A stretch of 64,000 nucleotides of DNA, taken from contig NZ_CP041330.1 in assembly GCF_013394165.1 (NCBI RefSeq), positions 1,542,501-1,606,500 on the forward strand, given 5' to 3'. The position numbers and the translations under genes are program-made. The notes beneath the pieces are model-generated. The model saw only the letters and a program-made list of their open reading frames with translations. It did not search any database and was not told the DNA's origin. The stretch's first letter is position 1. Every line of letters starts with the position of its first letter. The DNA is from Pseudoalteromonas sp. Scap06. GTDB taxonomy: Bacteria; Pseudomonadota; Gammaproteobacteria; Enterobacterales; Alteromonadaceae. Positions 1-64,000 of this stretch are shown in pieces.

Positions 1-914
1 TTTCCGGTAGCTTAGGGTTACTTAATTTTGTACGAAATACGAATAAGCGCTTAGGGGCAACTGCGTGGTTTTTTATTGTACTGGCCATTAGCTTTGGTGG
101 CCCGAATGTTGAAGTAAATGACTTTGCAGATAACACTCCTTATATTGGCTTAGATTGGTTTATATTAGACTTACTAGGCTCTACCTTAATTTTTATCTTA
201 ATTGAAAAACTACTTCCGCATCGAAAAGAGCAAAAAATACTTCGTAGTGAATGGCGCGGGGATTTAAACCACTTCTTTGTGAATCACTTAATAGTTGGCT
301 TTGTATTACTGGTTACTAATCATTTTGTTCATTATGGTTTTGGTTGGGCGGTTTCGAGCACACTGCAAGCTTACATAGCGCAAATGCCGTTTATACTACA
401 GCTATTTTTAATTATTTTGGTGGCTGATTTAATGCAGTATTGGACACATCGTGCTTATCACGAAGTGCCATTTATGTGGCGATTTCATGGTGTGCATCAC
501 AGTGCCAAAGAAATGGATTGGCTAGCGGGCTCCCGTCAGCATATTTTAGAAATACTGATCACCCGTAGTTTAGTGTTAACCCCTATATTTGTGCTGGGGT
601 TTTCACAGCAAATAATCAGCTTATATGTAATTATTGTTGGTTTTCAAGCCGTATTTAATCATGCAAACGTGAATGTAAAATTTGGGTGGTTAAAATATTT
701 TATGGTTACTCCGCAGTTTCACCATTGGCACCACGCATCCGATAAAGCTGCCATTGATCGAAATTATGCAGCCCATTTCTCGTTTTTAGATTATTTATTT
801 GGTACTGCGGTAAAAGGCCAAGCAGAGTGGCCTAAAGAATATGGTGTTGTCGGGGACTACATGCCTGTAGGTATGTTAAAGCAACAAATTTACCCGTTTA
901 AAAAACAAAAATAG
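1..914 (+). CDS. Sterol desaturase / fatty acid hydroxylase family membrane protein (5' truncated)
   Basis: Integral membrane di-iron oxygenase of the sterol desaturase superfamily, expected to hydroxylate or desaturate a lipid at the inner membrane; the substrate cannot be read from sequence. The frame is open from base 3, so the gene begins left of the window; the GTG at 279 is internal. The metal-binding histidine clusters are visible as HRAYHEV, HGVHHSAKEMDW and, further on, QFHHWHHASD, spaced as the family requires. Several hydrophobic segments surround them. It ends in a lysine-rich tail. The family assignment is firm, the reaction is not. Confidence 0.85.
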   Translation, partial: SGSLGLLNFVRNTNKRLGATAWFFIVLAISFGGPNVEVNDFADNTPYIGLDWFILDLLGSTLIFILIEKLLPHRKEQKILRSEWRGDLNHFFVNHLIVGFVLLVTNHFVHYGFGWAVSSTLQAYIAQMPFILQLFLIILVADLMQYWTHRAYHEVPFMWRFHGVHHSAKEMDWLAGSRQHILEILITRSLVLTPIFVLGFSQQIISLYVIIVGFQAVFNHANVNVKFGWLKYFMVTPQFHHWHHASDKAAIDRNYAAHFSFLDYLFGTAVKGQAEWPKEYGVVGDYMPVGMLKQQIYPFKKQK

Positions 915-1026
915 TCTGTAGTTTTAGATTGTGGCCACAAGATTCATGGCCGCATACAACTATAAAAGCCAACAGACCCTAGTTGTGAGGGGTTATCAAT
1001 TAACTAATCCATTCTACAAATAACAA

Positions 1027-1049
1027 AAAGGCCAACTAAGTTGGCCTTT
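1027..1049. terminator. Bidirectional intrinsic terminator
   Basis: Perfect 10 bp stem AAAGGCCAAC/GTTGGCCTTT with a 3 nt loop. A-rich and T-rich arms make it usable from both sides, so it can end the desaturase gene and the convergent yeeN. Confidence 0.7.
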
Positions 1050-1134
1050 AAACATAACCTATCGCAAGTAAACTCAACGCAGTTGTCGCTGAAGATAGAT
1101 TTACTATCCAGAGCTCAGATTATTTGCTTAACGA

Positions 1135-1848
1135 TTAAAATTGAGCGTTGTGGTAAACGTTTTGTACGTCGTCACAATCTTCAAGCATGGCTAAAAAGCG
1201 CTCCATAACTTCAACGTCTTCGCCTTCAATAGGGGCTTCAACTTGAGGTACAAAGGCAATTAAGTCTTCGTCAAATTCTGTCACACCCATTTCTTCAAGT
1301 GCTGTGCGGGTATTGTTGTATTCAGTGTGCGGTGCAAATACGGTTACTTTGCCGTCTTCTACTTCAACGTCGGTAACATCAACATCTGCCATCATCAGCG
1401 CTTCAAGTACGGTTTCATCGTCGTCACCGTCAAATACAAAAATAGCAAGGTGATCAAATAAGTGTGATACCGAATTTTGTGCGCCAATTTTAGCGTTTGC
1501 TTTGGTAAAACATACACGTACATCAGCAAAAGTACGTTTGTTGTTGTCGGTTAAACAATCAACAATAATCATGCAATTACCTGGGCCGTAACCTTCGTAA
1601 CGCGTGGCTGCATAGTCTTCACCGCCGCCGCCTTTAGCCTTATCAATGGCGCGTTCAATTACGTGAGCCGGTACTTGGTCTTTTTTAGCACGTTCAATTA
1701 AACGACGTAGTGCTAGGTTTCCGTCTGGATCAACACCGCCATTTTTAGCACAAATATAAATTTCTTTACCGTATTTTGAATAAACTTTAGTTTTAGCACC
1801 CGCAGTTTTAGCCATTGAATCTTTTTTGTTTTGGTAAGCTCTTCCCAT
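1135..1848 (-). CDS. yeeN: YebC/PmpR-family protein, YeeN type
   Basis: Member of the YebC/TACO1 family. Family members have been described both as transcription regulators and as factors relieving ribosome stalling, so the role of this paralogue is open. The 237-residue protein opens with MGRAYQNKK and carries the family core: a basic N-terminal helical domain, [16 protein letters not shown], then [20 protein letters not shown] and the acidic C-terminal domain ending [12 protein letters not shown]. It resembles E. coli YeeN more than YebC at both ends. It lies downstream of the M13 peptidase gene, separated by a terminator, so it probably has its own promoter. Confidence 0.85.
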
Positions 1849-1958
1849 CTGCGTTTCGCCTTAATATGTATAAATAATTGATAAAAATTTGCAAGCCCAT
1901 ATTCTAAAGGTAAATGCCGGGCAGGGCTAGTAAGTATTGTTAGTAGCCAAAAATAAAA

Positions 1959-1978
1959 CAACCCGCATAAGCGGGCTA
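1959..1978 (-). terminator. Intrinsic terminator after the M13 peptidase gene
   Basis: Short GC-rich stem CCCGC/GCGGG with an ATAA loop. Read on the minus strand it is followed by TTGTTTTATTTTT, in the gap between the peptidase stop and the yeeN start. Confidence 0.6.
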
Positions 1979-2014
1979 TTTATTTGTTACAAACGATGAA
2001 CGGTTGTCAGGGTA

Positions 2015-4093
2015 TTACCAAATACGAACGCGTTCTTCTTCTGGTAGGTACAACTCATCACCTGGTTTTACATCAAATGCTTTATACCAAGCGTCGTGGT
2101 TACGAGGTGCTTGTGCTCTAAAGCGACCTGGTGCGTGAGTACCACCACGTAATTGGTTTAACATGCTTTGCTCAGTACGTTTTTCTTTCCATACTTGTGC
2201 CCATGCTAAGAAGAAACGTTGATCGCCGGTTACACCATCAATTACCGGTGCTTCTTTACCATTTAGGCTTAGTTTGTAAGCATGATAAGCCATGGCTAAA
2301 CCACCCACATCACCAATATTTTCACCTAAGCTGTTGCGGCCATTTACAAAGTTACCTGGAATTGGTTCGTATTTGCTGTACTGAGCTGCCAGTTTGTCAG
2401 CTTTGGCATCAAAAGCAGCACGATCTTCATCAGTCCACCAATTACGTTGTATGCCGTTAGCGTCAGATTTTGAGCCTTGATCATCAAAACCATGACCCAT
2501 TTCGTGGCCAATCACAGCGCCAATGCCACCGTAGTTTACTGCTGGATCTGCATTTGGATCGAAAAACGGTGGTTGTAATATAGCGGCAGGGAATACAATT
2601 TCGTTAAATGAACTATTGTAGTAAGCGTTAACACGTTGTGGTGTCATGCCCCAACGATTACGATCGGTCTTTTTCAGCTCTTTTTCTACACTTTCAGCCT
2701 GGAAAAACTCACGCATATTTTTTACATTAGCCATTAAGTCATTGTTGCTAATGCTTAAGCCTTCATACGATTGCCATTCATCTGGGTAACCAATTTTTGG
2801 CACAAATGCCGCTAATTTTGCACGCGCGTTCACTTTTGTTTCTGCACCCATCCAATCTAAGTTATCAATACGCTCACCAAGGGCTGTGCGTAAGTTTTCA
2901 ACAAGCTCAGACATTTGTTGCTTAGATGACTCAGGGAAATAACGATCTACGTAAATTTTACCAATTGCAAAGCCTAATGAGCTGGTGCCTGACATTTGGC
3001 TGATAGCGCGTTTCCAGCGTGGACGTGGCTCTTGTTGACCATTCAATTCTTTACCAAAAAAAGCAAAATTGGTGTTAAATATCTCTTCAGACAACAGCTC
3101 AGCGTTACCATTAATTGCATGATACGTTAGGTAGTCTTTCCATACGCTTAAATCTTCGTTATTGATTAAGTCAATCATGGCTTTAACAGGTTCAGGCTGC
3201 GATACGTTTAATTGTGGTACTTTATAACCTGTTTGCGCAAAGTATAAATCCCAGTTAAATCCTGGGTATTGTGTACTTAACTCATCGCGTTTTACTTGGT
3301 TTAGGGTTAAATCACGATTACGGCGTTTTTCACGAGGCCAATGACCTTCTGCAATTTTGGTTTCAAGCGCTAAAATCGCTTGTGCACGCTCTGTGGTATT
3401 ATCAACCCCTGCAAATTTAAGCATATCGGCAATATGTGCCACATACGCTTCACGAGTTTTTACAAAACGTTCTGCATCTTCAAGGTAGTATGAGCGATCG
3501 GGTAAGCCTAAGCCACCTGCACCTAATGACATTTCGTATTTATTGGGATCTAAACGGTTAAACCACATACCGCCGCCAAGTGGTGCACTTACACCCGTAA
3601 GCCAAGATTGGCCAAATACTTTTGCCAAATCATCAGTAGAGGCAACCGAATTGATGTCGTTAAGCAACGGCTTAATTGGCGTTATACCAAGTTTATTAAG
3701 TGTCTCGGTATCCATGTACGAATTATAAAAGTCAGCGACCAGTTGCTCTTCGGCGTTTAAGTTTTCACGTGCTGCAATGTCTTCAATAATTTCTTTAACG
3801 CGATCTTCACTGCGCTCAGCTAGCGCAGAGAATGCACCGTAGCGGGTTTTATCTGCTGGCATTTCGTAGTTGTCGTACCATGAACCACTGGCGTACATGA
3901 AGAAATCGTCGCCTGGTTTTACAGCTTCGTTACGCGCAGTTAAATCAACTCCAAACGTGCCTAATTCGGCTTGCTTTGTTGCTTGTGGTTTTTCTGCAAC
4001 TGCTGCTACTTGCTCAGTTTTTGTTGTTTGTGGCTCAGAACAGCCGGTAATAAATGTAGCGGCGAGTGCCGCTGCAATTAAACTTTTTTTCAT
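2015..4093 (-). CDS. pepO: M13 family zinc metallopeptidase lipoprotein (PepO-like)
   Basis: Neprilysin-type endopeptidase (M13), probably degrading short peptides in the periplasm. Residues 1-18 form a lipoprotein signal with the lipobox TGC at 16-18, so the protein is expected to be membrane anchored. The zinc site HEMGH lies in VIGHEMGHGFDDQG, with the third ligand in ENIGDVGG; the substrate-binding NAYYNSSFNEIVFPAAI stretch precedes it. At 692 residues it has full family length. The usual C-terminal CxxW is replaced by VRIW, so the usual disulfide there cannot form; this is seen in other bacterial members. Transcribed alone from the minus strand. Confidence 0.93.
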   Translation of the reverse strand: MKKSLIAAALAATFITGCSEPQTTKTEQVAAVAEKPQATKQAELGTFGVDLTARNEAVKPGDDFFMYASGSWYDNYEMPADKTRYGAFSALAERSEDRVKEIIEDIAARENLNAEEQLVADFYNSYMDTETLNKLGITPIKPLLNDINSVASTDDLAKVFGQSWLTGVSAPLGGGMWFNRLDPNKYEMSLGAGGLGLPDRSYYLEDAERFVKTREAYVAHIADMLKFAGVDNTTERAQAILALETKIAEGHWPREKRRNRDLTLNQVKRDELSTQYPGFNWDLYFAQTGYKVPQLNVSQPEPVKAMIDLINNEDLSVWKDYLTYHAINGNAELLSEEIFNTNFAFFGKELNGQQEPRPRWKRAISQMSGTSSLGFAIGKIYVDRYFPESSKQQMSELVENLRTALGERIDNLDWMGAETKVNARAKLAAFVPKIGYPDEWQSYEGLSISNNDLMANVKNMREFFQAESVEKELKKTDRNRWGMTPQRVNAYYNSSFNEIVFPAAILQPPFFDPNADPAVNYGGIGAVIGHEMGHGFDDQGSKSDANGIQRNWWTDEDRAAFDAKADKLAAQYSKYEPIPGNFVNGRNSLGENIGDVGGLAMAYHAYKLSLNGKEAPVIDGVTGDQRFFLAWAQVWKEKRTEQSMLNQLRGGTHAPGRFRAQAPRNHDAWYKAFDVKPGDELYLPEEERVRIW

Positions 4094-4290
4094 TACTTTC
4101 CCCTATGAATTCACGTTATTTAATTCGTTATATATTTTTGTTATAAAAATAGCTACTTGATTGTATTGATAACTTCACTGCAAACAAACCTTTTGAGGTG
4201 AATAACCGTACCGGTCGATAAGATAAATGAAATACTAGCAAAATAGCAAAAAAGCACTCAGATACTTCAATCGTACCCGAGAGGCTTAGT

Positions 4291-6081
4291 TTATTGCGCC
4301 TTTGACTGTTTTTGTTGCAAGGTCCACATATGCGCATATTCACCATTTTGCATTAGTAATTCATCATGTTTACCTTGCTCTACTACTTCTCCCGCCTTAA
4401 GCACGATAATAGTATCGGCATCGGTAATTGTTGATAAGCGATGCGCAATAACAATACTTGTGTGGTTAGAGGCAACCTCTTGCATAGCGTTTAATATGGC
4501 TTGTTCAGATTGTGAGTCGAGCGCGGAAGTGGCTTCGTCAAAAATTAAAATTGGCGATTGTTTTAAAATAGCGCGAGCAATAGCAATACGTTGTTTTTCG
4601 CCACCAGAGACTTTTAGTCCGCGTTCACCTACTAAGGTTTTATCGCCTTTATCTAGGCTACTAATAAAGTTTGTTAGATGCGCCATGTTTATAGCTTTGT
4701 TTACTTCATCTTCACTGGCGCTGGGTCTGCCGTAGTGAATATTTTCGCGTATACTGGTATTAAATAACACAGTATCTTGCGGCACTATGGCAATAGCTTT
4801 ACGCAAACTTGCCAAGGTGACCGTGTTTATGGCTTGATTATCAATTTTTATAGCGCCCGATGAAAGTTCATAAAAACGGTATAACAAGCGGGCTAACGAG
4901 CTTTTACCTGCGCCACTAGCACCTACAACCGCTACCTTAGCACCAGAGTTTACATTAAAACTGACGTTCTTAAGAATAGGACGCTTGCTATCGTAGCTAA
5001 AGCTGACGTTTTCAAAGCTAATTGCCCCATTTTTGAGTGCTAATGGTTGCGCGGTTTCGCTATCTGCTATTTTGGGGGAGGTATTTAATAACCCAAGCAT
5101 GTTTTCAAGGTCGGTAAGGGCACGGCGTATTTCACGGTACACAAATCCCAAAAAGTTAAGCGGTAAAAATAATTGGATCATATACGCATTGATCATTACC
5201 AGCTCACCAATCGTTAACTCGCCGGTAACCACTTCATTGGCTCCAAGCCACATTAATGCGGTTATCGCACATGCAATGATCAGTGCTTGCCCTGAATTAA
5301 GCGCCAGTAACGAGAGTCTGTTTTTTAATCGTGCTTGTTCCCAGGTTGCTAAAAATGTGTCGTAAGTTTGGGCTTCATGCTGTTCATTATTAAAGTATTT
5401 TACGGTTTCGTAATTTAATAGACTGTCGATGGCACGGGTGTTACTTTGATTATCAGCAGCGTTTGACTCACGAATAAAGCGGTTTCGCCATTGGGTAACC
5501 GTCACGGTAAAAAAAATATAAATAGCCACAGCCAATAGGGTGATCAGCGCAAACCAAATAGAAAACAAGCTGCCAAAAATAATCGCCACAGTTATTATTT
5601 CAAACAACGTGGGCACAATATTAAACATTAAAAAGCGCATTAAAAAGCTTAAGCCACTGGTGCCGCGTTCTATGTCTCGACTTATACCGCCAGTTTGCCT
5701 GTCTAAATGAAAGGCTAAATCTAACGAGTGCAAATGTTTAAACACTTTAAGGCCAATATCTCGCATGGCATGCTCGGTGACTCGCGAAAATACCGCATCG
5801 CGTACTTCACCCAAAAATACGCTAGCAAAGCGTAATGCGCCGTACATAACGAGTAATAAAGTAGGAACAAGCAGTAGTGGGTTAATTGATTTATCAACCG
5901 AATCAATTATTTCTTTTAAAGCCCATGGCATGAGTAATGTCGCGCCTTTAGCACCGACTAGCGCTAATATAGCAATCAGCACACGGCCTTTAAATTTAGT
6001 GATATAAGGCCAAAGAGTTTGAATGCTTTGTTTTAAATTCATGGCGTCGGGGCGTTTTACTGAACTTTGTCTGGAGCGCAT
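4291..6081 (-). CDS. ABC transporter, fused permease and ATPase, Atm1/HMT1 type
   Basis: Half-transporter with an N-terminal six-helix exporter domain (about residues 15-320) and a C-terminal ATPase. ATPase motifs are Walker A GASGAGKSS, signature VSGGEKQRIAIARAIL, Walker B ILIFDEATSALD and H-loop IAHRLST. The transmembrane part, with LNYETVKYFNNEQHE and SGQALIIACAITALMWLG, matches the Atm1/ABCB7/HMT1 branch, which exports glutathione-linked metal or sulfur compounds. The substrate here is inferred from family only. It functions as a homodimer. The start at 6081 gives 13 residues before MNLKQSIQTLWPYI; the inner ATG at about 6042 is an alternative. Divergent from the small secreted protein at 6195. 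Confidence 0.85.
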   Translation of the reverse strand: MRSRQSSVKRPDAMNLKQSIQTLWPYITKFKGRVLIAILALVGAKGATLLMPWALKEIIDSVDKSINPLLLVPTLLLVMYGALRFASVFLGEVRDAVFSRVTEHAMRDIGLKVFKHLHSLDLAFHLDRQTGGISRDIERGTSGLSFLMRFLMFNIVPTLFEIITVAIIFGSLFSIWFALITLLAVAIYIFFTVTVTQWRNRFIRESNAADNQSNTRAIDSLLNYETVKYFNNEQHEAQTYDTFLATWEQARLKNRLSLLALNSGQALIIACAITALMWLGANEVVTGELTIGELVMINAYMIQLFLPLNFLGFVYREIRRALTDLENMLGLLNTSPKIADSETAQPLALKNGAISFENVSFSYDSKRPILKNVSFNVNSGAKVAVVGASGAGKSSLARLLYRFYELSSGAIKIDNQAINTVTLASLRKAIAIVPQDTVLFNTSIRENIHYGRPSASEDEVNKAINMAHLTNFISSLDKGDKTLVGERGLKVSGGEKQRIAIARAILKQSPILIFDEATSALDSQSEQAILNAMQEVASNHTSIVIAHRLSTITDADTIIVLKAGEVVEQGKHDELLMQNGEYAHMWTLQQKQSKAQ

Positions 6082-6194
6082 CGAGGATCTCAGTATTTGT
6101 TTTTATATAAATGAATTAGCTTAAGAACGGCTATTGTATTTTAATTAGCTGCCCTTATATACTAGCTATCCTTTATTTTAGTTTTAAATGACCA

Positions 6195-6656
6195 ATGTTT
6201 AAATTTCGCGTTTTTTTAGCTACTTGCTTGTTTTTTGCTGCACTCTTTAGTGTGCAAAGCCATGCTATGGGCGTAAAGCACGAATTAAACAGTAACCAAA
6301 GCGGTTATAGCGATGTTATTAATGTTGACCATTTAACTAACATTTCCGTACCTACAAAATCGCTTGGCGATTTACAGCATAAAAACTCAAAGCATTCTGA
6401 TTTTGCTGCGCATCAGCCTAGGCTAACAGCCAATAACTCATTTTTATTTTTACATAGTGCGCAGGGCGATCCTGAATACGATGTAGTGCATGAGTTTTTT
6501 GCCCTAAATGGCTGTAGGCATATTTTTTTGCGACCGCAAGCAGTCACTATAAATCAGCCTTGGTATACTTGGGTATTTAAAAGTAAAAAGTCGCGCTTGA
6601 GCGGCTGGAAAGACGCTAATCTGTTATACACCGCTGTAACTACCTACCACGCTTAA
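6195..6656 (+). CDS. Small secreted protein of unknown function
   Basis: 153 residues, not recognised. Residues 1-24 look like a Sec signal peptide (MFKFRVFLATCLFFAALF, cleavage probably after SHA). The mature part is polar, with a single cysteine in FFALNGCRHIF and an aromatic C-terminal half. It is divergent from the ABC exporter and lies 108 bp before the secD-like gene, so it may be the first gene of that transcript. The weak or distant Shine-Dalgarno makes the exact start uncertain. Confidence 0.6.
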   Translation: MFKFRVFLATCLFFAALFSVQSHAMGVKHELNSNQSGYSDVINVDHLTNISVPTKSLGDLQHKNSKHSDFAAHQPRLTANNSFLFLHSAQGDPEYDVVHEFFALNGCRHIFLRPQAVTINQPWYTWVFKSKKSRLSGWKDANLLYTAVTTYHA

Positions 6657-6764
6657 AGTTCCTTATTTAATGTTAATTGGTTTTAACGCATCGCGTTTTG
6701 ACCTGCAGATTAATTGTGCCTAATAGGTACGTTACTGGGCTATGCCTAGTAATAAGGAATAACT

Positions 6765-8603
6765 ATGTTAAGTCTAAAAAAAGAGAAAAAGCCATTTAAG
6801 GCTAAGTTTAAATTGAGCTATGTAGCCATGCTGATTGTATTAGTGTTACTAGCAATAAGCGCCTTACCTAATTTATACCCGAATAAGTCGTGGTTGCATA
6901 TTAGTGCAGCTTCTGATGTTAAAACGCAAGTAATGCCAAGTACTGAGAACCTAGTTAACTTTTTAAATAGCCAAGGTTTTGAAGTGAGTGAAAGTTTAAA
7001 AGACCCAGCACATATTAATGTACTTTTAAATACGCCTACACAAAGTGCGCAGGCTCAAGCGGCTTTAAAATCAAACTTTCCAAATACACAGGTTAAAATT
7101 GTTGAACATGCAACCAGCCCTGTTTGGTTACAAGAGTTTGGTTTATCGCCCATAAAACTGGGTCTTGATTTAAACGGCGGGGTATTGTTTGTACTTGATG
7201 TTGATTTAGAAAAAGCGATAGATGAGCAATTGCTCAGTGCATATCAACAAACAAAAGCCATTATTGTTAAACAAAAAGCCTATGGCGTTAAAGCGCAGCA
7301 GACTAATCAGGGCTTTGAAATAAGTGCGCTTGAGAATGCTGACGATAAGCTAACAGTTGTTATAAAAGAGCTTAAAAGCCGTTTTGAAAACCTCACTACA
7401 ACCACATCAACTAATGGCAACTTACAGGTCGTTAAAATTAGCTATTCTGAGCAAGGGCGTAGCGCATTTGATAAAGAAGTGATGAGCCAAACACTCACCA
7501 CACTTCGCTCACGCATTGAAGAGCTCGGCATAACCGAGGCTGTTACGCAGCGCCAAGGTAAGCAGCGCATTCGTATTGAGCTACCTGGCGTGCAAGATCC
7601 GGCTGAAGCAAAACGCATAATTGGTGCAACCGCGTCATTGGGGTTTTATCAACTTAAAGAGAGAGGCGGGCAAACGTTTAATCTGCAATCGGGAGGGACC
7701 ATAAAGCTTGACCCTGTACCTATATTTACCGGTGAGCATATTAATAACGCTAATATAGGGCGTGATGATTGGGGTAAACCTTTGGTACAACTGAGCTTAG
7801 ATAGCCAAGGTGGCGATGCTATGTCGGCTTTTTCAAAGGCGAATATAGGTAAACCTATGGCAACGCTCTATTCAGAGTATTCACAAAATGCCAAAGGTGA
7901 AGTGGTTAAAAAAAGCGAAGTTATTAATGTAGCGAACATTGCCCAGCATTTAAGCTCGCGTTTTAGTATAACCAATATGCAAAGCCAACAAGCGGCTGCC
8001 GATTTAGCGCTATTACTACGCGCAGGATCACTCACTGCGCCCGTAACTATAGTGCATGAGCAAACTATTGGTCCAAGCCTTGGCCAAGACAATATTAATA
8101 ATGGATTAGCAGCGCTAATGTTAGGCATGGGTTTAACGCTTGCGTTTATGGCACTGTGGTACCGCCGTTTAGGGCTTATTGCAAATGTTGCGTTAATTTT
8201 AAACTTAACCTCTTTAGTGGGGCTAATGTCGTTATTACCTGGGGTGGTTTTAACTCTTCCAGGGATAGCAGGCTTAGTATTAACTATAGGAATGGCGGTT
8301 GATACTAACGTGATTATATTTGAGCGCATAAAAGAAGAGCGTCGCAAAGGTCGTCCCCCGTATCAAGCGATACAAGAGGGCTATAAACAAGCTGCGAATA
8401 CGATTTTAGATGCCAATATTACCACCATGATCACCGCGATTATTTTATATGGCATAGGTTATGGCCCTGTAAAAGGCTTTGCGATAACGCTGGCGCTTGG
8501 TCTTATCACATCGGTATTTACTGGTGTGTATGTATCGAAATATTTAAGCCAAAGCTTATATTTAAAGCTGGGTAAAAAAGCAGGAGTAAACGCGCATGCT
8601 TAA
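6765..8603 (+). CDS. secD: Protein translocase subunit SecD (second-copy type)
   Basis: Inner-membrane RND-type component that, with SecF, uses the proton gradient to pull preproteins through SecYEG. Visible are an N-terminal membrane segment (about 18-38), the P1 periplasmic domain with LGLDLNGGVLFVLDVD, and the P4 region with EAVTQRQGKQRIRIELPGVQD. Five C-terminal membrane helices include GLVLTIGMAVDTNVIIFERI and end ITTMITAIILYGIGYGPVKG. At 612 residues it is full length. There is no yajC or tgt upstream, unlike the canonical operon, so this is probably a paralogous second copy. The stop overlaps secF by 8 nt, indicating coupled translation. Confidence 0.93.
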   Translation: MLSLKKEKKPFKAKFKLSYVAMLIVLVLLAISALPNLYPNKSWLHISAASDVKTQVMPSTENLVNFLNSQGFEVSESLKDPAHINVLLNTPTQSAQAQAALKSNFPNTQVKIVEHATSPVWLQEFGLSPIKLGLDLNGGVLFVLDVDLEKAIDEQLLSAYQQTKAIIVKQKAYGVKAQQTNQGFEISALENADDKLTVVIKELKSRFENLTTTTSTNGNLQVVKISYSEQGRSAFDKEVMSQTLTTLRSRIEELGITEAVTQRQGKQRIRIELPGVQDPAEAKRIIGATASLGFYQLKERGGQTFNLQSGGTIKLDPVPIFTGEHINNANIGRDDWGKPLVQLSLDSQGGDAMSAFSKANIGKPMATLYSEYSQNAKGEVVKKSEVINVANIAQHLSSRFSITNMQSQQAAADLALLLRAGSLTAPVTIVHEQTIGPSLGQDNINNGLAALMLGMGLTLAFMALWYRRLGLIANVALILNLTSLVGLMSLLPGVVLTLPGIAGLVLTIGMAVDTNVIIFERIKEERRKGRPPYQAIQEGYKQAANTILDANITTMITAIILYGIGYGPVKGFAITLALGLITSVFTGVYVSKYLSQSLYLKLGKKAGVNAHA

Positions 8604-9525
8604 CACTTTTTTTAAATGTGAGACAGGGTCACGTATGCGTTATATAGGCTTGCTTATAAGTGCCATGTTTGTGTTGTTATCGGTATTCACCATTGCACAA
8701 AAAGGGCTTAATTTTGGCCTTGATTTTACGGGTGGTTATTTAACAGAATTTACCACCAGCCAAGGTGTTGAACTAAAACAGCTTGAGCAATTTATTGCTA
8801 AAAACCATCAAGGTGAATTTGAACTTACAGCACAGGGCAATAATCATTTTCAATTAACGCAAGCGCCAAGTGAGGAAGCTAATAATGATGCTTGGAAAAC
8901 CGCGATTAGCCAAAACCCAACTATAAATGCTGAGGTTTTATCATCGGCTTATATTGGCTCTCAAGTGGGTGATGAATTATTTGAGCAAGGCTGCTTAGCC
9001 TTATTTGCTGCTATGGTAGCGGTAATGATTTATTTAGCTGTTCGGTTTGAGTGGCGTTTGGCATTAGGCTCTGTGGTGGCTTTATTACATGATTTAGTGC
9101 TGGTGGTTGGCTTATTTTCGTGGTTACAAATAGAGTTTAATCTAACCGTTTTAGCCAGTTTATTGGCAATAATTGGCTACTCCCTAAATGACTCAATAAT
9201 AGTGGGTGATAGGGTACGTGAGCTATTACGCATACCAACAAACATCACACTCAAACCAAGCAGTATTATAAACAGCGCTATTAAAAGCACCTTAACTCGT
9301 ACGCTTATTACCTCTGGGACTACGCTAGCTACGGTGGCAAGTGTTTGGCTGTTAGCTGGCACGCCGCTGCAGGGGTTTGCCATTGCTTTGTTTGCAGGAA
9401 TCGTCGTAGGCACGCTGTCGTCTATTTGTATTGCTGCGACATTACCTGAGCTACTTGGGTTAAGTGCTAAAAACTACGATAAGCAAGTGGATCAGCAAAC
9501 GCAGGCATTAATGGATATGCCATAG
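8596..9525 (+). CDS. secF: Protein translocase subunit SecF (second-copy type)
   Basis: Partner of SecD in the inner membrane. The N-terminal helix is followed by NFGLDFTGGYLTEF, the SecF form of the family motif, then a short periplasmic domain and five membrane helices. These contain the conserved LLAIIGYSLNDSIIVGDRVRE and TLTRTLITSGTTLATVAS segments. 309 residues is the normal length. It begins inside the end of secD. It ends 61 bp before a MITE-like element, so the operon appears to consist of only these two genes, possibly with the small protein at 6195. Confidence 0.93.
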   Translation: MLNTFFKCETGSRMRYIGLLISAMFVLLSVFTIAQKGLNFGLDFTGGYLTEFTTSQGVELKQLEQFIAKNHQGEFELTAQGNNHFQLTQAPSEEANNDAWKTAISQNPTINAEVLSSAYIGSQVGDELFEQGCLALFAAMVAVMIYLAVRFEWRLALGSVVALLHDLVLVVGLFSWLQIEFNLTVLASLLAIIGYSLNDSIIVGDRVRELLRIPTNITLKPSSIINSAIKSTLTRTLITSGTTLATVASVWLLAGTPLQGFAIALFAGIVVGTLSSICIAATLPELLGLSAKNYDKQVDQQTQALMDMP

Positions 9526-9586
9526 CCTTAAATATTAGCATTGTTGTTACACAGCAAAGGGATAGTGTTCAATGTAGCAACAATGC

Positions 9587-9752
9587 TAATACCAACCTGC
9601 ATAAATATTTGAACAATTTAACGAATTAAATTCCCCTATAACGTTGTTAACATTTTTTCATTTAGAACAACTAGATGTCAAAAATTTTGCCTAGTTATAG
9701 AGCAATTTTCTTATCGTTAAAATAGGTCCCATATCCAAGCAGATTGGTATAA
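9587..9752. mobile_element. MITE-like element with 11 bp terminal inverted repeats and TAA flanks
   Basis: The left end TACCAACCTGC (9590-9600) and the right end GCAGATTGGTA (9739-9749) are inverted with one mismatch. Both are flanked by the trinucleotide TAA (9587-9589 and 9750-9752), as expected of a target-site duplication. The 160 bp interior is AT-rich, has no reading frame, and holds a second dyad CTATAAC/GTTATAG (9636-9642, 9694-9700). Size, ends and flanks fit a miniature inverted-repeat element moved by a transposase encoded elsewhere. Only one full copy is in this window, so mobility is inferred. Confidence 0.55.
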
Positions 9753-9791
9753 AATAACAAATTATTTTATCGAATTGAGTGAATTCTCCAA

Positions 9792-10268
9792 ATGATTAAA
9801 GCCCATGTTACTGAGCACCTGCGGTTTGCCTTAGATGAGCAACTAAACACTGCTAAAATTGCAGCTCAAACAGCTCACGATACCGCTACCCATGAAGAAA
9901 GTATTGCAGAGACCCAATACGATACCCTTGGGCTTGAAGCTGCCTATTTAGCACAAGGCCATGCAGAGCGAGTTAATGAGTGCTATAAAGAAATACAACT
10001 ATTTGAAGCCATATACAACGAACCCGTTACAGACACTATCGCTATAAGCTCATTGGTATGTTTAGAAGACGATGCCAGCACACAAAAATGGTTTTATTTA
10101 GGCCCAGCAGCTGGAGGATTAACCGTTGATATTAAAGGCACAACTATTCAAGTGCTTACCTCTGGCGCACCATTAGGCCAACAGTTATTAGGTAAACAAG
10201 TCGATGATGAAGTTAGTTTAACTATCGGTGATGTAAAACATAGTTATGACGTGGTTGAAGTACTTTAA
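9792..10268 (+). CDS. GreA/GreB-like transcription elongation factor paralogue
   Basis: 158 residues with the two-part Gre layout. The N-terminal half is a predicted coiled coil (about 1-75), where YDTLGLEAAYLAQGHAER corresponds to the acidic-tip region. The C-terminal FKBP-like domain has VLTSGAPLGQQLLGKQVDDE, the counterpart of the GreA signature SPLARALLGKKVGDEV. Gre factors enter the RNA polymerase secondary channel and stimulate transcript cleavage. The tip acidic pair is not clearly conserved, so this one might bind polymerase without classical cleavage activity. It stands alone, just downstream of the MITE-like element, which may supply part of its promoter. No strong Shine-Dalgarno is seen. 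Confidence 0.75.
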   Translation: MIKAHVTEHLRFALDEQLNTAKIAAQTAHDTATHEESIAETQYDTLGLEAAYLAQGHAERVNECYKEIQLFEAIYNEPVTDTIAISSLVCLEDDASTQKWFYLGPAAGGLTVDIKGTTIQVLTSGAPLGQQLLGKQVDDEVSLTIGDVKHSYDVVEVL

Positions 10269-10372
10269 ATGTAGTTTGTATTTGTCTCTTACTCTGAGGC
10301 GAAGCATCTCGTAGGTATTTTTGTTAAATAATTGCCTAAAACTTATAGAATAAAATTAAAGATGAGCCGTTT

Positions 10373-10924
10373 ATGAACTTAGTATTGGTCAGTGATATTT
10401 TTGGTAATACAGCGGCTTTAAAAGTATTAGCTGAAAAACTAAACGCTCAGTCTATTGTCGATCCCTATGGCGGGGTTGATATGGCATTTAACAGTGAACA
10501 GCAGGCCTATGAGTATTTTAGTCAGCATATTGGCCTTGATGAGTATGTAGCTATTTTACAAAAAGCGATTAAACCACTCGCTGACAACACTATATTGATA
10601 GGTTTTAGTGTTGGCGCATCGGCGATTTGGTCAATGTCTGCACACCCGGCGATTAAAACGATAGCTAAGGGCATTTGTTTTTACAGCTCGCAAATTAGGC
10701 ACCATACAGATATACAACCACAATTTGAGATTGAACTCATATTTCCCTATTATGAGCCGCACTTTGATGTTAAATCACTACAGGTGGTGCTGGCAACAAC
10801 GGCTAATGTTAACGTAAAACGTGTTGAATACTTACATGGTTTTATGAACCCACACTCGAGTAACTTTAATCAGAATGCTTACGATCAAACATTAGCTGCG
10901 CTATCTAAAGAACTAAAAAATTAG
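10373..10924 (+). CDS. Small alpha/beta hydrolase, dienelactone hydrolase-like
   Basis: 183-residue cytoplasmic protein. The nucleophile elbow is GFSVGASAIW near residue 85 (Ser), and a late histidine in YLHGFMNPHS fits the catalytic histidine; an acidic residue in YYEPHFD could complete the triad. At about 180 residues it is shorter than typical dienelactone hydrolases. No signal peptide. The substrate is unknown. It is transcribed in the same direction as the Gre-like gene 104 bp upstream and convergent with the PhnA-like gene. Confidence 0.7.
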   Translation: MNLVLVSDIFGNTAALKVLAEKLNAQSIVDPYGGVDMAFNSEQQAYEYFSQHIGLDEYVAILQKAIKPLADNTILIGFSVGASAIWSMSAHPAIKTIAKGICFYSSQIRHHTDIQPQFEIELIFPYYEPHFDVKSLQVVLATTANVNVKRVEYLHGFMNPHSSNFNQNAYDQTLAALSKELKN

Positions 10925-10976
10925 CAGTTAAGCGTTATTACTTTCTGTAATTTTCTACAAGTGAGGTTCTGTAATT

Positions 10977-11312
10977 TCAGGCTTTTTTCACAAACTTGGC
11001 CGTTACCATCATTTCGCCAATGCCATCGACTTTACAATCTAGTTGGTGATCTTTTTTATCAAGCACACGTCTAACTACCGCTTTCGTGCCAATTTTTATA
11101 ACCTGAGAACTGCCTTTAATTTTTAAATCTTTCGCAACGGTTACTTTGTCACCATCGACTAGTAAAGTGCCGTTTGTATCTTTTACCAAAATAACGTCTT
11201 CATCGCTTGTATTATTTGGATTCCATTCATAGGCACATTCTGGGCATATAAGCAGTTGTTGGTCTTCGTAAACGTATTCACATTGACATTTAGGGCAAGC
11301 GGGAAGAGGCAT
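10977..11312 (-). CDS. yjdM: PhnA/YjdM family zinc-ribbon protein
   Basis: Small protein with an N-terminal zinc ribbon (two CxxC pairs in CPKCQCEY and CPECAYEW) and a C-terminal SH3-like domain with LLVDGDKVTVAKDLKIKGSS. This is the YjdM (formerly PhnA) layout. Despite the old name it is not an established phosphonate enzyme and its role is unclear. The start is placed at the ATG giving MPLPACPKC, because family members begin MxLPxCPKC; a GTG three codons upstream (11321) is possible. It is convergent with the hydrolase gene. Confidence 0.88.
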   Translation of the reverse strand: MPLPACPKCQCEYVYEDQQLLICPECAYEWNPNNTSDEDVILVKDTNGTLLVDGDKVTVAKDLKIKGSSQVIKIGTKAVVRRVLDKKDHQLDCKVDGIGEMMVTAKFVKKA

Positions 11313-11494
11313 AATGATCACTTTTAGTGGTAAATTTTGGCTATTTTAAAACACAAATTAACAATAAAAAAGTTCATCAAAAATTTTTATCTTCACGCTA
11401 AAAATATCTCGTTTGTGTGTATCTAAAAAAGGGCTTATAAATCACATGTCGCTTAAGCAATTTAAGCGCTAACGTTTATAGTAGATATTCGTTA

Positions 11495-11551
11495 AAGCAC
11501 CTATCGTATTAAGTGATTTGCTATTTGCTGCACTTAGTGCGATGGGTGTTT
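11495..11551 (+). promoter_or_regulatory. Long leader hairpin upstream of the ATP-grasp operon
   Basis: The arms 11498-11515 and 11531-11548 pair over 18 bp without interruption if read as plus-strand RNA: 15 Watson-Crick and 3 G-U pairs. The helix can extend to about 21 bp. On the minus strand the same three positions would be A-C mismatches, so the plus-strand transcript is the structured one. The 15 nt loop holds CTATTTGCTG, which is repeated just after the hairpin at 11552-11561. It lies about 70 nt before the GTG of the ATP-grasp gene. It could be an attenuator, a protein-binding leader or a terminator with a weak U tract. Confidence 0.5.
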
Positions 11552-11621
11552 CTATTTGCTGTTTAACTACCTGAGCTAACTAGCCAGGGATTTTTATATT
11601 TTGACTTAACTAGGAAAAGTC

Positions 11622-13016
11622 GTGTTTAAAACCTTAATAGTGGTTGATAACAACGAGCAAGCACTTGCTCTTTCATTTGAAAATGTCATTACGTTTAACA
11701 CCTACTTACGTGACTACCCAAAACGCAACGAACCTAAAACCCGCATTATTAATTTATGCGACTCAAGCCAATACTTGAGTAAGGGTTATTATTGTTCATT
11801 GCTTGCAGAAGCCCGCAAACACCAAGTATTACCAAGCGTTAAAACAATAAACGCGCTTAGAAGCGGCCATGCACCTACTTTAAATACTGGGCAAATTGAT
11901 GGCGCAGTTTATTTTGGTAATGCTCTAAATGAATTGCAAAGTAAAGCGGCTAAATCGGTATTTAAACAATACCCAGCGCCTATTTTATTTGTCGATCAGC
12001 AAGGTTTATTGCAACAAGGCTCTTTAACCTCATTAAGTGAGCAGCAATATACTGCGTTTATTGAAAGGCTCAATGAGTTTACCCAAACGCAATGGCGTAT
12101 TGGTAAAGTAGAGCGCCGTTTTCGTTGGGATATGGCGATATTGGTTGATCATAACGAAAAAGTACCGCCAAGTGATAGAGATGCAATAGCCCGTTTTATA
12201 AAAGCAGCAGCGAAACATGGTATTAACGCAAAAGCACTCAGCTTTGATGAAATAGACAATATTGCCCAGTTTGATGCGTTATTTATTCGTCAAACAACAG
12301 CGATTGATCACCCAACCTACCGCCTTGCAAGTAAAGCGCAAAGCCTCGGCTTAGTGGTCATTGACGATGCGGAGTCTATTTTACGGTGCTGTAATAAAGT
12401 GTACTTACATGATGCATTTAACTATCAAAAAGTACCGAGCTTAAAAACCGTGGTGGTGGCAGATCAATCAAAAGACACAATTGAGCAACTAGAAGCGTCG
12501 TTTACCTATCCGCTGGTTTTAAAAATGCCTGAAGGGTCGTTCTCAAAAGGGGTGTTTAAAGTTGCAAACCGCGGTGAGCTTGAAGCTAAATTAACCGAGC
12601 TGTTTGAATATAGCGCATTGGTATTGGCACAAGAATACATGTACACCGAATACGATTGGCGAGTAGGTGTACTTAATGGCCGCGCCATTTATGCATGTCG
12701 TTATTTAATGGCGCGTAATCATTGGCAAATATACAACCATGATGCAAAACGTTTTTTTTCCGGTGGCTTTGAAACGTTACCAACCTTTGAGTTACCAAAA
12801 GTAGTATTGGATGCAGCTTTAAAGGCCTGTAAAACAGTCGGTAAAGGGTTATACGGTGTAGATGTTAAAGAGCACCAAGGTCGTGCGTATGTATTGGAAG
12901 TAAATGACAATCCAAGTATTGATCACAAAGTAGAAGACGGCTATTTAGGTGACGAGCTATACATGATCATTATGGATGAGTTTAAACAGCGTTTAGAAGC
13001 ACGAGGCCGCGGCTAA
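11622..13016 (+). CDS. RimK-like ATP-grasp ligase with N-terminal RLAN domain
   Basis: 464 residues: an N-terminal RimK-like ATP-grasp N domain (about 1-190) and a C-terminal ATP-grasp domain. The glycine-rich loop MPEGSFSKGVFKV, the adenine-side EYMYTEYDWRVGVL and the metal-binding LEVNDNPSIDHK are all present, so it should be active. ATP-grasp enzymes of this branch join amino acids to proteins, peptides or small acids through an acyl phosphate; the target is unknown. Start is GTG with AGGA (11612-11615). The stop overlaps the next start by 1 nt, so the two are translationally coupled. The genomic partner, an acetyltransferase-peptidase, points to a peptide or protein modification pathway. 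Confidence 0.88.
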   Translation: MFKTLIVVDNNEQALALSFENVITFNTYLRDYPKRNEPKTRIINLCDSSQYLSKGYYCSLLAEARKHQVLPSVKTINALRSGHAPTLNTGQIDGAVYFGNALNELQSKAAKSVFKQYPAPILFVDQQGLLQQGSLTSLSEQQYTAFIERLNEFTQTQWRIGKVERRFRWDMAILVDHNEKVPPSDRDAIARFIKAAAKHGINAKALSFDEIDNIAQFDALFIRQTTAIDHPTYRLASKAQSLGLVVIDDAESILRCCNKVYLHDAFNYQKVPSLKTVVVADQSKDTIEQLEASFTYPLVLKMPEGSFSKGVFKVANRGELEAKLTELFEYSALVLAQEYMYTEYDWRVGVLNGRAIYACRYLMARNHWQIYNHDAKRFFSGGFETLPTFELPKVVLDAALKACKTVGKGLYGVDVKEHQGRAYVLEVNDNPSIDHKVEDGYLGDELYMIIMDEFKQRLEARGRG

Positions 13017-14161
13017 TGCCTATTGCTTTGGCTGAAAAAGTAACAGTGGCGACCAAGCTAGTTATTCGCCCTGCAATAACCGCTGACTTAAAAGCATTGG
13101 TGGCGCTTGAAAATACTTGCTTTAGTAACGATAAGCTAAGTGCGCGTAGTTTAAAGCGCTGGCTTGGGGCTAAACATGGGATTTTATTAGTTGCTGAGCA
13201 AAATGCGCAATTATGTGGCTATGGCTTAGTGTGGTGTCATAAAGGCACGCGTTTAGCACGTTTGTACTCGCTGGCCGTATTACCAACGATGCAAGGTAAA
13301 GGCATAGCTAAAAAATTACTCAATGAACTTGAAAAAGCGACCAGTGAGCGTGGACGTATTTATTTGCGCCTAGAAGTTGCAGTAAATAACGACAGCGCCA
13401 TTGGGCTTTATAAAAGTGTGGGGTATCGCGTATTTGGTCAATACAGTGATTATTATGACGATCACAGTGATGCCTTACGCATGCAAAAAAATATTCGCCA
13501 AACCAGTGAGTTGCAGGTTGAGCGTTTAACGCCATGGTATCAGCAAACCACCGAGTTTACCTGTGGTCCTGCTGCGTTATTAATGGCAATGGCTGCTCTT
13601 GACTCAAACACAGAGCTGAGTCAGTCACATGAATTAGCTTTGTGGCGTGAAGGCACCACGATTTTTATGACCTCTGGGCATGGCGGTTGTCACCCATTTG
13701 GCTTGGCACTGGCTGCAAATAAACGCGGTTTTACAAGTGAGGTAATTGTTAATACATCTGAACCATTATTTTTAGATGGGGTTCGCAGTGATAACAAAAA
13801 ATCAGTATTGGCCACGGTTCATCAACAGTTTGTTGAGGGTATTGCAGCGGCAAATATTTCAGTTACACAAAAAGATGTTGAATTAACTGACATAGAAAAC
13901 TGGTTGAGTCAGGGGTTTAGTGTGTTGCTGTTAATTAGTACGTATCGGTTTGATGGTAAAAAATCACCGCACTGGGTGTGTGTCACCTATTTAGATGCAC
14001 ATTGTGTTTACGTACATGACCCATTTTGCGAGCCTGGCAATAACAATCAGCTAGCAATTGATTGTCAGTATGTACCAATTGCACGCAGCGACTTTAGCAA
14101 AATGTCGGCATTTGGTAGCCAAAGGCTCAGAACGGCAGTTGCTATTGGAAAAGTAAAATAG
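13016..14161 (+). CDS. GNAT acetyltransferase fused to a C39-like cysteine peptidase (DUF3335)
   Basis: Two-domain protein. Residues 15-160 are a GNAT acetyltransferase with the acetyl-CoA loop QGKGIAKKLL and the GLYKSVGYRVFG motif, closest in style to RimI. Residues 170-381 are a papain-like C39 domain: Cys183 in EFTCGPAALLMAMAAL, and the histidine in SPHWVCVTYLD followed by VYVHDPF. There is no ABC transporter domain, so it is not a bacteriocin exporter. Together with the coupled ATP-grasp gene it forms a conserved-looking pair in which one enzyme adds residues and the other may trim or acetylate the product. That pathway is inferred; neither substrate is known. Confidence 0.88.
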   Translation: MPIALAEKVTVATKLVIRPAITADLKALVALENTCFSNDKLSARSLKRWLGAKHGILLVAEQNAQLCGYGLVWCHKGTRLARLYSLAVLPTMQGKGIAKKLLNELEKATSERGRIYLRLEVAVNNDSAIGLYKSVGYRVFGQYSDYYDDHSDALRMQKNIRQTSELQVERLTPWYQQTTEFTCGPAALLMAMAALDSNTELSQSHELALWREGTTIFMTSGHGGCHPFGLALAANKRGFTSEVIVNTSEPLFLDGVRSDNKKSVLATVHQQFVEGIAAANISVTQKDVELTDIENWLSQGFSVLLLISTYRFDGKKSPHWVCVTYLDAHCVYVHDPFCEPGNNNQLAIDCQYVPIARSDFSKMSAFGSQRLRTAVAIGKVK

Positions 14162-14174
14162 ATTAGGATATTAA

Positions 14175-14686
14175 GTGACATTTTTAGATTTTATCGATGT
14201 AGCGCCATACTCATGGGCAGCTATTGGCACCGCCGCTTTTTGTGGCGCTATTATTGGTATAGAGCGTCAATTGCGCGGTAAACCTGTGGGTATTCGCACA
14301 TCAGCATTAATAACGTTAGGCACATATTTGTTTTTATCTACGGCGTTTAATTTACAAGGGGATGTGATTGATCATTCTCGTGTAGTGGGGCAAATAATCA
14401 CGGGTATTGGGTTTTAGGCGCAGGCGTTATGCTGGCAAAGGATGGTGCCGTGGTAGGGGTTACCTCCGCGGCTACTATTTGGGTGCTTGCGTCTATTGGG
14501 GTGATGATCGCAACCGAAAACTTAGGTGCAGCAATTAAGCTTTCTGTATTGGTGGTTGGTATTTTATATGGTGTTGATGTACTCGAAGCTAAGTTTAAAA
14601 GCCTCAGCAAAGGTGTACATGCTAAAGTAAAAAGTTATCACAAACGTTATTATCGAAAAGACAGTATAGATAGCGAACGCCACTAA
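14175..14686 (+). pseudogene. MgtC/SapB-family membrane protein gene with a single-base frameshift
   Basis: Two adjacent frames together make one MgtC/SapB-type protein of about 170 residues. The first (14175-14417) has GAIIGIERQLRGKPVGIRTS and ends ITGIGF-stop. The second resumes with MLAKDGAVVGVTSAATIWV. The family sequence across the join is GIGFLGAG, restored if one T is added to the TTTT run at 14412-14415, which would also remove the TAG. The second half is otherwise intact, so the lesion is recent or is a read error. The GTG start has AGGA (14165-14168) and follows the GNAT/C39 stop by 13 nt, so it is probably the third gene of that operon. Confidence 0.8.
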
Positions 14687-14700
14687 ATAGTGGCGTTTTT
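14676..14700. terminator. Bidirectional terminator between mgtC remnant and EAL gene
   Basis: Stem AACGCCAC/GTGGCGTT followed by TTTT on the plus strand. The hairpin includes the mgtC stop codon and abuts the stop of the convergent EAL gene. Confidence 0.65.
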
Positions 14701-15929
14701 CATGCGGACAATGTTGCGTTTATTGCGCTAAGTGCATCGTTAATTGGTGCGGGCCGGCCAATAAAATAGCCTTGTACACTGTCTACATTGAGCTTTCTTA
14801 ACGAGTTGAACTCCTGTTCGGTTTCAATTCCTTCGGCAACAATAGTGCAGTCGATTGCTTTTGCAAACCCACACAGCGCTTTTGCCAGCAAAAATTTACG
14901 TTTGTCAGTGTTTATATTTTGTGTGAGGCTAATATCTAATTTAATAATATCGGCTTCAAGCTCTAGTATGTGCTGAAATGATGAAAAGCCTGCGCCTACA
15001 TCATCAATAGCTAAGCGAAGCCCTCTTTTTCTGAGTGGGGTAAGTGCTGTCCGCATTTTTTCGTAGTCGGAAATTGGTGAATGCTCAGTAATTTCTAATA
15101 CTAGCCTAGTGCAGTCAATGTTTTGTAATGTATTTTCAAGTGCACCGCTTAGGATATGCGATGGTGAGCAATTAATAGCAATGTAAGTTGAATTATTAAA
15201 TTTGGCTATGTTGGTGACTGCATTTTTAATGGCTAGCATTTCTAAAGCTTCATTTAAGCCAACCTTTTTTGCTTCTTTAAACCATACATCAGGAGTTCTA
15301 TAAGGTGTAGTAAAAAATCGAGCAAGTGATTCAAAACCCGCAACTTTATTATTTTTTAAACTGAAAATAGGTTGATAGTAAATATTTAAATCATTATCGG
15401 TAATAATTTGCTGAATAACTGATTTAGTGTGATTGCGCGATACACGTTTGGATAAATTTATTTCAATTAAGCCTGTCGCTATTTCCGAAATAAGATTTAA
15501 AAACGATAAATCGCGATCGTTCAAGCTCTCATCATGGTGTGATTTATAACAACAAAAAGTACCGTATAATTTACCGTTTGACAGGTTGATAGGTACACCT
15601 ATATAAGAGCCTATACCTAACTTTTTGGTTACCGGCATAGCCTTGGTTATTGGGTTTGCGTTGGTATTAGTAATAACAGGGCTAAGCTTGTCATCGGTGA
15701 TTTTTTGACAATACGTTTCATCAATCGGATCGGCATTACCCACTTTAACAATTTGGTTTTCAGAGGGATTATCGACCACTTTAAAAACCCGCTCATCGTT
15801 AATAAATTCAGATATAAAAGCAACATCCATATCTAAATGTTTACGAACTAACGCAAGTAAGTTAGCTAGCTTAGCTTCAATGGATACGTTATTGTGTTGA
15901 TCGACAAGCAGCTTGCTAGATTTATCCAT
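14700..15929 (-). CDS. GAF-EAL cyclic-di-GMP phosphodiesterase
   Basis: 409-residue cytoplasmic signalling protein: an N-terminal GAF sensor domain (about 20-165; GIGSYIGVPINLSNGKLYGT) and a C-terminal EAL domain (about 170-405), without GGDEF. The catalytic set appears complete: ESLAR in place of EALxR, Asn in YIAINCSP, Glu in LVLEITEHS, DDVGAGFSS, Lys in IIKLDISL, Glu in VAEGIETE, and QGYFIGRP. It should therefore hydrolyse cyclic-di-GMP under control of a ligand or redox signal sensed by the GAF domain. There are no membrane helices. The gene is transcribed alone. Confidence 0.88.
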   Translation of the reverse strand: MDKSSKLLVDQHNNVSIEAKLANLLALVRKHLDMDVAFISEFINDERVFKVVDNPSENQIVKVGNADPIDETYCQKITDDKLSPVITNTNANPITKAMPVTKKLGIGSYIGVPINLSNGKLYGTFCCYKSHHDESLNDRDLSFLNLISEIATGLIEINLSKRVSRNHTKSVIQQIITDNDLNIYYQPIFSLKNNKVAGFESLARFFTTPYRTPDVWFKEAKKVGLNEALEMLAIKNAVTNIAKFNNSTYIAINCSPSHILSGALENTLQNIDCTRLVLEITEHSPISDYEKMRTALTPLRKRGLRLAIDDVGAGFSSFQHILELEADIIKLDISLTQNINTDKRKFLLAKALCGFAKAIDCTIVAEGIETEQEFNSLRKLNVDSVQGYFIGRPAPINDALSAINATLSA

Positions 15930-16058
15930 CGGCTATTTCTCTATTTGAATTCAAATTAGCTTAGTGAGTAATACTATAATTTATATATATAAAAAGATCT
16001 AATCAAGGCTATATCCATCTTTGCTAACCATCAAACGTGAGCATGGTATAGTCAAAAC

Positions 16059-17069
16059 TTAACCAAATAATTTTCGCCTGACTACTTTACGGTATTCGCT
16101 GGGTGTTTGGCGTAATACTTTTTTAAATACTCGGGTTAAATGCCCTTGGTCATTATAGCCAACCTCTAAAGCAACTTCCTGAATCGATAAATTAGAAGAT
16201 GCCAATAAATCTTTGGCGCCTTCTACTCGTAATTGTTGCCAATATTCGATTGGACTTTGGTTAGTGGCACTTCTGAAACGACGGGTAAAGGTGCGATAAC
16301 TTAGACTAAATTGAGCCGCAACCTCCTTTAAGTTGAGCTCACTGGCTAGATTGGTTTTTAACCAAAACTGTATTTGTGCAATCAGCTCATCTGGGTGTCT
16401 ATCTACTGCTCCCTCTAAGTAACGTTGATCTTCATAGGGTTTACGAATTTCATGGGAAAAGTTGCGCTCCACATGTTGTGCCGCTTCTTTACCATAATAT
16501 TGACTAATAATATGTACGATAACATCAGCAAGTGCATTTAAACTGGCTACGGTATACATACGTTCTGACTGGGTGATAAAAAAATCAGGTTTTAAACTTA
16601 CATTAGGGTAGTCATGCTTAAACTGTTTAGCATAATGCCAATGGGTAGTAGCGGGATGTCCGTCAAGTAAACTAGCCTCTGCAACAAAACAATTACCTGT
16701 GCCTACTCCAATTATATGACTTCCTACGGTAAAGCTCTCGATCAGCCAAGTGACTAATTGTTGATTAGCGCGTATCACCGGGCGAGGGTTACGCCAAATG
16801 CCAGGCACAATAACTAAATCGCAATAAGGTGAGTTTTCGCTAGTACAATCAGGAATAATCGATAGTCCAGTTCGCGTCTTAATGGCATCACTATTTTTAG
16901 CCACTAAATGAATAGCCAGAGGTTTAAAGTTATTTTTATCACTATGGCCTTTGGCAAAAGCCTCACCCGCACGCAGCATCTCAATCGGTAATGTGATACT
17001 GGTTACCAACAAATGCTCAAACACTGCGATACCAATATTTATGGGGGGAGTTAATGGGTTGTTGCTCAT
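16059..17069 (-). CDS. GlxA-type AraC-family transcription regulator with DJ-1/PfpI domain
   Basis: Residues 1-190 are a glutamine-amidotransferase-like (DJ-1/PfpI) sensor domain with LVIVPGIWRNPRP. In the elbow, GVGTGNCFVAEASLLDG carries a cysteine at the usual position. Residues 220-330 are an AraC DNA-binding domain with two helix-turn-helices (NLKEVAAQFSLSYRTFTRRF and IQEVALEVGYNDQGHLTRVF). The ATG at 17069 is chosen because GGAG lies 8 nt before it; the longer frame would need a TTG and lacks a ribosome site. It is divergent from fabY across 128 bp and may control it or itself; the ligand is unknown. Confidence 0.88.
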   Translation of the reverse strand: MSNNPLTPPINIGIAVFEHLLVTSITLPIEMLRAGEAFAKGHSDKNNFKPLAIHLVAKNSDAIKTRTGLSIIPDCTSENSPYCDLVIVPGIWRNPRPVIRANQQLVTWLIESFTVGSHIIGVGTGNCFVAEASLLDGHPATTHWHYAKQFKHDYPNVSLKPDFFITQSERMYTVASLNALADVIVHIISQYYGKEAAQHVERNFSHEIRKPYEDQRYLEGAVDRHPDELIAQIQFWLKTNLASELNLKEVAAQFSLSYRTFTRRFRSATNQSPIEYWQQLRVEGAKDLLASSNLSIQEVALEVGYNDQGHLTRVFKKVLRQTPSEYRKVVRRKLFG

Positions 17070-17197
17070 TGTGAATGCTCCGACCAGTTGTTTTTGGCCT
17101 TTTATGCCGCTTATTTGGCTATTAAAGCACAAAGGTGTCTCTATAATCCAATTAAACTAATGTCATATTCTTATAACACGCATTTTAAAGGTAAATT

Positions 17198-19105
17198 ATG
17201 ACTGCACTACCCGTTATTGTAGGCATGGGAGGCATTAATGCCGCTGGCCGTACTTCTTTTCATCAAGGTTATCGTCGTATCGTGTTAGATAGCTTAGCGG
17301 CGCAAGCTCGCCAAGAAACGTTTTTAGGCCTTGCCACATTAATGAACTTAGTGACTACAGTAAACGGCCAACTTGAAGACAGCCAAGGTAATCATGTTGA
17401 GCAAAGCGACATTGAAGCACGCTTTGGTGAGCAAATTATTGCTGGTACATTAATTCGAAAAATTGAAAAAGAACATTTTGACGTTGATGCCACACCTTGG
17501 CAGCAAAAAATGACGTTAACGGCTTCAGATGATAGTTCAATTGTGTTTGAAACACGTCGTCGTGACTTACCATCGCCTTTACCAAGCAACTGGCAAATAG
17601 ATGACCTTGATAATAAAAAAGTAAAAGTCACGATTGCTGCTGAGCTAGATGTAAAACATGATTCAACCCGTGATAACCCGATTAAGTCGGCTGGGCAATT
17701 TCCAACCGGGTTTGATCCTGCCATTATGTATAACAGCCGCTACCAGCCGCGCGGTTTACAAGCGACCATATTTGCTGCCACCGATGCAATAAAATCAACT
17801 GGACTTGATTGGCAACATATTATGAATAGCGTAGAGCCTGACAAAATTGGTACCTATTCAGCATCGGTTATTGGTCAAATGGATGATAAAGGCTTAGGTG
17901 GATTAGTTAAAGCGCGTCAGCAGGGCGATCGTGTTAGTACTAAGCAGTTAGCGCTGGGTTTAAATACGATGTCGACCGATTTTATTAACGCCTATGTTAC
18001 TGGGAATGTGGGGACGACTTTTTCAACTTCAGGCGCATGTGCCACATTTTTATATAACTTGCGCGCTGCCGTTAACGATATTCAAGCTGGTCGTACCCGT
18101 GTTGCAGTGGTTGCAAGTGTTGAATGCGCGATTACTCCAGAAGTGGTTGAAGGTTTTGGTAATATGAGTGCGCTGGCCAATATTGAAGGTTTGCGCCGTT
18201 TAGATAATTTAAGCAATGATGATGAGCCTGATTACCGTAAAAGTAGTCGTCCATTTGGTGAGAACTGCGGTTTTACCTTAGGTGAGGGGGCTCAGGTTGC
18301 TATATTAATGGATGATGCACTGGCTCTGGAACTCGGTGCAGATATTATGGGCAGTGTGCCGGATGTATTTGTGAATGCCGATGGAGTTAAAAAGTCAATT
18401 ACCTCACCTGGGCCTGGCAATTACATCACCATGGCGAAATCAGCAGCACTTGCTACTAGCTTGTTAGGTAAAGAGGCACTGCAACAACGTAGCTTTATTT
18501 TAGCGCACGGCTCAAGTACGCCACAAAATCGTGTTACTGAATCTTTAATTTATCATAAAGTAGCGCAAACATTTGCTATTGATAACTGGAAAGTGACTGC
18601 GCCTAAAGCCTATGTAGGCCATACTATTGCGCCTGCTAGTGGCGATCAGCTTGCCATTGCGTTAGGTGTATTTAGTCATAATATTATGCCGGGTATTACC
18701 ACCATTGATAAAGTAGCCGACGATGTTTACAGCGAACATTTAGATATTCGTAATAGCCACTACGATTGTGGTGATATGGATATTGCGTTTATTAACTCAA
18801 AAGGCTTTGGTGGAAATAATGCAACTGCGACTGTGCTGAGCGCAAAAGTAACCATGCAAATGCTTGCTAAACGCCATGGTGATGCACTGATGAACAGCTA
18901 TGTTGAAAAACATAGCCAAGTAAAAGATGCACAGCATACTTACCAAACGCAAGCCGATTTAGGTCAATACTCGCTAATTTACCGTTTTGGTGATGGTTTA
19001 ATTGATGAAAATGAGATTGTTTTAGATGAGCACAGCATTACACTGCCAGGCTTTGAAAAAGCAATTACATTTAGTACAACAAATTCCTATCAAGATATGT
19101 TCTAA
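17198..19105 (+). CDS. fabY: Beta-ketoacyl-ACP synthase FabY
   Basis: 635-residue condensing enzyme of the FabY type, described in Pseudomonas aeruginosa as starting fatty-acid synthesis by joining acetyl-CoA to malonyl-ACP, a job done by FabH in E. coli. It is longer than FabB/FabF (about 410 residues) because of an N-terminal extension with GMGGINAAGRTSFHQGYRR and an insertion. The catalytic Cys281 lies in TSGACATFLYNLRA, and the two histidines in LAHGSSTPQNR and APKAYVGHTIAPASG. It has its own terminator and is transcribed alone, divergent from a GlxA-type regulator. Length and motifs make the assignment firm. Confidence 0.9.
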   Translation: MTALPVIVGMGGINAAGRTSFHQGYRRIVLDSLAAQARQETFLGLATLMNLVTTVNGQLEDSQGNHVEQSDIEARFGEQIIAGTLIRKIEKEHFDVDATPWQQKMTLTASDDSSIVFETRRRDLPSPLPSNWQIDDLDNKKVKVTIAAELDVKHDSTRDNPIKSAGQFPTGFDPAIMYNSRYQPRGLQATIFAATDAIKSTGLDWQHIMNSVEPDKIGTYSASVIGQMDDKGLGGLVKARQQGDRVSTKQLALGLNTMSTDFINAYVTGNVGTTFSTSGACATFLYNLRAAVNDIQAGRTRVAVVASVECAITPEVVEGFGNMSALANIEGLRRLDNLSNDDEPDYRKSSRPFGENCGFTLGEGAQVAILMDDALALELGADIMGSVPDVFVNADGVKKSITSPGPGNYITMAKSAALATSLLGKEALQQRSFILAHGSSTPQNRVTESLIYHKVAQTFAIDNWKVTAPKAYVGHTIAPASGDQLAIALGVFSHNIMPGITTIDKVADDVYSEHLDIRNSHYDCGDMDIAFINSKGFGGNNATATVLSAKVTMQMLAKRHGDALMNSYVEKHSQVKDAQHTYQTQADLGQYSLIYRFGDGLIDENEIVLDEHSITLPGFEKAITFSTTNSYQDMF

Positions 19106-19123
19106 GCACACATACTTGTTAGC

Positions 19124-19148
19124 AAGGCGCTTTTATAGCGCCTTTTTT
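19124..19148 (+). terminator. Intrinsic terminator after fabY
   Basis: Stem AAGGCGCT/AGCGCCTT with a 5 nt loop, followed by TTTT. It also faces the end of the convergent DUF1624 gene. Confidence 0.75.
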
Positions 19149-19157
19149 AATGTTTGT

Positions 19158-20342
19158 TCAAATATACTTAGCAATTAAACTGTGTTTATTTTTTTGCTTC
19201 CATGCTAAATAATAATTGGCAAGAACGGCTGTTAAGCCAATTACGACTGCAATAAATAGCAGTGTTGCAACATAGCTCATACCGTACCCAGTTGGTAAAC
19301 CCACCAGTGTTTCGCCATAAGTCATATCAGAAAAACTAAAGCCTAAAACAGGGATAAGTAACCAACTTATTGCATGCAGTAAATACAAGTGGGCTAAGTA
19401 CGAAAACATACTGGTTTTACCCAATACTTGTAAAAACTTTGGCGAAAAATCACTTTTTAGCTTGCTCAATAGTTTAAGCATAATTAGGCCTATACCAACG
19501 GTTAACAACATAAACTGCAGGGAAAGTGGGTATTTGGTCGGGTTTAAAAATGACATTATAGTGAGTAAATAAGAGTCACTAATCGTAAATATTGACGCGT
19601 CACCATAAAGATTAAAGCCACGCAAAAGCGTGTATAAAACTAGGCAGCTTACACCCAAAATTAAGCCATAATCCATAACTCGGTTACTGTATTGCTTGGC
19701 TTTGTAATAAACACCTGCACAATAGGCTAACGCCATTAACCCAACAATAGGAGCTACGGGGTAGGTGGTTCTAATTTTAAAGTTAAAAGGAAGTTCGAGT
19801 ACATTTTTTTGATGTAAAACAGACCATATCGTATTTGCGATTGTATTTGGCTCAAAGTTGACGGCATCAAATAAGTTGTGGCCAAATACTAAAATTAAGC
19901 CCATGGCAAAAATCGCATACAGACCGATTAAACGTAAAAGCCCCAGAATAATAAATCCCCAACCTATCGCCCAAATAACCTGAGCGTATAACATTGGAAA
20001 CAGTGGATTAAAGCTCCAAGACCACGACACAATAGTAAATTCAAATAATATAAGGACTAGTCCACGTATAATTAAACTTTTTGAAAAAGCTTGCGTGGAA
20101 GTGTATTTATGCTCGGTTATTGCAGCTGAAAGGCCCGCTAAAAATACAAATAATGGCGCACAAAAGTGCGATATAAAACGAGTGAAAAAAGTAAGCGCAT
20201 CTGTTCCTGGTATGGTCATGGGATCGGTCACTGAATAATTTAGACAATAATACATTCCGTGATCAATCACCATAAATATAATAATAAGACCTCTGAGTAA
20301 GTCTATATGGTGTAAACGATTTTGAGATAAAGGTAATGACAT
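19158..20342 (-). CDS. DUF1624 / heparan-alpha-glucosaminide N-acetyltransferase-like membrane protein
   Basis: 394 residues with about ten membrane helices. The N-terminus HHIDLLRGLIIIFMVIDHGM and FFTRFISHFCAPLFVFLAG are the hallmark of DUF1624, related to the lysosomal heparan acetyltransferase and the YeiB group. Such proteins are thought to move acetyl groups across the membrane to a sugar, but no bacterial substrate is known. Transcribed alone; the 200 bp upstream of its start is very AT-rich and shared with the divergent small lipoprotein gene. Confidence 0.8.
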   Translation of the reverse strand: MSLPLSQNRLHHIDLLRGLIIIFMVIDHGMYYCLNYSVTDPMTIPGTDALTFFTRFISHFCAPLFVFLAGLSAAITEHKYTSTQAFSKSLIIRGLVLILFEFTIVSWSWSFNPLFPMLYAQVIWAIGWGFIILGLLRLIGLYAIFAMGLILVFGHNLFDAVNFEPNTIANTIWSVLHQKNVLELPFNFKIRTTYPVAPIVGLMALAYCAGVYYKAKQYSNRVMDYGLILGVSCLVLYTLLRGFNLYGDASIFTISDSYLLTIMSFLNPTKYPLSLQFMLLTVGIGLIMLKLLSKLKSDFSPKFLQVLGKTSMFSYLAHLYLLHAISWLLIPVLGFSFSDMTYGETLVGLPTGYGMSYVATLLFIAVVIGLTAVLANYYLAWKQKNKHSLIAKYI

Positions 20343-20545
20343 AAATATGCTTTGGTATGGATGAAAAAAACGAGTTTAATTATATGTTATATTATATCAT
20401 TTTGCGAGAGTGATAATAAAATACTTTAGTATAAATTATGTTGTAAACAATTTTTACTTACTAACAGATTTTTACAGTTTTACTTTTTTAATGGAGTTAC
20501 TCTATTAACTAAATAGTTAAAGTTGAAGCTACTAAAGGGTTAAAC

Positions 20546-20920
20546 ATGAAAAAAATATTTTTTTTATCACTATTGCTGATGCTTAATGGCTGTACATTTT
20601 TTGGCGTTATGTTGGATGGACAAGCAGCCTCAAATGCACAAGAAAATCAGCGGATGAAAAATCCAGCTCGGTCTACTCCTTATGAAAATCCATTTGAGCC
20701 AGTTCCCGTTGATAAGGACGGATTTTCTTTTGCAGAGCTAGGTTTAAAAATAGACTCTGCAGTATTTAGTTTAGTAAAAGGAGATGACGGTGTGATTAGA
20801 AAATGTAGGCAGGTTACTAAGGTCTTAAAAGAATGTGTAGAAGTAGATAAATCTACTCTACACAGTAATGAATCTAAGCAGTTAAAAACTGATGATGAAA
20901 TAATAAGTGTTGGTCTATAA
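20546..20920 (+). CDS. Small predicted lipoprotein, unknown function
   Basis: 124 residues. MKKIFFLSLLLMLNGC is a lipoprotein signal with the lipid-attachment cysteine at 16, so the mature protein is a membrane-anchored peptide of about 108 residues. It is polar and carries two more cysteines (IRKCRQV, LKECVEV) that could form a disulfide. Not recognised. Its last 47 bases overlap the end of fghA on the opposite strand. Base composition is AT-rich like the surrounding gap. Confidence 0.6.
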   Translation: MKKIFFLSLLLMLNGCTFFGVMLDGQAASNAQENQRMKNPARSTPYENPFEPVPVDKDGFSFAELGLKIDSAVFSLVKGDDGVIRKCRQVTKVLKECVEVDKSTLHSNESKQLKTDDEIISVGL

Positions 20921-21716
20921 AACTACTAATGAAATAGTAACTATGGTCGTAGCCAGCTTGCATTTCGAGTGTTAACGGATAGCCCTTCTGTGTAGCTACA
21001 GTTACTAACTTTTGTGGCTTAAGTTGCTCATCTAAAAAGTTATCTGCATCACCTTGGCTAACCAACATAGGTAAATAATCAGCTTGTTTGGCTTGTTGCA
21101 TTAATTCGCAGCTATCATATTCTGCCCAGACTGATTTATCAGTACCTAAGTAGCCAGTAAAAGCTTTAACACCCCAAGGACAATCTATCGGGTTTACAAT
21201 TGGGCTAAATGCTGTAGCGCTGGTATAAGCTTTAGGATTTTTAAGGGCAATTATTAATGCGCCGTGGCCACCCATAGAATGCCCAGAAATTGCTTTTTTA
21301 GTTGTTACTGGAAAATGTTGCTCTATTAATGCAGGTAGTTCCTTCACCACATAATCGTACATATTAAAATGAGTATTGTAAGGTGCCTGCGTTGCATTGA
21401 CGTAAAACCCTGCACCTTGGGCAAAATCGTAGCTATCTTCGTTAGGAACGTTTTCACCACGCGGACTGGTATCAGGTGCGACAATAGCGATGCCTAGCTC
21501 TGCCGCTTTTTTAAACGCGCCTGCTTTTTGCATAAAGTTTTCATCGGTACAGGTTAATCCTGATAACCAATAAAGTACTGGTACTTTATTTTTTTCACTG
21601 GCGCCTGGTGGTAAAAATACCGCAAAACGCATGCTGCAATGGGTGCTTGAGGAAGTATGGCTATACTGCTTATGCCAGCCACCAGCCACTTTTGCCGTTG
21701 AGATATTTTCTAACAT
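20874..21716 (-). CDS. fghA: S-formylglutathione hydrolase
   Basis: Second step of glutathione-dependent formaldehyde oxidation: it hydrolyses S-formylglutathione to formate and glutathione in the cytoplasm. 280 residues, normal for the esterase D family. The nucleophile serine sits in ISGHSMGGHGALI and the catalytic histidine in QAGYDHSYYFISSF; WLSGLTCTDENF is the conserved oxyanion and substrate region. It lies 58 bp downstream of adhC, which makes its substrate, so the two form one operon. A hairpin with a short T tract lies between them. Confidence 0.95.
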   Translation of the reverse strand: MLENISTAKVAGGWHKQYSHTSSSTHCSMRFAVFLPPGASEKNKVPVLYWLSGLTCTDENFMQKAGAFKKAAELGIAIVAPDTSPRGENVPNEDSYDFAQGAGFYVNATQAPYNTHFNMYDYVVKELPALIEQHFPVTTKKAISGHSMGGHGALIIALKNPKAYTSATAFSPIVNPIDCPWGVKAFTGYLGTDKSVWAEYDSCELMQQAKQADYLPMLVSQGDADNFLDEQLKPQKLVTVATQKGYPLTLEMQAGYDHSYYFISSFIDQHLLFHHQFLTA

Positions 21717-21725
21717 AACAATCCT

Positions 21726-21753
21726 TAAAAGCCGTTACTTAATAGCAACGGCT
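21726..21753 (-). terminator. Intercistronic hairpin between adhC and fghA
   Basis: On the minus strand AGCCGTT (21753-21747) pairs with AACGGCT (21736-21730), followed by TTTTAAGGA, which contains the fghA ribosome site. It is weak as a terminator and may lower fghA expression relative to adhC. Confidence 0.35.
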
Positions 21754-21774
21754 GGTAATGGTGATTAAAAGAAA

Positions 21775-23010
<1,236 letters not shown>

Positions 23011-23029
23011 TTACAGTATGGTAATAATA

Positions 23030-23899
23030 ATGCGTTGGGAAGGGATTGATGAGTTTATTTCTGTTGGCGAAGAGGGAAGTTTCACTCAAGCTGCACAGGC
23101 GTTGGGTCTATCGGTTGCCCATATTAGCCGCCATGTTACTAAGCTTGAGCAACGGTTAAATACCCAACTTTTAACGCGTACGACCCGAAAGGTGGTATTA
23201 ACCAAAGAAGGTGAGCAGTTTTTACACCAAGTAAAACATTTACAACACGCTATGGATGAAGCCACTCAGGGGCTCGCGTCTGTGCAAACATCCCCTAAAG
23301 GTAAAATTAAATTAACCGCACCGGTTATGTATGGTGAAAGTTTTATTATGCCGATAGTGCATTCGTTTATGCATGATCACCCCGAGGTAGAAGTAATCGC
23401 AACGCTCTCTAACGAGCAAGAAAACTTGCTGGAGGGCGGCTTTGATTTAGCCATTCGATTAGGCCATTTAAAAGATTCGAGTTTAAAAGCGCGACGCTTG
23501 AGCTCTCGGCGATTTATTATGTGTGCTGCACCAAGCTATTTAGCGCGTTTTGGCGAACCCCATACGTTAGGTGAACTTAACCAGCATCAATGCTTAATTG
23601 GTAACAGTAGTTATTGGCGAGTAAATGAAAATAATCGTGACAAACATATTAAAGTAGCTGGGCGGTTGCATTGCAATAGCGGTTGGGCACTGGTTGACGG
23701 CGCTAAAAAAGGGTTGGGTATTGTTCAGTTGCCGGATTACTACATAGAGAATGAAATAAAAACAGGGCAGTTAGTACCAATATTAACAGCCTATCAACCT
23801 CAACAAGAGGGGGTGTGGGGGCTTTATCCTCCTCGGCAATTTGTTGCTACTAATGTACGAGTATTACTTGATTATCTAGTAACAGGATTAAAAGTTTAG
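23030..23899 (+). CDS. LysR-family transcription regulator, probable regulator of adhC-fghA
   Basis: The N-terminal winged helix-turn-helix is WEGIDEFISVGEEGSFTQAA followed by SVAHISRHVTKLEQRL and TTRKVVLTKEGEQF. The rest is the usual periplasmic-binding-like effector domain. The start is set at the ATG giving MRWEGIDEF, as LysR proteins begin close to the helix-turn-helix; upstream in-frame starts (22946, 23018) lack support. The divergent arrangement with adhC and the palindrome between them suggest it senses formaldehyde, its glutathione adduct or a related signal. That is inference from context. Confidence 0.85.
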   Translation: MRWEGIDEFISVGEEGSFTQAAQALGLSVAHISRHVTKLEQRLNTQLLTRTTRKVVLTKEGEQFLHQVKHLQHAMDEATQGLASVQTSPKGKIKLTAPVMYGESFIMPIVHSFMHDHPEVEVIATLSNEQENLLEGGFDLAIRLGHLKDSSLKARRLSSRRFIMCAAPSYLARFGEPHTLGELNQHQCLIGNSSYWRVNENNRDKHIKVAGRLHCNSGWALVDGAKKGLGIVQLPDYYIENEIKTGQLVPILTAYQPQQEGVWGLYPPRQFVATNVRVLLDYLVTGLKV

Positions 23900-24035
23900 C
23901 TTGGCTTAGTGATTTGCTTATAATATAGCCAAGTATAAGATTTATAAATTATTTCTTACATTTATGGTGATATTCAATTGCGCTGAGTTCGTGCTACTAT
24001 AAAGCCACACTTTTAGCATTAATGTTTTAATTAAT

Positions 24036-25253
24036 ATGTTTCAACCTGTTAGCCTGTTTATCGGACTTAGATATAGTCGCTCTTCCAAAGGCAATGCGTT
24101 TATTTCGTTTATTTCTTTTTTTTCTATTGCAGGTATAGCGATTGGTTTAATGGCGCTCTTTACAGTAAGTAGTGTCATGAACGGTTTTGAAAGCAGCCTG
24201 AAAATGAATATGCTCGGACTCATTCCACACGTTGAAGTGCAGGCAAAACAACACTCTAAAACGCAAATGAATACTCTTAAAGCTGATCTTGAGCAATCAC
24301 CGTATGTTGAACATGTTAGTTTATACCGCCATGGTGAAGCTATACTACAAACAAATAAAGACCTGCATGGTGTGCTGCTGCAAGGGCTCTATGATAATGA
24401 TGGCTCGCTTTATAAAATCACTGACAAAGTAGTGCAGGGGAATTGGCAAAGTGTATTAAATAATAATTATCACATTGCTATTAGCCGTTATCTAAGCCGT
24501 AAACTCGGCGTTAGCTTGGGCGATAAACTGCGCGTTATTATGCCCAATGCGTCAACTTATACACCCCTTGGTCGTGTCCCTAGCCAGCGTTTATTCAAAA
24601 TTGCTGCAATTTACGAAACTGGTTCAGAAATTGACATGGGACTGGCATTTACCAGTGGTGTGTCATTGCAACGAGTATTAAAGCAAAGTAGCTCTACACC
24701 CCCTAATTTAAGTGTGTCACTGCATGAGCCATTTGCACTTGATGAATTTATTCAAGACAGCCAACTTATTCTGAAGAATTTTAAATACACCGATTGGCGC
24801 AGTAGCCAAGGCACTTTATTTGCCGCTGTGGCGATGGAGAAACGCATTATGTCTATGTTATTGGGCTTAATCGTGCTGGTGGCGGTGTTCAATATTGTGT
24901 CGGCGCTCACCATGATGGTGAGTGAAAAACAAAGCGAAGTTGCGATACTGCAGACACTAGGGCTAACGCCAAGCCAAGTACAAACTGTATTTATGGTTCA
25001 AGGTTTATATAACGGTGTGATTGGTACGGCAGTAGGTGCCTCTTTAGGTATTTTATTTAGCTTATATATTAATGAACTGCTGGCGTTGGTTGGCTTAAAT
25101 TTATTATCGGGGATTTCACTGCCGGTCAAATTTGATGCGCTTAGCTTAAGTGTGATTGCGCTTTTAAGCTTAGCCATGAGCTTTTTAGCGACTTTATATC
25201 CCGCGCGCCAGGCCGCTAAAGTAAACCCAGCCGAGGTATTACGTTATGAATGA
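24036..25253 (+). CDS. lolC: Lipoprotein-releasing ABC transporter permease LolC
   Basis: Inner-membrane permease of the LolCDE complex, which extracts outer-membrane lipoproteins and hands them to LolA. 405 residues with one N-terminal helix (about 22-45; NAFISFISFFSIAGIAIGLM), a large periplasmic domain, and three C-terminal helices of the FtsX/MacB fold. SVMNGFESSL is the conserved post-helix motif. First gene of a tight operon: it overlaps lolD by 8 nt. LolC versus LolE is assigned from gene order. Confidence 0.9.
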   Translation: MFQPVSLFIGLRYSRSSKGNAFISFISFFSIAGIAIGLMALFTVSSVMNGFESSLKMNMLGLIPHVEVQAKQHSKTQMNTLKADLEQSPYVEHVSLYRHGEAILQTNKDLHGVLLQGLYDNDGSLYKITDKVVQGNWQSVLNNNYHIAISRYLSRKLGVSLGDKLRVIMPNASTYTPLGRVPSQRLFKIAAIYETGSEIDMGLAFTSGVSLQRVLKQSSSTPPNLSVSLHEPFALDEFIQDSQLILKNFKYTDWRSSQGTLFAAVAMEKRIMSMLLGLIVLVAVFNIVSALTMMVSEKQSEVAILQTLGLTPSQVQTVFMVQGLYNGVIGTAVGASLGILFSLYINELLALVGLNLLSGISLPVKFDALSLSVIALLSLAMSFLATLYPARQAAKVNPAEVLRYE

Positions 25254-25944
25254 TTTAGTAATTAGTTGTGAACAAATAAGTAAAGTGTACCAAGACGGGC
25301 AAAACCAAGTTGAGGTATTAAAAGGGGTTGATTTAGCCCTAACCCAAGGTGAAATGCTAGCTATTGTAGGTAGCTCAGGTTCAGGTAAAAGTACCTTATT
25401 ACATATTTTGGGTACCTTAGATACCGCCAGTTCTGGCAGTGCAAAAATCAAAAACCAAGATGTGGCTAAACTTTCTCGCAGCCAACAAGCCGCGTTTAGA
25501 AATCAAAACTTAGGGTTTATTTACCAATTTCATCATTTATTAATGGAATTTAGTGCGGTTGAAAATGTTGCTATGCCACTGTTAATAAAAGGCTTGAGTG
25601 CCAAAGAAGCAAATGTAAAAGCGCTCGACATGCTCGATAAAGTCGGCCTTGCGCACAGAAGTAGCCATAAACCGTCGGCACTTTCTGGTGGCGAACGCCA
25701 ACGTGTTGCCATAGCGCGTGCTTTAGTGACTGAGCCTGCACTGGTTCTTGCAGATGAGCCAACGGGTAATTTAGATAAGCAAAACGCGATTAAAATTTAC
25801 GATTTAATTAATCAGCTAAATAAAAGTTTAAACACCAGTTTTGTGGTGGTGACTCATGATTTAGAGCTTGCCGACAAGCTGGGTAAAATAGCGTATTTAG
25901 ATGATGGTAAATTATCAATAAAAGAGTCAAACCATGTTGCTTAG
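25246..25944 (+). CDS. lolD: Lipoprotein-releasing ABC transporter ATPase LolD
   Basis: Cytoplasmic ATPase powering LolCE. 232 residues with Walker A GSSGSGKSTLL, signature LSGGERQRVAIARAL, Walker B LVLADEPTGNLD and H-loop VVVTHD. The Q-loop region FIYQFHHLLMEFSAVEN is the segment characteristic of LolD, separating it from FtsE and MacB ATPases. It overlaps lolC by 8 nt and lolE by 11 nt, so all three subunits are co-translated. Confidence 0.94.
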   Translation: MNDLVISCEQISKVYQDGQNQVEVLKGVDLALTQGEMLAIVGSSGSGKSTLLHILGTLDTASSGSAKIKNQDVAKLSRSQQAAFRNQNLGFIYQFHHLLMEFSAVENVAMPLLIKGLSAKEANVKALDMLDKVGLAHRSSHKPSALSGGERQRVAIARALVTEPALVLADEPTGNLDKQNAIKIYDLINQLNKSLNTSFVVVTHDLELADKLGKIAYLDDGKLSIKESNHVA

Positions 25945-27178
25945 TGCCTTTATAAGTAAACGTTTCAGAGCCTATTCAGGCCATAAAGATGAAAAAAACG
26001 CGTTTGTTAGTTTTATTGCTAAGGCATCTACTATTGGTATTTTACTTGGTGTTGCCGTTTTAATTGTGGCGTTATCGGTGATCAATGGTTTTGAACAACA
26101 ATTGGTTCATCGTTTATTAAGTGTAGTGCCACAAGTTGAATATGTAGCACCAAGCAGGCCGATTGCTGATTGGCCCAGCAAAGTCGAAAAATTAAAACAG
26201 CAACCACAAGTAACAGGAGCAGCCCCATTTATAGCAGTAAATGGTATGGCGCAATTTAAAAGCCAATTAAAAGCAGTTGAAATACGAGGTGTTGAGCCTT
26301 CGCTAGAGAGCGACGTATCAGCGGTTAACCAATTTACACAAGGTAAATTAGTCAGTCAGCTAGCACTTGAGGATGTTATTTTAGGCAAGCAAATTGTCAC
26401 TCAACTTAATATATCAATAGGCGACAATGTCACTTTATTGATCCCACAAATTAGTGAAAAAGGACAATCATTACTTGCGCCAAAACGGGTTACGTTAACA
26501 CTCGCAGGCATTATAGAAATGGGCGGGCCTATTGATAGCAGTGCCGCGTTTATTCACCTTAGCAAAGCACAACAAACCTTAGGTTACGATCAAAGCCAAG
26601 TAACCGGCCTACGTTTACGGGTTGATGATGTGTTTGCAGCGCACCAAATAGCGTTGAGAGTAGGGCAAACTGTTACTGATTACGTGTATATATCGAGTTG
26701 GTTTAGAACCCAAGGCAGCTTGTATCAAGACATTCAAATGGTGCGCACGATTGTTTATATTGTGGTGTTTTTAATTATTGCAGTCGCCAGTTTTAACATT
26801 GTTTCGTCATTAGTGATGGAAGTGCGCGAAAAAGAAGGCAATATTGCCATTTTAAAAACCATGGGTGCCAAAGACAGTACCATATTGGCTACTTTTGTAA
26901 TGCAAGGCTTAACTCAAGCATTTGTTGGCGTAGTTTTAGGCTCTATTATTGGCGTTATTCTAGCAATCAATATTAGTGAGCTCTTTACTTGGCTGAGTTT
27001 ATTGCTGGGTGAAAATCCGCTAGAAGGTGTGTATTTTATCGAATTCTTACCGAGTAAATTAGTTTGGCAAGATATAGTGTTAACTGTTATTGCCACCTTT
27101 GTGCTTGCAATATTGGCGACGCTGTATCCAGCATGGCAAGCAACACGTGTTGATCCGGCAAAAGTATTGGGTAATTAA
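25934..27178 (+). CDS. lolE: Lipoprotein-releasing ABC transporter permease LolE
   Basis: Second permease of LolCDE, 414 residues. It begins FISKRFRAYSGHKDEKNAFV, then the first helix (ASTIGILLGVAVLIVALSVI) and NGFEQQLVHRLLSVVPQVEY. A periplasmic domain and three C-terminal helices follow, ending in the family TLYPAWQATRVDPAKVL. No Shine-Dalgarno is needed because of the 11 nt overlap with lolD. Essential in most Gram-negative bacteria. Confidence 0.92.
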   Translation: MLLSAFISKRFRAYSGHKDEKNAFVSFIAKASTIGILLGVAVLIVALSVINGFEQQLVHRLLSVVPQVEYVAPSRPIADWPSKVEKLKQQPQVTGAAPFIAVNGMAQFKSQLKAVEIRGVEPSLESDVSAVNQFTQGKLVSQLALEDVILGKQIVTQLNISIGDNVTLLIPQISEKGQSLLAPKRVTLTLAGIIEMGGPIDSSAAFIHLSKAQQTLGYDQSQVTGLRLRVDDVFAAHQIALRVGQTVTDYVYISSWFRTQGSLYQDIQMVRTIVYIVVFLIIAVASFNIVSSLVMEVREKEGNIAILKTMGAKDSTILATFVMQGLTQAFVGVVLGSIIGVILAINISELFTWLSLLLGENPLEGVYFIEFLPSKLVWQDIVLTVIATFVLAILATLYPAWQATRVDPAKVLGN

Positions 27179-27276
27179 ACACAGTATTTAATAGGGCGCT
27201 TAGTGTAACTCTGATAAACTGCGCCGCTATTAAACAGCTTTTGTTTGCTGAGCACTTATTTTACCTGGGATTTACT

Positions 27277-27750
27277 TTGACAAATAACGATATTTTACGC
27301 CGTATTCGCTACACCTTTGATTTAACCGATTCAGCAATGGTTGACGTGTTCGCCGCTGCAGAGCACAGCGTCAGCACAGAGCAGGTGATTGCATGGTTAA
27401 CTAAAGAGGGCGAGCAAGGTTACACCCCAATAAGTGACACCGAATTTGCGGTATTTTTAAATGGCTTTATAAATACCAAGCGCGGTAAACGTGACGGTGA
27501 GCAGCCAATCCCAGAGACTAAATTAAACAATAATATTATTTTTATGAAATTACGTATTGCTTTAAATATGAAAGCAGAGGACGTAATTGCCACACTCGCA
27601 TTAGTTGATTTTGATTTAAGTAAGCATGAACTCAGTGCATTTTCACGTAAAGTTGAAAACAAACATTACCGTGTGTGTAACGATCAAGTTTTACGTTTAT
27701 TTTTAACCGGTGTGCAGCGTACTTTTCGCCCAGATGGCGAAAAAGCTTAA
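27277..27750 (+). CDS. yehS: DUF1456 family protein YehS
   Basis: Small cytoplasmic protein of two repeated helical domains, each opening NND/NNN-I-x(2)-(K/R)-(L/I)-R: NNDILRRIRYTFDL near residue 3 and NNNIIFMKLRIALNM near residue 86. This duplication is typical of YehS. The start is put at TTG 27277, giving MTNNDILRRIRY, because GGGA precedes it and relatives begin at that motif; a TTG at 27241 would add 12 unrelated residues. Function unknown in any organism I can name. Confidence 0.85.
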   Translation: MTNNDILRRIRYTFDLTDSAMVDVFAAAEHSVSTEQVIAWLTKEGEQGYTPISDTEFAVFLNGFINTKRGKRDGEQPIPETKLNNNIIFMKLRIALNMKAEDVIATLALVDFDLSKHELSAFSRKVENKHYRVCNDQVLRLFLTGVQRTFRPDGEKA

Positions 27751-27760
27751 TGTATTTTAT

Positions 27761-27781
27761 GGAGGTTGGTTAGCAACCTCC
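27761..27781 (+). terminator. Hairpin after yehS
   Basis: GGAGGTTG/CAACCTCC, 8 bp stem with a 5 nt loop, 11 nt after the yehS stop. No good T tract follows, so termination may be weak or Rho-assisted. Confidence 0.45.
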
Positions 27782-29503
<1,722 letters not shown>

Positions 29504-29812
29504 CAGCTCGGTTAATATATAATTTTTAGTAGCTTATACCTGTTTGATAGTGACATTTAATAAGTGTTGAACGAACAGGCAGGTATGAGCGAAAGATAGT
29601 TATTGAAGTGAGGTGTCATTAGCTAAGTTATATTAAAAGGGCACTTTCGTCATTTCTACATATTCAAATAATCTACAAAAAGCATAATATTTATAACTAG
29701 CAATAGCTTACACTATTTGTTATTAATATAAGTTCATAAAATGAGGATGTTTTTCGTGAAAATAGAGAAGCTGTCCTCTAATAAAGCTGTGACATGCAAA
29801 AAGGAATTTCGT
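29504..29812. other. Gap after gdhA
   Basis: 309 bp, AT-rich. It has one spaced dyad, ATACCTG (29536-29542) / CAGGTAT (29580-29586), of unknown meaning. No gene seen until the small membrane protein. Confidence 0.3.
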
Positions 29813-30031
29813 ATGAATATCAATGCAACAATTCTCGGTCAATTTATTTTTATATCAATGATCGTAATAACTGGTTTAAGCTTTTATCTCGGTAAACGTA
29901 AAACCCAAAATGTTAAAACAACAACCTTTATTGGTTTTTTATTGTCATTTATACCGCCATTAGGTTTAATATTTGTCGCAGTTTTGGCACTCAAAAACGA
30001 TGTTATAAATAATAATGACTCTACTATTTAG
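29813..30031 (+). CDS. Small membrane protein, unknown function
   Basis: 72 residues from the ATG giving MNINATILGQFIF, preferred because AGGA (29802-29805) is 7 nt upstream. The longer frame from 29741 adds a polar stretch that does not look coding. Two hydrophobic helices (about 6-24 and 35-55) are separated by the basic turn GKRKTQNVKTT, so it is probably a hairpin in the inner membrane. Not recognised. Confidence 0.5.
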   Translation: MNINATILGQFIFISMIVITGLSFYLGKRKTQNVKTTTFIGFLLSFIPPLGLIFVAVLALKNDVINNNDSTI

Positions 30032-30250
30032 GTGCCTAATTTTATATAAAATCCATTTTAATTTTCTAAAACAGTTGGTTAGGCTCTGAACCATTACATA
30101 TTGAAACCACTGTTTAGTGCGCTTAATATGACGTTAAAAGGCCTAATCTAACCCCAGCTTAAATTTAAAATGAATACGTGTCGAAAATATTCAATACCTA
30201 TATTGAGACAAAAGCTATCTTAGCTCCAACTACATTTAAGGAGGTGAGAT

Positions 30251-30709
30251 ATGTTTTTTCGTGCAAATTATTTTGAGCTAGCACCTAAAGCAATACAGAT
30301 TCTGATGAACCAAGAAGACTATCTGCGTAAGCAATTTAGTATTTCAGAAACAGTAACAATCCCGATCTGGGAATTGATTAAACTAAGAGTGTCGCAGATG
30401 AATCAGTGTGCCTTTTGTATTGATATGCACAGCAAAGACGCATTGAGTCATGGGGAAACTCATGAACGTATTATTGGCTTAAGTGCATGGCGTAATATGC
30501 CTTTATATTCTAAGACAGAACTAGCTGCGCTCGATTGGGCTGAATATTTGACCCTAGCTAACCCCGTAGACGAAGAGTTCTATAAGAATACGGTAGAAGT
30601 ATTAGGTGAAAAAGCTGTAGTGGATTTGACCATTGCGATTAATGCTATCAATAGCTGGAATCGAATTGCTAAGACGTTTATGCCAGAGGTAGGCAGCTAT
30701 AAACCGTAA
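30251..30709 (+). CDS. Carboxymuconolactone decarboxylase / AhpD-like protein
   Basis: 152 residues of the all-helical AhpD-like fold. The redox or catalytic motif CAFCIDMHSKDA (CxxC followed by His) is intact, as in peroxidase-type members that reduce peroxides or act as thiol oxidoreductases. Preceded by a good AAGGAGGTGAG ribosome site, stronger than most in this window. It is followed after 31 bp by an AraC-type regulator in the same direction, a pairing often seen for this family. Confidence 0.85.
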   Translation: MFFRANYFELAPKAIQILMNQEDYLRKQFSISETVTIPIWELIKLRVSQMNQCAFCIDMHSKDALSHGETHERIIGLSAWRNMPLYSKTELAALDWAEYLTLANPVDEEFYKNTVEVLGEKAVVDLTIAINAINSWNRIAKTFMPEVGSYKP

Positions 30710-30740
30710 TAAATTATTTGAACAGGCATTTAATTTTCAG

Positions 30741-31472
30741 TTGTCTCAACCATCGGGGCAGCTGTCTGCGTTTGTGCAGGGAGTATGGTCAGCATCTGTA
30801 CAGCAACCGGTTCCGATAGTAAAGCCGCTGTATTCTGATGCTGGCAGCGGCATTATTTTTAACCTTGTTGGTGACGTGATGATTGGCAATGAAACCCTGC
30901 CGGAAGGTGTCATTATGCTTGCTATAAATAAACAGACTGAGAATATTGTTCTGCAATCTGGAGCACAACTCTCAGGCATTCGTTTCCATCCAGCCATTTG
31001 CTATGGTGTTTTGGGACAGCATTACGACAAGCCAACACTTTTATTGCCAGAGGAAGACCAGCTTTATAACCTTTATGGGGTTTATAATGATCTCCGAATT
31101 CAAAAAGACATTGAAAGGCGAATTGAAACTCTGCACCGCTGGGCAGATAAAAACCTAGATTTTTCCAAAGTAATTCCAGCCCCTCTGAAGAAAGCACTAA
31201 TGTATATCGAGCAGGATGAAACGCCGGGGCAATTAAGTGCAAGTATTGATTTGAGCCAACGGCAAATTGAGCGTATTTTTAAACTTTGGCTAGAAATGAC
31301 TCCCAAACATTATCAGCGGATTTTAAGGGTTAAAAAAACAATCAGCTTTTTACGAACATACAAAAAAGCAAACTTAGCTGATGTTGCTCACCAATTTGGA
31401 TTTAGTGATCAGGCGCATATGACACGGGAATTTCGTACTTTTGCATGTATTACGCCAGGGCAAATAGAGTGA
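30741..31472 (+). CDS. AraC-family transcription regulator
   Basis: About 243 residues with a C-terminal AraC domain: the first helix-turn-helix in LSASIDLSQRQIERIFKLWL, the second in NLADVAHQFGFSDQAHMTRE. The N-terminal part is a DUF6597-like sensor region. Start uncertain: the frame is open back to 30693 and the codons before TTG 30741 (reading KLFEQAFNFQ) look coding, but no ATG, GTG or TTG lies there. The true start may therefore be a rare codon, or an upstream start may have been lost. It probably regulates the AhpD-like gene before it. Confidence 0.8.
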   Translation: MSQPSGQLSAFVQGVWSASVQQPVPIVKPLYSDAGSGIIFNLVGDVMIGNETLPEGVIMLAINKQTENIVLQSGAQLSGIRFHPAICYGVLGQHYDKPTLLLPEEDQLYNLYGVYNDLRIQKDIERRIETLHRWADKNLDFSKVIPAPLKKALMYIEQDETPGQLSASIDLSQRQIERIFKLWLEMTPKHYQRILRVKKTISFLRTYKKANLADVAHQFGFSDQAHMTREFRTFACITPGQIE

Positions 31473-31664
31473 GTTTTTGGCTTTCATACTTGGTTACCAC
31501 CGGTAAATGTTTTTCAGCTAACTCAATAAAACTAATTTCGTGCAAAGCCTATTTATCAAATCATTAAACAGGACAAAAGTAGTTGGCATTTTCTCCTTTT
31601 TCGCTTATTTTAGCCAACCATTTTTTGCCTCATAATGAGGTATCACTTTTGTAGGAAACGCACG

Positions 31665-31928
31665 ATGAAAACAATAATCTTCAGTCTTTTAATAGTCACT
31701 ACTTTATTTTCAGCTAGCACGTTCGCAAATAATGATTCGCAATACGAACAAATGGCAAAGCAACTTTCAAAACAGCTAGAAACTTCCATGAAAGTAATGA
31801 ATAACCCAAAGTTAATTAAAGCCAATGCAAAATATATAAAAAGTTTATATGAAGCTTTGGTTGAAGAGGGTTTTACTAAAGAGCAAGCATTACAACTCGT
31901 TGCAGCAACTCTAGCAAGCAAAAAGTAA
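31665..31928 (+). CDS. Small secreted protein, unknown function
   Basis: 87 residues from the ATG giving MKTIIFSLLIV, chosen for AGGA at 31653-31656. Residues 1-20 are a signal peptide with likely cleavage after TFA. The mature peptide (about 67 residues) is charged and helical and ends in EEGFTKEQALQLVAATLASK. Not recognised; small periplasmic helical proteins of this kind are common in marine gammaproteobacteria. Confidence 0.6.
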   Translation: MKTIIFSLLIVTTLFSASTFANNDSQYEQMAKQLSKQLETSMKVMNNPKLIKANAKYIKSLYEALVEEGFTKEQALQLVAATLASKK

Positions 31929-32262
31929 AACTAACGAGCCTAGTAACCATGTGAATACTAACAGCTCACTCAGTTTTGCTTCGCTTCACATTTTAGCAAA
32001 TTACTACCAGCCCCTCCTGCGGGGCTATGGATCAAAACGGAGACTGGAGTATAACTATGCTATTAGCTAATCTCTCACACCCGTTAGCTTAAGCTGACAC
32101 CCATTCTAAAAATTCAATATGTAAAAGCGGACTTGTATTTTGAATTTGGTACAGTTTTAACAAATAAATAAAGTGACTGTTTTTAGATTTTATTCGCCTC
32201 ATATCTAACTGGTAGTGCCAACTAATAAATTTGGAGTTTATCTGATAGGTAAGTACTAGCGA
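31929..32262. other. Gap without a gene
   Basis: 334 bp. It contains a GC-rich hairpin AGCCCC/GGGGCT (32009-32014, 32021-32026) that stands out in an AT-rich region, possibly ending the small secreted gene, and the palindrome AGCTTAAGCT near 32088. No reading frame looks real. Confidence 0.35.
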
Positions 32263-33165
32263 TTATTTCTGTAATTGGTAAAATTTTACCAATCCTTTTG
32301 ATAGCCCAATAGGAAAGGTCGAGTAATGATCGCTTCCTTCAACAACTTCCTCTTCTAGCTTTAATTTTTGGTAATTACGTGAGCGTAATAGATTTGCAAA
32401 CTTCACATGACCTGCGACCATATCTTCTTTCATGCCATTTTCTAACGTTTCTAATGCGCCAGTTGCCATAAATACATTAGCCTGCAGCGATGTGTTTTTC
32501 TGGGCATATTTATTTTCTAACTCAAATATCCAATTATTCTTAAACCAGAGTGAAGGGCTGGTTAAGATATAAGTAGAAAACAGCTCAGGCTTGGTCAACA
32601 ATACCCAAGCGGCAAAAGATCCCCCCAATGATTGCCCAGACAATATTCTTTGTTCAGGGTTAACTCGGTAATTGCGCTCAATGTACTGAAAGATTTCTTT
32701 TTCAATAAATGCTAAGTATTCAGTTGCTCCACCTGTGGTGTATTTTGTCCAGCTCTGATCAACGACAGGTGTTAAATCTCTAACTCGACTAAATTGACCG
32801 TCTTCTCCGTGAGCAAATGAAATACCAACAATAATGACTTTATCCATGTCTCGAACATGAGTGACACCAGCAGCTACTTTAAAAGTATAAGGTCCATCAT
32901 TTAAGTAAAGTACAGGGTATTTTTTAGATTTATTCTCTACTAAGAAATAACTACGGGGTACTTTGATATATAAATCGTATTTCTTACCCAGCACTGTGGA
33001 TTTAATTGTTACTACTTTACTGTTAGCAATTTCAAAACGATGGCCTTCAGCGAGTGCAAGATTGCTGCAAATTATATTGAGCATAAAAATTAAAGCTAAG
33101 TATTTTACAAAACACGAGGAGGAAATAATTAAACTGCATATTGTCAAAAAAGTAGTCGGTTTCAT
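32263..33165 (-). CDS. Secreted esterase of the esterase D / IroE-like family
   Basis: 300-residue periplasmic or secreted serine hydrolase (PF00756-type). After a long hydrophobic leader (likely cleaved after NLALA) come YPVLYLNDGPY, the nucleophile serine in ILSGQSLGGSFAAW, and the histidine in EGSDHYSTFPIGL. The family includes siderophore esterases and mycolyl-type transferases, so the substrate is open. The ATG at 33165 is used: longer frames start inside the operators and lack ribosome sites. It is divergent from the blaI-like gene and shares its control region, so it is probably under the same repressor. Confidence 0.78.
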   Translation of the reverse strand: MKPTTFLTICSLIISSSCFVKYLALIFMLNIICSNLALAEGHRFEIANSKVVTIKSTVLGKKYDLYIKVPRSYFLVENKSKKYPVLYLNDGPYTFKVAAGVTHVRDMDKVIIVGISFAHGEDGQFSRVRDLTPVVDQSWTKYTTGGATEYLAFIEKEIFQYIERNYRVNPEQRILSGQSLGGSFAAWVLLTKPELFSTYILTSPSLWFKNNWIFELENKYAQKNTSLQANVFMATGALETLENGMKEDMVAGHVKFANLLRSRNYQKLKLEEEVVEGSDHYSTFPIGLSKGLVKFYQLQK

Positions 33166-33271
33166 TTTGGCTAAATCCTTTGCTATCGATAATGCTAAAG
33201 TTGAAAAGTTTTTAGTATGACAAACAGTAACTTGATGTCCATCTAACGTTTTATCCAGTTTCAAACTCATA

Positions 33272-33289
33272 GTGCGACACGTGTCACGG
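33272..33289. promoter_or_regulatory. Operator 1 of the BlaI-like repressor
   Basis: GTGCGACACGTGTCACGG, an 18 bp near-palindrome around a perfect GACACGTGTC core. It matches the second copy at 33319-33336 in 14 of 18 positions, including the first ten. It sits just upstream of the blaI -35 box and toward the esterase gene. Confidence 0.6.
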
Positions 33290-33291
33290 TG

Positions 33292-33320
33292 TTGCGTTTT
33301 AACATACAGGATGTTAAAGT
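33292..33320 (+). promoter_or_regulatory. Probable promoter of the blaI-like operon
   Basis: TTGCGT (33292-33297), 17 nt spacer, TAAAGT (33315-33320). Operator 2 begins inside the -10 box, so a bound repressor would block transcription. Confidence 0.45.
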
Positions 33321-33336
33321 GCGACACAAGTCACAC
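33319..33336. promoter_or_regulatory. Operator 2 of the BlaI-like repressor
   Basis: GTGCGACACAAGTCACAC, symmetric as GTG-GAC...GTC-CAC, 47 bp after operator 1 and 15 bp before the blaI start. The two copies define a consensus GTGYGACAC followed by GTGTCRCAC, allowing for half-site variation. Confidence 0.6.
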
Positions 33337-33351
33337 CTCTTGAGTCTTTAT

Positions 33352-33729
33352 ATGAAACCCAATTCAACAGAGTTAGAAATACTGAAATTACTTTGGAAAA
33401 AACAGCCACGTACAGCCAAAGAGATTCATGAACACTTAGAATCAAAGTATGGCTGGTCATACTCATCTACACGTAAAACCTTAGAAAGAATGGGCAATAA
33501 AGGAATTTTAGAGGTGGGCTCCTCTGGCAACAAAAAAACCTTTAAAGCATTAGTTGAGAAAATACCGACGCTAGCATCTTATATGCAGGAATTCGCAACC
33601 AATGTCTTAGAGTTAGATGAACCACTCCCTGTCACTATGTTCGCTGATAGCCGTTTAATAAATAAAGCTGAAGTCGATGAATTAGAGGAATTGTTAAATC
33701 AACTTTCAAAGGATGAAAAACAAAAGTAG
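33352..33729 (+). CDS. BlaI/MecI-family transcription repressor
   Basis: 125-residue winged-helix repressor: MKPNSTELEILKLLWKKQPR, recognition helix WSYSSTRKTLERMGNKG, then a C-terminal dimerisation part. In BlaI/MecI systems a membrane M56 protease triggers cleavage of the repressor after sensing a cell-wall insult. The ATG at 33352 is chosen because family members begin at this point; an upstream ATG at 33289 lies in the operator region. The next gene, an M56 peptidase, overlaps by 1 nt, so the repressor and its partner protease are coupled. Confidence 0.9.
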   Translation: MKPNSTELEILKLLWKKQPRTAKEIHEHLESKYGWSYSSTRKTLERMGNKGILEVGSSGNKKTFKALVEKIPTLASYMQEFATNVLELDEPLPVTMFADSRLINKAEVDELEELLNQLSKDEKQK

Positions 33730-35078
33730 TGGACTCTTTCATTATTCAATTCATAGTAAATAGTATTTTTCCTTGGCTTATATTTTCTGGGCTTGTTTAT
33801 GTTTGCTCATCTTATATAACCAAGCACGACAATACCTCGCCAGGTATTTGGTGGTCTGCGCTTATAGCCAGCTTTTTACCTTTTATTCCTTTATCTCTTG
33901 GCACTATTAATATACCTATCCCTGATTTCGATTATATAAGCTCTAGTTTGCAAAGCGCACAAATAGTAAAGCAAGCCAGTATAACCCATGTAAGTTTGCA
34001 GAAAATTGATTTAATCTCAACAGCGCTAATTGTTGGTTACTTTGGTTTTACCTGCTTAAAACTCGTTAAATTATTGCTTGTGTGGCAGAAACTCAAAAGC
34101 TTAACGAGATCTTCTGAGTCAATAAATGAGCTGTCGACTAGTAAGGTGAAGATTGTCATTTCCTCGCAAAACCACAGTCCTTTTGTCATTGGTATAACAA
34201 CAGCCTATGTTGTGCTACCTCATTATTTTTCATTCCTAAATAAAGATCAGCAAGGCATTTTGATTCAACACGAGCTAACCCATATTACAAACAAAGATCA
34301 TATTACGATTCTTTTATGGAGGATCTTAAGCATCGTTTTATGGATAAACCCATTTGTTAAAAAGATGGAATGGCAGTTTATTCGCGCTATGGAGCATAGG
34401 TGTGATAGACATACAATATGTCGCTTTAATCTCAACAAACATGATTATGCTAAGGCACTGCTGCAATCATTAAAAAAGAGCATTCAATTTAGTAACAACA
34501 ATCCAGTCGCTCAATTTAGTTCTGCTGTGCTTTGTGCTGATGATTACAAAGCGAGGCTTTCAAATATTGCTTCGCCATCGAGTAAAAGCAAACTTGCTTT
34601 AACTTTTAAGTTCTTCTTAATGATACTGGTTATTTTTAGTCTGCATACATTTTTAAAAGACCCCGCAATGACAGGGAAGCTCACTTGGCAACATCCACTA
34701 AATAGCCATACGATCAGCTCAACATTTCGTAGCATAAGCAAAGTCAGAGGATATAAACCGCATCAAGGTATAGACTATGTTGCCCAAAGAGGAAGCCCTG
34801 TGCTGTCTGCTGCAGATGGAGTAATAGTTATTTCAGGTAACAAAACCTTGCATTCGAACTATGGAAATACTGTATTAATTCAACATAAAAGTGGCTATCA
34901 AACGTTATATGCGCACCTAGAATCAAGTGACGCTAAAGTCGGCTCTTGGGTTAAAGCAGGGCAGGTTATTGGTATCATTGGTGATACAGGTAAAACGACA
35001 GGGGTTCACCTGCACTTTGAAGTAATTAAAGACAACCAAAGAGTTGATCCTAGTTTAGTCCTCGTTACTAAATCATAA
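33729..35078 (+). CDS. M56 (BlaR1-type) membrane peptidase fused to an M23 (LytM) endopeptidase domain
   Basis: 449 residues. The N-terminal half is a BlaR1/MecR1-type multi-pass protease with helices near 10-30, 40-55, 90-115, 195-215 and 285-305. Its zinc site is HELTH at 181-185, with a downstream acidic ligand probably in AMEHRCDRH. The C-terminal part (about 315-449), where BlaR1 has its penicillin sensor, is an M23 domain with HQGIDY at 345 and HLHFE at 427-431; both metal motifs are intact. By BlaR1 topology this domain faces the periplasm. It may sense or cut peptidoglycan and signal to the repressor. GTG start overlapping the repressor stop. Confidence 0.88.
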   Translation: MDSFIIQFIVNSIFPWLIFSGLVYVCSSYITKHDNTSPGIWWSALIASFLPFIPLSLGTINIPIPDFDYISSSLQSAQIVKQASITHVSLQKIDLISTALIVGYFGFTCLKLVKLLLVWQKLKSLTRSSESINELSTSKVKIVISSQNHSPFVIGITTAYVVLPHYFSFLNKDQQGILIQHELTHITNKDHITILLWRILSIVLWINPFVKKMEWQFIRAMEHRCDRHTICRFNLNKHDYAKALLQSLKKSIQFSNNNPVAQFSSAVLCADDYKARLSNIASPSSKSKLALTFKFFLMILVIFSLHTFLKDPAMTGKLTWQHPLNSHTISSTFRSISKVRGYKPHQGIDYVAQRGSPVLSAADGVIVISGNKTLHSNYGNTVLIQHKSGYQTLYAHLESSDAKVGSWVKAGQVIGIIGDTGKTTGVHLHFEVIKDNQRVDPSLVLVTKS

Positions 35079-35125
35079 AATAATGGCTTTTATTTCAAAT
35101 GTTTATAGAGTTATAAAGGTGTAAT

Positions 35126-35794
35126 ATGTATCAAAAGCTGCTTTTTATTATTTTTACTTTTCTTTTTAGTTCATTTAGCTATGGTGGCAAAGTATATGAG
35201 AGCTTCCCAGACAAAGTAAATCCATCAGAGCATTATGTTTTTTATTCTCACGGATTCATTGTAGAGGGTAAAGATCCCACACCTATTCATGAGCGTTGGG
35301 GGCAATATAACTTTCCAGCGATTAAACAGGAACTTGCCGACTCAAGCTATCATTTAATTGCTACTCATCGGCCAGCTAAGACTCACCCTTTTAACTACGC
35401 TCAACAGCTATCTAAACAAGTAACTAAGTTACTAAAAAATGGCATACCTGCGAGCAATATATCGCTAGTTGGCTTTTCTCGCGGCGGGTTTATTACGGCA
35501 ATTACATCGAGCCATTTAAAAAACATCGATATTAACGTTGTGATTTTAGCGGCTTGTACCAGTGGATTAGCTAAAAAAACAGAAATAGCTATTTATGGTC
35601 ATTTATTTTCAGTGTACGAAACCTCTGACTCTGTTGGTTCATGTGACGATGTCGTTAATAGAAGCATTAATACGGTTAGTTCTTACACAGAAATATCTAT
35701 TTCAACGGGTAAAGAACATGGCGCTTTTTTCACACCGAGAAAAGAATGGATATTACCCGTTAAAGCGTGGCTCAAACGTAAAAAGATTCAGTAA
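35126..35794 (+). CDS. Secreted alpha/beta hydrolase
   Basis: 222 residues with a signal peptide (about 1-20, cleavage after SYG). The fold shows the oxyanion strand HYVFYSHGFIVEG, the nucleophile elbow LVGFSRGGFITAI (Ser) and a late histidine in GKEHGAFFTP. An aspartate in SCDDVVNRS may complete the triad. Not assigned to a known reaction. It follows the M56-M23 gene by 47 bp in the same direction, so it is probably the third gene of that operon and part of the same envelope response. Confidence 0.7.
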   Translation: MYQKLLFIIFTFLFSSFSYGGKVYESFPDKVNPSEHYVFYSHGFIVEGKDPTPIHERWGQYNFPAIKQELADSSYHLIATHRPAKTHPFNYAQQLSKQVTKLLKNGIPASNISLVGFSRGGFITAITSSHLKNIDINVVILAACTSGLAKKTEIAIYGHLFSVYETSDSVGSCDDVVNRSINTVSSYTEISISTGKEHGAFFTPRKEWILPVKAWLKRKKIQ

Positions 35795-35878
35795 TATCGT
35801 ATAAGCCTAAGTTCACATAGCCGATAATTAAATTTAAACAATTTTAAAAAATAATAAGCTAAGGATTAAATCAACTTC

Positions 35879-36901
35879 ATGGAAATTAGAAAATTAAATT
35901 CTCTAAGAGCTTTAGCTGCCCTTATTGTATTTGTTACTCACTTTTCAGATATTACTCATTGGTTAAATGGTTCCCTAGGCGGCGGTTCAGGAGCCTATGG
36001 CGTAATGTTATTTTTCCTTCTTAGTGGTTTTTTAATGTCATTTCTCTATTTAGATACCAAATTTAGCAGACTGAACATTAGACGATACGTACTAGCTAGA
36101 GCCGGACGAGTTTTACCTCTGTACCTTGTAATTGTTTTTAGCTCTTACTTATTAACTCAAAATAATTATGACATTTTATACAACATAACTGATCTTAATT
36201 CGCTAATAGGTCACCTTTTGTTCATGCATGGTGAAAGCGTACTTTGGACAATTCCACCAGAAATACAATTTTATATAATCTTACTCGTTTTTTGGTTTTT
36301 AGCAGGCGATAGAAAAGGGTATATATATTTACTAATTGTGACTTTTATGATGTTTTGGTACTTGGCTGACTTCCCAAGAGTATTTGGTGAAATTAAAAGT
36401 GTCCATTACAACATATTTAGTACTTTAAGAACGTTACCGTACTTTTTTATTGGCGTTATATTTGGTTTGCATTACAAATTATTTAAAGTGCCGAGTTATA
36501 TGAAGAGCAACTGGTTTATATTAGCTTTGTGTTTAATACCTTTATTGTATCCTGAGTTTTCACCTATTAACGAGGGTGACAAGAAAAGAATGTGGCTTAG
36601 TTATGAAGTTCTATTTGTTATGAGTACAGTATTCTTTTGTGTTGTTTTTTTAATCCCAGACAACAATATTTTTTTAGCAAATAAGGTTGGTGACTTTTTA
36701 GGTAAAGTGTCTTACTCATTTTATTTATTGCATATGCCTATTATTGGAATGGTGAATAAGTTTAATTTAAATATTGAACTTAAACTGTTGCTATCACTAA
36801 GCCTGAGTGTTTTTTTTGCGCATCTATCGTACGTATTCTTTGAAAGGCCTATTGCAAATAAAATTAGAAGCGCCTCAAATAAAAAGAAGCTCAACATTTA
36901 A
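35879..36901 (+). CDS. Acyltransferase family 3 membrane protein (OafA-like)
   Basis: 340 residues with about ten membrane helices, the acyltransferase-3 domain that acylates cell-surface sugars from the cytoplasmic acyl-CoA pool. The family start KLNSLRALAALIVFVTHFSD holds the catalytic-type histidine, and RAGRVLPLYLVIV the conserved arginine region. There is no C-terminal SGNH domain. Base composition is clearly more AT-rich than the neighbouring housekeeping genes, suggesting acquisition. Which surface polymer it modifies is unknown. Confidence 0.82.
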   Translation: MEIRKLNSLRALAALIVFVTHFSDITHWLNGSLGGGSGAYGVMLFFLLSGFLMSFLYLDTKFSRLNIRRYVLARAGRVLPLYLVIVFSSYLLTQNNYDILYNITDLNSLIGHLLFMHGESVLWTIPPEIQFYIILLVFWFLAGDRKGYIYLLIVTFMMFWYLADFPRVFGEIKSVHYNIFSTLRTLPYFFIGVIFGLHYKLFKVPSYMKSNWFILALCLIPLLYPEFSPINEGDKKRMWLSYEVLFVMSTVFFCVVFLIPDNNIFLANKVGDFLGKVSYSFYLLHMPIIGMVNKFNLNIELKLLLSLSLSVFFAHLSYVFFERPIANKIRSASNKKKLNI

Positions 36902-37060
36902 ATTTTACACATTTAAGAAAGCTAGAATGTTTATTACACTGGACTTTGTTGTTTATTCTGCTCCATATCACTAGGTGCGAAAGAAAATAGAGAGTTTAAA
37001 ATTCGAAATACGCATCCCCTAATGTTGCTGAGCCTTAGGTTGATAATTTATATTTAAAAT

Positions 37061-37088
37061 ACAATGCAACGTTTAATCGTTGCATTGT
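37061..37088 (-). terminator. Intrinsic terminator after the acyl-CoA synthetase gene
   Basis: Perfect 11 bp stem ACAATGCAACG/CGTTGCATTGT with a 6 nt loop. Read on the minus strand it is followed by ATTTTAAATA. Confidence 0.65.
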
Positions 37089-37108
37089 AATAAAGTAGCC
37101 GTTAATTA

Positions 37109-38842
37109 TTACGAAAATGCAGATTCGGCGAGCTCTTCTTGCATTTGTTCGCGCATTTTAAATTTTTGCAATTTGCCGGTTACTGTCATCGGGTAATGTT
37201 CTACAAAACGAATGTATTTAGGCTGTTTAAAGTAGGCGAGTTTGTCCTTTAAAAATAATCGAATTGCTTGCTCATCAAGCACTTCACCTTCTTTAGGCTG
37301 GATCCAGGCACAGACTTCTTCGCCAAACTTTTCATCGGTAATACCAAAAATTGCCGCATCTTGTATCCCTGGGTAGGTGTATAAAACTTCCTCAATCTCA
37401 CGGGGATATATATTTTCTCCGCCGCGAATAATCATGTCTTTAATTCTGCCAACAATACTGACAAAGCCTTCACTGTCCATTACTCCTAAATCGCCTGAAT
37501 GTAACCAACCTTTATTATCGATAGTGGCTTTGGTTTTCTCTTCATCATTCCAATAGCAGCGCATAATGCCGGCACCACGGCTACAGACTTCACCGGGTTG
37601 GCCTATTTTTTGAACTTCACCCAGTTCATCAATAATTTTTACTTCAGTGTGCGCAAGCGCTCGTCCTACTGTGGTGACTTGACGCTCAATTGATGAGTCG
37701 GTTTCAGTGATATTGTTGATTGGGCTACACTCTGTTTGTCCATAGGCTATAACGACTTGGTTCATATTCATTAGTGTTTGTACTTTACGCATAACTTGTT
37801 CAGGACAGGTTGAGCCTGCCATAACGCCGGTTCGTAATGTACTTAAGTCATAATCACTGAAGTTATTAAGCTCTAATTCGCTTATAAACATGGTAGGCAC
37901 GCCATGAAGCGCGGTGCATTTTTCTTGTTGTACCACCTCTAATGTGGTTTTTGGATCGAAAGAATCACTTGGATAAATAGCTGCAGCGCCTTTACTTACG
38001 CACAATAAGCTGCCTAAAACCATGCCAAAGCAATGATAAAGCGGTACAGGGATACACAGCTTATCATGTTCAGTAAAATGCATTGCTTGGGCAACAAGCA
38101 GTGCATTATTAAGAATGTTTTTATGCGTTAGTGTAGCCCCTTTAGGATTCCCTGTGGTACCTGAAGTAAATTGAATATTAATGTCTTGATTACAATTTAG
38201 AGTTTTTGCCACTGCTTGAAGTTCTAACTGGTGAGCGTCTGTCGGCATGGCGAGTACTTCATTAAACGAAAACATACCATTTACTGGCTCATCACTTATA
38301 CAAATTACATTTTTTAATGAAGGGAGCTTAGCGGCTTTTAATTTCCCTTTTTGGCAACTATTTAGCTCTGGGGCTAAACTTTGTAGCATATTAACGTAGT
38401 GACTGCCCTTAAATGAAGTAGCAGTAATAAGCGTGGAACATTCAACACTATTAAGTGCATATTGCAGTTCACTGGGGCGGTAAGCTGGGTTAATACACAC
38501 CATGATTGCGCCGATTTTAGCTGTTGCAAATTGTGTTAAGCACCACTGTATGTTATTGGGTGACCAAATACCGACTCTGTCACCGACTTTTACCCCTAAT
38601 GCCAACAACCCCATAGCAAGTTGATCAATCTGTTGCTGAAATTCCTTATAGTTTAAGCGAATATTTTGGTGAGCAACAACAACTGCCAATGCCTCTGGGT
38701 TATTGTCGACAATTGAGTCGAGGTACTCTCCAATTGTTTGCTCTATTAGCGGTGTGCTTTGAATCCCCTTAAAATAACTATTTGATAGCGGTATAGTGTT
38801 TATTTGTTCTACTTCTTTATGCACTGTTTGTGTCGCTTTCAT
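37109..38842 (-). CDS. AMP-binding acyl-CoA synthetase
   Basis: 577-residue adenylate-forming enzyme that activates a fatty or short-branched acid with ATP and joins it to CoA. The P-loop is IQFTSGTTGNPKGA, the A5 motif YGQTECSP, the hinge and A7 region WLHSGDLGVMD and GRIKDMIIRGGENIYP, and the C-terminal catalytic lysine lies in PMTVTGKLQKFKMRE. The length and PREIEEVLYTYP fit medium-chain (ACSF2-like) synthetases. The ATG at 38842 is chosen because GGAG (38852-38849) stands 6 nt upstream; an in-frame ATG at 38905 lacks one. Single-gene unit. Confidence 0.88.
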   Translation of the reverse strand: MKATQTVHKEVEQINTIPLSNSYFKGIQSTPLIEQTIGEYLDSIVDNNPEALAVVVAHQNIRLNYKEFQQQIDQLAMGLLALGVKVGDRVGIWSPNNIQWCLTQFATAKIGAIMVCINPAYRPSELQYALNSVECSTLITATSFKGSHYVNMLQSLAPELNSCQKGKLKAAKLPSLKNVICISDEPVNGMFSFNEVLAMPTDAHQLELQAVAKTLNCNQDINIQFTSGTTGNPKGATLTHKNILNNALLVAQAMHFTEHDKLCIPVPLYHCFGMVLGSLLCVSKGAAAIYPSDSFDPKTTLEVVQQEKCTALHGVPTMFISELELNNFSDYDLSTLRTGVMAGSTCPEQVMRKVQTLMNMNQVVIAYGQTECSPINNITETDSSIERQVTTVGRALAHTEVKIIDELGEVQKIGQPGEVCSRGAGIMRCYWNDEEKTKATIDNKGWLHSGDLGVMDSEGFVSIVGRIKDMIIRGGENIYPREIEEVLYTYPGIQDAAIFGITDEKFGEEVCAWIQPKEGEVLDEQAIRLFLKDKLAYFKQPKYIRFVEHYPMTVTGKLQKFKMREQMQEELAESAFS

Positions 38843-38959
38843 GACATTCTCCATGTTTTTATCTATCCAAGGCTTGTTGATTAAATAATCATGAATTGTC
38901 GACAAAGGGAAGGGGGTTAGACTAATGTCTTACACTTTTATTTGAAAATTTAGACATAA

Positions 38960-38993
38960 AAAAACGCGTAATATTGAGCTATTACGCGTTTTT
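38960..38993. terminator. Strong bidirectional terminator
   Basis: AAAAACGCGTAAT/ATTACGCGTTTTT, a 13 bp perfect stem with an 8 nt loop. It lies downstream of the DUF3010 gene and upstream of the acyl-CoA synthetase start, so it mainly ends DUF3010 transcription. Confidence 0.8.
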
Positions 38994-39011
38994 ACAAGGA
39001 TGCAATTGGTA

Positions 39012-39458
39012 TTACATTTCGTCGCTGCGGTAGGTTTTTTTCATGATATAAACGTAAGCATTAACGAATGCATTTTCTTGATATTTTTTAAGGCCAGTGT
39101 CTTCGAACGCGATAGGGATAGGGTTGCGTTTTACTTGCTCTTTTATTTCAGTAGTTGAAAACACGCGAACATCGAGGTTGTCGATTAATTGAATCGCCGT
39201 TTCCATTTTGAACCCTTTAGCGCTACCTGCAAATTTACCTTTAGGCTGGCGTTCGCGAATGGCAACAGAATCAATTTGGTAATCTTGCATCAGCTTTGCA
39301 AAATCAAATTGAAATTTACGCATTATTTCAGTGTCGTTACCGTTACCTAATGTAAAGCGTGTTTGGCGCACGTCACGAATATCAAAAACGTCGTTATCTT
39401 TACTTAAAATACAAAGTAGTACATCGCTACCGGTAATTTCTACACCACATGTTCTCAT
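39012..39458 (-). CDS. DUF3010 family protein
   Basis: 148 residues, beginning MRTCGVEITGSDVLLCIL. The opening strand pattern and SVAIRERQPKGKFAGSAKGF resemble an RNase H-like fold, but no nuclease activity is established. DUF3010 is largely restricted to Alteromonadales, Vibrionales and relatives, and its role is unknown. Short monocistronic unit ended by a strong terminator; 374 bp separate it from thrS. Confidence 0.8.
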   Translation of the reverse strand: MRTCGVEITGSDVLLCILSKDNDVFDIRDVRQTRFTLGNGNDTEIMRKFQFDFAKLMQDYQIDSVAIRERQPKGKFAGSAKGFKMETAIQLIDNLDVRVFSTTEIKEQVKRNPIPIAFEDTGLKKYQENAFVNAYVYIMKKTYRSDEM

Positions 39459-39728
39459 TGTTAATCTCTACTATAACTTAATTACCGGTTATTATACGCA
39501 ACACGCATTAAAATGCGAGTTTAAGCACTTTGTGTGCTGCTTTAATATAGTCCTTTACGCTAATTTGATGCGGCGTGACTGAAGAAAAGTTATTAATTGC
39601 ACATTTATGTTAAAAATGCGTGGTTTTTAGTAGCTTAAAACTTGTAATTAACGCTGCAGCACGCGACAATATCTTTTTTGTAGTTGAGCAGACTCAACAT
39701 CTACATTAGCCTTTGGCGGCGAAAAATA

Positions 39729-39826
39729 GTCAATGCTTATTCGTAAAAGCGTTGTCGAGTCATTCTCATTTAATTAATTAAAAAATACACGTGATACATT
39801 GTAGGTGTCACCACTGTATGTAAGGA
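39729..39826 (+). promoter_or_regulatory. thrS translational operator with two tRNA-Thr anticodon-like hairpins
   Basis: The proximal hairpin is GTGATAC (39791-39797) / GTGTCAC (39805-39811), 7 bp with one G-U. Its 7 nt loop AUUGUAG places UGU after U33, exactly as in an anticodon loop of tRNA-Thr(UGU). The distal hairpin is CAATGCTT (39731-39738) / AAGCGTTG (39747-39754), 8 bp with one G-U. Its loop AUUCGUAA presents CGU, again preceded by U and followed by A. The ribosome site TAAGGA (39821-39826) follows. This is the two-arm design known from E. coli, where threonyl-tRNA synthetase binds its own mRNA and blocks ribosome loading. The rest of the gap 39459-39728 shows nothing firm. Confidence 0.78.
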
Positions 39827-39832
39827 TTTATA

Positions 39833-41743
39833 ATGCCAGTTATTACTCTCCCTGACGGTAGTCAGCGTAGTTTTGAAAACCCTGTAAGCACGCTTGATGT
39901 TGCAAACGATATTGGCCCTGGTCTTGCTAAAGCAACCATCGCCGGCCGTGTTAATGGCGAACGTGTGGATGCATGTGATTTAATTTCAGCCGACTCTCGT
40001 CTTGAAATTATTACAGCAAAAGATGACGATGGTTTAGAAATTATTCGCCATTCTTGTGCCCACCTAATTGGTCATGCAGTTAAGCAACTTTTCCCAGACG
40101 CTAAAATGGCGATTGGTCCTACTATCGATAACGGTTTTTACTATGATATTGATATGGAACATTCGTTATCTCAAGATGATCTTGATGCGATTGAAAAGCG
40201 TATGTTACAGCTTGCAAAAACAAACTACGATGTAGTGAAAAAAACCGTTAGCTGGCAAGAAGCACGCGATACGTTTGCGGCGCGTGGCGAAACATACAAA
40301 ATAGAAATTCTTGACGAAAATATTGCTCAAGATGATCGCCCAGGTTTATACCACCACGAAGAATATGTAGATATGTGTCGTGGACCACACGTTCCTAACA
40401 TGAAATTCTGTCAAAACTTCAAAATTATGAAGGTAGCAGGTGCATACTGGCGTGGTGATTCTGAAAATAAAATGCTGCAGCGTATTTACGGCACAGCGTG
40501 GGGCGATAAAAAACAACTTAAAGCGTACTTAAAGCGTTTAGAAGAAGCTGAAAAACGTGATCACCGTCGTATTGGTAAAGCACTTGATTTATGGCACTGG
40601 CAAGAAGAAGCGCCAGGCATGGTATTTTGGCACAACGATGGTTGGAGCATTTACCGTGAATTAGAAGAATTTGTACGTGAAAAATTACGTGAGTACCAAT
40701 ACGAAGAAGTAAAAGGTCCAATGATGATGGATCGTTCGTTATGGGAAAAATCAGGTCACTGGGAAAAATATTCAGAAGCCATGTTTACCACGGAATCTGA
40801 AAAGCGTGAATACGCAATCAAGCCAATGAACTGTCCAGGTCACGTACAAATATTTAACCAAGGTTTAAAATCATACCGTGATTTACCACTGCGTATGGCT
40901 GAGTTTGGTTGTTGTCACCGTAACGAGCCATCAGGCGCACTTCACGGTTTAATGCGTGTGCGTGGCTTTACCCAAGATGATGCGCATGTATTCTGTACTG
41001 AAGAGCAAATCATGGATGAAGTATCGGCCTGTATTAAAATGGTTTACGATACGTATGAAACATTCGGCTTTGAAAAAATTGTAGTTAAACTTTCAACTCG
41101 TCCAGAGCAACGTATTGGCGAAGATGAAATGTGGGACAAAGCTGAGCTTGCACTTGCTGATGCACTTAAAGCAAATGACATTGAATTTGATTACCTACCA
41201 GGTGAAGGGGCGTTTTATGGCCCTAAAATTGAATTTACTTTGTACGATTGCTTAGACAGAGCGTGGCAGTGTGGTACAGTGCAACTAGACTTTGCATTAC
41301 CTGGTCGTTTAGGCGCAACATATGTCGCTGAAAATAACGAACGTCGTACACCTGTTATGATACACCGTGCTATATTAGGGTCTATTGAACGCTTTATCGG
41401 TATTTTAACAGAAGAGTATGCTGGTTTATTCCCAACGTGGCTTGCGCCTAAGCAAGTGGTGATTATGAATATCACCGATAAACAAGCACCGTATGTTCAG
41501 GAAATTGTACAAAAATTAAATAAACTTGGAATTAGAGCCGCTGCTGACTTGAGAAATGAGAAGATTGGCTTTAAAATCCGTGAGCATACACTTAAGCGTA
41601 TTCCTTACTTATTGGTTGTTGGCGACAAAGAAGTTGAGCAACAAGAAGTAGCAGTACGAACTCGCACAGGTGAAGACCTAGGCAAATTTAATGTCGATGA
41701 TTTTGTAGCTAAAATCAGTGAAGAAATCAAAAATCGACAGTAA
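39833..41743 (+). CDS. thrS: Threonyl-tRNA synthetase
   Basis: Class II synthetase charging tRNA-Thr, 636 residues. In order: a TGS domain (1-60), the editing domain with HSCAHLIGH and the CxxxH of YVDMCRGPH, the catalytic core with zinc cysteine in [10 protein letters not shown], motif 2 around [11 protein letters not shown], and motif 3 in [13 protein letters not shown]. The C-terminal anticodon-binding domain reads [14 protein letters not shown]. Full length and apparently active in editing. Probably autoregulated through the operator just upstream. First gene of the thrS-infC-rpmI-rplT cluster. Confidence 0.98.
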
Positions 41744-41817
41744 AAATCGAGCGTGTAGGGCAAGCAAAAATAGCCAGCTACACGCTTATATTATTGATAT
41801 TCTTGGAGGAACGTACT

Positions 41818-42363
41818 ATTAGAGGCGGCAAGAAAGGGCAACAAACAGCTCAAAAAAATCGTATTAACGAAGAAATTACAGCGCAAGAAGTTCGTTTAAT
41901 CGACATCGACGGCGAACAAGCTGGAATTCAGTCATTAAAAGACGCGCAAGCTATGGCTGATGCAGCGGGTGTTGATCTTGTAGAGATCAGTCCAAATGCT
42001 GAGCCGCCTGTTTGTAAGGTTATGGATTACGGTAAGTTCATCTTTGAAAAAAGCAAAGAACTAAAAGAGCAGAAGAAGAAGCAAAAGCAGATCCAGATTA
42101 AAGAAATCAAATTCCGTCCAGGTACGGATGAAGGTGATTATCAGGTTAAGCTACGCAACTTACGTAAGTTCTTAGAAGCTGGCGATAAAGCTAAGATAAC
42201 TATCCGCTTCCGTGGTCGTGAAATGGCTCACCAAGAAATTGGTATCGAATTATTAAACCGTATTAAAACCGATTTAGAAGAATTAGCAGTTGTTGAATCT
42301 TTCCCAAATCGTGTTGAAGGCCGTCAAATGGTTATGATGATGGCGCCGGTTGCTAAAAAGTAA
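41818..42363 (+). CDS. infC: Translation initiation factor IF-3, AUU start
   Basis: Binds the 30S subunit and proofreads initiation. 181 residues from the ATT codon at 41818, giving [25 protein letters not shown] (41805-41810) lies 7 nt upstream. The N-domain has [20 protein letters not shown] and the C-domain [14 protein letters not shown]. The rare AUU start is the one used in E. coli, where IF-3 rejects it and so represses its own synthesis. A TTG at 41794 would put the ribosome site inside the gene and is rejected. 74 nt after thrS. Confidence 0.95.
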
Positions 42364-42575
42364 TAATTAGGCGATAATACGCACCGAATTTAGCTCAGGT
42401 TTGCAAGTGATATGAAAATGTCCACCTGAGTTAACCGGTTTTAAAGTAAAATTGCGGTATTTATATCGGGTTTTCACCGGAACATAGCAGTAAGTTAGGC
42501 CTTTAAAGTGGAGCTATAGCAATATATCTCACGCCTTCTTACTAATTTTAAAGCAATACAATTGGAGTTATTGCA
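42364..42575 (+). promoter_or_regulatory. rpmI-rplT leader with candidate L20-responsive structure
   Basis: 212 nt between infC and rpmI with no reading frame. It contains the dyad CTCAGGT (42394-42400) / ACCTGAG (42424-42430) and a palindrome AACCGGTT (42433-42440). In E. coli, ribosomal protein L20 represses rpmI-rplT by binding structures in this same interval. The position matches; the exact fold is not established here. Confidence 0.4.
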
Positions 42576-42776
42576 ATGGCTTACAAGCTAAAAAGTCACA
42601 GAGGCGCAGCTAAGCGTTTCAAAAAGACTGCTTCTGGCGGTTTCAAGCGTAAACAAGCGCATCTTCGTCACATTCTGACTAAGAAAACTTCTAAGCGTAA
42701 GTTACACCTACGTCCTAAGATGATGGTTCATAAAAATGACCATGGTCTAGTTTCACGTATGTTACCATTCGCTTAA
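42576..42776 (+). CDS. rpmI: 50S ribosomal protein L35
   Basis: 66-residue basic protein of the large subunit. The signature [15 protein letters not shown] and the C-terminal [15 protein letters not shown] are intact. It is preceded by TTGGAGTTATTGCA, so a ribosome site is present. Co-transcribed with rplT 15 bp downstream; translation is probably coupled and under L20 feedback. Confidence 0.98.
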
Positions 42777-42791
42777 TAGGGGTTTTTAGAA

Positions 42792-43154
42792 ATGGCAAGA
42801 GTTAAACGCGGCGTTGTCGCACGTGCACGTCACAAAAAAGTTTTAAAACAAGCGAAAGGTTACTACGGAGCACGTTCACGTGTTTACCGCGTAGCTTTCC
42901 AGGCTGTTACTAAAGCGGGTCAATACGCTTACCGTGACCGCCGTGCTAAGAAACGTACTTTCCGTCAATTATGGATTGCACGTATCAATGCTGCTTCACG
43001 TCAAAATGGTCTGTCTTACAGCCGTTTTATCAATGGTCTTAAAAAGACGTCTGTAGAAATCGATCGTAAGATCCTTGCAGATATCGCTGTTTACGACCAA
43101 GTTGCATTCGCAGCGCTTGTAGCAAAAGCAAAAGAAGGCCTAGCGGCAGCTTAA
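42792..43154 (+). CDS. rplT: 50S ribosomal protein L20
   Basis: 120 residues, begins [20 protein letters not shown], with a long basic N-terminal helix that threads the 23S rRNA and a globular C-domain. L20 is an early assembly protein and, in E. coli, the translational repressor of its own operon. Last gene of the thrS cluster, followed by a strong terminator. Confidence 0.98.
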
Positions 43155-43172
43155 GTTTTTGTATAAGTATTG

Positions 43173-43198
43173 AAAAGGAGCCTATGGCTCCTTTTTTT
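43173..43198 (+). terminator. Intrinsic terminator after rplT
   Basis: AAAAGGAGCC/GGCTCCTTTT with a 3 nt loop and a seven-T tract. The following stretch to 43451 holds no gene I can see. Confidence 0.85.
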
Positions 43199-43451
43199 GT
43201 GCCTGCTATTTACTTTTTTAGCTGTGTAATACCTTTTAATTTCACATATTTATTCAACTTAAATTATCCACCCCACAATTTTAGGCTGGTACTTTATTGC
43301 TCTTCAAATTGATATTTATTACGTTTTTATCAGCACTTGACTAGGGCTTGAGCAAATAATCAAAGGAAACTGCAATTGGCTGCATTTTTTTGTTGAACTA
43401 CCGCAGTTTTGGCATCTAAAAAGCTTTAATTGCTATAATTTTTATTAATTA

Positions 43452-45290
43452 ATGCGTTTGCTAGAGAAGTATATGTTTATAAGTTTATTGGTTTTATCTG
43501 CAAGTATGGCGAATAACAGTCATTTACCGCCATTATTACCATGGGAAGGTGCGAGCACGTCGCTATTGCAGCAACAAGGACCTTTAACCACAGACTTTGA
43601 AATTTCTGCAGGAGTCTCGTCTCCAAATTATGCTGATACCATGGCATTTGTTGATAGGTTAGTAGCAGCTAATCCCACTCAATTTAAATCAAAAACGATT
43701 GGCTACAGCAATAGTAAACGTGCAATAAAAATGTTGATTGCCAGCGAACAAGGCTTTTTTGATGCTGGGCAAATGGCTAACAGCACTAAACCAACTGTTC
43801 TTATTCAGGCTGGTATTCACGCCGGTGAGATTGATGGTAAAGATGCAATGTTTATGTTGCTTAGAGATATTGCCACAGGTAAACGTCGCGATATATTAAA
43901 AAAGGTAAACATTCTATTTATTCCCATTCTTAATGTTGATGGGCATGAACGCAGTAGTGCATTTAATCGAATCAATCAGCGCGGCCCAGTAAAAATGGGT
44001 TTTAGAACAAACGCCAATAACCTTAATTTAAATCGTGATTTCACTAAATTAGATACCCCCGAGGTTAAAAGCGTACTTACAGTCATTAATGATTATAATC
44101 CAAATTTATATATAGACGTGCATGTGACTGATGGGGCCGATTACCAATATGATGTCACCTACGGCTATAACCCAGTATTTGCTAGCGAGTCGCCCGCTAT
44201 TTCGGATGCACTCAACCGTTACTTTAAACCTGTTATTGATCAAACCTTAACTGAGCAAGGACATATCCCTGGCCCTTTAGTGTTTGTTATGGATAAACAA
44301 GAATTTAAATCAGGTTTAGCAGGTTGGGTGGCGACGCCTCGTTTTTCTAATGGCTGGGGTGATTTAAGGTCATTGCCAACTATTTTAGTCGAAAACCATT
44401 CTTTAAAACCCTATAAGCAACGCGTGCTAGGGACTTATGTATTTATAGATGGTGCTATTGAAGCGTTAGCAAACCATAAAGATAAACTCGCCAATGCGGT
44501 AAAAAAAGAACAGCAATTTGTGCCTAAGCAATTAATTGTTAAACGTAGCTACGCTGAGCAAGCTGATCATATCAAATTTAAAGGCATTGCTTATTCTAAG
44601 AATATGAATGCTTTATCAAATCAGCAAGAAGTAAGTTATTTAGGTAAAAAGCAAGATTATGACAAGCTGCCTATTTTTTGGCAAAAAGAAGTACAGCACA
44701 CGGTTGAAGTCCCTAAATCGTTTTTTATCCCGCCAGTGTATACCGATATTATCGAAAAGCTTGCTTTACATGGGGTATCAATTAATAAACTCAGTGGCGC
44801 CAATACTCAGCCGTTGAAAATGGCAAAAGTGGCGCAATATAGCTTTGATAAAGCACCATTTGAAGGACGATTTAGAGTGTCGGCACGTTTTAACTATGAA
44901 CCGGCCACGAATGTTGATTTAGATGGTTGGTTTGAGGTCAGTACCCAACAAAAAGCAGGCGAGTTAGCCGTACATTTATTGCATCCAGAAGCTCCTGACT
45001 CTTTTTTTGCATGGGGTGAATTTAATACAATTTTTCAGCGAACAGAGTATATGGAAAATTACGCATTGCTCCCATTTGCTGAGAAAATGCTCAGTGATGA
45101 TCCTAAATTAGCAAAAGCATTTAATAAAAAACTGAAGCAAGATAAAGCATTTGCTACAAATTCTGAGGCGCGCTTAAATTGGCTCTATGAACATAGCCCG
45201 TTTTACGATCAAGCTTATTTAAAATACCCAATTTTAATGTCATATGAACAAGATATAGTTATTCCAGCGCAAAAAAATAAAGAAATATAA
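43452..45290 (+). CDS. M14-family zinc carboxypeptidase-like protein, exported
   Basis: 612 residues. A short hydrophobic N-terminus (MFISLLVLSASMANN, if translation starts at the second ATG, 43473) suggests export. The zinc site is HxxE in QAGIHAGEIDGKDAM with a later histidine in YIDVHVTDG; LNLNRDFTKLDTPE supplies the substrate-binding arginine, and the general-base glutamate may be in ILVENHSL. The C-terminal 250 residues are an all-beta accessory region. It probably trims peptides in the periplasm or medium. Stop and next start are 1 nt apart, so it is coupled to the metallo-hydrolase gene. Confidence 0.85.
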   Translation: MRLLEKYMFISLLVLSASMANNSHLPPLLPWEGASTSLLQQQGPLTTDFEISAGVSSPNYADTMAFVDRLVAANPTQFKSKTIGYSNSKRAIKMLIASEQGFFDAGQMANSTKPTVLIQAGIHAGEIDGKDAMFMLLRDIATGKRRDILKKVNILFIPILNVDGHERSSAFNRINQRGPVKMGFRTNANNLNLNRDFTKLDTPEVKSVLTVINDYNPNLYIDVHVTDGADYQYDVTYGYNPVFASESPAISDALNRYFKPVIDQTLTEQGHIPGPLVFVMDKQEFKSGLAGWVATPRFSNGWGDLRSLPTILVENHSLKPYKQRVLGTYVFIDGAIEALANHKDKLANAVKKEQQFVPKQLIVKRSYAEQADHIKFKGIAYSKNMNALSNQQEVSYLGKKQDYDKLPIFWQKEVQHTVEVPKSFFIPPVYTDIIEKLALHGVSINKLSGANTQPLKMAKVAQYSFDKAPFEGRFRVSARFNYEPATNVDLDGWFEVSTQQKAGELAVHLLHPEAPDSFFAWGEFNTIFQRTEYMENYALLPFAEKMLSDDPKLAKAFNKKLKQDKAFATNSEARLNWLYEHSPFYDQAYLKYPILMSYEQDIVIPAQKNKEI

Positions 45291-45291
45291 G

Positions 45292-45933
45292 ATGAAAATA
45301 ATCACAATTCCCGTTACGCAGTTTATGCAAAATTGCAGAATTATAGTATGCGAACAAACCCAGCAAGCTGTGGTGGTAGATCCCGGTGGTGATGTTGACA
45401 AAATTAATACAACACTAACACAGCATAACTTGAGCTTGTCAGCCATCTGGTTGACCCATGGACACTTAGACCATGTGGGTGGTGCTCATAGCTTACGTGA
45501 GCAATACAATATAAAGATTATTGGCCCACATAAGGATGAGCGCTTTTGGTTTGATAACTTACCAATGCAAGCTACAATGTTTGGATTTAAACCTATCAGT
45601 GCTTTTTACCCAGATGAATGGCTAGCACATGGTGACACCATACAAGTTGGTCAGCTTGTATTTAAAGTACTGCATTGCCCAGGGCACACCCCAGGACACG
45701 TTGTATTTTATCAAGATACGCAAAGCACCGTTATTGTGGGTGATGTTATATTTAAAGGCTCAGTCGGGCGTACTGATTTTCCAAAAGGAGACAGTAAGCA
45801 GCTTATTAGCTCAATACAGGCCCATATAATGACGTTGCCACTGAGTACCGCAATTTTAAGTGGCCATGGTGAAGATACCGATGTCGCCAATGAGAAGGCA
45901 ACCAATCCGTTTGTAAGTGGTCAATTTGGTTGA
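45292..45933 (+). CDS. Metallo-beta-lactamase fold hydrolase, glyoxalase II-like (YcbL type)
   Basis: 213 residues. The binuclear zinc motif is THGHLDHVGG, with further ligands in HCPGHTPGHV, VGDVIFKGSVGRTDFPKGD and ILSGHGEDT. It lacks the C-terminal helical domain of true glyoxalase II (about 250 residues), matching the shorter YcbL group, which hydrolyses thioesters such as S-lactoylglutathione. Cytoplasmic. It starts 1 nt after the M14 gene, an unusual pairing with an exported peptidase. Confidence 0.85.
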   Translation: MKIITIPVTQFMQNCRIIVCEQTQQAVVVDPGGDVDKINTTLTQHNLSLSAIWLTHGHLDHVGGAHSLREQYNIKIIGPHKDERFWFDNLPMQATMFGFKPISAFYPDEWLAHGDTIQVGQLVFKVLHCPGHTPGHVVFYQDTQSTVIVGDVIFKGSVGRTDFPKGDSKQLISSIQAHIMTLPLSTAILSGHGEDTDVANEKATNPFVSGQFG

Positions 45934-46017
45934 TGTGTTTAATTGTTAAAAATATGCAGACTGCTTTTTAAAAAGGCTGTATAATTTAACCAATTTATTA
46001 GATAAATAAGAAATAAA

Positions 46018-46476
46018 ATGTCTCTAAATCACGTAGATCGCCAAATATTGGCACTTTTACAACAAGATGCAAGTTTATCAACCGCTGAAATTGCAGATAA
46101 AGTAGGCCTATCTCAGTCTCCTTGTTGGCGTCGTATTGCCAAATTAGAACAAGATGGCTACATCAAAAGTAAAGTCGCATTGCTTGATGAAAAAAAGCTG
46201 GGCTTTGATATGTTGGTTTACGCCCATGTACGTTTATCAAACCATGGTAAAAAGAATCTAGCCGAGTTTGAAAAACTGATACTTAGCTATGATGAAGTGA
46301 CTGAATGTTACACTATGGCGGGTACTATGGACTTTATGTTACGTATTATTTCTCAAGGCATAGAAGGTTATGAACACTTTGTACGCGATAACCTACTTAG
46401 CTTAGAGTACGTCCAAGAGGTTCATTCTAACGTGACCATGACCTGTGTAAAACGTAGTACAGCCTTACCACTGTAA
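46018..46476 (+). CDS. Lrp/AsnC-family transcription regulator
   Basis: 152 residues: the N-terminal helix-turn-helix in LSTAEIADKVGLSQSPCWRR and a C-terminal RAM ligand domain with TECYTMAGTMDFMLRI. These proteins form octamers and respond to amino acids. The regulator is not adjacent to an obvious amino-acid gene, so its target cannot be read here. Own terminator downstream. Confidence 0.9.
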   Translation: MSLNHVDRQILALLQQDASLSTAEIADKVGLSQSPCWRRIAKLEQDGYIKSKVALLDEKKLGFDMLVYAHVRLSNHGKKNLAEFEKLILSYDEVTECYTMAGTMDFMLRIISQGIEGYEHFVRDNLLSLEYVQEVHSNVTMTCVKRSTALPL

Positions 46477-46532
46477 AATAAAAATAAGCCGATGATAAAC
46501 AAATCGGCTGCATTAACTATAATTGTGAAATG

Positions 46533-46565
46533 AGCGCTAATTTGATAGAATTCAGCGCTTTTTTT
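46533..46565 (+). terminator. Intrinsic terminator after the Lrp-family gene
   Basis: AGCGCTAATT pairs with AATTCAGCGCT (one bulged base), followed by seven T. A weaker hairpin AGCCGAT/ATCGGCT lies upstream (46487-46509). Confidence 0.75.
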
Positions 46566-46592
46566 GTCAGCTAAATAAAACTGAGGAACTCA

Positions 46593-48149
46593 ATGTTTAA
46601 CTTACTCAGTAGGGCGCCAAGCTCTGCTAAAAACGATATTCTCTCTGGATTGACCGTGGCACTTGCCTTGATCCCAGAAGCTGTTGCATTTGCCTTTGTT
46701 GCAAATGTAGAACCCCTTGTTGGTTTATATGCCGCATTTATTGTTGGCTTAATTACGGCTATTTTTGGTGGTCGTCCGGGTATGATTTCGGGTGCAACCG
46801 GTGCGCTTGCGGTTGTAATGGTAAGTTTAGTGCTTGATCACGGAGTGGAATATCTATTTGCCACCGTTTTGCTCATGGGGCTATTACAAATATTGGCCGG
46901 AGTATTTAAGCTCGGTAAATTTATACGTATGGTTCCACATCCGGTGATGCTCGGTTTTGTTAATGGCTTAGCAATTGTGATATTTTTAGCTCAGCTTGGG
47001 CAGTTTAAAGTGCCTGATGGTGCTGGCGGCCAAGAGTGGATGACGGGCAGTGCAATGTACATCATGCTCGGTTTAGTGGCGCTAACTATGGCTATTATTC
47101 ACTTTTTACCAAAATTAACGACCGCAGTCCCTTCGTCATTGGTTGCCATTGTGACGGTTACTGGCTTAGTTATTGGCCTTGACCTAGAAGCGCGTACAGT
47201 ACTTGATTTCTTAAAAGGAATGACAGGTAATGAAACGGCAACAATTGCAGGTGGTTTACCGCAGTTCCATATTCCTATGGTGCCTTTTAATTTAGAAACA
47301 CTACAAATTATCTTCCCGTATGCGCTTATTCTTGCAGCAATTGGCTTAATTGAGTCATTATTAACGCTAAGCTTGATTGACGAAATTACAGAAACACGTG
47401 GCCATTCTAATAAAGAATGTATTGGCCAAGGTGCGGCAAACGTCACATGTGGTTTCTTTGGTGCAATGGGTGGCTGTGCCATGATTGGCCAATCTATGAT
47501 TAACATTAATTCAGGTGGCCGTTCGCGTTTATCTGGTATTAGTGCTGCGCTGATGTTACTTGCGTTTATTATCTTTGCCTCAAGCTTAATTGAAATGATC
47601 CCACTAGCGGCATTAGTTGGTGTTATGTTTATGGTAGTACTTGGAACATTTGAATGGGCAAGTTTTAAAATGATGAAACGCGTGCCTTTATCTGACGCAT
47701 TTGTAATTGTTTTAGTATCGGGTGTGACGGTTATCACTGACTTAGCCATTGCTGTGTGTGTGGGTGTTATTGTGTCTGCATTAGTGTTTGCTTGGCAGCA
47801 TGCTAAACATATCTACACAACGAACTATATCGATAAAGAAGGTTCAAAAGTGTACGAGTTACACGGGCCTTTATTCTTTGGTTCAGTTAAAAACTTTGCC
47901 GATTTATTTGATGTAAAGAACGACCCTAAAGACGTTATTGTTGAGTTTAAATACAGCCGTGTTGCGGACCACAGTGCAATAGAAGCAATTGACAGCTTAG
48001 CTGATAAGTACAATAAAGCCGGTAAAAAGTTGCATTTACGTCACTTAAGTAAAGATTGTACTGAACTACTTCATAAAGCGCGTGACTTAGTGGAAGTAAA
48101 CGTTATTGAAGATCCAACTTATAAAGTTGCTTCAGACAAGCTTGCTTAA
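46593..48149 (+). CDS. SulP-family inorganic anion transporter with STAS domain
   Basis: 518 residues: about 12 membrane helices and a C-terminal cytoplasmic STAS domain (about 410-510; [20 protein letters not shown]). The SulP core appears as [20 protein letters not shown] and in the [17 protein letters not shown] stretch [18 protein letters not shown]. The family moves sulfate, bicarbonate or dicarboxylates, usually with sodium or protons; this form resembles the marine BicA/SulP group, but the ion is not decided by sequence. Monocistronic, between two good terminators. Confidence 0.9.
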
Positions 48150-48171
48150 TAAATAAAAAGTAAACATTGAG

Positions 48172-48203
48172 AAGCGAAAGGTACCTACCTTTCGCTTTTT
48201 TTA
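48172..48203 (+). terminator. Intrinsic terminator after the SulP gene
   Basis: AAGCGAAAGG/CCTTTCGCTT with a 6 nt loop, then a T tract. Confidence 0.8.
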
Positions 48204-48354
48204 TGCGTACAACTTAAATGAAATGCTTAACTATAAATGCATAAGCTTGGGTTATAGTTTGCGATAGGGCTATTAAAAAGTAAGACAGTTGGTAGTGCTA
48301 TACCCGTTGATAAATCGATATAATAATACCAAATTTACAAGGTAATAATTAATT

Positions 48355-49428
48355 TTGAATTGGCAGTCTTTAATTGATAACAGACAACGCTTTTTCTGGC
48401 TTTTACAAATCGCTGGCTGGATAGGGTATGCGTTAGTTAATTACATTGGTTCTAAAGTATTTGAAATGCGTGATATTTACGTATTTGTTATTTTACTCAA
48501 TGCCTATGCGGGCTGTTTAATGACTGTCCCGTTACGTTATATATATCGCAAAATTTGGAATGCCTCGCCGTGGGTCTTAATTATTGTTGTATTTGGTGCC
48601 TCGTATGTAACTGGTACGCTCTGGGCCGTGGTTCAAAAGTTTAACTTATGGGAGATTTATCGTCACGGTTATCGCCCTGAAGAATGGTTTTATTATTTAC
48701 AACAAGGGTTAGACTCCGTTTATATTATTTTGTGTTGGAGTGGCTTGTACTTTGGGGTTAAGTATTATCAACTATTACAAAGTGAACGCCAAAAAGCGTT
48801 AAAAGCAACTACAATGGCGCATGAAGCGCAGCTAAAGATGCTCAGATATCAGTTAAACCCGCATTTTTTATTTAATACCCTTAATGCTATCTCCACTTTA
48901 ATTTTGGTTAAAGAAAACAAAGATGCTAACCTAATGGTATCTAAGTTGAGTGATTTTTTGCGTTATACACTCAACACTGATCCAATTAAAAAAGTGCCGC
49001 TAGAGCAAGAGTTACACGCATTAATGCTTTATTTAGAAATTGAACGTGTGCGCTTTGATGAACGGCTACAAGTTAATGTTGATGTGAGTGATCAAGCACA
49101 ACAAGCATTGGTACCTAGCTTAATATTACAACCGATCATTGAAAATGCTATTAAGTATGCCATTGCCCACATGGCAGAAGGTGGCGTGATTGATATAAAA
49201 GCACAAGTATTTGCTAATGAATTATTACTTGAAGTGGGCGATAATGGTCCAGGCACTGAAATTGTAAATGGCCAGTTAGTTAATGCACAAGGCGTGGGTG
49301 TGGCAAATACCCGAGACAGATTAAAAACGCTCTACGAAAATAATTACTCGTTTGTATTATCACATAATACGCCAAGTGGATTAAAAGTTAATCTGCGAGT
49401 CCCGTTTGAGAAGGCTGTGAAGAAATGA
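48355..49428 (+). CDS. LytS-type sensor histidine kinase
   Basis: 357 residues. Four membrane helices (about 15-30, 42-60, 75-95, 118-135), a short coiled linker, then a His_kinase domain: the phosphorylated histidine is in YQLNPHFLFNTLNAIS, the ATP lid and N box in LILQPIIENAIKYA, and the G box in VGDNGPGTE. TTG start with AAGG (48339-48342) 12 nt upstream. The stop overlaps the LytTR regulator by 4 nt, so this is a two-component pair. The signal is unknown. Confidence 0.88.
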   Translation: MNWQSLIDNRQRFFWLLQIAGWIGYALVNYIGSKVFEMRDIYVFVILLNAYAGCLMTVPLRYIYRKIWNASPWVLIIVVFGASYVTGTLWAVVQKFNLWEIYRHGYRPEEWFYYLQQGLDSVYIILCWSGLYFGVKYYQLLQSERQKALKATTMAHEAQLKMLRYQLNPHFLFNTLNAISTLILVKENKDANLMVSKLSDFLRYTLNTDPIKKVPLEQELHALMLYLEIERVRFDERLQVNVDVSDQAQQALVPSLILQPIIENAIKYAIAHMAEGGVIDIKAQVFANELLLEVGDNGPGTEIVNGQLVNAQGVGVANTRDRLKTLYENNYSFVLSHNTPSGLKVNLRVPFEKAVKK

Positions 49429-50249
49429 CAAGAATAAAAACGCTTATTGTTGATGATGAACCATTAGCACGTAAAGGTTTAGCCGTCAGGCTTGAAGAGT
49501 TTTCTGATATTGAAGTGATCAAACTATGTAGCTCAGGATTTGATGCAATCGAAAGCTGCAAAAACGAAAAAATTGACCTCGTGTTCTTAGATATTCAAAT
49601 GCCTGGGATGAACGGATTTGAGGTTGCGCGCGCATTGAGTGAAAGTAGTAAAGATTTGCCAGCTATTGTGTTTGTGACTGCGTTTGATCATTTTGCTGTT
49701 AAAGCATTTGAAATCCATGCTTTAGATTACATTTTAAAACCCGTTGATGATAACAGATTAAAACAGGCGGTAGAAAAAGTGCATACCTATTTAAAAACAC
49801 AGCAGGACAACGCCCATAAGAAAAAATTAGCTAGCTTTGTAGCTGGAATAACGGGTAATAACTGTGAAGAGATTTTAAAGAAATTAGCCACAGGTGATAC
49901 CTTAACTGATCGTCGCTACCCTGAATCATTAGCAGTAAAAGAGCAGGGCGAAATTGTCAGAGTGCCAGTTGCTACCATACAGTGGGTAGATGCAGCGGGT
50001 GATTATATGTGTTTACATTGCCAAGATGGGCAAACGCATATATTACGTAAAACCATGAAAGAGCTAGAACAAGAGTTAGATCCAAGCTTATTTGTACGTG
50101 TCCATCGCAGCGCAATTGTTAACACTAAACAAATTAGTAAGCTGGTTACTCAGGTAAGTGGTGAGTACCTATTGGTACTTGAAAACGGTCAAGAGCTCAA
50201 AGTTAGCCGAAGCTATCGAGACAAAGTAAAAGCAGCGCTGGCAAGCTAA
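49425..50249 (+). CDS. LytTR-family response regulator
   Basis: 274 residues. N-terminal receiver (about 1-125) with acidic pocket VDDEPLARKG, phospho-acceptor aspartate in LVFLDIQMPGMNGF and the conserved lysine in LDYILKPVDD. C-terminal LytTR DNA-binding domain (about 170-272) with VQWVDAAGDYMCLH and LFVRVHRSAIVNTKQI. Such regulators bind paired direct repeats; the target genes are not evident nearby. Co-translated with the sensor kinase. Confidence 0.9.
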   Translation: MTRIKTLIVDDEPLARKGLAVRLEEFSDIEVIKLCSSGFDAIESCKNEKIDLVFLDIQMPGMNGFEVARALSESSKDLPAIVFVTAFDHFAVKAFEIHALDYILKPVDDNRLKQAVEKVHTYLKTQQDNAHKKKLASFVAGITGNNCEEILKKLATGDTLTDRRYPESLAVKEQGEIVRVPVATIQWVDAAGDYMCLHCQDGQTHILRKTMKELEQELDPSLFVRVHRSAIVNTKQISKLVTQVSGEYLLVLENGQELKVSRSYRDKVKAALAS

Positions 50250-50283
50250 ATTAACCAGAGTTCAGGTTAAATTAACAGCATAA

Positions 50284-50313
50284 AAAACGCGAGCATATAG
50301 CTCGCGTTTTTTT
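50284..50313. terminator. Bidirectional terminator between LytTR gene and pyk
   Basis: AAAACGCGAGC/GCTCGCGTTTT with a 5 nt loop and seven T; serves both convergent genes. Confidence 0.85.
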
Positions 50314-50323
50314 GTAGTAACTT

Positions 50324-51760
50324 TTACGAAACAGTCACAATCTTCATCGTGTTGGTTGCACCAATCGTTTCCATCGCATCACCATGGGTGATAATCACGG
50401 TGTCGCCTACTTGCAGTGAGCCTGCAGCCACTAACGTGCTTAATGCGTCTTTAACCATGTTATCTTTTTCACATTTTGTAGAGTCAAAAAACACTGGGTA
50501 AACACCACGGTATAGTGCTGTTTGTCCTAATGTACTGGCATGACGTGAAAGTGAGTAAATGGGTAAGCCTGAGCTAATACGTGACATAAGTTTTGCTGTG
50601 CTACCGGATTCAGTCAGGGTGATAATCGCTTTAACAGAGTCTAAGTGATTAGCTGCATACATTGCAGAGAGAGCAATTGATTCCGCATTAGAAGAGAAAC
50701 GGCTATCTAAACGATGCTTAGAGACATGGGTCTCTTTTTGCGACTCAGCGCCTAAACAAACACGCGCCATAGTAGCAACGGTTTCTTCTGGGTAATCACC
50801 AGCGGCGGTTTCAGCAGAAAGCATAACTGCATCGGTGCCATCAAGTACTGCATTGGCAACATCCATAACTTCTGCGCGTGTTGGCATAGGATTATCGATC
50901 ATCGATTCCATCATTTGAGTAGCGGTTACAACGGTACGGTTTAATGAACGAGCACGACGAATAATGAGTTTTTGCTTACCCATTAGTGCAGCGTCACCAA
51001 TTTCAACACCTAAATCACCACGGGCAACCATCACAGCGTCAGACGCTAAAATGATATCATCTACTGCTTCTTGTGTTTCTACTGCTTCAGCACGTTCAAT
51101 TTTAGCTAAAAGCTGTGCATTAGAGCCTGCAGCCTCTGCAAGAGAGCGTACATAACGCATGTCATCGCCACTTCGCGGGAAAGAAACGGCAATATAATCA
51201 ACATTAATTTCAGCAGCAGTGATTAAGTCTTCTTTGTCTTTGTCGGTAAACGCGGGTGCAGTTAAACCACCACCTAAACGATTAATCCCTTTATTGTTCG
51301 AGAGCACCCCACCCACAGTAACCACAGTGTGTACTAAGTGACCTTCAACATGCTCAACAGTAAGCTGAATTAAACCATCGTTTAACAGCAGTAAATCACC
51401 AGGAGCCACATCTTGTGGTAGCTCTTTGTAATCAATACCAACGGCGTTAATGTCGCCTTGGCCTTTTTCCATTTTTGCATCAAGAACGAATTTTGCACCA
51501 ACCGCTAAAGTCACTTTACCTTCTTTAAAGGTTGAAACACGGATCTTAGGGCCTTGCAGGTCAGCAAGAATTGCAACGTGCTTACCTAATTTAGCGGCTA
51601 TATCTCTAACTGCTTGTGCACGGTCTTTGTGATCTTGTGCAACACCATGTGAGAAGTTTAATCGAACGACGTTTGCGCCTGCGCGAATTATTTTTTCTAA
51701 GTTATTATCTCTGTCTGTTGCAGGTCCAAGTGTCGCGACTATTTTTGTACGTCTTAACAT
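50324..51760 (-). CDS. pyk: Pyruvate kinase (PykA type)
   Basis: Last step of glycolysis: phosphoenolpyruvate plus ADP to pyruvate and ATP. 478 residues from the ATG giving [16 protein letters not shown], which has GGAG 6 nt upstream and matches the E. coli PykA start; the frame is open 10 codons further. The active site is in [32 protein letters not shown] and [13 protein letters not shown]. The C-terminal effector domain carries [13 protein letters not shown]. Divergent from gnd across 374 bp. Confidence 0.95.
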
Positions 51761-52134
51761 TAAATTCTCCTGTGCGCTTATTTTAAGCAAGTTGACGGTT
51801 ATTTTGTTTTAGTGACTATTTAATAAATCTCATAAGAAGAGTTTAGGTTAAATAGTAATTTTAGTTTTATGCAATTTTCATAACATTGCGACTATTATAT
51901 ACAAGATCAATATGTCATCATTATGACACCGGTGTCACAGGGCGTCAATGATCTAAAAATTTAAATAGCAGCGCTATTTCTTCCCCTGTGAGGGCGGTTG
52001 TTTGATATAATTGCAGTGTTTATTTTAACTGTAATAAATGCATGTAGCTTTGCTCATGGCTTAGGCCTGAGTATAATGCACGCGGTATTATTTTAATTTA
52101 CTAACCAAATAGTTGTTACCGAGGAGGGCACTAA
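51761..52134. other. Divergent pyk-gnd control region
   Basis: 374 bp, no gene. It holds a perfect palindrome at 51924-51937 (listed separately) and the strong ribosome site GAGGAGG (52121-52127) of gnd. The arrangement suggests joint control of two central carbon genes. Confidence 0.5.
51924..51937. promoter_or_regulatory. Perfect LacI-type palindrome between pyk and gnd
   Basis: TGACACCGGTGTCA, 14 bp, with the central CG step typical of LacI/GalR-family operators. Which regulator binds is not known. Confidence 0.55.
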
Positions 52135-53508
52135 ATGCAAGTTGCATTAGTAGGGTTAGGCGTTATGGGGAAAAATCTTGCCCTGAACTTGATTGAAAAA
52201 GGGATAACGCTGGTCGCTTATGACAAAAACCCAAATGCGGGTGAAGAGTTATTAAGCTGTGCTAAGTCACAAGGCATGGCTGACAAACTTCACATTGTCT
52301 CTGATCTAGGGGATATGGTTAGGCGTTTAGAAACACCGCGTTCTATTTTATTACTTGTACCTGCGGGTGAGTTGGTTGATGCGGTTTGCAATGAGCTTAT
52401 TGAAGCGGGTGTTCAATGTAGTGATATTATTGTTGACTGCGGTAACAGTAATTACAAAGACGGAATTAATCGCAAGCTAAAATACCAAGACAAGTTTGAG
52501 TTTGCCACCATGGGTATTTCAGGTGGTGCTGAGGGTGCGCGTCATGGGCCAGCTATGATGGCAAGTGGTTCTGAAGGTGGCTGGGAGCGTGTCGAGCCAT
52601 GGTTTACAAAAGTTGCTGCAAGCTACAAAGGCGAGTCGTGTTTTGCTCGCGTTGGACAATCAGCCAGCGGTCATTTTGTAAAAATGGTTCACAATGGAAT
52701 TGAATACGCACTGATGCAACTTATTGCTGAAGTGTATCAGCTACTTCGTCACGGAACTAAGCGCTCACCAAAAGAAATTGCTGAGATATTTAATGAATGG
52801 TCACAAGGCCAGTTAAATAGCTATTTATTGTCAATTTCTAGCCATATTTTGTCACTTGAAAATTCGCAAAATGTGCCCCTTGTTGACTTAATTGATAACA
52901 AAGTTGGCGCAAAGGGCACTGGCTTATGGACAGCTCAAAATGCACTTGAATTGGGTATTGCGGTACCTTCATTAGTAGCTGCTGTTCAAGCACGCCATTT
53001 AACTAATGCATGCAATACCACTGCTGCACAAGAGATGACGTACAGCGCGCAAAATACCACTCAAGTTGATGTTGATTTAGATGAATTGAAAGATGCATTT
53101 ACTCTTGCAAGTTTACTAGCGTATCGTCAGGGACTTGCACTAATTAAAGGTGCTTCACGTACCCATCAGTGGAAAGTTGATTTAGCTAAAACACTACAAA
53201 CCTGGCGTGCAGGGTGTATTATTCGTGCAGATTACTTAGACAGTGTTGCGCAAGGTGTTGAGTTTATTGATACTCTTGAAAAAGAGTCACTCGCAATGCG
53301 TAAGGTAACGGGCCAAGCAGTCATGACTGGTCTGGCATTCCCTGTGCTAAGTGCAACACAAACCTACTTAGCAACGTTAACAACACCAAGTAATGGGCAT
53401 TTAGTACAAGCCCAGCGTGATTACTTTGGTGAGCATGGCATTAAGACTCACAGTGGTGAAACGTGTCATTTAACTGACTTAGTTGATATTGACGCAAAAG
53501 TTCGTTAA
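52135..53508 (+). CDS. gnd: 6-phosphogluconate dehydrogenase (decarboxylating)
   Basis: Oxidises 6-phosphogluconate to ribulose 5-phosphate, CO2 and NADPH in the pentose phosphate pathway. 457 residues. The NADP fold is LVGLGVMGKNLALNLIEKG; substrate binding is in MGISGGAEGARHGPAMMASG and HFVKMVHNGIEYALMQ, with the catalytic lysine in the latter; the C-terminus is helical. zwf and pgl are not adjacent. Monocistronic, ended by a strong terminator. Confidence 0.95.
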   Translation: MQVALVGLGVMGKNLALNLIEKGITLVAYDKNPNAGEELLSCAKSQGMADKLHIVSDLGDMVRRLETPRSILLLVPAGELVDAVCNELIEAGVQCSDIIVDCGNSNYKDGINRKLKYQDKFEFATMGISGGAEGARHGPAMMASGSEGGWERVEPWFTKVAASYKGESCFARVGQSASGHFVKMVHNGIEYALMQLIAEVYQLLRHGTKRSPKEIAEIFNEWSQGQLNSYLLSISSHILSLENSQNVPLVDLIDNKVGAKGTGLWTAQNALELGIAVPSLVAAVQARHLTNACNTTAAQEMTYSAQNTTQVDVDLDELKDAFTLASLLAYRQGLALIKGASRTHQWKVDLAKTLQTWRAGCIIRADYLDSVAQGVEFIDTLEKESLAMRKVTGQAVMTGLAFPVLSATQTYLATLTTPSNGHLVQAQRDYFGEHGIKTHSGETCHLTDLVDIDAKVR

Positions 53509-53525
53509 TAAAATCTAAGTAAATA

Positions 53526-53555
53526 AAAAGGACGCTATATAGCGTCCTTTTTTGT
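53526..53555. terminator. Bidirectional terminator between gnd and ansA
   Basis: AAAAGGACGCT/AGCGTCCTTTTTT with a 4 nt loop. Confidence 0.85.
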
Positions 53556-53574
53556 TATTCGTTTAGCTGAACAC

Positions 53575-54585
53575 CTAACGAGTTAACTCACCCCGCAAAT
53601 TATCTTGCATTAAATGGCGAATCGTTTCGATTTCTAAATTTTGACTAAAAAGATAATGCAGTTTAGTTAAACAGGCTTCTAAGGTCATGTCAAAACCACT
53701 GATCACACCTATATTGAGTAGCGCATTTCCTGTGGCATACCCGCCCATATTCACTTGCCCTTTTAGGCATTGAGTGAGGTTTGTGATAATAACGCCGCGC
53801 TTGCTCGCTTCATCAAGTATATCCAAAAACTCAGGGTCTTGCGGTGCATTACCCACACCAAAGCTCAGCAGTACCAATGCTTTAATGTTGCCATTAACTA
53901 AGCTTTTAACCACTTCTTTGCTGATCCCAGGGTATAAATACAATACACCAATGGCTTGAGGAGTGATCTGCGCAACTTGTAATTCATTTTCTACATACGG
54001 ACTTAACTGACCTTTGATCAGTTGAATATTAATGCCAGACAGCGCTAATGGCTCTAGGTTAGGGGAGGCGAATGCATCAAATCCATCGGCATGCGCTTTG
54101 GTTGCTCGGTTGCCTCTAAATAATTGATTATTAAAAAATAAACTGACTTCCGCTATCGGGTAGTTAGCTGCTAAATACATGGCATTAAGTAGGTTAACTT
54201 GACCATCAGAGCGCAATTGAGAGAGCGGAATTTGTGAGCCGGTCACGATAATAGGCTTTGTTAAGTTTTCAAACATAAACGATAAAGCCGATGCCGTATA
54301 GGCCATGGTATCTGTACCATGCAGCACTACAAAGCCGTCGTAATCTTGGTACTTACTTTTTATGTCATCAGCAATAAGTTGCCAGTGGGCAGGAGACATA
54401 TCTGAAGAGTCAATCAGTGGGCAGTATTCATGAATATCGAATAATGGCATTTCTTCACGATTAAATTCTGCGTTATTAACCACAGTTTCGGTTAAAAAAC
54501 CTTCGGCAGGAATATAGCCGCGGATTGATTTTTTCATTCCTATAGTACCGCCAGTATAAGCGATGTAAATGCGTTTACGTTTCAT
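53575..54585 (-). CDS. ansA: Cytoplasmic L-asparaginase I
   Basis: Hydrolyses asparagine to aspartate and ammonia. 336 residues, no signal peptide, so the type I enzyme. The two catalytic threonines are in AYTGGTIGMKK and VLHGTDTMAYTAS; SQIPLSQLRSDGQVN follows with the catalytic lysine replaced or shifted relative to type II. It lies downstream of sppA in the same direction, the same neighbour order as in E. coli. No ribosome site is visible: the start codon follows directly on the T tract of a hairpin. Confidence 0.93.
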   Translation of the reverse strand: MKRKRIYIAYTGGTIGMKKSIRGYIPAEGFLTETVVNNAEFNREEMPLFDIHEYCPLIDSSDMSPAHWQLIADDIKSKYQDYDGFVVLHGTDTMAYTASALSFMFENLTKPIIVTGSQIPLSQLRSDGQVNLLNAMYLAANYPIAEVSLFFNNQLFRGNRATKAHADGFDAFASPNLEPLALSGINIQLIKGQLSPYVENELQVAQITPQAIGVLYLYPGISKEVVKSLVNGNIKALVLLSFGVGNAPQDPEFLDILDEASKRGVIITNLTQCLKGQVNMGGYATGNALLNIGVISGFDMTLEACLTKLHYLFSQNLEIETIRHLMQDNLRGELTR

Positions 54586-54614
54586 AAAAAAAGCCCAGTA
54601 AAAAAACTGGGCTT
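54586..54614 (-). terminator. Terminator hairpin abutting the ansA start codon
   Basis: Minus strand: AAGCCCAGT, a T-rich loop, ACTGGGCTT, then TTTTT directly before ATG. A good intrinsic terminator for sppA located where the ansA ribosome site should be. Confidence 0.7.
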
Positions 54615-54655
54615 AGTATAACGCTAAGTGCTAATCAATACAGCCTGTTAGGGCA

Positions 54656-56521
54656 TTATTGTGCAACTGTACATTCTAAACAGCGCGCGTAAACACCTTG
54701 TGGATCGTTATAATCTTTCAGGTTTTCTACTTCGCTGCTTAATTGCTTAATCACGCTTTGCAGGTTAGCTTGACTAGCTAGTACTGCTGATTTTTGTGTT
54801 TCAAGTCCAAGCACTGATTTAACCGCGGCGCTACCAAAAATATCTTGGAGCATTTGTTCTTGAGGGCTAAGTGATTGTCTAATTGTTTTAACTTCATAGA
54901 AGTTAAGTTTAGCAAGCTCTGCAGCCGCTTTGATAGCGTCTTGCTTGTTACCCAGCTTGTCAACTAAACCAAGCTCTTGAGCTTGCGATGCAATCCAAAC
55001 GCGGCCTTGGGCAATTTTATCAACTTGCTCAGGGGTCATATTACGTGCATCGGCAACGACATTTAAAAAACGTTCATAAGCTTCTTCAACACTCATTTGA
55101 ATCACTTGTGCCATTTTTTCATTTAGTGGACGAGTTATTGAAAAACCGGCCATTTCTGTAGTCGCTACACCATCAGAGTAAACACCGATTTTAGCTAAGG
55201 TATCTTCAAAGGTCATAAAGGTACCAAATACACCGATTGAGCCGGTAATCGTACTAGGTGCTGCCCAAATTTCATTTGCCGCTGATGCAATCCAATAACC
55301 ACCTGATGCAGCTACTGAGCTCATTGAAGCAATGACTGGTTTACCTGCGGCCTTAAGCGCCAATACTTCAGCACGAATAACTTCAGAGGCAAACATGCTG
55401 CCACCGCCAGAATCAATACGTAACACGACTGCTTTTACTTTATCGTCAAGGCGTGCCTTGCGTAATAGTGCAGCTGTTGAATCACCGCCAATCTCACCGG
55501 CACGACGCTCACCGTCTACGATGGTACCTCTAGCTACAACAACAGCGACTTTTTCTGTCATTGGGTTATCAAACTCAATTGGCGGCTTAACTAAGCTTAA
55601 GTATTCACCAAAAGACACTTGTTTAAATGTTTTACCATCTTCCTCAGCGCCAACTAGATCAATTAATTGCTGACGAATTTGTTGATTAGTTTTGAGAGAA
55701 TCAACCCATTTATTATCCAGCGCGTATTTACCCGCATCACCATTGGCAGCCTGCATTTTGGCTAAATAAGTATCCATTGTTTCATCAAAATTTGATTCGT
55801 CAAATGGACGCACCGCACTTACATCTTGCTTATATTCGTTCCATAAAGCACCTAACCATACGCGGTTTGCTTCTTTAGCTGCTTCTGACATATCGTTTCT
55901 GATAAACGGTTCAACGGCAGATTTGAAAGTACCTACACGAAATATATGCTGAGTGACTTCTAATTTTTCTAATGCATCTTTGAAGTAAAGCGGGTACATA
56001 CCGTAGCCTTCAATAAGCACACTACCATAAGGGTGCATCGCAATTTCGTCTGCATGCGCGGCAATGTAATATTGCGCTTGGGTATAGTAATAACCTGAAG
56101 CAATTACTTTTTTTCCAGTTGCTTTAAATGCATCAAGTGCTTTTGTAATTTGCTTAAGCTTATTTAAGTGCGCTTTTGGCATTTCTTGTAAATCAAGCAA
56201 AATTGCGCTGATACGAGAGTCTTGTGACGCCTCATTGATCACTTCAATGACATCATCAAGTAGTATTTCAGTAGGGGTATCAGCACTTGCTGTTACATCA
56301 TTAATGGCCGCTTCTACAGGGTCTACGTAGGTTTTTTCTTCCACAATAGGACCGTTTAGGTTGAGCCTGAGGACAGAACCCTCTTCGACAATGATTTTAT
56401 CGCCGTCACTTGATACTGAGACAATGAAAATGATAACCAAAAATAAAAATAATAAATTTAGTACTAAACGACGCGAGAAGTTAATCCCTGTCCATATACC
56501 TTTAAATACCTTCGCTATCAA
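54656..56521 (-). CDS. sppA: Signal peptide peptidase SppA (67 kDa type)
   Basis: Inner-membrane serine peptidase that digests cleaved signal peptides. 621 residues, the two-domain form made of two tandem S49 halves. One N-terminal membrane helix (about 18-36) is followed by the first half, with the catalytic lysine in RVGTFKSAVEPF, and the second, with the catalytic serine in SMSSVAASGGYWIA. The C-terminal cysteines in YARCLECTVAQ are unusual and could bind metal or form a disulfide. Linked to ansA as in E. coli. Confidence 0.93.
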   Translation of the reverse strand: MIAKVFKGIWTGINFSRRLVLNLLFLFLVIIFIVSVSSDGDKIIVEEGSVLRLNLNGPIVEEKTYVDPVEAAINDVTASADTPTEILLDDVIEVINEASQDSRISAILLDLQEMPKAHLNKLKQITKALDAFKATGKKVIASGYYYTQAQYYIAAHADEIAMHPYGSVLIEGYGMYPLYFKDALEKLEVTQHIFRVGTFKSAVEPFIRNDMSEAAKEANRVWLGALWNEYKQDVSAVRPFDESNFDETMDTYLAKMQAANGDAGKYALDNKWVDSLKTNQQIRQQLIDLVGAEEDGKTFKQVSFGEYLSLVKPPIEFDNPMTEKVAVVVARGTIVDGERRAGEIGGDSTAALLRKARLDDKVKAVVLRIDSGGGSMFASEVIRAEVLALKAAGKPVIASMSSVAASGGYWIASAANEIWAAPSTITGSIGVFGTFMTFEDTLAKIGVYSDGVATTEMAGFSITRPLNEKMAQVIQMSVEEAYERFLNVVADARNMTPEQVDKIAQGRVWIASQAQELGLVDKLGNKQDAIKAAAELAKLNFYEVKTIRQSLSPQEQMLQDIFGSAAVKSVLGLETQKSAVLASQANLQSVIKQLSSEVENLKDYNDPQGVYARCLECTVAQ

Positions 56522-56818
56522 AATAGCTCCTTAAATTCGTACAGCTAAAACGTTATTGCCATAGTAGCTTAGAATATAAATTAATTTAACTGCTAAATCG
56601 TAACGAAACATTTATAAATTCAATTACACTTATGATTATACGAATGTTTATGTCACTTTTAGCCGTATTTTACAATTAACAGTTATACATAAAACAAGAT
56701 TATTTAGGGTGTTTTAAATTAAAAAGTTTAAGTTTAAGCTGCTCGTATATTGCTTATTTTGCGTCATTAAAGCAGAATTGGACAAACACACAGGTTAGAC
56801 CAGTTATTGGGGCACAGG
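56522..56818. other. Divergent sppA-fadH gap
   Basis: 297 bp, AT-rich, nothing identifiable beyond promoter-like sequence. Confidence 0.3.
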
Positions 56819-58780
56819 ATGTTAGAACAAAAACTAGAACTAAAACACACACAACTACGCAACCGTTTAGTAATGGGATCAATGCATACCGGCCTTGAAG
56901 AAGGTTGGCACAATCGTAAACGCCTTCGTGCCTTTTATGAAGCACGTGCCAAAGGTGGCACTGCAATGCTTATTACCGGAGGCTACAGCCCTAACTTACG
57001 CGGTAAGTTAACGCCTATTTCCTCATCATTTAATAGTTATTATGATGTATTTAAGCATCGTGCATATACGCAAGCTGTTCATCAACATGGTGGTAAAATA
57101 TGTTTGCAATTATTACATGCTGGGCGTTATGCGTATCACCCTTTTAATCAGGCACCAAGTGCTATAAAAGCCCCGATTAATCCATATAAACCAAAGGAAA
57201 TGTCTTTAAGTTCAATTAACAAAACGATTAAAGATTTTGCTCACTCGGCTTATTTAGCTGAAAAGGCTGGTTACGATGGCGTGGAAGTAATGGGCTCAGA
57301 AGGTTATTTGATTAATGAGTTTATGGCACCGCATACTAATAAACGAAACGACGAATTTGGCGGCAGCCTTGAAAACAGGATGCGTTTAGCCGTTGAAATT
57401 GTAAAAGCGGTAAGAGCAAAAGTATCGGATAAATTTTTAATTATTTTTAGACTCTCGGTTATAGATCTAATCCCTAATGGTTCCACCCCTGATGAAGTAA
57501 CTCAACAAGCTGTTGCACTTGAAAAAGCGGGTGTTGATATTTTTAATACCGGAATTGGTTGGCATGAAGCGCGCGTACCTACAATTGCGAGTATGGTGCC
57601 ACCAGGTGCATTTAAAGAAGCGTCAAAGCGTTTAAAAGATGTTATTAGCGTGCCTGTTATTGCGGTAAACCGCATTAATACCCCAGAGATTGCTAATGAT
57701 ATTTTAAATGCTGGCGAAGCTGATTTAATTTCTATGGCGCGTCCATTATTAGCCGATCCTGAATTTTTTAATAAATACGCGGCTAAGCAATCTGAGCATA
57801 TTAATATTTGTATTGGTTGTAATCAGGGTTGTTTAGATCATGTATTTAAAGGTAAGCGCGCTACCTGTTTAGTAAATCCACAAGCAGGTTTTGAGCTTGA
57901 TTACCCGTTAGAAAAAGCAGAGAAAGCTAAAAATGTATTAGTTGTTGGCGCTGGACCTGCAGGTTTATCGTCTAGCTGTTACTTAGCGCAAAAAGGGCAC
58001 AATGTAACCCTGATTGACCAAAAGCAACACATGGGTGGGCAATTCAATTTAGCGATGCAAATACCTGGTAAAGAAGACTTTAATCATACATTAGCTTACT
58101 TTACTAATGAACTTAAGCGTCTTAATGTAACCATTGAATTAGGCAAAGCATTTAGTGACAGTATGCTAACTGAGTTTGATGATGTGGTATTTGCAACCGG
58201 TGTAAGGCCACGTGAGGCTACGATTAAATGCAGCGATGATAAGCGTGTATTTGCTTACGATGAAGTTATACGCGGTGAAGTAGAGCTGGGTAATTCTATA
58301 GCTATATTAGGCGCAGGCGGTATTGGTTTTGATATGGTGGCATTTTTAAGTGAACATAAGTCACAAAGCATTAGCGACTTTAAAACCCAATGGGGTATAG
58401 AGTGCGAACCTCAACCGCACAAAGATGCTCGTCAGCTCTATATGCTAAAACGCAGTGCAGGGCGCTTTGGTGGTGACTTAGGTAAAACTACGGGTTGGAT
58501 CCACCGTCAAGTTGCCAAACAGCATGGTGTTAAACAAATTGCAGACTGCCAATACTATAGTTTTGATAAAAACGGCCTAACCATTAGTGTGGCTGGTGAA
58601 ACTCAAGTACTGCCAGTTGATACGGTTATTGCCTGCATTGGTCAAGTGTCTAACGACGAGTTATTTAAAGCACAAGCTGAGAGCGCCAACGTGCATGTTA
58701 TAGGTGGCGCTAAATTGGCTGCTGCTATTGATGCTAAACGCGCAATATTTGAAGCGTTACAAGTAGCAAGGCAAATTTAA
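56819..58780 (+). CDS. fadH: 2,4-dienoyl-CoA reductase (NADPH)
   Basis: Reduces 2,4-dienoyl-CoA during beta-oxidation of unsaturated fatty acids. 653 residues from the ATG giving MLEQKLELKH; a TTG four codons earlier is possible. The Old-Yellow-Enzyme barrel (1-330) binds FMN, with HGGKICLQLLHAGRYAY and GYDGVEVMGSEGYLINEF. The 4Fe-4S cluster cysteines are in NICIGCNQGCLDHV and RATCLVNP. The FAD and NADPH domain begins VLVVGAGPAGLSSS. Slightly shorter than E. coli FadH (about 670). Monocistronic. Confidence 0.93.
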   Translation: MLEQKLELKHTQLRNRLVMGSMHTGLEEGWHNRKRLRAFYEARAKGGTAMLITGGYSPNLRGKLTPISSSFNSYYDVFKHRAYTQAVHQHGGKICLQLLHAGRYAYHPFNQAPSAIKAPINPYKPKEMSLSSINKTIKDFAHSAYLAEKAGYDGVEVMGSEGYLINEFMAPHTNKRNDEFGGSLENRMRLAVEIVKAVRAKVSDKFLIIFRLSVIDLIPNGSTPDEVTQQAVALEKAGVDIFNTGIGWHEARVPTIASMVPPGAFKEASKRLKDVISVPVIAVNRINTPEIANDILNAGEADLISMARPLLADPEFFNKYAAKQSEHINICIGCNQGCLDHVFKGKRATCLVNPQAGFELDYPLEKAEKAKNVLVVGAGPAGLSSSCYLAQKGHNVTLIDQKQHMGGQFNLAMQIPGKEDFNHTLAYFTNELKRLNVTIELGKAFSDSMLTEFDDVVFATGVRPREATIKCSDDKRVFAYDEVIRGEVELGNSIAILGAGGIGFDMVAFLSEHKSQSISDFKTQWGIECEPQPHKDARQLYMLKRSAGRFGGDLGKTTGWIHRQVAKQHGVKQIADCQYYSFDKNGLTISVAGETQVLPVDTVIACIGQVSNDELFKAQAESANVHVIGGAKLAAAIDAKRAIFEALQVARQI

Positions 58781-58869
58781 TCTTTAAGGGCGAAATAATT
58801 TAGCTCTGTGCGCGGTCATGTTTGTTTATAGTCTATAACTTAATAAACAATGAACATACAAGAGTGCGC

Positions 58870-59559
58870 ATGATTAAATTAATTACACTTTACGACAATA
58901 TTATAGGTAAATTATCTTTATTGGATGGTTTGCCTGCTTTGCTTTTTCGCTTGATTTTAGCGCCTGTAATGATTATTGCAGGCTATAACAAACTCGCAAT
59001 AAGTGGCGATACTAATGGTTTTTTTAATCAGTTTTTAGCCTCTGATGATGTCGTTCAGTGGTTTGGCAATAGTGACTGGGGATTAGGATTACCGTTTCCT
59101 GATTTGCTGGCTTTTTTAGCCGGTTGGAGTGAGTTTTTAGGAGGTTGGTTTTTACTTATTGGTTTATTTACGCGATTAGTGAGTATTCCACTTATGTTTA
59201 CAATGGTGGTAGCAGCAACAACAGTACACTGGCATAACGGCTGGTTTGCTATAGCGCCAACAAATCCACAAACAAGTGCCGCCCAAGTACTTGATTGGCT
59301 ATCAGTCCCTGGTGCCAAAGAAAGCCTTGAAAATTCAAAAGAAGTACAAGTCCGCATAGGTAAAATTCGCAGCTTAGTTGAAGAATATGGCTTTGAAGAT
59401 TACCTATACGAAAAAGGTAAACCATCAATACTAAATAACGGCATCGAATTTTCTGCTATTTATTTTGCCATGTTACTTAGCTTATTCTGTACCGGAGGTG
59501 GGCGTTTTGTAAGCCTAGATTATTGGTTTAAACGCGGTGCCTACATCAATAGTTACTAG
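58870..59559 (+). CDS. DoxX-family membrane protein
   Basis: 229 residues from the ATG giving MIKLITLYDNIIG; earlier in-frame codons add a polar piece without family resemblance. Four to five membrane helices with the DoxX core RLILAPVMIIAGYNKL, AGWSEFLGGWFLLIGLFTR and the C-terminal GGGRFVSLDYWFK. DoxX proteins are linked to quinone or thiosulfate redox reactions and oxidative stress, but the reaction of this long form is unknown. It contains an unusual 90-residue hydrophilic insertion (about 125-205). Same strand as fadH, 90 bp later. Confidence 0.82.
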   Translation: MIKLITLYDNIIGKLSLLDGLPALLFRLILAPVMIIAGYNKLAISGDTNGFFNQFLASDDVVQWFGNSDWGLGLPFPDLLAFLAGWSEFLGGWFLLIGLFTRLVSIPLMFTMVVAATTVHWHNGWFAIAPTNPQTSAAQVLDWLSVPGAKESLENSKEVQVRIGKIRSLVEEYGFEDYLYEKGKPSILNNGIEFSAIYFAMLLSLFCTGGGRFVSLDYWFKRGAYINSY

Positions 59560-59669
59560 GATATAAACACTCGCTTCATTAATTTTATCTGCTTGGTAGT
59601 TTTAACCCTGCAGTGTTTATTTTTTACTTATAAATGTTACTCTTACGTTTTGAATTTTGAGAGCACACT

Positions 59670-60218
59670 ATGGATGCTATTGAGCTTTTACTCACTCGCC
59701 AATCTGATGCAAAATTGACAGCGCCAGGGCCTAATGAAGAGCAGTTAAACATTATTCAGCAGGCTGGGTTGAGAGTGCCCGATCATGGCTGTATTGCACC
59801 GTGGCAATATATTATTGTTCAAGGTGATGCGCGTCATAAGTTAGGTGAAATTTATTATCAAAGCGCTATAGCAGAGCAGCAGGCTGAAAAAGTAATTAAT
59901 CGCGCTAAGGAGTTACCGCTTAGAGCACCCATGATTATTATTGCGATTGCAAAATATCAACCACACCCAAAAGTTTCTAGAATTGAACAAGTACAAAGCG
60001 CAGGTTGTGGCGTATTGGCAATGCAACAAGCCGCATTCGCTCAGGGGTTAGGCGGTATTTGGCGTACGGGTTACTTTGCACAAAGCCCCAGTGTTAAACA
60101 GGCGCTTAACTTAAATGATGATGATGAAATAGTCGGTTATTTATATTTAGGGACGCCGGCAATTGAATGCAAAAAGTCACCAAGGCACAAACCAGAAAAT
60201 TATTTTAGTTTTTTGTAG
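59670..60218 (+). CDS. ydjA: Nitroreductase-family protein YdjA
   Basis: 182-residue FMN oxidoreductase. It opens MDAIELLLTRQSDAKLTAPG like E. coli YdjA (minimal nitroreductase); FMN-contact regions are RVPDHGCIAPWQYIIVQGD, RIEQVQSAGCGVLAMQQAAF and GLGGIWRTGYFA. It reduces nitro or quinone compounds with NAD(P)H in vitro in relatives; the natural substrate is unknown. Cytoplasmic homodimer. Monocistronic with GAGAG before the start. Confidence 0.9.
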   Translation: MDAIELLLTRQSDAKLTAPGPNEEQLNIIQQAGLRVPDHGCIAPWQYIIVQGDARHKLGEIYYQSAIAEQQAEKVINRAKELPLRAPMIIIAIAKYQPHPKVSRIEQVQSAGCGVLAMQQAAFAQGLGGIWRTGYFAQSPSVKQALNLNDDDEIVGYLYLGTPAIECKKSPRHKPENYFSFL

Positions 60219-60418
60219 AAATAGTATGAACTTTTTATATTCAATATAGTCATAATTCATTAAGTTAATCGTGTTACACTACTGCGGTTAATATTGTAGC
60301 TGCGAGAAGCGCACGGAAGCACTAAACGTAATAAATCTTCTTCAGTTTGTTTTTTAATCGGTTGTTTTTTGGTAATGTATGGAAAGTCTTACCAATAATA
60401 ACGATAAAGAAGACGAAA

Positions 60419-60799
60419 ATGATGGGAAATTTATTTTTACGTGAAAAAGAAAACTGGTTTGCTTGGTCAATCTGGGGTGTAGTTGGCGCGCTTGCGACAT
60501 TTTATGTTGCAATGAGCACTCAAGCTGAGCATTTTATTGCTGCTTCAGCAATAGGGGTGCTGGTATTGCTAACTTGGTGGATGCAACAATCGAAACGGTT
60601 TGATTTTGGCAGAGCCTTTAAAATATGTTGTTATGTTTTACTGTTCACTGTACTGCCTTCATTTGTATTGGTTGTGATCCCGAGCGATGACCTTAATCGC
60701 TTCGATTTAATATTTCAAAGTATTGCATTTTTAACAGCCAGCTTATTGGTCTGTTTAGTGTGCTCTTGGATTGCTCGTAGGCCTAAGCAATATTACTAA
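60419..60799 (+). CDS. Small four-helix membrane protein, unknown function
   Basis: 126 residues from the ATG at 60419 (second ATG at 60422), placed by AAGAAG upstream; the frame from 60347 adds residues that do not look coding. Three to four hydrophobic helices (about 18-35, 40-58, 72-90, 102-120) with a basic end RRPKQYY. Not recognised. Confidence 0.6.
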   Translation: MMGNLFLREKENWFAWSIWGVVGALATFYVAMSTQAEHFIAASAIGVLVLLTWWMQQSKRFDFGRAFKICCYVLLFTVLPSFVLVVIPSDDLNRFDLIFQSIAFLTASLLVCLVCSWIARRPKQYY

Positions 60800-60905
60800 T
60801 AATGGCTAATTGATAACTAAAGCGGTTTATATTTAACTATTTAGCCGGTTTTATTAAAATAGGGCTTTACAAGCTAAGCGTATGATCTTATTATGCGCGC
60901 CGTAC

Positions 60906-60996
60906 GGAGAGATGGCAGAGTGGTCGAATGCACCGGTCTTGAAAACCGGCAGGGGTTTATAGCCCCTCTAGGGTTCAAATCCCTATCTCTCCACCA
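60906..60996 (+). tRNA. tRNA-Ser (anticodon UGA)
   Basis: 91 nt including encoded CCA. Acceptor GGAGAGA/TCTCTCC, anticodon loop CTTGAAA with anticodon TGA, T arm TAGGG-TTCAAAT-CCCTA, and the long variable arm AGGGGTTTATAGCCCCT typical of serine tRNAs. The discriminator base is A rather than the G of E. coli serine tRNAs. Confidence 0.97.
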
Positions 60997-61002
60997 TTAT
61001 TT

Positions 61003-61029
61003 AAAAAACCGCCTTATTGGCGGTTTTTT
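61003..61029 (+). terminator. Intrinsic terminator after tRNA-Ser
   Basis: AAAAAACCGCC/GGCGGTTTTTT with a 5 nt loop, 7 nt after the tRNA end. It lies 19 nt before the next start, so that gene has its own start of transcription or reads through. Confidence 0.88.
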
Positions 61030-61047
61030 GCTATCTGGAGCTTTATA

Positions 61048-61434
61048 ATGTCACAGTCCCCGGAATTATCCTTTTCTAAACGTTTACTTAAGCACATTCT
61101 TCTATGGACTGTGTTTGGTTATTGTTACCAAAGCGCCATATCGTTATTACAAAAAATGGCTATTGATGCATATCCAGAAGACGCACTAATAATGACCTTA
61201 TTATATGGCATCGGGTTTAATATTTTATCGGGGCATTTAATTACAAAATACGATAATTATTGGCCTGTATGGGGCGCGTTTTATATTGGCACTATCGGTT
61301 TAGTAGCTGTGCCTCTTTTACTGGTCGGTGTGGCTGGATTATTGTCGATGAGCTTACTTGTTGGAATTTTGCTCAGTTTGCCTGTGTGTACCTTTGCTAT
61401 TGGTTTAATTAAAGAAAAACTCAATAAAAACTAG
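61048..61434 (+). CDS. Small membrane protein, unknown function
   Basis: 128 residues, not recognised. Three hydrophobic segments (about 15-35, 50-62, 72-112), with a polar loop SLLQKMAIDAYPEDAL between the first two. GGAG 9 nt before the ATG supports the start. It sits between the tRNA terminator and fklB, 69 bp before the latter. Confidence 0.6.
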   Translation: MSQSPELSFSKRLLKHILLWTVFGYCYQSAISLLQKMAIDAYPEDALIMTLLYGIGFNILSGHLITKYDNYWPVWGAFYIGTIGLVAVPLLLVGVAGLLSMSLLVGILLSLPVCTFAIGLIKEKLNKN

Positions 61435-61503
61435 CCCCAAAGACCTTTTATTTTGTGATAGCATATACGGGTCTTTTAACTAACAAAACGTGAATAACAC
61501 ATT

Positions 61504-62121
61504 ATGTCAGATAATTTTACTACAGATGCTGAAAAAGCAAGTTACGGTATTGGCTTACAAATGGGTGAGCAACTTAAGGCTAATCCTTTTGAAGGTTTAA
61601 ACTTAAATTCAGTATTTGAAGGCATGAAAGATGCGTATGCAGGCAGTGCTTTTCAAGTTGAGATCCCTGAGATCCAAGCTGCATTTGAAAAAATTAACGA
61701 AGAGATCCAAGCTCGTCGTGAAGAAGAAGCTAAAGTACTCGCTGCTGAAGGCATTGCATTTTTAGAAGAAAACGCAAAACGTCCTGAAATTACAGTAACT
61801 GAGTCAGGTCTTCAGTACGAAGTACTTGCAACAGGTGAAGGCGAGAAGCCAACTGCTGAGTCTACAGTACGTGTTGATTACCACGGTACTTTAGTAAACG
61901 GTACTGTTTTTGACAGCTCATACGAGCGCGGTCAACCTGCTGAATTCCCAGTGGGCGGCGTGATCAAAGGTTGGACTGAAGCATTACAAATGATGCCAGT
62001 AGGTACTAAGTGGCGTTTATACGTTCCTCATGAGCTTGCTTATGGTGAACGTGGTGCCGGTGCAGCAATCGCACCTTACTCAACACTTGTATTCGACGTT
62101 GAGTTACACGCAATTCTTTAA
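61504..62121 (+). CDS. fklB: FKBP-type peptidyl-prolyl cis-trans isomerase
   Basis: 205 residues. An N-terminal helical dimerisation domain (1-95; YGIGLQMGEQLKANPFEGL) is followed by the FKBP domain (about 100-205) with VRVDYHGTLVNGTVFDSSYE, GVIKGWTEALQMMPVGTKWR and YVPHELAYGERGAG. This is the FklB (FKBP22) layout. No signal peptide, so it is cytoplasmic. A protein-folding catalyst; monocistronic with a strong terminator. Confidence 0.94.
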   Translation: MSDNFTTDAEKASYGIGLQMGEQLKANPFEGLNLNSVFEGMKDAYAGSAFQVEIPEIQAAFEKINEEIQARREEEAKVLAAEGIAFLEENAKRPEITVTESGLQYEVLATGEGEKPTAESTVRVDYHGTLVNGTVFDSSYERGQPAEFPVGGVIKGWTEALQMMPVGTKWRLYVPHELAYGERGAGAAIAPYSTLVFDVELHAIL

Positions 62122-62150
62122 TTAGAACGTACATAACATTTTAGTTATGA

Positions 62151-62185
62151 AAAAACCGCATTCATTAATATGAATGCGGTTTTTT
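62151..62185. terminator. Strong bidirectional terminator
   Basis: AAAAACCGCATTCAT/ATGAATGCGGTTTTT, 15 bp perfect stem with a 4 nt loop; serves fklB and the convergent TonB receptor gene. Confidence 0.92.
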
Positions 62186-62210
62186 ATTGTCTCATTAAAC
62201 TGATCTTTGC

Positions 62211-64000
62211 TTAAAAGTAGCCTCTTACTCCAAATTGGAAGTTACGACCAGGAAGTGGCGCGGTGTCTTTAATAAACGAGCTGTGTACAAAACCAAGTTC
62301 ATCAGTAATGTTATCAACACTTAGGTAAAGCTGTGAGTCAACGGCACCTAAATCAAGCTGATAATTGGCTTGTAAATCAATCAATGTATAGCCATCTGTT
62401 GCTGTTTCGTATGCACTAATATCATTTTGCTCAAAATAATGTGTTCCTGTTAAGGTAAATTGTGCGCTACCTAGGGTGTATTGAAGTTCTGAACCCAATT
62501 TATTAGCAGGAATGCGTGGTAAATTTCCTTCATTATCTTTTAGTTTGGCGCGAGTAGAATCACCAAATACTTTTACCATGGCGCTGGGGTTTATTTGATA
62601 ATGTACATCAAATTCAAAACCATACAGCTCAGCATCTTTACTTGTGAACTGATAAACATCAATTGCGTCACTGTGACCATTGGCTGCAGGTTCAAAACCA
62701 TCCATTTCATCAAACACTAATCCTGTGTTTTGCTGATAATAAAAGTTTTTAATGTCGTTATAGAAAAAGTTGACAGTGTAACCAAAGTCTCCACTAAAGC
62801 GACGTAAACTAATATCTAGATTAGTTGATGTTTCTTGTTTAATTTCTTCAGGCTCAAAATGCGCTTCGTTACCTTCAATATGGTAACCCAAACCAAGTTC
62901 ATAAGTCCCGGTAGCAATATGCACACCATTAGAGAGTAGCTCCGCTGAAAGTGGTGCACGTTCTGAATGTGACAAACTAACGGCTAGGTTGTGACTTGGC
63001 ATATACTCCCAAATCGCACCTGCTGAGGCACTTAGATTAGTAAAGCTTTGGGTGTAGTTAACAGTTTCATCTGCTGATACAGGTTCGTCATCATGGCTGT
63101 GCTGATGCGTATCTACATCACTTTTTATCTCATAATCTTCTAAACGGGCGCCAAGTTCTACGGTGACGTCACCAAACTTGCGTTCTTCAAGTAAATATAG
63201 CGCATGAGTCGTAGTGATACTTGCAGGTGTAAAGGCTTCTTCACCAATCGCGTCATAATCAGACTCACTATAGTGATAGCCAATCATGCCATGCCATTGG
63301 CCTAATTGATGCTCTACGTTTAAACGTGCTTCAGTGGTTTCATTACTAAAAGTGGTGCCAATAGCGCCGTCTTCAATTTCACTATGGGTATAGTCTGTGT
63401 AACCAAGACGTAGGTTAATAGACTCAATCCAGTTATCATGAAATGCATAACTTACCAGCCCCTGCCAACGGTCTTGTTCTAAATGAGCATAAACAGGTGT
63501 TTCTGAATGTTCTTCACCTTCGTGTTCTTCATGCTCGCCTGCTTCTTCATGTGCATGATCGTGTTCATGATGAGCATGTGAATGGCCTGGAATACCATAG
63601 TCTGTTTCGATATTACCGTATGAAAATCCAACGGTTAAATGCTCACCCACATAGCTAGTACCAAAATTAACTGTTTCACTGTCTATAAAGGTATTTTCAA
63701 CTGAAGTAGCTGTTTCTTCATCGCCTTCAACATGTACTTCACCTTCTTCATGTTCATCCGGTAAATTAAAACGAGGTGTTTGGTAATCATCACCGCTGCG
63801 TTTAGTACCATCAAAATGGAAATTAAAGTTATTGCTACCCGTTTCTAGTTTTGCTGCGTAGGTATTCGCATTTGAAACTGTATCGTGTGTGTATTGGGCA
63901 GCTCCAGATAGAGAGTCAATGTTATTGGTTGGAATACGGTTATCAACCACATTGACTACACCACCAATAGCACCAGAGCCATAAAGTAGAGTGCTTGGGC
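62211..64000 (-). CDS. TonB-dependent outer-membrane receptor with His-rich segment (N-terminus beyond the window)
   Basis: Outer-membrane beta-barrel importer, C-terminal about 596 residues visible. The frame runs past the right edge; at 64000 it reads the plug-domain motif PSTLLYGSGAIGGVVNVVDN, so the internal GTG at 63950 is not the start. The barrel ends with the expected terminal aromatic FQFGVRGYF. An extracellular-type loop is rich in histidine and acid (HAHHEHDHAHEE and neighbours), with further HE-rich patches before and after. Such loops bind zinc in ZnuD-like receptors, so a zinc or other metal substrate is likely; the metal is inferred. Confidence 0.88.
   Translation of the reverse strand, partial: PSTLLYGSGAIGGVVNVVDNRIPTNNIDSLSGAAQYTHDTVSNANTYAAKLETGSNNFNFHFDGTKRSGDDYQTPRFNLPDEHEEGEVHVEGDEETATSVENTFIDSETVNFGTSYVGEHLTVGFSYGNIETDYGIPGHSHAHHEHDHAHEEAGEHEEHEGEEHSETPVYAHLEQDRWQGLVSYAFHDNWIESINLRLGYTDYTHSEIEDGAIGTTFSNETTEARLNVEHQLGQWHGMIGYHYSESDYDAIGEEAFTPASITTTHALYLLEERKFGDVTVELGARLEDYEIKSDVDTHQHSHDDEPVSADETVNYTQSFTNLSASAGAIWEYMPSHNLAVSLSHSERAPLSAELLSNGVHIATGTYELGLGYHIEGNEAHFEPEEIKQETSTNLDISLRRFSGDFGYTVNFFYNDIKNFYYQQNTGLVFDEMDGFEPAANGHSDAIDVYQFTSKDAELYGFEFDVHYQINPSAMVKVFGDSTRAKLKDNEGNLPRIPANKLGSELQYTLGSAQFTLTGTHYFEQNDISAYETATDGYTLIDLQANYQLDLGAVDSQLYLSVDNITDELGFVHSSFIKDTAPLPGRNFQFGVRGYF

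Follow-up and report, generated by a model that had tools for sequence, protein, structure and literature searches.

A BlaI-paired M56–M23 fusion in Pseudoalteromonas as a candidate peptidoglycan-responsive antirepressor

Pseudoalteromonas sp. Scap06 (4.13 Mb genome, two contigs) carries a BlaI-type repressor gene paired with the gene for an M56–M23 fusion, in which a BlaR1-type protease is joined to a LytM peptidase and both catalytic sets are present. By analogy, the fusion is probably a BlaR1-like antirepressor whose cue is peptidoglycan. The system may sense the wall itself, and comparison with relatives points to control of its own operon together with a small number of envelope enzymes. 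Sequence comparison supports the gene pairing, the conservation of residues, the operators and the regulon. Coordinates refer to the window, the whole 64,000-nt stretch of contig NZ_CP041330.1 analysed here.

Composition and conservation of the gene pair

The repressor (33352–33729, plus strand) is a 125-residue protein assigned to Penicillinase_R (PF03965; 78.5 bits, cut-off 22.6) and alignable with MecI. The last base of its stop codon is the first base of the GTG start of the fusion gene (33729–35078, plus strand; 449 residues), giving the blaI–blaR1-like architecture with a 1-nt overlap that an earlier note on this DNA had described. The fusion, our candidate antirepressor, comprises an M56 (BlaR1-type) protease region (residues 40–256, with HELTH at 181; 33846–34496, plus strand; 84.9 bits and a BlaR1 alignment) and an M23/LytM peptidase domain (residues 344–441; 34758–35051, plus strand; 109.2 bits), both above their Pfam cut-offs. 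A Pfam scan of the protein returned M56 and M23 only, with a penicillin-binding sensor domain absent, and the generic NCBIfam BlaR1 model gave 51.4 bits (cut-off 400). Both zinc sites are intact; Pfam and residue alignment agree with the earlier view that M23 takes the place of the beta-lactam sensor, its motifs and the HELTH being preserved.

Across an alignment of 39 fusions, which takes in the betaproteobacterial L006, M56 residues H181, E182, H185, D190, E222, D226 and R276 are present in every member and Y240 in 38. M23 residues H345, D349, H427 and H429 are found in all 39 and H396 in 38, the L147 fusion having Asn at that position. Loss of catalytic residues from either domain in most orthologues, the outcome that the earlier note set against its own reading, was looked for in these 39 fusions and not seen. 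A third Glu also has a role in the M56 active site. Roles of the M56 functional residues, this Glu excepted, are taken from passages of PMC9834060, which also place the cleavage site of Staphylococcus aureus BlaI at Phe102. Alignment with MecI pairs this BlaI/MecI cut-site residue with Phe97 of the present BlaI, a Phe in 39/39. F263 of the fusion is present in 36/39, its equivalence to Phe284, the hydrophobic P1' residue of the autocleavage loop, being a reading of an uncertain alignment.

M23 is the best conserved of four segments compared, with a median pairwise identity of 47% where the M56 core reaches 35%, and the spacing from R276 to H345 is 69–73 residues in 33 of the 39 fusions. Hydrophobic helices fall at places matching those of BlaR1, but the charge pattern shows no bias clear enough to indicate a topology such as N-out, C-out; loop 57–90 is a low-confidence region of the predicted structure. 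The M23 domain starts shortly after the last hydrophobic helix, which suggests wall contact near the inner membrane. Its fold matches the EnvC LytM domain well, yet the zinc ligands are complete throughout. Degenerate LytM activators (EnvC/NlpD type) are marked by loss of zinc-binding or catalytic residues. With every zinc ligand in 39/39, the fusion does not fit that class, and it possesses the HxxxD and HxH motifs and the further catalytic His of M23/LytM peptidases.

The fusion occurs in at least 36 of the 295 genomes of the family, a lower bound among the matches listed, in which weaker M23-only matches were checked in part. Some M23 match is found in all 295, so the raw M23 tally is not a fusion count. 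In a sample of 369 genomes from the class, three pass E 1e-30, the window's own among them. A BlaI homologue lies directly upstream of the fusion in 36/36 loci, a count that excludes L005 (split fusion), L007 (taken as the genome of L125), L016 (no BlaI by BLAST) and L046 (no BlaI); 75 further loci of the homologue list lie outside this one-by-one reading. The BlaI pairing holds in the survey of neighbours that the earlier note had proposed, and, together with the operators at blaI, it rules out a chance neighbourhood. Two of the excluded loci differ in kind: L005 (3132–4850, Pseudoalteromonas luteoviolacea) retains blaI with the fusion match spread over two frames, through sequencing error or decay, and L016 (5001–6167, a Croceivirga MAG) has an M56–M23 match with no BlaI homologue found nearby by BLAST, perhaps a separate kind of fusion.

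In a midpoint-rooted tree of M56 sequences (52 rows), the BlaI-paired fusions form a 42-row group (support 98/94) together with P0024, P0026 and P0027, and with L006 inside it. The M23-bearing M56 proteins P0028, P0033 and P0040 fall outside on long branches, a placement that only suggests a separate origin for their fusions.

Operators and regulon

Two palindromes, each one mismatch from TGYGACANNTGTCRCA and 47 bp apart, sit between blaI and the divergent esterase gene (33273–33288 and 33320–33335). Comparison across loci makes them candidate BlaI operators. The TGYGACANNTGTCRCA palindrome, at up to one mismatch, occurs within 150 bp of blaI in 36/36 loci and is paired in 35, with spacings of 34 bp (17 loci), 33 bp (14), 47 bp (3: the window, L115 and L116) and 32 bp (1). 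Among 252 other upstream regions from the same loci there were no matches, even at two mismatches. The window's genome contains only these two sites at up to one mismatch to the general pattern, leaving a broad regulon there unsupported. Searches with the first operator pattern were at chance level within this genome: three matches at up to three mismatches in the window alone (2.05 expected, not significant), and two exact plus four two-mismatch matches genome-wide, below the reversed control (10 and 9). The significance of the operators therefore rests on other genomes. A scan for consensus promoters and terminators found fewer promoters than in shuffles and about equal numbers of terminators.

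A single exact operator is present in 32 of the 36 fusion genomes and in 13 of the 259 others (Fisher p 4.9e-28, a value that ignores kinship of the genomes). Reversed-pattern sites match in 13/295 genomes, which means that part of the single sites must be due to chance. Among the 13 non-fusion genomes with an exact site, one has blaI at a contig edge and one a decayed copy of the system; in eight the site lies in an unrelated ORF and in three between unrelated genes. Fusion genomes together hold 45 exact sites, four of them away from blaI: three precede an esterase gene and one (G222) lies in an unrelated gene.

Searching the 295 genomes for paired operators (spacings 34 and 33, up to three mismatches) gave 20 and 18 places, respectively, 38 in 33 genomes; the reversed paired pattern gave none in the same set. 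Thirty-one of the 38 are at blaI in fusion genomes. In G040, blaI is truncated by the contig edge. G033 holds a decayed copy (L225, about 3950–4550) in which the operator pair persists beside 14 blaI codons and scattered pieces of the fusion. These spacings are blind to G000 (the window's genome), G255 and G225 (47 bp), G073 (32 bp) and G222 (a single site), whose operators are known from the scan of upstream regions.

The remaining five places (G176, G137, G248, G192 and G157) are away from blaI, in fusion genomes, and every one precedes, by 34–192 bp, a gene belonging to the window's esterase family. The main loci of G176 and G137 lack an esterase within six genes, and the relocated esterase carries the operator pair; there (L190, L191) that pair has a divergent alpha/beta hydrolase on its other side (by Pfam for the G137 copy), which may be a further target. 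An acyltransferase homologue follows the operator-bearing esterase in G248 (L192) and in G192 (L234; 67% identity). The relocated esterase of G157 and its operator pair adjoin a BlaI–M56 pair of a different type (L235, 1477–5020). Because these five relocated homologues bear the paired operator, the divergent esterase of the window belongs to the circuit, as the earlier note had suggested. Sequence data thus leave the circuit of operators and small regulon well supported. Operators and regulon are new here; neither operator nor the acyltransferase described below figured in the earlier note.

The window's esterase (32263–33165, minus strand; PF00756, 82.7 bits on the longer ORF) is a secreted protein and regulon member whose start at 33165 is set by alignment with relatives. 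Ser179 and His280 are invariant in 11/11 sequences of alignment A2, and among solved structures BES and siderophore-type esterases are the nearest to it. Downstream of the fusion, on the same strand, an alpha/beta hydrolase with a signal-like start (35126–35794, plus strand; PF02230, 24.6 bits, cut-off 23) begins after 47 nt, followed after a further 84 nt by an Acyl_transf_3 membrane acyltransferase (35879–36901, plus strand; 102.3 bits). Both are probable operon members.

Secreted hydrolases recur as cargo, bearing out the theme that the earlier note drew from the window. At least one of four cargo families, defined as BLAST clusters of mechanically called ORFs with Pfam run on representatives, lies within two genes of the fusion in 33/36 loci; L121, L148 and L149 have none of the four in that range. 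Counted by loci, secreted M23 endopeptidases (MepM/ShyA type) occur in 10, S12 (PF00144) serine hydrolases in 15, the esterase in 12 and the alpha/beta hydrolase in 4, the L124 member of the last family being without a Pfam match. Where the cargo is M23 or S12, it is always the immediate downstream gene, and M23 cargo appears in several separate branches of the M56 tree; neither type was found beside the fusion in the window. By sequence the S12 cargo is nearest Flp, IS11, AmpC and ClbP.

Other neighbours vary. L006 (6034–8151) and L196 (7661–9940), the two BlaI-paired fusions least related to the rest, are followed by a gene for a TonB-dependent receptor, and the output of these systems may be different. 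Near the system in the window (30251–31472) lie a carboxymuconolactone-decarboxylase-family gene and an AraC-type regulator; homologues of both, in swapped order, stand a few genes beyond the fusion, downstream of it, in the related loci L128, L129, L130, L135 and L140.

A proposed switch and its alternatives

By homology, BlaI would repress and M56 would relieve that repression. In the following scheme, the binding and cleavage of BlaI, the orientation of the fusion in the membrane, the role of the wall as cue and the choice between binding and cutting as the M23 signal are inferred. BlaI would bind the two palindromes between the esterase gene and blaI, repressing in both directions. The M56 protease of the fusion would lie on the inner side of the inner membrane and the M23 domain just outside, where M23 would engage peptidoglycan, be it a fragment, a nascent strand or a stem peptide within reach. 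The resulting change would be transmitted through the membrane helices, M56 would cut BlaI on the N-terminal side of Phe97, and expression of the operon and of the esterase would follow; in other species the enzyme made would be an S12 serine hydrolase or a secreted M23 endopeptidase. In BlaR1, passages of PMC9834060 report direct cleavage of BlaI and displacement of an extracellular loop from the sensor by beta-lactam. Loop 57–90 is the counterpart of that loop, and we speculate, on this analogy, that it might plug the M23 groove. An autoregulated switch of BlaR1/BlaI type with M23 engaging peptidoglycan is the reading towards which we lean, with modest confidence. That the wall provides the signal is reasonable to suppose by analogy. 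A cell-wall damage response, as the earlier note called it, is a fair guess from the cargo and the same analogy; against a wall-specific regulon, its enzymes, the M23 endopeptidase excepted, are not peptidoglycan-specific, with siderophore-type proteins nearest the esterase and no M23 or S12 cargo adjoining the fusion in the window.

The M23 domain might read cuttable cross-links by hydrolysing them, its working state switching M56 and a small envelope regulon being tuned to cross-link availability; we consider this doubtful, if worth entertaining. In 10/36 loci the neighbouring enzyme, presumably induced, shares the M23 fold of the sensor, and the sensor of BlaR1 likewise resembles the class of enzyme it induces. 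Alternatively, M23 could be an effector only, a tethered endopeptidase fused for co-expression, while M56 answers membrane stress, a lipid or a metal. Its catalytic residues are kept, as in a working enzyme, whereas a pure sensor could lose them, and other outer domains exist on M56, such as TonB_C in a paralogue of the same genome. However, the domain occupies the place of the BlaR1 sensor at a near-fixed distance from the M56 helices (in 33/39), and the pair retains BlaI and operators; we find an effector-only role unlikely.

Two further explanations would move the signal or the purpose elsewhere. The secreted hydrolases, of differing chemistries, could form an inducible defence in which they destroy or modify wall antibiotics while M23 senses damage or a drug-bound precursor. 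A link to D-peptide or lactone antibiotics might be drawn, but a search yielded no useful support for it. The BlaR1/BlaI parallel and the likeness of the S12 cargo to class C beta-lactamases (Pfam, PDB sequence match) would fit such a defence, but this cargo scores 112 bits with the NCBIfam model for class C beta-lactamases, far under the cut-off of 415, and ten loci have instead an M23 endopeptidase, which would leave a small drug intact, so that we judge a defensive role quite unlikely. Least probable, to our minds, is a cytoplasmic wall fragment binding BlaI directly, the membrane protein merely feeding or amplifying the signal. Passages of PMC3305447 report that the gamma-D-Glu-m-A2pm dipeptide binds BlaI/MecI and propose this route for Bacillus licheniformis, and an M23 enzyme could, we suppose, release material upstream of such fragments. 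BlaR1, however, cleaves BlaI with no further component according to passages of PMC9834060, and the cut-site Phe is present in all 39 BlaI proteins here.

Little is yet settled about how Gram-negative bacteria gauge the condition of their cell wall. The antirepressor reading offers a compact two-gene candidate wall sensor whose operator is defined, whose regulon is small and in which individual residues can be singled out for mutation.

Relation to known systems

The earlier note placed M56–M23 fusions in other genomes too, with no characterized pathway known to it. M56 is named among the catalytic domains that co-occur with M23 in a passage of PMC9662197, and some relatives bear the NCBI protein name 'M23/M56 family metallopeptidase'; neither the M23–M56 passages of that paper nor the names give a pathway, operator, regulon or function. 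No study of a BlaI/M56–M23 pathway was found among the literature matches listed. The MepM, ShyA, ShyC and DipM endopeptidases share the M23 catalytic set and fold, but bear N-terminal domains of their own, whereas here M23 is joined to a membrane protease.

M56–TonB_C proteins with BlaI share the BlaI–M56 core and differ in the outer domain. The window's genome encodes such a second pair (L150, 5874–7469; G000 C1, about 92,370–93,970), where no operator of TGYGACANNTGTCRCA type was found. BlaR1 may be one case of a wider class, as these architectures suggest, in which a BlaI–M56 core is combined with a penicillin-binding, TonB_C or M23 domain; if so, one proteolytic relay would read different envelope cues.

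The closest parallels are the BlaR1/BlaI and MecR1/MecI pairs known from staphylococci and B. licheniformis, with which the present pair has in common a BlaI-family repressor, the functional residues of the M56 membrane protease, a divergent promoter region with paired operator palindromes and an outer domain after the last helix. It differs in having an M23 peptidase with an intact site and no penicillin-binding domain, in lacking an adjoining beta-lactamase or PBP2a in the window, and in its NCBIfam BlaR1 score (51 against 400 bits). The fusion thus works, on our reading, like BlaR1/BlaI, yet it is not a BlaR1, because the penicillin-binding domain is absent.
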